This document shows, one piece after another, positions 1 through 30,014 of a stretch of 30,014 nucleotides of DNA. The notes below the pieces were generated by a model. That model did not search any database. It worked only from the letters and a program-made list of their open reading frames with translations, and was not told the DNA's origin. Origin of the DNA: Cochliopodium minus (Eukaryota > Discosea > Himatismenida > Cochliopodiidae). The first letter of the stretch is position 1. Each line of letters opens with the position of its first letter. The position numbers were made by a program, and so were the translations under genes. The stretch is from assembly GCA_024220525.1 (NCBI GenBank), contig JAMYWO010000017.1, positions 241,576 to 271,589 of the forward strand. The letters are read 5' to 3'.

Positions 1-993
1 CAACTAAAACTTTGACTATAGGATTTTCTCCTAACTCATCACTACTACTATCATCACTGCTAGTATCACTGTTATTTCTTCTTTCTTCTTTCAAAACTTT
101 TATTTTTGGTTTATTTTCTCTTTCAGAACTTTCGCTATCTTCGTCGTGTTTGTGAGTTGTTTTGTTGTCTGTTTTTCTAGTGTTTTCTTCCAAAACGATC
201 ACACTTTTACTTTGATTTGATTTGTGATTATCTTGATTATCTTCATTATGATGATCTCTCGTAATTTCTTCCAAAGATATTACTAGTTTATGATTTGTTG
301 ATTGATTTGTTGATTTATGATTGTTATCATGATTATTATCCTCTTCATCCAAATGTACTATTTTCTCCTCTTCCTTATTTTTATTTTTATTTGTATTATT
401 ATTATTATCGCTAATATCTTCTCTCCTCACTTCCTCTAAATGTTTTATCTTTAAATGCGAGTTATCTTCTCCAATATGATGTTGATTATCGTGATGATTA
501 TCTCTTATTTTTGGATCTTCCTTCTTTATTTCGGATAATACCTTTATAACTTTTCTTTCTGATCCCTTATTCTTTTCCTTAACATCATCTCTGCTCATTT
601 CAATCAATATCTTTTTTTTTCTGATGGTCAATTTCTTTTTGGTTGATATATTTTCCTCCTTTTCATTGGAATTCATATCCTCTTCTATCTCTTCGAATGA
701 ATACTCTTCCTCTTCATCTTCATCATCCTCGAAATCAGATAATTCAGATGATTCATCGTTTAATTGATTTTTGATTGATAAGAATTCTTTTGATGGAGAT
801 GAATCATCATTGAATATTTTTGAATTACTCAAAAACTAATTTTGGAACCAAACAATAACAAATTTATAAAATATCGTTTTTTTTTATAGTGAGGAATTTA
901 AAAATATAAAAATAAATTTGTGTGAAGATTGTTTAAAAATTTAACAAAAAATGTTATTTATTTGGTTGAATAATTGAGATTTACCTTTTGCAT
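1..993 (-). CDS. Acidic disordered protein with tandem SIM-like repeats (3' end outside window)
   Basis: I do not recognise this as a named gene. Reading leftward, one frame stays open from 835 to the window edge (about 278 codons). It starts after an acceptor at 836-837 and joins in phase to a proposed 9-nt first exon (985-993, Met-Gln-Lys) through a GTAAAT donor; in-frame stops lie just upstream of that ATG. The protein begins with an Asp/Glu-rich stretch. It then repeats a short motif of aliphatic residues followed by acids about every 26-33 residues: KILIEM, VIKVLSE, LKIKHLEE, KIVHLDEE, LVISLEE, SVIVLEE, KIKVLKEE. These sit in Asn/His/Asp/Lys-rich linkers. The motif shape matches SUMO-interacting motifs, so binding of SUMO or poly-SUMO is my inference. 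No folded domain is visible in the part seen. The tiny first exon is the least certain part. Confidence 0.6.
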
Positions 994-1126
994 TTCTTTT
1001 TGTAATATCTTCTTTTGATTTCGTTATCAAAATTTTTTTTTTTTATTATTTGAAAATTATATAAAATAAAATCAACTCCTTGATTCACCCTTATTTTTGA
1101 AAGTATTAGGTATAATTCAAGTAAAC
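994..1126. promoter_or_regulatory. Short divergent intergenic region
   Basis: Only 133 bp separate the proposed start of the leftward SIM-repeat gene from the ATG of the rightward DEAD-box helicase, so both promoters must lie here or inside the flanking 5' ends. It contains T- and A-runs; I see no recognisable element. Confidence 0.4.
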
Positions 1127-3115
1127 ATGGATGATCTATTTTCATCATTAACATTTGGAGCAAGATTCTCCAAAGAGGAGAAAAAAAAATTCACTCAGTT
1201 GAAAGAGAAAGAAGATGAAGAATCAATAGAAAAGAAATTGAAAAGTAGATCAATGCCAAAAGAACTTGTAACAAAATCATTCATCATAAATTTTTTTTCT
1301 CAATAAAATACAAAAAAAAGGATTTTTTTGGAAAATATAAAGAAAAAAGTGAGAATGGATCTGATAAAAAGAATAGAAAGAGAAAGATAGAAGATGAAGA
1401 AGAGATAGATGAAGATGAAGTATCTGAGGATAGTGATATAAGGTTATTATCAAAAAAGAAACAAGTCGAGGAAGATAATGAGGAGGAGTTGGATGATGAG
1501 GAAGATGAATTGGATAGTGATGAGCTCAAAAGATTAGAAAAGGGAGAAATAAAAAATACATTGGAATCAATCAGAAAGAAATACAAGATAAGAGTGATTC
1601 CTGAAGAAGAATCCAAACCACCAATAACTGAATTCTCAGAATTGGAATCCACATATAATCTCCGTAACTACATCTTAAAGAACATTGAGAGATTGGGCTA
1701 TAAAAAACCAACAGCAATTCAAATGCAAGCAATACCTCTTTTGTTGACAGGAGCTGATATGATATCATGTGCACCTACAGGTAAAAAAATAATATTTTTT
1801 AAATAATAATAATTTATATCATTTTTTGATTTTAAATGATTTTATTTTTAAATTCTTAACAAAATTTTTTATTTTCTTAATATAGGTTCAGGTAAAACAG
1901 CCAGTTTCATCATTCCTCTGCTGCACATTCTCAAAAAACCGAAAAAGGAATTGAGAGGATTGATCATCGCACCAACAAGAGAATTGTCCAAACAAATTCA
2001 TTCAGAATTGTTGGAGCTCTCTAAGGGAAAACCTTTCAGAACTTTGTTTCTCACAGATTCCAATGCATCCGCAATTAGCAACACCCAAAAATGTACATAT
2101 GACGTAATTGTTACAACTCCGATGTAAATTTTATTTTTTATTTAAGAAAATATTCCTCATTTTTCTTTCATTTTGTTATTTTTTCAATTTCAATTTTGCT
2201 TCCCAACTTTGTTACTTGGTGTTTTTAATTATTTTATGAACTATCAATTTGTTGTGAGGCATATAATAACAAACAAGAAAGACCAATAGCTAGTGAATTC
2301 TTAATTCAATGAATTTTCTAGAAAAATAGCTTTCTATATTAATTTCTTTATCAAATTTGTTTTTTAACTTAATTTTGAAATTTAGTTTTGTTAATTATTT
2401 ATTTTATTTTATTTTATTTTATTTTTTACTTTTCATATAGGCGTCTCTTGAAATTTTTAAGAGATAAAACTTTATCTCTTTCAACAGTACAGTACTTTGT
2501 TTTGGACGAAATTGATAAACTCTTCGAAATGGGATTCATTCATCAAATAGACGAGATAATCGCCTCCCTCTCCAAAGAATGCCAAAAAACCTTTTTCTCT
2601 GCAACAGTTCCCGGCACTGTTTCCAATTTGGCGGACACTGTTTTGAAGAATCCTTTCAAACTAACCATTCAAAGTGGTGCCATTCCAAGAAAAACTATTT
2701 CACAAGGTAAATTTTTTAAAAAAAAAATATTTTTTTTTAAATAAATATTTTTTTTTAAATAAATAAATATCAAGAAAATTTTCTTGAATAAAATAAAAAT
2801 ATTCAATTTCATAAATTTTTTCTAAAATAAAACAAAAATTTTCAATTTAAATTTAATTTCGTAAATAAATTTAAACTTTTTGTTATTCTTTTCAAATAGA
2901 ATTGATATACTGTGGTACAGAAGATGGTAAACTGATTTTTCTTAGGAATATGATCCTCAAGGGATTCGAGCCTCCCGTAATCATCTTTGTGGAAAATAAG
3001 GAACGTGCGGAGCAGCTCTTCAAGGAACTTGTCTTCCACAACATCAACGTCGACTTTATCACATCCGACAGATCCAAAAATCAACGTGATCGTGTTGTTG
3101 AAAATTTTAGAAGAG
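1127..3115 (+). CDS. DDX52: DDX52/Rok1-type DEAD-box RNA helicase, 3' truncated
   Basis: Family role: DDX52/Rok1 acts in the nucleolus on pre-18S rRNA during small-subunit assembly. Exons: 1127-1267, 1321-1780, 1886-2123, 2441-2706, 2900-3115, all in phase. The N-terminus (MDDLFSSLTFGARF, then DFFGKY after the first, 53-nt intron) matches the DDX52 N-terminus, which fixes the start. Visible motifs in order: Q motif (GYKKPTAIQMQAIP), motif I (APTGSGKT, split by an intron), Ia (APTREL), Ib (TTPMR), II as DEID, III as SAT, and the start of RecA2 with IIFVENKERA. The last exon ends at ENFRRG with a GTAAAT donor. Motif V (ARGxD) and motif VI (HRIGRxGR) are not found downstream: the next in-phase exon meets a TGA at 3482-3484 after about ten residues. 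As assembled, this cannot be an active helicase. True truncation and misassembly are both possible. Confidence 0.85.
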
Positions 3116-3149
3116 GTAAATTATTTTGAAAATAAATTTTGATTTTTTT

Positions 3150-3410
3150 TAGTAATTTTTTCTTGAATTTTTTTAATTTTATTTTTTATTTTATTTTTTA
3201 TTTTATTATTTTTTATTTTTTATTTTTTATTTATATTTTTTATTTATATTTTTTATTTTTTATTTTTTATTTTTTATTTTTTATTTTTAATATTTTATTA
3301 TTTTTGTTCATATTTTTTTTATATCAATCATTTTTTACAAAATTAAATTTTTATTTTTATTATTTTTTGATCATATATTTTTTTTATATTCAATCATTTT
3401 TTTTTTAAAG
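3150..3410 (+). repeat. T-rich low-complexity tract
   Basis: A run of near-repeats of ATTTTTT and TATTTTT with almost no C or G. It looks like the intron that should follow helicase exon 5 at 3115. It is a likely place for slippage or misassembly. Confidence 0.7.
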
Positions 3411-3455
3411 ATTATTTGTTTTTATTTACTTATTTTTGATGATTTTTTTTCAAAG

Positions 3456-3716
3456 TTTGGATATGTCCACCCTTTTTTTTCTGAATCAACCGAAAAAATT
3501 TTAATTCTCCACAAAAACCTAAAGTTCAATGTCAATAACGTATCTAGGGAATTCCTTCGACTGGGTTTGACCATTCCTCCCTTCTTCTTTGATGATCCCC
3601 AAATCTCCGTCATAGGTTTGAAGTTTGAGTCCAAAGCTGCCGCCATGTCTGCCTATATTTCTAGAAAGAGTTCTTTTCTTCATGGACAAAAAATGTATTT
3701 AGAATTCTTCTTTTAA
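3456..3716 (+). pseudogene. Orphan exon with RRM-like fold pattern
   Basis: After an acceptor-like CAAAG at 3451-3455, a frame of 86 codons runs to TAA at 3714-3716 with coding-like composition. Hydrophobic patterning suggests strand (KILILHKNLKF), helix (VSREFLRLGL), strand (QISVIGLKFES), helix (AAAMSAYISRKS), strand (QKMYLEFF), which resembles an RNA-recognition motif. It does not match the missing helicase C-terminus. Its frame is also out of phase with helicase exon 5, so normal splicing would not read it. I see no start codon or upstream exon. Best reading: a 3' fragment of an unrelated gene joined here by rearrangement or assembly. The RRM assignment is inference from pattern only. Confidence 0.4.
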
Positions 3717-3799
3717 AAAAAAATTAAAGGATTAATTATTTTCATATTTCTTGGTAATCATTTCGTTTTTGAAAAAAAAAACTAAGAGATATCAATTTA

Positions 3800-4265
3800 A
3801 ATATTCAACAAATCTCAAAAATTCGACTTTAATAGATTTCATTAAACACAAGAGTAATCAATTATTAAAATGAAAAATAAATTACAAGAATGAAATTGTG
3901 ATTTTCAAAATAATTGTGGGAAAGGAAAAAGAGAAAGATTATTGTCAAAATGGGCAAAAAATATAAAATATAAAATATAAAAAATTTTATAAAATTTATA
4001 TTGTTTTCTCAATCAAAAGATACCTTCAATAATTAAAATCAAGAAATAGGAGATGTTGAAATGTTCAAAGATTATCTTTCAAAGAATGAATTGAAAGAAA
4101 CAAAAAAAAACTTTATCATAGTTGTTTGGGAGGAAATATGGCTATCATAAACAAAATGATCCAAATGGGAACAAAAGATTGGAATGAAGGATTTAGAGGA
4201 GCTGTTAGTTCAAAAAATATCAACATTGTGGTAAACATGGTAAAGAATGGGGCATTTAACTGTAA
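3800..4265 (+). pseudogene. Decayed copy of the ankyrin-type gene found at the right edge
   Basis: This stretch matches 29395-30014 in the same orientation. Shared parts include the upstream AAATCTC..AGATTT hairpin, a block containing GTGGGAAAGGAAAA and GATTATTGTCAAAATG, the intron end with TCAATCAAAAGATACC, and the EIGD..YLSKN segment. Relative to the right-hand copy it lacks a usable ATG, the intron donor is GGGCAAAA instead of GAAGTAAA, about 150 nt are missing after position 4045, and a base change in the A-run shifts the frame before GGNMAII. It continues with ankyrin-like text (KDWNEGFRGAV, NINIVVNMVKNGA) from 4138. It is a pseudogene of a dispersed family. Confidence 0.7.
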
Positions 4266-4367
4266 AATAATTTTTCCTGTATTTTTAATAAATATAAAAT
4301 AAAAAATTCCGAGAATTTATTATTAATTTTTTGGAATTTTAATTTTAATGTTTTTACTCTCTTAAAG

Positions 4368-5002
4368 TTGGAAGAAATTTGGGATTTTTTTAGTCCTGTT
4401 TGGGAAGTCAGAAACCTGCTTAATTTGACAAAAAAAATCCATTAAAAAACAAATCAAGAAATCAAAAATTAACAAAATATTTAATAATGGTCTCGAAGAT
4501 AAATATTACAGATTGTGCAATTTAATCTAATATGATAAAATTTCACAAATTGATAGTTTGTTGGATTTAGCACGTGATTATGACTTTAAAACTATTTTTT
4601 ATTATATTTTTTTCGATATTACGACAACTAAAGAAGGACTTGATTATGTCGCAGCCACGGAGAGATTTATTTCATAATTCCAAGAAGTTATTCCTTTTAT
4701 TGATCTCAACAAAAAAGTGATTGATCAGTACACCATACATTATCCAATGATAAATAAATCTGTTTCTAAAAATGACAATGAAACTCTATTCTTCCTTCTT
4801 AATTCTTGCGCTGATGTCAACACGATGTATAAAGTAAAAAATTTAAATTTATTTTAGTTCAAGAAAATTTAAAATTTATTTTTTTATCTTTTAAAAGGAA
4901 GAAACTGCAAAAGAATGTTATGATCTGATTGAAGATTTTGAAAAAGAAAAACTTTGGAATATAAACAGACATCATTTGTTTGACAAAGTCTCCAAGTGTT
5001 GA
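4368..5002 (+). pseudogene. Decayed RGS-domain-like gene
   Basis: Two blocks joined by an intron (4834-4897) keep a protein-like reading. The early part (LEEIWDFFSPVWEVRNLL) is one frame away from the rest; the shift lies in the A-run near 4430. The later part has LLDLARDYDF, then ITTTKEGLDYVAATERF, then KKVIDQYTIHYPMINKSV and AKECYDLIEDFEKEKLW. The spacing of these segments resembles an RGS fold, in which the family acts as a GTPase activator for G-alpha. Two in-frame TAA codons interrupt it, after CNLI and after ERFIS, both at places where Gln would fit. The frame ends at TGA 5000-5002. I see no start exon. RGS is inferred by pattern; an unknown helical domain is the alternative. Confidence 0.45.
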
Positions 5003-5121
5003 TATTTTCAATTTAAACCAATTTGTTTATTGATCATCCAATTCTTTTCTAACAGATACAAACCGATAGATGAATAAAAAAAAAAAATAAACTCGTTTAT
5101 TAAATAAAATAAATTAAAATT

Positions 5122-6765
5122 TTAATTTTCTGTTTCAACATTTTGTTTTTTATTCTGATTGTCAGATCCGTCAGACTTGTTCTTTCTTTTTCTCTTCCTC
5201 TTCTTCTTCTCATTCACTAGCAACCCATCCTTCTTCTTCTGCTCAAACTCGGCCTTCTTCTCTTTTATTTTATCCTTCCATTTACGTTTTTTCTTCTGTA
5301 CACGGGTCTCATTAGTAAATTCTTTTCTCTTTTAAAATTTAAAAATTAAAAAAAAAAATTTAAATGAACAAAAAAAAAATTAAATTTAAATAAAAATTAA
5401 AAATAATAAAAAATAACAAAAAAAATTTCTGAATTTACCTTAACAAAATTTTTCTTCTTTGGAGTGTCAGATTTTCCAGGAGTAAACAACTTAGGAGCAG
5501 AAACAAGCTCACTCTTTTGAGCGGACATTTTATTTTTGGCATTTTGAGTAGTCTTGAGATTAGTAGCATTGGAAGGCTTCTCCAACCTGAGGGCACAGTC
5601 CTTGATGTAGAGGATTGGCTGCCCCGCCATTTTGCGGAGTTTGTCGCGCTCTTTTCCTCCGTCGACTGCTACGATGAATTTCTCGTTTTTGATCATTTTT
5701 TGGATGCAAGCAAATGCTGATACACATGGTTCATGATCACATTTCAATCTTTATTTTTTTAAAAAGAAATTATTTTTTGTTAAAATAAACAAACGAAAAT
5801 TTATCGAGAATTAAAATTAAAAGAAAATTAAAAATTAAAAATTAACAGATTCTTATTTTAATGAAAATCACAAGTATTAATTAAATAAAATTATTTTTTT
5901 TTTTCCATTGAAAAAAATTGTTTAATTATATTATTCTCTCTTTTACTTATTCCTTTGGAGAATTGAAATTAAAACAAAAATAAAAAACTATGGGTTTGTT
6001 TTGCAGCTTTTAACTTTTTTAAATTAAAAATATTTAAAAATTAAAAATATTTAAAAATTAAAAATATAAATATTAAAATATAAAATTAAAAATTAAAATT
6101 AAAAATTATAATTAAAAATTAAAATTAAAAATTATAATTAAAAATTAAAATTAAAAATTAAAATTAAAAATATAAATTTAAAAAAATATCTTTTCAAAAA
6201 AAAATTTTTTTTTTATTTTTTTATTTACCTCTTAATTTTTCCTGTTAAAATGGTTGCTTCGAGATATTCTGGTCCCTTTTGTCTTATTTCTTGATATATA
6301 CATTCAGTGGTAACCAGATACGCTCTTTCTCCGAATAATTCAGGCAAGCCCTCCCTCAAATTCACTTTATGTTTGATTGACAGTTGAATAAAGTCCGAGT
6401 TATCTTTATTTTGAATGTAAAATAAGATTTTAAAACTGAAGACGTATTTTTTTAAACGGAGATGATTTTTTATTAATATTAATTGAAATGATGATATCCT
6501 TTATGTTTTTGAATTGATAGTATTTTATCTTTAAAAATTTATTGAAATATTACTTACATAATACCTATAATAATTATTGTTTGATGAATTTAGGTGACAA
6601 TATATTTTTGATTGGGAATAATTGAAGAAAAAATAAAGAATCATCTCATCTTTTTTTTTTGATGTTGATAATGAAAATTACTCTGTAAGGGGCATTATAT
6701 CCGAAAACTGATTTAAATAACTTCATCCTTTTTCTTGCTTGTTTTCCTCTTTGTATTTTACCCAT
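5122..6765 (-). CDS. UTP23: UTP23, PIN-like SSU processome factor
   Basis: Family role: Utp23 is a nucleolar PIN-domain protein of the small-subunit processome, needed for early 18S rRNA processing and release of snR30/U17. Exons in transcript order: 6682-6765, 6558-6564, 6229-6403, 5439-5748, 5122-5328. All phases agree and give 260 aa; human UTP23 is about 250. The N-terminus MGKIQRGKQARKRMKLF followed by FGYNAPYR matches the family start. The 7-nt microexon supplies Val-Leu, giving PYRVL as in PYQ(I/V)L. The rest has LREGLPELFGE, TTECIYQEI, a Cys/His cluster (LKCDHEPCVSAFAC), FIVAVDGGKERDKLRK, GQPILYI and LEKPS. The tail is rich in Lys and Arg, as expected for a nucleolar protein. The Asp of the family motif DGTF appears as Asn in this model, and human UTP23 is itself thought to lack nuclease activity. 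Confidence 0.9.
5990..6190 (-). repeat. AT low-complexity repeat inside a UTP23 intron
   Basis: The third UTP23 intron (5749-6228) contains many near-repeats of AAAAATTAAAATT and AAAAATATTT. On the sense strand of the gene it is T-rich, like most introns here. No other signal seen. Confidence 0.7.
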
Positions 6766-7097
6766 TTTTTTTTTTTTTTAAAACACAAAATTATTAATAC
6801 TTTAAAAAGAAGGAGACATTTAGCAAATGTTTGAGTGTAAAGAAAATACTCAAGGATTATTCATTTTACAAATGTTGAACATCAAATATTGAAGATTACA
6901 TTACACACTTCAACATAAATATTTAAAAGACAGAATAAAAATAAAGAATGTCAATTAATATTGATTTCAAAAAGAGATTTTTTATTCACCATCCAAAGGG
7001 AGATCTATCCATTCCATAATCATAAAAATAATCAAATGAGGATAGTTTATTTTAAGTGACATAAATATTTGAAGCGAAATAGATATAAAAAAAAAAA
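6766..7097. promoter_or_regulatory. Divergent intergenic region, UTP23 / actin-like
   Basis: A 332-bp spacer between two diverging starts. Both ATGs are directly preceded by A-runs on their own coding strand, as for most starts in the window. I see no TATA-like box that stands out from the AT background and no open frame of note. Confidence 0.4.
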
Positions 7098-9168
7098 ATG
7101 GAAATAACATCATTAGTACTTATCATAGGAGAAAGAAATTGTAGTGGAGGATTTGCAGGTGATGAAATTCCAAAAGTAAATTTGAGAGTTGTGAATGAAG
7201 ATAATAAAAAAGACAGCAGCATCTTTTTTAACGAGGATATGTTGGATAAGATCACACAGAAGATGTTCTATGAAGAATTAAAGATAGATCCTGTTGAGCA
7301 TCCTTTATTCGTAAAAAAAAAAAAAAAATTTGATTAATTTAGGCCTAAAATTTAAATTCTTCACATAAATCAATTCGGATAAAAGACAAATAAGACGATG
7401 GATATAAATTTGAATAGAAGTAATAATAATATTTCTTTTATTATGTTAAATTTCAAATTATATTTAATATTAAATTTAAATCATTCGAATCTATTTTGAT
7501 AAACTTTCAAACCAGAAAATGTTTTAATATTTTTTTTTTGTGGTCACAATAAAAAATTATTAAAGGTTATAAGATGTTGAGTTATTACTTTGAAAAACAC
7601 AGTTGTCCTGCAATATACATTTCAAAGTAAAAAAAAAAAATTTAAAAATATTTTTTATTTATTTTTTATTTAAATCATGAATTAATTTTTATTATTAAAT
7701 ATCTTGATTTTTTCAAAAAATTTTTGTTAATTATTTTTAAAAATTTAAAAACAGCGAAGCCCCTCTTTCTTTGTTCAGTCATGGACAATCCAGTGGATTG
7801 AGTGTGATCAGTGGTCACAACCAAACTGAAATTTGTAAAAAAATTATTTAAAATAAATTTTTCTTTAAAAATTAAAAAATTGAAAATTAAAATATTAAAT
7901 AAGGTCCAATATCAGATGGTAATACAAAAAATTTTAAAATTCGAAAATATTAAAATAATAAAAAATAAATAAAAAAAATGAAAAAAAAATAAAAAAAAAA
8001 TGAAAATAAATAAAGAAATAACAAAAAAAAAATTAATTTAAATTAAATACAAAAAATTGAAAAAAAAATCAAAAACAAAAAACAAATAAAAAAATAAAAA
8101 ATAAAATGAAAATAAATAAAAAAATGAAAGAATATTAAATTTTTTATAACTTCTTATCATAGGATATCCCGTTCCACATGCAAATGTTATCACACATACA
8201 GGAGGAAAAACAGTTTCAAATTTTCTTTCAAATCTGATGAGGAGAAGAGGAATTTTGATTGAAGAAGATCTTTACGTCAACAAAGAACTTTCTGAAGGAA
8301 TTTTCGGAGTGACAGTGATTGACGATTTAAAAGAAAATTTAGTTCAAGTTTTGAATGAAAGACCTTCGAATTATAATATAGGTACATTGAAAAAAATATT
8401 CAAAAAAAAAACAAATTCAAATAAATAAATTAAAAATTAAAAAATAAATAATTGAAATGAATAAAAAAACATTCAAAAATAATTAAATAATTAAAAAATG
8501 GATAAATATGATAAAATAGAAATAAGAAAAAAATAATTTTTTTTTGAAGATAAGAGCAAAATCAAATATGAACTTCCTTGCGGAAATAAAATAGAAATGG
8601 GGTTTGAAAGATTTTTGGGTGGAGAAGTTTTGTTCGACACCTCCATTGATATTGAAAGCGACATTTCCGAACAATTATCCATCCCCGACGCCATTTGCAA
8701 GAGTATAAGTCTTTGTGACTTAGAAAAGAGATGTTGAATTACATGGTTATTTGTGGAGGAAATTCTTTTTTACCTAATTTAAAGCCAAGGTTTTAATTTT
8801 TTTATTTTTACTTTTTTTTTTAATTTATTTTTTTTAAAATTCTAATTTTTTTAATCATTATTAAATTTGATTATTTTATTTTTAGATTGAAAAGAGAAGT
8901 ACAAAATCAAATTTTCGAATCCTCGTTGTGGCTCAAATACCAAAAAGGAAACCAAAAAAGTCTTTTATCTTCTTTACCTCCAAACATTATCAATAAAATT
9001 CAAGACAACAGCATGGGAGTGAGATATAATCGTAATGAGGAGAAATACGCTGTTTGGATTGGAGGATCCATATTGTCTCATTTTAGAACTTTCCAACAGT
9101 TGTGGATTTCAAAGGAAGAATTTAATGAGAATGGTCCTTCTACTTTATTTTCTAGAAAATGTTTTTGA
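7098..9168 (+). CDS. Divergent actin-family protein (nucleotide site degenerate)
   Basis: Exons: 7098-7310, 7386-7419, 7566-7626, 7755-7834, 7904-7918 (15 nt), 8163-8381, 8550-8789, 8886-9168; about 381 aa. Matches to actin run in order: [82 protein letters not shown], and an almost unchanged end from [10 protein letters not shown] through FQQLWIS to GPS..RKCF. Three things are odd. The first phosphate loop (DNGSG in actin) reads IGERN, and the second (LDSGDG) reads VISGHN, so the ATP and metal ligands look lost. About 25 residues of subdomain 2, including the DNase-I loop, are missing. Subdomain 3 has an insertion of roughly 30 residues. A one-base loss near 8719 breaks the frame before [14 protein letters not shown]. 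The 34-nt second exon is chosen by length and phase and is the weakest part. Which ARP class it belongs to is unclear. Confidence 0.82.
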
Positions 9169-9345
9169 TAAAAAAAAAAAAAAAGAAAATAAATGTAAAA
9201 AAAAGTTGGAAAATCCAACTTTCAAAAATAATTCTTGAAAAACAAAATAAAAAAAAATTTTTTTAGGTGAGAAATGAAAGAAAATTTATTTAATTCAAAA
9301 CAAGAAAAGGTTTTTAAAAAATAAATCTTTCTAATAAATAAAATC

Positions 9346-12300
9346 TTATTCCTCTGTCTCGGTAATGCTTAAAATTTCTTCGACTACAACTTCACAATTT
9401 TGATAGGAATCCTCCTTATAATGAGATACGAGAGATTTCAACTGGGAGAGGTTGTTGTTGTATTCTTTGAGAGCCTCGTCACGCCAGTTATAAAATTCTT
9501 TACGAGTTTTCATACGGGATTCATAAAATTCACGGCGGGAGTTCTTTTGGAGGAGATTATCTTCATCACGATATTTTTGAACATAAGTATCGAATTCTTT
9601 TTTGATTTTTTTCTAAGAAAAAAAAAGTGTTAAAAAAATTTTAAAAAAATATTCACAAAAATAAAAAAGTAAAAAAATGAATAATTTTAAAAAAAATATT
9701 ATTAATAAACATTGAAAAAAAATTTTTTATTACCTCCATTTCATTAGTAAGAATAGTTGGAGGTCTTGGTCTCCAGTGTACACCTAAGAAGGAGTCCTTA
9801 TAAATTTTTTGGAGAAGCTTTCCATCGAAAGACCATACAAAAAAACCGTTTTCAGTGTTGATGTCATACAGAGAAACTCCTGAAACAAAAAATCTTCCAG
9901 TAGGATCCCTATACAAAAAATAAAAATAAAAAAAGAAAAAAAAAATAAAAAAAATAAAAAATTTGGAATAAAAAGTCTAGAATAAAACAAACAAAAAAAA
10001 ATTTAGAATAAAAAAAAAAAATTGAAAATTTTTTTACCAAGAAAATACTTGGGCATTAGGATGATTGACAGTGCTCATAGTTTCTTTGTAATTTAAATTG
10101 TAAAATTCGATTACATAACCTTGAGATTTGTCTCCTACAAGAGCAACAACTCCGTCGTTGTTACTCCAGAAGATGTATTTTGTAGGGCGGTTGTCCAAGG
10201 TCACAAGGTTGTTGATGCCCTTTTGTGCAATCTTATAGAATGAGACATTGGGCTTTTTGTTAACAGGTGAGCCTAAAGAAAAAAATTATAATAAAAAAAT
10301 AAAAATGAAAAAATAAAAAAAAAAGTATGAAAATTGTGAATTTAAAAATAAAAAAAATTAAATGAAAAAATTAATATAAAATAAAAAATAAAATTAATGA
10401 AAAAAATTAATTTTAAATTTGATTAAACAAAAAAATTTTTTTACTTGAGACGGATAAGTTAGAATTAGAATCAGTAACTTTCTTAGAAGCAAGAGGTCTG
10501 TGGATCAACGCGAAACGAGAACCCTCCTTCTCGAAAGAGAATCCCAAGACAGTGTCCTTAGTGTCCAACTGAACGACAGGCATGCCCTTCTCCTTGAGTT
10601 TGATAAAGTCGTACTTAGACATGATCTCAGGTTCTCTCTTCTCCTTGAATTGGTCATCTTCATCTTCGATTTCCACTTTTTTGCTTTTTTTGACTCTAAC
10701 TTCACGATCGATTTTAACTCCTAAGAACTCTCCTTGTGGATGCCACTCGAAGGTGATGTTCTTCACATCGTAGATGCTGTGTGCTTTGAGGATCTTACGG
10801 GAGGGAATTTCCATGATGGATACACTGGCTGGCTTTCCGCTTTCTTCAGGGATGTAATATGTGAGGAAATTGTTGGTGGGAGCCCAAGAAAACTAAAAAT
10901 TAAATGAGTTTTTGGAAAAAGTAAAAGGAAATTGTCGATATAAAATGAATTTTTTTAACAGAATTTTTCATTTTTTTTAAATTTTTCTTTTCAAATTTTA
11001 TTTTTTAAATTTTATCAAAAAAAAAAAAAAGATTTTACCTTTTGTACTCTAGGAACTTTGAGGATCTTATTTTCGAGAATTTCCATTTTGTTGGTGTCAT
11101 AGATCAAAATCTTGTCTTCTTCCATGGTGGCCAAGTACTTGTCGTCGTGAGACCATTGGAGAGGAGGCCAGACGCTCTCGTTCAACTTGAAGACTAAAAC
11201 GTTGGTGCCGCTCAAGACTTCCCAGATCTTGATGTACTTTCCGTTATCAGAGACAGTGGTAATGAACTTTTCGGTGGGTGAAAAGATGACCCTTTGTACA
11301 CCGACGTGAGGAAGCTTGCTGATTGCTTTTACTCCATCCTTTCTTGTGGAGTTGGTGAGGGAGGTGACGATGGACAACATGACACCGTTTTCTTGGATGA
11401 TAGAGACGAGGAAGTTTCCTTGTGGGGACCACTCGTGTCTGTTCTTGTCGAAGGAGCTGGCCTTTTGCTTGTTCATCTCGTAGATCACTTCGGGCTTTTT
11501 TTGGTTTTGATCGTTCCAGAGCTTGTTTTTGTCGGCGTTGTTCCAGCACACTTCGATCTTGTCAACGCAGGTGATGAGATATTGATCAATTGATCTTGGA
11601 TCTGTTGGTTTTAAAATTTGAATATTAATTCATATTTCAATAAGGATTTGAAAAATTTGATTATTTCAACAAGGATATTGTAAATTATAGTTTTATAATC
11701 ACTTTTCTTTCACAATAAAAAATATTATTGAGGATTAAAATTTAATACAAGTATTTATAGTGTTGATTTAGGATTTTTTTTTGTTACCCATTAACCATGT
11801 TTTAGTATCAGGTCTTTCTGGAATCTTAATTTCAGGTTCTTTGAACTCATCAGGCACTCCTGCTACTTGTTCAAGTGTGCTGAATGGAACCACTTTGAAA
11901 GTATGAGATTTATCAAGACTATAATTGTTATATTTCTCAATTGCTTGTTTGGATTCAGTTTCATTTGAAAATTCTAAAAAAAGAAGGATATAAAATTTAA
12001 TTGTGGTTTAACAATTAAGAATTCTTTTTATTAATGAATTTGAAAATATTATACCTATGATTGCGAATCTTTGATTTTATAAAAAAAAATATATATATTT
12101 TTGTAAGAAAAAGATTAGAAAACAACAAAAATATTTTAAAAAAGGATAATTAGATCAATTCATACCCATCAGTTGTAGATTTATCTTCTTTATAAGGCAT
12201 ATAAATATCAACTATTGTTCCACATACATTAAATAATTTCTTTAATAATCCAATCAATCTATCATATTTATCTGATGCTACAACAGGAATGTTATTTACT

Positions 12301-12425
12301 ACAACGAAATTAGCATAACCTTCTTCAAGGGTTGGCTTAGGATCAAGAGATGGATCTTCTTCAATAGGTTTCAAATCGTACTCTCTAATGAGAGTATTTA
12401 TCATTTCTTCATTTAATTCAGTCAT
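9346..12425 (-). CDS. EIF3B: Translation initiation factor eIF3 subunit b
   Basis: Family role: eIF3b/Prt1 is a scaffold of eIF3 on the 40S subunit during start-codon scanning. Exons in transcript order: 12166-12425, 12055-12068 (14 nt), 11788-11973, 11039-11601, 10445-10892, 10038-10272, 9734-9908, 9346-9612. All phases agree and give 715 aa (yeast Prt1 763, human 814). Near the N-terminus is an RRM (YANFVVVNNIPV, then TDGFAIIEFSNE, completed by the microexon). A WD40-type propeller follows, with segments such as HEWSPQGNFLVS, VIFSPTEKFITT, LQWSHDDKYLATM, FSWAPTNNFL, FEWHPQGEFLGVKIDR and WDPTGRFFVSGVS. The signature LLQKIYKD..WRPRPPTIL is present. It ends in a charged helical tail (KKIKKEFDTYVQKYRDE), the part that binds eIF3 partners in other species. 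I chose the ATG at 12425 because an A-run precedes it; an in-frame ATG lies shortly upstream. Confidence 0.95.
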
Positions 12426-12750
12426 TTTTTTTTTTTTATTTGGTTTCATATTGATTGATATCTTCAAAAAACAATCATCTTGATTCTATCATTTGAAAAT
12501 GTTCAAATTATGGTTATTGGATAAAGAGATCTCATTGTTTATTAAAAAAAAAAATACAAATATTTTCTCAATTTTATATCTTTAATTGTAGATTGATAGA
12601 TTATTGTCCATATGCTGATTAATATAGTATATCCTTGAATAAAAAATTGAATTTAATGGTGAATATTGTCATTATTAAAAAATAAAAAAAAATTTTGGTT
12701 GACACTTTCTTTTTGAATATTTGAACAAAAGGGAAAGATATAATTGTTTT
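12426..12750. promoter_or_regulatory. Divergent intergenic region, eIF3b / BRAP
   Basis: A 325-bp spacer between two diverging starts. It is A/T-rich with several poly-A and poly-T runs. Nothing else identifiable. Confidence 0.4.
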
Positions 12751-15700
12751 ATGTATAGATTAAAAGTAGTGATCACTGAAGAAATAAACAATATACCAAC
12801 ACCATATATTGGAAAAGTAATATATCAAACACAACAAACAAAAAACAATTTGATGGATAACAATGATCTATCAAATTCAAAAGAGAAAGTAAAGATGATA
12901 GATGATAAAGAGAAGATTGAGAATATTGTAACAATAAACAAAGAAATTAAAGATAATGAAACTAATAATACAAGCAATTCATTGAAGCTGAGTTCATCAG
13001 ATAGCAATCTGAATAACATGATGATCTCATTCTCATCAGGAAATCCAACCATAGAAATAATAAATGGCATATTGCATCTATACAAAGATAAAAACAGTGA
13101 AATAACAAACTATTCATTACCAGTAAAAAAAAAAATAAATATTTTTTTTTAAATAATATTTAACGATCATTATAACTTTTTACACTGTATTAAATTTTAT
13201 TTTATGTTATTTTTTCAATTAACATAGGAAAAGAGAAGCGACATCATTTGTTGTTATGCTGTCCCGTCCAAAATAGGAACAGACGAATTCATAAAATTCA
13301 TTGGGGCATTCACCAAAATAATAAATGTCATGAGGGTAGTCAGGTAAAAAAAAAATAACAATGAAAAAGTAATTCTACAACAAGAAAATATAAAATTAAA
13401 AAATAAAAAATTTTCGTATTTTATTAATTTTATATTTATAATTATTTTATTTTTATTTTTTTAGGGACAAGTCTCCCAAATATTATAACATCGTGTTTAA
13501 GTTTCAAAATCAAGAAGACTCTGACGAGTTTTACAAAGAATACAATGGAAAGCCATACAACTCTGTTGAGGTAAAAAAAATAAATAAAACAAAAATTAAA
13601 AATAATGAGAATAATTTATTTATAAAAAAAAAAATATTAAAAATAAAATCTTTATTATTTTTTTTACAGCCAGAAGTTTGCAGATTGTTTCATATCAGTG
13701 ACATACAATTCATCTTGCCCAACGAAGATGCTTTCCTCTTCCCTCCTCCCAACCAAGTTGAATTACCAACGTGTCCTGTCTGTTTGGAAATTCTCGAAAG
13801 GTTTTTTTTTTTAATTTAATTTATTTTTCAAATAAAAATTCATTTTATTAAAATTTATTTTATTAAAATTTTTTAACTAACAATTTTTTTAATTTTTAAA
13901 AAAAGATCCGTTTCGGGAGTTTTCATCACACTTTGTAACCACAGCTTCCATTGCGATTGTTTGGTCAACTGGAAGTCGACCGAAAATGCATGTCCTGTTT
14001 GTAGATACACCTTGCCACAATCTAACATAGTAAAAAAAAAAACATTAAATTCAAAAAAAATATTAAAAAAAATTCAAAAAAATTTAAAAAATATTAAAAA
14101 TCAAAAAAATATTCTAAAAAATCAAAAAAATATTCTAAAAAATTTAAAAAATATTCTTGATATTTTAAAAAAAAGTTTTGCCCTTGATAAACAAAATTAC
14201 TTTTGTACAATTAATTATATTTCTAATTATGTTCAAAAAAAATTAAAATTTGAAAAAGAAAAAGTAAAATAACAAAATAAAAAATAAAAAATAAAAATAA
14301 AAAATCAAGTTTTTTTTTAAATTTTTTTTTTTTTTCAAACTTTAAAGGAAGCTTTTTGTTCTGATTGCCAAGAAATAGAATCTCTGTGGATGTGTTTGTT
14401 GTGTGGATACATTGGCTGTGGTAGATACGTCATGGGGCATGCCCACAAACATTTTGCTTCTACGGGGCATACTTATGCGTTAGAGTTAGAAACCCAGAGG
14501 GTATGGGATTACACAGGAGACGGTGTAAAAATAAAATGTTTTTTATTTATTTTTTAATTTAATTTTAATTTTAATTTTTTTGTTTTTTTAAATATTACAA
14601 AATTATTTGAGAAATTTTTTTTGAAACTAACAATCTTTCAATTTTTTCATTATTTCATTCTTTTTTTATTTTTATTTTGTATATTATTTTTTATTACAAA
14701 ATTTATTCAAGTTTTATTTTATTCAAAATTTTTATTTTGTTATATTATTTTTTATTACAAAATTTTATTTTCATCAGATTTTTTTAAAATTTTTATTCTG
14801 ATTAATTTTTGAAACTAACCAATGATTAAACTTTTGTCAAATTTATTTTAAATTATTGTTTATCACAAATTTATTTTTATTTTTTAAAATTTTGATTCAT
14901 TTTTTTTAATTTATTCATTTTATTTTTGTAAAATTTTGTAAAATTATTTTTTCATTATCTTTTAGTATGTACATAGATTAATTCAAAACAAATCAGATGG
15001 GAAAATAGTAGAACTCCCTCCCTTACGACAAGTCTCCGACTTTAGGGAGCCTCACTCCCGTGAAAATGACAGTTCCCACCAACCAGAGAAAATCAACTCC
15101 ATCGTCGTAGAGTACAATTTTTTGTTGACCAGTCAACTCCAAGTACAAAGACAATACTACGAAGATCAAATTGAGAGGTTTTTTTTATTCTTATTATTTT
15201 TTCATTTATTAATTATTTTTTTATTTTTTTATTTTTTATTTTTATTTTTCTTTGTTATTTATCTATTTTTTCCTTTATTTATTTATTATTTTTCAATTTT
15301 TTATATTTTTATTTTATTTTAATTTCATTATATTTTCCAATTTTAAATTATTTACATAATTTTTGGTTTCAATTTTTATTTTTATTTTAGTTTGAAAAAA
15401 GAAATGCTAGAAAAAATAAAAAGTATGGAAAATAAATGTGAAAAGCACGATAAAATGAAAGGTAATTTTAAATATAATCTTAAAATAATTTTTAAAAGAT
15501 ATTTTTAAAAAAAATTTTTAAAAATAAATTTTTTTTGAAGATAAATTGAACTTTGCAGTCAACAAAAACAAAGATGTAGAAAAACTCAATGGACAAATGA
15601 AGGAAAAACTCCTCCAAGTGATGAAGGACAACCAATTCCTCAAAGAACTCAACAACCAGCTCGTAAACGACCAAGAAAGCTGGAAAAAGGAGATTGTTAA

Positions 15701-16109
15701 AGTACAAGACGAAGCAAAAAAAAAGCAGGTTCAATCAGAACAAAAGTTAGAAGAAATGAACGTAACACAATTATTTATTTTATTTTTATTTTATTTAATT
15801 CATTTTTATAATTCAATTTTTTAAATTCAATTTTAATGAAGTTATTTCACTAGAATTTTTATCATTATTTTTTGTTTGTGTTTATTTTTAAAAATCATTT
15901 AATTTTTTATTATTTACTTTATATTTTTAATAATAATTTTTTTTTTAAAGGAACAAGTCCGAGATTTGATGTTTTTCATAGAAGCACAAAAGACTATCGA
16001 GAAGAAAGGAAACAATGCTCAGGAAGGACAAGTTTTGGTTGTTCCAAATGTCATCAAACCCAAACCCAAGAGGAAAGTGAAAAAGAACAATAACAACAAT
16101 AACAATTAA
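12751..16109 (+). CDS. BRAP: BRAP/ETP1-type RING and UBP zinc-finger ubiquitin ligase
   Basis: Family role: BRAP2 (IMP) is a cytoplasmic RING E3 that tunes Ras-MAPK scaffolding and binds ubiquitin and NLSs; yeast Etp1 is the homologue. Exons: 12751-13122, 13228-13343, 13465-13570, 13670-13800, 13906-14029, 14348-14524, 14966-15177, 15391-15461, 15541-15761, 15951-16109. All phases agree and give 562 aa (human 592). The start MYRLKVVITEE matches the human start. An RRM-like BRAP domain begins at SFSSGNPTIEIINGILHLY. A RING-H2 follows (CPVCLEI, LCNHSFHCDCL, CPVCRY), then a UBP zinc finger (CSDCQEIESLWMCLLCGY, GCGRYVMGHAHKHF, HTYALEL, VWDYTGD). A coiled coil follows (YNFLLTSQLQVQRQYY onward), then EQVRDLMFFIEAQKTIEKK. 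All zinc ligands look intact. A basic tail with a short Asn run ends the protein. Two introns use GTTTTT donors. Confidence 0.95.
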
Positions 16110-16378
16110 AAATTTATTTAAAACACAAAAAGTTTTTTAAAAGAAGTACATTTGATTTTCTCAAAAGTTTTTCTTCAAATAATTTTTTTTTTTTTGGAAA
16201 AAACCTTTCAAAAGGGTTATCCTGTTTATTCTTTTTTATGATATTTTTCCTTAATAAATTTATAATCCCAATAGAACATCTTATCAAATAAATGGGCAGA
16301 TATGGTGAAGATAATGAATTGAGAGGGATTTAATATTATAAATCTCCTTGAAGATTTGAACTGAATAAAAAAATAAAA

Positions 16379-18256
16379 ATGGAGAATGAAAAGCTGGAAA
16401 ATTTGATGGAAGATCTTCTTGAAAAATTCCCCCATTTCAAAACCAAGCAGCTTAAGAAGATCATAGAGGAGAACAACTATGATAAGGAGAAGATAATGCA
16501 GAAGATAGTGAATATCAACAAGAGGGAGCTGATGAGAGATCTCAAGATGAGATATGGCAAGGATTTGAATGATGAGGAGTTGGGGATATGTGCCAAGAAG
16601 GCTAATTTTAAGCCCAATAGATCTGCTCAGAATTGTGTGGAGATGATTGAGCAGAAGAATCCCAAATATGTCATTGAGAGTATTAAAGATAAGAAGGAAT
16701 ATGTGATATTGGATAAGATGGAGGAGAATAAGGATGTTAATGTAAATTATATCACTGTATATCTAAAAAACTAATTTAAAACGCTGAAAATTTCATAAAA
16801 TAAAATTAAATTGGAAGAAGAGATAAATCACATCATAAAATTAATATCAAATCATTATTAAAAGAATAATCAAAAGATATTTTAAATACATTATTATAAA
16901 GTCCATTTTTCGATACGGCTTAATATAAATAAATTCACTGAAAAAATATATATTTTTTTTTTCATTTTTATTAATTAAAAAAGATTTTAGGAAAAGATGT
17001 ATTAAATAAAAAAGACAGTTTGAACGAAAAAGAAATGATAAAAAACATCAGCTTCGCCGAAAAAAAAAAGACTTTCGAGGAGACTTACAAGGAGCTCCAG
17101 AGCAAGAAGGTCACTGATATCCTCACTTTGGTGTCTGGTGGAGACAAATATTTGCTCAAAATCAACTATCCCGAAAAGAACAGTTATTCTTGGATTGGTA
17201 AATCAAAAAGAAATTTATATTTTTAATTTCTTAAATTTTTTATTTATGTTTTTTTATTTTTTATTTTTTTAATATTTTTAATATTTTTTTTTAAAAAAAA
17301 TAAAATTTTTAATTAATATTATTCTATATTAATTTTAATTTAATTTCGATTTAATTTTCAAATTTTTTTATTTTTTATTTTAATTTTTGTTTATGAATTA
17401 ATACTTTAATACTTCTTGATTATTTTTATTTTAAATTAAGTTTTAAATTTAGTTTTACAATAATTTATATTTTTATTTAATTTATTTAATTATTATTTTT
17501 ATTTTTTAAATTTTTATTATTTAATTTATTTTATTTTTATTTTTTAAAGTTTTTATTTTTTTATTTTTTATTTTTAAAAGGATTTTACAGAAAGGGAGAT
17601 ATGGATGGAAACTACAAAACCTCTCAGTATCTTACAAACATCAAAGACGATATCATGGTGATCGACAAGCCCTACCTCAACGGAAAATATGAGTTTCGTC
17701 TCTTCAAAAGCTACAGTGTTTTTTCTAGTACCAGCTCTTATGACTCTGTCTGCAAAGTTGTAATAAAGAATATTCCTAAAAAATAAAAAATAAAAAAATT
17801 AAACATAAAATAATAATAATAACAAATTAAATTAAACCAAATTAATAAAACAACAAAAAATAAATTAAAAATAAATAAAATAAATAAAATAAGTAAAATA
17901 AATAAAATAATTTTGATAAATTTGATAAATTTGATAAATAAAATAAATAAAATAAATTTGATAAATAAAATAAATAAAATAAATAAAATGAAATAAAATG
18001 AAATAAAAAATTTCTTTGTTTTTAGGAAGATGAAGTTTTGAATGTGGACGAATTAACTTTGAAAGTGGACGAGAAAGATCCTTATTATATCATCGTTTCT
18101 TGGAAGCTCGCCACCGCTGAAGTTTTCAGTGTGGCTGCCTTTTTGACCGTTCACAAAGAAGAAGAAACACGAGTAGAATATTCAAGAAGGAGAGGTTTTA
18201 TTTTATTTTTATTTTTATTTTTTTTATTTCAAATTTTTTATTTCAAATTTTTTTTT

Positions 18257-18293
<37 letters not shown>

Positions 18294-18451
18294 ATTTTTT
18301 TAATTTTTCAATTTTTCCAGAGTACATCAAAACTCAAACTGGGACTTGTCAACTTAAAAAACCGATCCACGATGGTGTTTATGAGGCAAGGATTTATTAC
18401 CAACAGGAGAAGACCTGCCGCTTAAAGTCGAACACCATTGGAATTTTGTGA
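16379..18451 (+). CDS. CUE/UBA-like plus tandem SKICH-like beta-sandwich protein (short paralogue)
   Basis: No named gene recognised. Proposed exons: 16379-16741, 16984-17197, 17581-17759, 18026-18194, 18321-18451; 351 aa. The first exon encodes two helical segments shaped like CUE/UBA domains (about residues 5-44, with FPHF, and 55-92). A charged linker follows. Then come two beta-rich repeats. The first has NSYSWIG, KPYLNGKYEFRLF; the second has VSWKLA, FLTVHKEEETR, PIHDGVYEARIY. The same pair of repeats closes the protein at 19616-21697, so this is one family. The W-I-G-F-Y and NG-Y-F-R pattern recalls the SKICH fold of CALCOCO/TAX1BP1, but that is inference. Without the first splice the frame would end at 16774 (131 aa), so the join of exon 1 to exon 2 is the weakest point, although phase and linker fit. 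Confidence 0.72.
17198..17580 (+). repeat. T-rich intron in the short paralogue
   Basis: A 383-nt intron splitting YSWIG|FY, composed almost only of TTTTATTTTT-type text. Donor GTAAAT, acceptor TTTTAAAAG. No coding content seen. Confidence 0.7.
17800..18010 (+). repeat. AAATAAAAT tandem repeat with TTTGATAAA units
   Basis: Inside the 266-nt intron 17760-18025. AAATAAAAT and AAATAAATAAAAT units alternate with several TTTGATAAA units around 17912-17960, then AAATGAAAT. This intron is A-rich on the sense strand, unlike most introns here. Confidence 0.75.
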
Positions 18452-18555
18452 ATATTAAAAAATTGAAATAAATGAAAAATGAAAAATAAATAAATTTTAA
18501 TTGTAAAATTATTTATGAACATTTTATTTAACAAAATCTCTTTTCTTTCTTTTTT

Positions 18556-19355
18556 TTAAATTGATTGATTATTTATTTCATATTTTGGAGTATTATCTTC
18601 AACATTGGTTACTTTGTAAATTAAAAGTTCTTGTTCACCTGTTTTATTTTTAAATTTGTCAAAGACAAGAAAGCTTATTGCACAAACACCAAGTCCCATC
18701 AAAACCCAACTTACTAACAAAGAGTACTTTGAAATATCATAAACTGATCCATTGCAAAATCTTTGATCCATTCTTTAAAAATAATAAAAATAATGAAATA
18801 AAAAAAATAAAATTTTAAAAAAAAAAAAAATGTTTTTTACCTAATTGTCCAAATGGATTCAAAAATTAAACTTTAAAAAAAATAAATAAATTAAATATAA
18901 ATAAATAAAATTAAAAATTTTACCAAACAAATAGTGAAGAATAGATCAAAAAGAAAATAAATGCCACAAAATAGGCACCGTATTTATTCTCTTTATCTTC
19001 ACAGAAAGAAATATTGATTTCTTTATCCTCAATAAACAAACAGTCCAATAGAACATAAACGAAATGCATCATTACAGCCATTGACCAAAATAATCCGACT
19101 TTAAACAAAAAAACAATTTAATTTAATAAATTTATATTTTATTTGAATTTATTTAATATAATTTAAGCGAAAAAGAAATAAATATTTATAGTTAATTGAA
19201 AACATTTAATTGTTACTAGTTCCGAAAAGATGTGGCAATGGTTTTTGACAAGGTAAATCTCTTGTTGTGTAATATGAAGATATCATGAAAATGGCCAAAA
19301 TGGTACTAAACAACATGCAAAGCAAATTGAAATTAGAAACTGAAAATTTTCTCAT
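18556..19355 (-). CDS. Small four-helix membrane protein, unknown function
   Basis: Not recognised. Exons in transcript order: 19217-19355, 18924-19098, 18841-18870 (30 nt), 18556-18772; phases agree and give 186 aa. There are four strongly hydrophobic segments: near residues 8-30 (LLCMLFSTILAIFMISS), 47-68 (GLFWSMAVMMHFVYVLLDCL), 84-110 (YGAYFVAFIFFLIYSSLF and on into the microexon), and 130-150 (YSLLVSWVLMGLGVCAISF). Short polar loops contain a few Cys. The first segment directly follows a basic Met-Arg-Lys start, so it may be a signal anchor. The C-terminal 35 residues are soluble. Four helices with short loops recall tetraspanin- or MARVEL-like proteins, but I see no CCG or other family signature. 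It is tail to tail with the short SKICH-like gene (104 bp apart). Confidence 0.7.
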
Positions 19356-19615
19356 TTTTCTTTTGAAGTAATTATAAGTAAAGTTGAATAAATTTTGTTG
19401 AGAAAGTTTTAATTTTATTTTTTATTTTGTTTGATCATTTTAATTTCCATTTCGATCATTTTAATCTGAGAGGGGATATTTTTATATTTTGGCTTATTTT
19501 TGGGTATATGAGTTGTAATAATATTTCAAAGAAAACAACTCCTAACAACTTAACATATTCGGGAAAAAAAAAGAGAGAAAAATTTTTTTTAAACAAATAA
19601 TCCTTTTAATTTAAT

Positions 19616-21697
19616 TTAAATTCCTTCAATTTTCAAGATATCAGATTTGAATTGGAGTTTTCCATTGAAGTAAACTCTTGCCTCATACTCACCGGTATGA
19701 ATAGGAGTTTTAAAAGTATGTACACCGTCAAAAGTNNNNNNNNNNNNNNNNNNNNNNNNNNNNNNNNNNNNNNNNNNNNNNNNNNNNNNNNNNNNNNNNN
19801 NNNNNNNNNNNNNNNNNNNNNNNNNNNNNNNNNNNTACTCACCGGTATGAATAGGAGTTTTAAAAGTATGTACACCGTCAAAAGTTTTGATCCAGTTCCA
19901 TCTTCTGTAGTAATTTGCTCTCTCCTCTTCTTTTTTATGTACAGTGACATAAGCACCAACCACAACAGGATCAACGGAACCGATTTGCCAACTTACATTG
20001 ATGACCTTGTCGTTTTTCTCATCGCGAACCATAGTAACAAAATCATTGCGAGTAGAAATGTAATCATCGCTCTTTCCGACAGTGATGTACTTGTTTAAAA
20101 AGACGCGGAAATGATAAGATCCATTCAAAAAAGGTTTATCAACAATATATTTGTTCTCTTTCAAGTTAGAAAGGTAGTTGTAAGATTTGTAGTTGGGATC
20201 CTTGTCTTCCTTGTTATAAAATCCGATCCATGAATAAGAACTTTGAGATTTAAAGTCTACAGTGGCGACAATCTTATCATCTTGTTCGACAAAAGTGATG
20301 ATACATTCACTTTGAGTGTTTTCCTGGATGGGAATCTCAATCTCAGGATTAGAGTATTCAAGGATCATATGCTCAATGTTCTTCTTAGTCTCCTCCTCTT
20401 CTTTGATCTCCTGATTCTCCAACAACTTCTGAACATCGATCATCTTAGATTTGGATTCTTCAATCAACTCCTTCATCTGATTCTCGCTGTACTCGAGCTT
20501 AGGTATCTCAATGTTCTTCTGCTCCTCCTTTTGTTTCTCAAGCTCCTTTTGCTTCTCCTGTTGAAGAAGAAGCTCCTTCTTGTTGTTTTCCTCCTTTTGT
20601 ACCTCCAACTGTTTCTCAAGCTCCCTTTGTTTCTCCTGCTGCAACTCGATCAACCTTTGAAACTCCTCAACTTTAAGTTGTTGATCCTTAATTTGCTGTT
20701 GAAACTCGAGATCTTTTTGCTTCTGCTTCTCACACATCTCATCGATCTCCTTCTGCTTGATTATCTCCACTTCCCTCAGTCTCTGTCTCTCCAACTCCTT
20801 TTGCTTCTCGAGCTCTTGTTGTCTTTGCAACTCAATCTCCTTTTCTCTCTTCTGTTCCTCCTCCCTTTGCTTTTGCATCTCCAACTCCTTTTGTTTCTCC
20901 AACTCCTGTTGCTTTTGAATCTCCAGCTCCTTTTGTATATCAAGCTCCCTTTGTCTTTGGATCTCCATCTCTCTTTCCTTCACAATCTTTTGGAGGGTTT
21001 TTGTTGCATCATTTTTGGACCAATTGGATTCTTCCAATGCATTTCTTATCTCCTCAGATGAGAAGGAGCCATTGTAATTGATGAACAAATCATCAAAGAT
21101 CCTTTGTTTTTGCAGCTTTCCCAATTCAAAGCTTATTTTCTCCACGTCCAATTCTTGCTTCTCAATCACCTCTATAATCTCCTCTTTGGTTAATTCGGTG
21201 AATTTCTCTGCGAATCCGCCTTGCATGTTTTGTATTTCCATCTCCTTCTTCAATTTCTTTGCCTCCTCGTTCTTTTGCTCCCTTTCTTTGAGCATTTGAT
21301 AGAGATGTTTGGATGTGAGCTGAGGATCATTATTATTTTTCTTGAATGCCTCCTCTATCTCTTTTTTATCGAACATTTGGAAATTGCTTACGAATGTCTC
21401 GATGTACTTTGTATGAATCTCCTTTTTTCTTCTTTCCTCTTCCAATTGCATTTCCCTCTTTTTATTTTCTTCAATCTCTGAATTTCTTTCTACCAATTCA
21501 TCAAATGCAGCATCCATATCATTATTATATTTTTTCAATATCTCCACAATATCTTCATCTTGTAAATGACTGAATAAGGATTTTACTTGATTTTTGGTAT
21601 TCTCGAATGGATCGAATTTCATCTCTTCCATCATTTCATTTACCTTTTCATTATCTCCCAGAATTTTTTGCAAATCTATCAATACAGATGGATTCAT
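19616..21697 (-). CDS. Intronless CUE/UBA-like, coiled-coil, SKICH-like protein (long paralogue)
   Basis: No named gene recognised. A single uninterrupted frame from ATG at 21697 to TAA at 19616. It reads 693 codons including a false gap; removing the gap and its duplicated flank (150 nt, in frame) gives about 643 aa. Residues 36-70 look like a CUE domain (LFSHLQDEDIVEILKKYNND). Similar helical segments lie near 99-139, 164-195 and 200-241. Residues about 241-430 are a long Gln/Glu/Lys coiled coil. The last 170 residues are two beta-rich repeats, the first with SYSWIGFYNKED and LNGSYHFRVF, the second with VSWQIG, YVTVHKKEEER and TGEYEARVYF. CUE and UBA domains bind ubiquitin in known families. 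Ubiquitin binding, dimerisation and cargo binding by the beta module are inference. It has no introns, although its paralogue has four. Confidence 0.85.
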   Translation of the reverse strand: MNPSVLIDLQKILGDNEKVNEMMEEMKFDPFENTKNQVKSLFSHLQDEDIVEILKKYNNDMDAAFDELVERNSEIEENKKREMQLEEERRKKEIHTKYIETFVSNFQMFDKKEIEEAFKKNNNDPQLTSKHLYQMLKEREQKNEEAKKLKKEMEIQNMQGGFAEKFTELTKEEIIEVIEKQELDVEKISFELGKLQKQRIFDDLFINYNGSFSSEEIRNALEESNWSKNDATKTLQKIVKEREMEIQRQRELDIQKELEIQKQQELEKQKELEMQKQREEEQKREKEIELQRQQELEKQKELERQRLREVEIIKQKEIDEMCEKQKQKDLEFQQQIKDQQLKVEEFQRLIELQQEKQRELEKQLEVQKEENNKKELLLQQEKQKELEKQKEEQKNIEIPKLEYSENQMKELIEESKSKMIDVQKLLENQEIKEEEETKKNIEHMILEYSNPEIEIPIQENTQSECIITFVEQDDKIVATVDFKSQSSYSWIGFYNKEDKDPNYKSYNYLSNLKENKYIVDKPFLNGSYHFRVFLNKYITVGKSDDYISTRNDFVTMVRDEKNDKVINVSWQIGSVDPVVVGAYVTVHKKEEERANYYRRWNWIKTFDGVHTFKTPIHTGEXXXXXXXXXXXXXXXXXXXXXXXXXXXXXXXXXXTFDGVHTFKTPIHTGEYEARVYFNGKLQFKSDILKIEGI
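19686..19885. repeat. Duplicated 50-bp flanks around an N gap
   Basis: Positions 19686-19735 and 19836-19885 are identical, from TACTCACCGG to GTCAAAAGT, and enclose exactly 100 N. A round 100-N gap between identical contig ends indicates an undetected overlap, not missing sequence. Confidence 0.93.
19736..19835. other. Assembly gap (100 N), probably spurious
   Basis: One hundred undetermined bases inside the coding sequence of the long paralogue. Collapsing the repeat and gap keeps the frame and restores a normal beta-repeat running from TFDGVHTFKTPIHTGE straight into YEARVYF. Confidence 0.95.
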
Positions 21698-22180
21698 TTT
21701 AGCTTTTTATTAATTATTCAAATTAGGTCTTTATTTTTTTTTTTATTTTTTTTTAGTTCATTTGATATTTTTCATATTTGTTTAATTCAAAACATTTTCT
21801 ACAAATACAGCTAAAAAAATTTTTTGAGAAAGAATATACTGAATTTTTGTTGAATACACTCCATCTTCTATAATTTTTAAAAAAACTTTTCAGTGATAAA
21901 AAAATGAAGACAAAAAAATGAAAATTAAAATGTTTCAAAAAAATGAAATACTTCTCATTATATTATTTTTTTATGAAATCATTTTATATTTGAATTCCTT
22001 TATCATATCAAACAATTGTTCAAAACAAACCCTAACTCCACAATTAAATATACCTCAATAATTTCATTCTTCAACAAATGAATCCTATCTCTCAACAATT
22101 TGGCTCTTTGAACAAATTCTATTAAAAAACCGCCATAAATTAAAAAAATATAAAAAAAATTGTTGTAATTAATAATAAAG
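21698..22180. promoter_or_regulatory. Divergent intergenic region, long paralogue / PRIM2
   Basis: A 483-bp spacer between diverging starts, AT-rich with T-runs near the left gene. Short open frames on both strands have no family match and look like noise. Confidence 0.4.
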
Positions 22181-23962
22181 ATGGAGATATATAGCACTAA
22201 AGTATACACAAATAAAGAATTAGAATCAATGGTTCCATTTTATGATACCACGCCAAATGGAGATGTAAATATACAAGAATTGGAACAATGGTCTTACGAT
22301 AGATTGAAAGTTTTGAGGAAAATAGATACAATGAAGACATTGGGAAAGATAGGAGAATCATTTGATAAAGAAATAACTGAACATATGAATAAATATATGC
22401 CCATAAATAACGATGGAGGAATAATGAAAGATGATGTATCACATCATTTATTGAGATTGGCATTTCATAAAGAGTAAAATAAATAAAATAAAAAAAAACG
22501 CCCAAAATTTAACTTTTTTTAAAAGGCCTCAAAGAAGATGGTTCATAAATCAAGAGAGGATATTATTTGAAACAAGATTAAAGACCTCTGATCCAGAAAA
22601 ACTTATGAAAAAACATAATTTGGAAATAGAAAAGGTGACCGAAAGGGAAATGACCCAATACAAGGAGCAATTGGCATATCTCTCGTCCAATTCCAATGAT
22701 ACCTTCTATAAAGTGGATTTCAGAAAGGCAGGTCAGTTGATGGCAAGCCATAATACATTTCTTATTGGGAAGATGGCCTATATAAGCAAGAAATCACTTA
22801 TCAAGATAGCCATCTACGAATTCGAGAAACATCTTGAGAAACAACTCGCAATAGTGAATAAGGTAAAAGGATTGAAAAGGAAATTTACAAATACTATCAA
22901 TAGATTTTAATATTATCTACAATAAATATTCAAATTTTATTTCACATCTCATTTATACTTACTAATTTGTAAATAGAGTATCAAATTTAAAAGTTTCTAT
23001 TTTTTTTTTGAGCGGAGATTTCATTTATTGACTTTTCATTTAATTTTATTAAAAAAAAACAGGCACAAATCTACTTTGAAAACGACGAACAAATCTCCCC
23101 CATGCTCAAAAACTTTGCGCAAAACTACTGCATGGACATCATCGACACAAGAAAGGGAGTGAAGAAGACAGGCAAAGACATCGACCTCTCCGACATCGAA
23201 GAACTCTACGAAAAGTCATTTCCGCTCTGCATGAAGAAGCTCCATCTTTCCCTTAAGAAGAAACATCATCTCACACATCAAGGAAGAATGCAGTACGGCC
23301 TTTTTTTGAAGGGGATCGGAGTCAGTTTGGAGAATTCCATCAGTTTGTGGAGGTCGGAGTTTTTGAAGAATCCTGCTATTGATTCCAACTTGTTTGACAA
23401 GAAGTATCTTTACGGGATCAAGCATCATTACGGAAAAGCAGGTAATAATTTTTTTTAAATTTTTTTGGTTAATTTTTTTTTTATTTTAATCATTATTTTT
23501 ATTTTATTTTATTTTTTATTTTTATTTTTTTCTTATAAAAATTTTTTATTTAAAAGTTTTTTTTTATTCAGATTTTTGAACTCTTTTTATTAATTTTTTT
23601 ATTGATTAATTTTATTTTATTTTTTTGCAAAAAAGGTAAGGGAACTGATTACGCAAGTTATGGTTGTGCCAAAATTATAAACTCGGTTCCCGGCTCACGC
23701 GACGACCACGGATGTCCTTTCCGTAATTCCACTCCCGAACAGCTCTTGCAAGACTTCAAAAGCGTAGGGATTGAAATGTATCAAGGAAATCAAATAACAC
23801 AATTATTGAAAGGTAAAAAAATCATTTTTATTTTTTATTTTTATTTTTCATTTTTTATTCATTTTTTATTTTTTTATTTTTTATTTTTAATTTTTTTTTA
23901 TTAATTATTTTTCATTTTTATTTTTATTTTTTTATTTTTTTATTTTTATATTTTTTGTTTTT

Positions 23963-23999
<37 letters not shown>

Positions 24000-24171
24000 T
24001 ATTTTAAAAGGTAACCATTATCAACTTGCCTGCAAGAAATACTTTGACCTTACTCACCCTGGCCACACCCAAGACCTCACTGTCACTCATCCTAGCGTTT
24101 TCTTCTTTGCTAGCACAGAGCATTTGAAGCAAAAAGAAAAATCTAAAGACAAAGGACTCCTCAAGAAATAA
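22181..24171 (+). CDS. PRIM2: DNA primase large subunit
   Basis: Family role: PRIM2 pairs with PRIM1 and DNA polymerase alpha to make RNA-DNA primers, and its C-terminal 4Fe-4S domain helps start and hand off the primer. Exons: 22181-22473, 22526-22862, 23063-23441, 23636-23812, 24011-24171; phases agree and give 448 aa (human 509). N-terminal landmarks are YDRLKVLRKID, DVSHHLLRLAFHKE and RRWFINQERILFETRL. The C-terminal domain has SFPLCMKKLH, a run containing HHLTHQGRMQYGLFLKGIG, SYGCAKII, DDHGCPFRN and HYQLACKKYF. The four cysteines in LCMKK, GCAKI, GCPFR and ACKKY are the expected iron-sulphur ligands, and all are present. The basic extension after them is shorter than in animals. The linker before the iron-sulphur domain is divided by two introns. 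Confidence 0.95.
23815..24005 (+). repeat. TTTTATTTTT low-complexity intron
   Basis: The last PRIM2 intron (23813-24010) is almost pure T with spaced A, ending TTTTAAAAG. Two identical junction contexts (AAAG before, AAAAGGTAA after) make the phase certain. Confidence 0.7.
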
Positions 24172-24625
24172 AGAATAAAAATTATTTGAATTTTTTTAAA
24201 AAGAAAAATAATAAGATATTTTTTAATAAATATTTTTTTAATCTGGAATTTTTTTTTTTCTAGTTCTATGTCTCTTTCTTTATTTTCAAATTCTCTTTTT
24301 CTCTTTTTCGACTCGTCGGTTTGAAAAGAATTGATGATCAAATGAAATGGGTTTTGATATTTTTTTTTTTTTGATCTTCAAAAATTTAAAACTTCTTTTG
24401 AGAACTTTAACAAACAAATGTTTTTTATTATCCAAGTTTTTCTATTCGAAATCTTTAATTTTAATTAAAATATTTTTGTTTATCAATTTATATTTTTAAT
24501 TAACAATTCTTTTTTTTTTTCTTTTTAATCAAATTTTTTTACTCTTTTCAAAAAAATACAAATAAAACTCCCGCCAAACTTTACTCCCTTGAGAACAAAG
24601 CTTGAAAAAAAAAAATTTTTTTCTT
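24172..24625. other. Convergent intergenic region, PRIM2 / two-helix protein
   Basis: A 454-bp spacer holding both 3' ends. It is AT-rich. On the minus strand about 24245-24335 reads as a short Lys/Glu/Arg-rich frame (including SKKRKREFENKERD) of slightly higher G+C than its surroundings, but no start, donor or partner exon was found. Confidence 0.35.
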
Positions 24626-25603
24626 TCAAATTTCATGATAGCCATGACGGAATTTGTTCAACCTACACAGAGCAAATACAATAAAAATAAATACAGCAAC
24701 CATGATACCACCTTTTTTAAAAAAAAAAGTTCATATTTTTAAAATTTTTTTTTTATTTTTAAAATTCATTTTTTTTTTACCTCCCACAATTTCAAAGCAT
24801 AAAGAAGTTATGTCGTGGTCAAAGTTGAATACTACAAGCAGGGAGTCTTTGGAGTCGTAATAACAAGGGGCAGAAGAGCCTATAGGATGAGTGATGATGA
24901 ATCTGAGCGCTCGCGTCTCTGATACGTAACTTCCTTCAAAGCTGTCTTTATATTTTCAAAAAATTTAGAAAATTTTAAAGTCAACCATTTAAAGTTTAAA
25001 AAAAAAATGAAAATAATTTTGTTTCAAAAGATTTGATAATAAAAAATAAAAAATTTGTTTTAACAAAATAATTTAAATTTAAACATATTTTTTTTTTTAA
25101 AATTTTTTTTTACTGTATGCCTTTGTTTCAATTTCTTCTTGTACTGTTGGATTATCTAGAGAAGTTTTAATTTATTGTTTTGTAATGAAGATTATCTTCT
25201 TTTTTTTTTTTTACAATATTTCACCAACATTTCAACAGAATATACTGTGGTACATTTTTTGGTGCAATTTCTTTTGGGATTAAGATATGATGTCAATATG
25301 GTGCAATTTGATTTAAGAAAATTATCTTTTTTTTTTTTTTAATTTTATTTTTTTTCAGTGAATTAAAAAAAAAAATTTTGAAAAGGATATCAAATATTAT
25401 TACTTTTCGCTCTTATTTCTTCATATGTATTGTCAAAAAAAAATCCAAGAAATATACCCAAGGCAGCTGAATATATGAATTCATTTTAATATTTCAACAT
25501 TTTAATAATTAATGTGATTATAACATTATATATTTTATTTACCCAAAAATATGATGATCAAAAGAGCCAAGCAATATGGACCATCCACTTTGACCCTTGA
25601 CAT
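24626..25603 (-). CDS. Two-helix membrane protein with Cys-rich luminal domain
   Basis: Exons in transcript order: 25543-25603, 25404-25466, 25215-25325, 25114-25155 (42 nt), 24781-24945, 24626-24711. All phases agree and give 175 aa. MSRVKVDGPY is followed by a hydrophobic helix (LALLIIIFLAALGIFLGFFF). An extramembrane domain follows, with SNCTILTSYL, NCTKKCTTVYSVEMLVKY and HPIGSSAPCYYDSKD. A second helix (IMVAVFIFIVFALC) and a short basic tail close it. The four or five spaced cysteines between the helices suggest disulphides, so that domain is probably luminal or extracellular with both ends cytoplasmic. The layout, with CTIL after helix 1 and PCYYD before helix 2, faintly recalls BK-channel beta subunits; this is a weak pattern match. 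No single exon here is long, so ORF-based annotation would miss the gene. Confidence 0.72.
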
Positions 25604-26184
25604 ATTGTTAAAAAAATTTTATTATGTTTCAATTTTTTTTTTTCTTGAGCTTTTTCCTTTCCCAAACAATTCAGATTCTTTTTATTCATGCATTTTTTTA
25701 AAGAATTTCCCATCCATTATTCTTTCAGTGTAATCCTCCGCTAAAAAAAAAATTTCTTTTTTATTGAATATTTGACCAAGAACTTTCCCTTTTAAATTAA
25801 TCTTACAACCAAAATCTGTGTCTAAGAAGGTGTGTTTCAATTTAATTATATGATGAATTGAAAAAAATATTTGTTTAGGGTGTAAAAAATAAAGTAAAGA
25901 AGTGTCAAATAAACCAAACAAATTATTTAAAACTTGTTTCCTATCTCATTTTATATTTTTTTTTTTAAAATTCGAAAAATTGACAAGATTTTTAAAGATA
26001 TTGTGCGAAATTGATTTAAAATCAAATTATAAAAACAAATGGAACCAATTTCAAAAAATTGGAAATCAGTGTAAAGTTTTTTTCATTCGTTATTTCCTAT
26101 CTTCTTCCCATCTTTATTTAAATTGAAAAATTTTACCTGCCATCTAAAATATAATCCCATATTTAAAAATAAAAATAAAAAAAA
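25604..26184. promoter_or_regulatory. Divergent intergenic region, two-helix protein / IVD
   Basis: A 581-bp spacer. It contains a minus-strand open frame at about 25682-25920 with some protein-like text (LDTDFGCKINLKGKVLGQIF) but no ATG, no clear splice partner and no family match. Otherwise AT-rich with poly-T runs. Confidence 0.35.
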
Positions 26185-29100
26185 ATGAAGATCCAGTCCA
26201 AAGTAATGAAGAGTAAGATTATGAAAAATGCTTTCATCAAGAATACATTCAAAACCAACATGGTTTTTTCTATGAAACAAAGATCCTACGTATCTTTGCC
26301 AGATATTATCTGTAATTTCACTGATGAACAAATACAGGTATAAGATGAAAGATATGAAGCTCTATATATTATTATGACAAATATAACGTTAAATATTCGT
26401 TAAATATAATTATATTCTCAATTGAGAAAATGTGGGGTTCTATAATATCAGTTTATATTTATAATTTGGAATAAACAAAGAAAATAACAGTGATTTTTTT
26501 TAATATATAATCAATATATATAATCAATTTTAAAGCGATGAATTCTTATATATTTGAAGATAAAGAAATATATGGATAAATCTCCGATTCAAAACTTATA
26601 ATTTGATATATCAAACTTTTTATTAATCAAACTCTTTGAAAAGTTGAAAGAAACAGTTGCCAAATTTGGAAATGAACACATCTTGCCAAAAGCAGATTCC
26701 ATCGACAAAACAAACACTTTTCCTCAAGAAATGTGGAAGAAGATGGGAGACTTGGGAGTTTTGGGAATCACCGCACCAGAAGAATTTGGAGGAGCAAACT
26801 TGGGTAATTTTTATTACAGAACAATTTTTTGATAAAAATTATTTTTCTTTAATATTTTCATTTTTTTTCATTTATTTTATTTTTTCATTTTTTTATTTTG
26901 CTTTTCAAATTGGAAAAAAATGTTTTTTTTAAGTTTACTATTATTTTCTAATTTAAAGTTAACAAAATAATTTTTTTACAGAACAATTTTTTTTGATTAA
27001 ATTTATTTCTTTAATCTTTTTATTTTTTTTTAATTTAAAATTAACACTTTTATTCATTAAAAGGATATTTGGAACATTGTATCGTCATGGAGGAAATCTC
27101 TAGATGCTCTGGTTCCGTTGGTTTGAGCTATGGAGCACACTCCAACCTCTGCATCAACCAACTTGTGAGAAATGGTAATCAAGAACAAAAGGAGAAGTAT
27201 CTCCCCAAGTTGATCTCTGGAGACTTCGTCGGAGCTTTGGCAATGTCCGAACCAGGAGCTGGTAATTTATTTTTTATTTTATTTTTTAATATTTTTTTCA
27301 TATTTTTTATTTTTTATCTTTTATTCAAAATTTTTATTTCTTATTTTTCATTTAATTTTTTTTTTTCATTTTTATTTTTAATTTTTATTTTTAATTTTAC
27401 TTATTTTTATTTTAAATTATTAGTTTGTTTTTTGATTTTAAATTTATTTTATCACTTAAAATTAGTTTTCTTTTAAATCATTATTATTTTTTTTTTTTAA
27501 AAATTTTTTTTAAGGATCTGATGTCGTTTCTATGAAGACCCACGCAGAAGAAAAGGGGGACTACTACGTCTTGAATGGTAACAAATTCTGGATCACCAAC
27601 GGTCCTGACGCCGATGTCCTCATCATTTACGCCAAAACTGATGTCAAATCCAACAAAATAACTGCTTTTCTCGTTGAAAAAGGAATGGAAGGATTTTCAA
27701 GAGGCAAAAAAGAAAATTATTTTTTATTTTAATTTTTTTTTGAATTTTTATTTTTAATTTTATTTCATTATTTTATTTTTATTTTATTTTATTAAAAAAA
27801 AATTTTATTTAATTAACTATTTTTAATTTTTAAATTTTCTTTTATTTTATTTACTTAAAAAGTTTTTCGGATTTTAATTTTATTTTATGATCATTAAAAA
27901 TTGAATTATTTCTTATTTTTCTTTTTTTATTTTCATTATTTATTATTTATTTATTTATTTATTTATTTATTGTTCATTTTTTTTTTATTTTTTATTTTAT
28001 TATTGATTATTATTCGGTTTTATTTTTTCTTTTTTTTATTAATTTTTATTTTCAAAAAAGGTCAAAAACTCGATAAGTTCGGAATGAGAGGAAGTAACAC
28101 ATGTGAGCTCATCTTCCAAGATGTCAAAGTCCCAAAGAAAAACATTTTGGGAGAACTCCACAAGGGAGTCTACGTGTTAATGAGTGGTCTCGACTACGAA
28201 AGACTTGTCCTCTCTGCAGGTAATAATTTTCAAAAATAAAAATAAAATGATTAATAATGTTAAAAAAAAAAATATAATTTAAATAAAAAAATAAAAAATT
28301 ATTAAAAAAAAATTATTAAATAAAATAATTAATAATGATTTAAAATTTTTGAAAAAAATATCAAATTAAAAAAATAAATTAACGAAAAATTTAAAATTTT
28401 ATTGTTTAATTTGATATTATATTGGAATCAAAAACATAAAAACATGAATAAAAAAATCTTAAAAAAATAAAAAACAATTAAATGATTTAAAATTTTAAAA
28501 AAATATCAAATTAAGAAATATAAACAATGAAAAAAATTTAAAAAATTTTTTGTTAAATTTGATAATAAATTGTTATTGGAATCAAAAACATAAAAACACG
28601 AATAAAAAAATCTTAAAATAAATAATTAAAAAATAAAAAATAAAAAAATAAAAAATCTTAAAAAAATCTTAAAAATGAAAAAAATGAAAATTTTTTTTTG
28701 AACAGGCCTGTTGGTATCATGCAATCTTGTATGGATGTAGTACTCCTTATGCACGATAGAAAGCAATTCGGACAGCAAATCGAGCATTCCAATTGATGCA
28801 AGGAAAGATTGCGGACATGTACCTTTCTCTCAACTCCTCCAGGCTTACCTTTACTCCCCAAGAGCCATTGATAACAGTAAACAAAAAAGATTAATTTTAA
28901 ATTTTATTAAATAAAATATTTTGTTCACAAATTAATTTTATTCGTAAATTTTTTCAATTTAATTTTTGTTTTAAAATTTAAATTTATTTTTCAAATATCT
29001 TTTTTTGTTCAGGAAAGACTGGAGATGCCATCAACAAGGATTGTGCAGGTGTTATTCTCTTCACCTCAGAAAATGCCACTAACATGGCTTTGCAAGCCAT

Positions 29101-29245
29101 CCAATGTTTGGGAGGTAATGGTTACATCAACGACTATCCTACTGGAAGATTTCTCCGTGATGCTAAACTGTACGAGATTGGTGCTGGTACCAATGAAATA
29201 AGAAGAATGTTGATCGGAAGAGAACTCAACAAATTATTCAAATAA
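26185..29245 (+). CDS. IVD: Isovaleryl-CoA dehydrogenase, mitochondrial (exon 6 frame broken)
   Basis: Family role: an FAD enzyme of the mitochondrial matrix that oxidises isovaleryl-CoA to 3-methylcrotonyl-CoA in leucine breakdown, passing electrons to ETF. Exons: 26185-26337, 26644-26803, 27064-27261, 27515-27703, 28061-28219, 28706-28876, 29013-29245. Exon 1 encodes a Lys-rich leader with no acidic residue before about position 40, typical of a matrix-targeting peptide, then FTDEQIQ. The rest follows IVD closely: [122 protein letters not shown]. The Glu in DYERLVL is the known catalytic base position of IVD. Exon 6 carries three apparent one-base losses (near 28706, 28788 and 28843) that sum to a codon. 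Intron 4 has a GC donor. About 420 aa if repaired. Confidence 0.93.
28335..28625 (+). repeat. Tandem imperfect duplication in IVD intron 5
   Basis: Two copies of about 145 bp lie head to tail (about 28335-28480 and 28481-28625). Both contain ATTGGAATCAAAAACATAAA followed by AACA(T/C)GAATAAAAAAATC. The first copy also holds a perfect 13-bp inverted repeat, AATATCAAATTAA at 28357-28369 and TTAATTTGATATT at 28406-28418; in the second copy it is degenerate. Confidence 0.75.
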
Positions 29246-29521
29246 AACAAAATTATTTAGTTAATTTTTCATCAATCTTTTGTTTTTAATGCAGCAACAT
29301 TTTTTGAAATCAAGATTTATTTATGTGAAATTTTTATCTGTTCATATATTTTTTTTAGATCAAACAGTTTTTGAAATTTTTTTGAAAACATTTGATTTTT
29401 TAATAAATCTCAAAATTCGATTTTAAGAGATTTCATCAAACAAGAACTAGTTATCCATTATTAATAAAAAATTTTTATTAACTTTAATTGTTATTTAATA
29501 AATAAAATAAAAAAAAAAAAA
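29246..29521. other. Intergenic region, IVD 3' end to ankyrin-type gene
   Basis: A 276-bp AT-rich stretch. From about 29395 it matches 3800 onward, so the upstream part of the right-hand ankyrin-type gene is part of the dispersed repeat. Confidence 0.5.
29405..29433 (+). promoter_or_regulatory. Hairpin element conserved upstream of the ankyrin-type copies
   Basis: AAATCTC at 29405-29411 and GAGATTT at 29427-29433 form inverted arms, with AAAAT/ATTTT extending the stem around a TCG loop. A slightly decayed version is at 3810-3839. It sits about 90 bp before the ATG. A promoter or transcript role is inference. Confidence 0.35.
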
Positions 29522-30014
29522 ATGGAAATGAAAATGGGAAGTGAGTTTTATTTGAATTTTAAAAACAGTGATTTCAAGAATGAATTTTGTGATTTTCATC
29601 AAAATAGTTGTGGGAAAGGAAAAGAGAAAGATTATTGTCAAAATGAAGTAAAAAAATATAAAAAAAATATTTATAAATTTATATTACTCTCAATCAAAAG
29701 ATACCTTCAATAATTAAAAGCAAGAAATTTTATGAAGAAGAATTGAAAGGGAAATATGATTTTATTCCAGATTGGCAAGAATATAGAAAAAGAATACTCC
29801 CAACAACTTCAAAATGCTGTAAATCAGTCATTCAATTCACTGAAATTAAAAATCAACGAGAAAAAGAAAAAGGGAAGAATGGAGAGATTCATTTCGAAGA
29901 GATCTGCGAAATAGGAGATTTTGATTTGTTTGAAAATTATCTTTCAAAGAATAAATTGAAAGAAAAACAAAAAAAACTTTATCATTGTTGTTTGGGAGGA
30001 AATATGGCAATCAT
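29522..30014 (+). CDS. Ankyrin-type family protein (5' part)
   Basis: ATG at 29522, preceded by an A-run. Exon 1 runs 29522-29647, a 53-nt intron follows (GTAAAA to CAAAAG), and exon 2 starts at 29701 in phase and stays open to the window edge; about 146 residues are visible. The N-terminal part (KNEFCDFHQNSCGKGKEKDY, then FIPDWQEYRKRI and SVIQFTEIKNQRE) has no match I know. It ends in EICEIGDFDLFENYLSKN and YHCCLGGNMAI, helix-turn text of the ankyrin kind. In the decayed copy near 4140 this leads into KDWNEGFRGAV..NINIVVNMVKNGA, so ankyrin repeats should follow beyond the edge. Function unknown. Without the intron the frame would stop after 63 residues. Confidence 0.6.

Follow-up and report, generated by a model that had tools for sequence, protein, structure and literature searches.

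A regularly spaced array of SIM-like motifs in a disordered protein of Cochliopodium minus: a candidate RING-less multivalent SUMO reader

A gene of Cochliopodium minus encodes a long, compositionally disordered protein that carries seven regularly spaced motifs resembling SUMO-interacting motifs (SIMs). It lies at the left end of the window analysed here, a stretch of 30,014 nucleotides (C17:241576–271589 of a 44.65-Mb assembly), as a minus-strand frame at positions 1–835 that is open across the left window edge. The best explanation of this array protein, judging from sequence comparisons and with about even confidence, is that it is a multivalent SUMO reader, or a scaffold, that has no RING domain. 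The window resembles protist nuclear DNA, with apparent introns and with Pfam matches in five of the nine window frames scanned (DEAD helicase, Fcf1, BRAP2, primase large subunit, and CUE domain).

The seven motifs share one common register, [IV]-x-x-L-x-E, whereas the polar linkers between them share little sequence. In order from the N-terminus, and all on the minus strand, they are motif 1, VIKVLSEIKKED (VIKVLSE; window 515–550, anchor Leu at residue 103); motif 2, IKHLEEVRRED (416–448, Leu 136); motif 3, IVHLDEEDNN (332–361, Leu 165); motif 4, VISLEEITRD (254–283, Leu 191); motif 5, VIVLEENTRK (173–202, Leu 218); motif 6, IKVLKEERRN (74–103, Leu 251); and motif 7, IVKVLV (2–19, Leu 280), which is completed by ESKRK on another contig, C592. 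Anchored on the Leu, the repeats read VIKVLSE, KIKHLEE, KIVHLDE, LVISLEE, SVIVLEE, KIKVLKE, and IVKVLVE, with anchor-to-anchor spacings of 33, 29, 26, 27, 33, and 29 residues. The Leu at position 0 and the Glu at +2 are identical in all seven, Ile or Val is present at −3 in all seven, Arg or Lys is present at +5 in six, and +1 is Asp, Glu, or Ser in five. At least one of positions −2 and −1 is V/I/L in six motifs, against an expectation of 0.082 per motif from the linkers, and the mean beta propensity exceeds the helix propensity in six of the seven cores (Chou–Fasman values). A sequence-only reading had described at least seven aliphatic-then-acidic motifs recurring every 26–33 residues in polar linkers, and the register, the spacings, and the shuffles reported below confirm it. 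The span it had assigned, 1–590, contains a real array but stops a little early: ILIEMSRDD, a degenerate motif that does not have the L.E register and was not counted, lies at 584–610 (minus strand), and the gene itself appears to start near 993.

The pattern [IV]..L.E occurred seven times in residues 95–290, compared with a mean of 0.16 and a maximum of three in shuffled sequences, none of 20,000 reaching seven; this test is post hoc because the pattern was derived from these same repeats. When blocks of two, three, or four residues were shuffled (20,000 each), at most three, five, and five matches were obtained, respectively. As a local control, we collected 152 distinct stop-to-stop ORFs of at least 100 amino acids without X from the window and further loci, leaving out eight that overlapped the array gene or its gap. 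A chain of at least three [IV]..L.E matches at spacings of 20–40 residues was found in the array ORF only among the 152 (6 within the window). A loose SIM-like pattern did not set the array ORF apart, which counts against the SIM reading: the longest chain was three in the array ORF, three in one other ORF, and four in another.

The linker DNA is 24–58% identical between units, which rules out a recent tandem DNA duplication, and the motif DNA is 36–67% identical between copies. Because both have diverged, the repeats are probably old copies or converged motifs. They also appear to be held by selection, at least in this one genome, because the Leu and Glu are identical in all seven motifs while the pairwise identity is only 0.05–0.29 in the flanking columns (−10 to −5 and +6 to +17). 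This conservation, together with the low DNA identity of the motifs themselves, argues against the idea that the array has no specific partner and that its repeats are short hydrophobic stickers serving to promote self-association, adjust solubility, or engage chaperones, or are simply what is left of an ancient repeat expansion. We consider that idea unlikely, but it draws on several observations: the protein is disordered by composition and rich in K, E, D, S, N, and H; codons are shared at identical motif residues in 59 of 89 pairs, more than in a codon-shuffled null (mean 42.2; 9 of 2000 shuffles reached the observed value), which may be a trace of common descent; and our searches found no relatives that would show constraint. 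In the same genome, no paralogue beyond the array gene itself was found at E ≤ 0.001 (6 and 12 candidates scored) or at E ≤ 10 (8 candidates), and of 41 stretches of viral contigs that matched a search pattern, none was confirmed as a relative.

The window holds only part of the gene. There is a stop codon upstream of the second-exon frame, and an apparent intron, GTAAAT...TTAG (836–984, minus strand), joins the second exon in frame to 993–985 (minus strand), where the first exon would encode MQK (ATG CAA AAG; CTTTTGCAT found at 985), directly followed by the donor GTAAAT. Splicing was read here from the genomic sequence rather than from a transcript, and it places the putative protein start at MQKFLSNSK and the gene start near 993. 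In the DEAD helicase gene next to it (window 1772–3120), four apparent donors have the same GTAAA sequence. To the left of the window lies an N run of approximately 25 kb (C17:216178–241575). A genome search returned a second exact match, which lies terminally on C592, an unplaced contig of 10,724 bases; its last 77 bases are identical to window 1–77. An overlap of 77 bases is typical of adjacent contigs in a k-mer assembly, and C592 therefore most likely belongs inside the C17 gap; at its opposite end, C592 showed no exact overlap in the same orientation with the other flank of the gap. The second exon (window 1–835, minus strand) continues across this exact overlap in the same frame, and it runs unbroken on C592 for 703 further residues to a TAA at C592:8537. 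In this way, the missing 3′ end was recovered from a probable neighbouring contig, as the sequence-only reading had envisaged, and the predicted protein, from the MQK exon through the window exon to the C592 part, comprises 984 amino acids. A separate assembly feature lies elsewhere in the window, where a 100-base N gap (19736–19835) interrupts the CUE-domain gene (19616–21697, minus strand); one coding stretch (TFDGVHTFKTPIHTGE) is present on either side of it, which probably reflects duplication of a contig end where the assembly was joined.

The frame that follows C592:8537 on that strand is most likely a separate gene. We regard it as very unlikely that an intron removes the TAA and joins that frame (C592 8312 downwards) to the array gene, in which case an outside domain, for example of a SUMO enzyme, would complete a longer protein. 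The frame does follow after approximately 224 bases, and a mechanical scan yielded 39 GT–AG pairs that would join the two, 11 of them from a GT at the stop codon; however, none of the five GT sites in these pairs reads GTAAA like the apparent donors of the window, and the listed AG sites fall inside the next frame, past its ATG at 8312. Furthermore, the first 354 residues of that frame, the part scanned ahead of a last exon at approximately 7131–6847, had no Pfam match over the cut-off (Raco_middle, E 0.35), so even a join would add no known domain there. Convergent with this gene, on the plus strand of C592, are two similar adjacent frames (4209–4874 and 6098–6745) with a GCGYAQNPP motif, which we take to resemble macro/PARG-type hydrolases.

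Considered as a whole, the 984-residue protein is disordered by charge–hydropathy in all six segments into which it was divided, although the last (104 amino acids) is so only narrowly (0.412 vs. a boundary of 0.434). This composition bears out the earlier description of the protein as otherwise disordered. By eye, its layout consists of an acidic start and the array (approximately residues 95–290), followed by Ser/Pro/Glu and His/Asp/Lys regions, a basic region of the TPKTK type, and a short C-terminus. The acidic N-terminal stretch, SDFEDDEDEEEEYSFEEIEED, lies at 677–739 (minus strand), and the net charge of residues 1–64 is −0.297 per residue. Within this stretch, EEEEYSFEEIEED would fit an LIR core (F-x-x-I with an acidic flank), possibly by chance, and the short C-terminus holds FLDLTESED, which is also SIM-like and was left out of the motif count.

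No Pfam match was obtained at E ≤ 1 over the predicted 984 amino acids, including the recovered 703-residue C-terminal part, and the whole protein contains no Cys in any of the six segments. Neither Pfam nor the PDB sequences supplied a known domain over the repeats, an outcome that would have refuted the sequence-only reading: the only PDB row, an alphaRep protein, had a nonsignificant E of 1.4. A match of the C-terminal 102 residues to prephenate dehydratase was the best among PDB sequences (E 0.095) and was attributed to chance. That reading had anticipated a RING or other SUMO-pathway domain downstream of the array, in an RNF4-type arrangement, and this prediction fails because no such partner domain was found. 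An RNF4-type ligase can be rejected (no RING, no Pfam domain at E ≤ 1, zero Cys), and the Peptidase C48 domain of a Ulp/SENP SUMO protease was likewise not found in the 984 residues.

We assessed the likeness of the repeats to SIMs from their cores and flanks. Six of the seven repeats contain, in one register or another, a four-residue core in which three or more residues are V/I/L, the exception being motif 2 (IKHL), and motif 6 has only the Ψ-x-Ψ-Ψ form. The parallel Ψ-Ψ-x-Ψ form is found in five when other registers are allowed and in three in the common register. In that register, position −2, which would face the HS3 pocket of SUMO, is hydrophobic in three motifs and Lys in four, and HS3 is described in a review as the second most selective SUMO pocket (PMC12751080). 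The acidic or phosphorylatable flank expected of a SIM is supplied by the Glu at +2 and, in the five motifs noted above, by the residue at +1; the shortness of this acidic flank and the Arg or Lys that follows it at +5 count against a SIM. The invariant Leu and following Glu fit the SIM description in the same review (PMC12751080), and motif 5 (VIVLEE) resembles the SIM of DAXX, given as IIVLSDSD in PMC8616421. When a SIM core was defined independently of the repeats (Ψ-Ψ-x-Ψ or Ψ-x-Ψ-Ψ, with Ψ being V, I, or L), six cores were found in residues 61–290 (shuffle mean 1.70, reached by 4 of 5000) and one in the remaining 703 residues (mean 1.69), whereas the excess over the whole 984 residues was modest (7 vs. 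a mean of 3.43, reached by 215 of 5000). Cores with two or more D/E among the five residues that follow numbered four in residues 61–290 (6 of 5000) and five in the whole protein (24 of 5000). Strict SIM patterns were not enriched in residues 61–290 (SIMa, one match, 256 of 5000; ELM-like, two, 417 of 5000; SIMb, none). The independently defined core is enriched around the array and the strict patterns are not, and the SIM identity of the repeats is plausible but incomplete.

The rival motif classes that we tried each fitted at most three of the seven repeats, fewer in every case than the SIM, with working versions of the patterns throughout and crude ones for UIM and ET. The strict clathrin box, LIR, LxxLL, RVxF, LC8, and UIM-like patterns fitted none; the Mad2-type and ET-type patterns fitted one repeat each, the HP1-type pattern (P-x-[VI]-x-[LMV]) two, and a relaxed clathrin box three. 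An array of ATG8-interacting motifs (LIR/AIM) was rejected with an aromatic residue at the first core position in none of the seven repeats, which follows from the absence of F, W, and Y from residues 65–290. These counts bear on a further possibility, that the array binds repeated copies of another beta-groove partner (another ubiquitin-like protein, through an aliphatic relative of an ATG8 or UFM1 motif, a chromo-shadow or ET-type domain, or some other reader). In that case, [IV]xxLxE(xxR) would be the mark of this other partner, and the resemblance to SIMs would be accidental. Compared with a SIM, the repeats are indeed tighter at −3, 0, +2, and +5 and looser at −2; the HS1 pocket of SUMO is said in PMC12751080 to correspond to the Leu pocket of ATG8 proteins; and the HP1-type, ET-like, and relaxed clathrin patterns do find their few repeats. 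Because the aromatic-dependent and other strict classes found none, and every alternative tried fitted fewer repeats than the SIM, we place this reading on the unlikely side of possible.

A SUMO partner for the array was sought in the same genome with the Rad60-SLD profile, which matched 47 places. Frames were read for 26 of these, many of which looked ubiquitin-like by eye; the other 21, comprising 19 rows of 64.6 bits and two of 53.6 bits and mostly in tandem on a few contigs, were taken as polyubiquitin. The single frame among the 26 that was pursued further, on contig C482, ends in the SUMO-type sequence DQQGG and scored 36.3 bits against Rad60-SLD (cut-off 23.8), with its first exon and exon join being inferred. 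Against PDB sequences it matched SUMO2 and Smt3, the best single-stretch E being approximately 1e-5 (5gjl and Smt3 1l2n) among the 60 of 123 matches listed, many of which are SUMO-tag fusions; an E of 6.1e-8 against the two-SUMO chain 4bkg came from the summing of two weak stretches. We compared its groove residues by alignment to SUMO2, with the sub-sites and the SUMO1/SUMO2 offset drawn from PMC12751080. The equivalents of SUMO1 V38, K39, T42, and K46 are unchanged and L47 is Ile, whereas F36 is replaced by Val, H35 (Gln in SUMO2) by Glu, K37 by Arg, and R54 by Gln. These residues indicate that the positive prongs are kept, HS1 is nearly kept, and HS3 is altered, and this alteration may correspond to the place where the array is itself unusual, the Lys at −2. 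The short N-terminal tail of the candidate has no Ψ-K-x-E site, which makes poly-SUMO chains doubtful and multi-SUMOylated targets likelier. The genome also has three zf-MIZ and eight Peptidase_C48 exon-level places over the cut-off, in which SUMO and other functions are counted together, and the listed C48 places are all on contigs other than that of the array gene. A frame at C83:44100–45200 with a terminal SUMO-like domain also matched Rad60-SLD and resembles proteins of the Rad60/Esc2/NIP45 type.

The poly-SUMO-reader layout proposed by the sequence-only reading was only partly upheld: the array is regular, the protein is disordered by composition, and a SUMO candidate with a partly kept groove is present, but the anticipated RING or SUMO-pathway domain was not found, one of the seven repeats has no SIM core, and four have Lys at the HS3 position. 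If the multivalent SUMO reader that we favour is correct, the product would be a long, disordered, probably nuclear protein, the N-terminal third of which presents approximately seven weak SIMs separated by flexible, polar linkers. By beta-strand addition, each motif would dock in the SUMO groove, placing its invariant Leu in HS1, the deep pocket, and the Glu after it close to the basic prongs; with seven weak sites, one chain would gain avidity for multi-SUMOylated proteins, single or clustered. We propose a role as a scaffold or recruiter, not a ubiquitin ligase, because no enzyme domain was found; for example, it may act as a recruiter to chromatin or nuclear foci rich in SUMO, with its Lys/Ser/Pro-rich C-terminal part as the means. 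The SUMO binding, its orientation, the nuclear location, and the scaffolding are all inferred. A more specific version, which we find improbable but worth stating, is that the array is a natural stand-alone poly-SIM scaffold written in a lineage-specific SIM dialect, [IV]-[KVI]-x-L-x-E-x-x-R, in which motif and groove have changed together. Val for Phe36 and Glu for His35 in the partner SUMO would then make Lys acceptable at the HS3 position, and the array would illustrate how SIM grammar can drift as the SUMO groove changes, in a lineage that has received little study.

The array protein would work like known multi-SIM proteins, but its motifs are unusually regular and no enzyme domain accompanies them. 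The earlier statement that no named family is built in this way was too strong as to kind, since RNF4, Ulp2, TOPORS, and ICP0 are documented multi-SIM proteins. The vertebrate STUbL RNF4 has a SIM cluster in its N-terminal region and avidity for SUMO chains (PMC4083429, PMC3901395), with four SIMs (PMC12751080), three of them functional according to PMC3901395, and a SIM4 core of VVIV (PMC3901395/PMC4083429); its SIM2 and SIM3 are only eight residues apart and it carries a RING, whereas the array protein has seven motifs at 26–33 residues and no RING was found. In Ulp2, the yeast SUMO protease, growing SUMO chains are bound by five SIMs at the N-terminus (PMC6891891). TOPORS has five SIMs and one putative atypical SIM (PMC11183266). 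Its RING lies towards the N-terminus, and none was found in the array protein. Ulp2 carries a C48 protease domain, which the array protein does not have. ICP0 of herpes simplex virus shares the number of seven SIM-like sequences (PMC7824580), but it is a viral ubiquitin ligase and we claim no sequence relation. In SIMC1, a recruiter to SUMO-rich PML bodies, tandem SIMs are likewise located in a long N-terminal disordered region (PMC9708086). SIMC1 is drawn there with two SIMs and a helical Nse5-like C-terminal domain; the array protein has seven motifs and no folded domain was found, a comparison made on the basis that its C-terminal part is disordered by composition (the last 104 residues narrowly) and has no Pfam match. 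We do not assign the array protein to any of these families. Since RNF4, Ulp2, TOPORS, and ICP0 are each a ligase or a protease, avidity is hard to separate from catalysis in them; a regular seven-site array without an enzyme domain would be a natural test of what valency and spacing by themselves contribute to SUMO recruitment and condensate formation. The designed polySIM partner of polySUMO condensates, mentioned in PMC12751080, also carries many SIMs per chain. Designed polySIM is artificial and made of identical copies, whereas the array is natural and its copies have diverged; if it is indeed a stand-alone poly-SIM scaffold, it would be the natural counterpart of that design.
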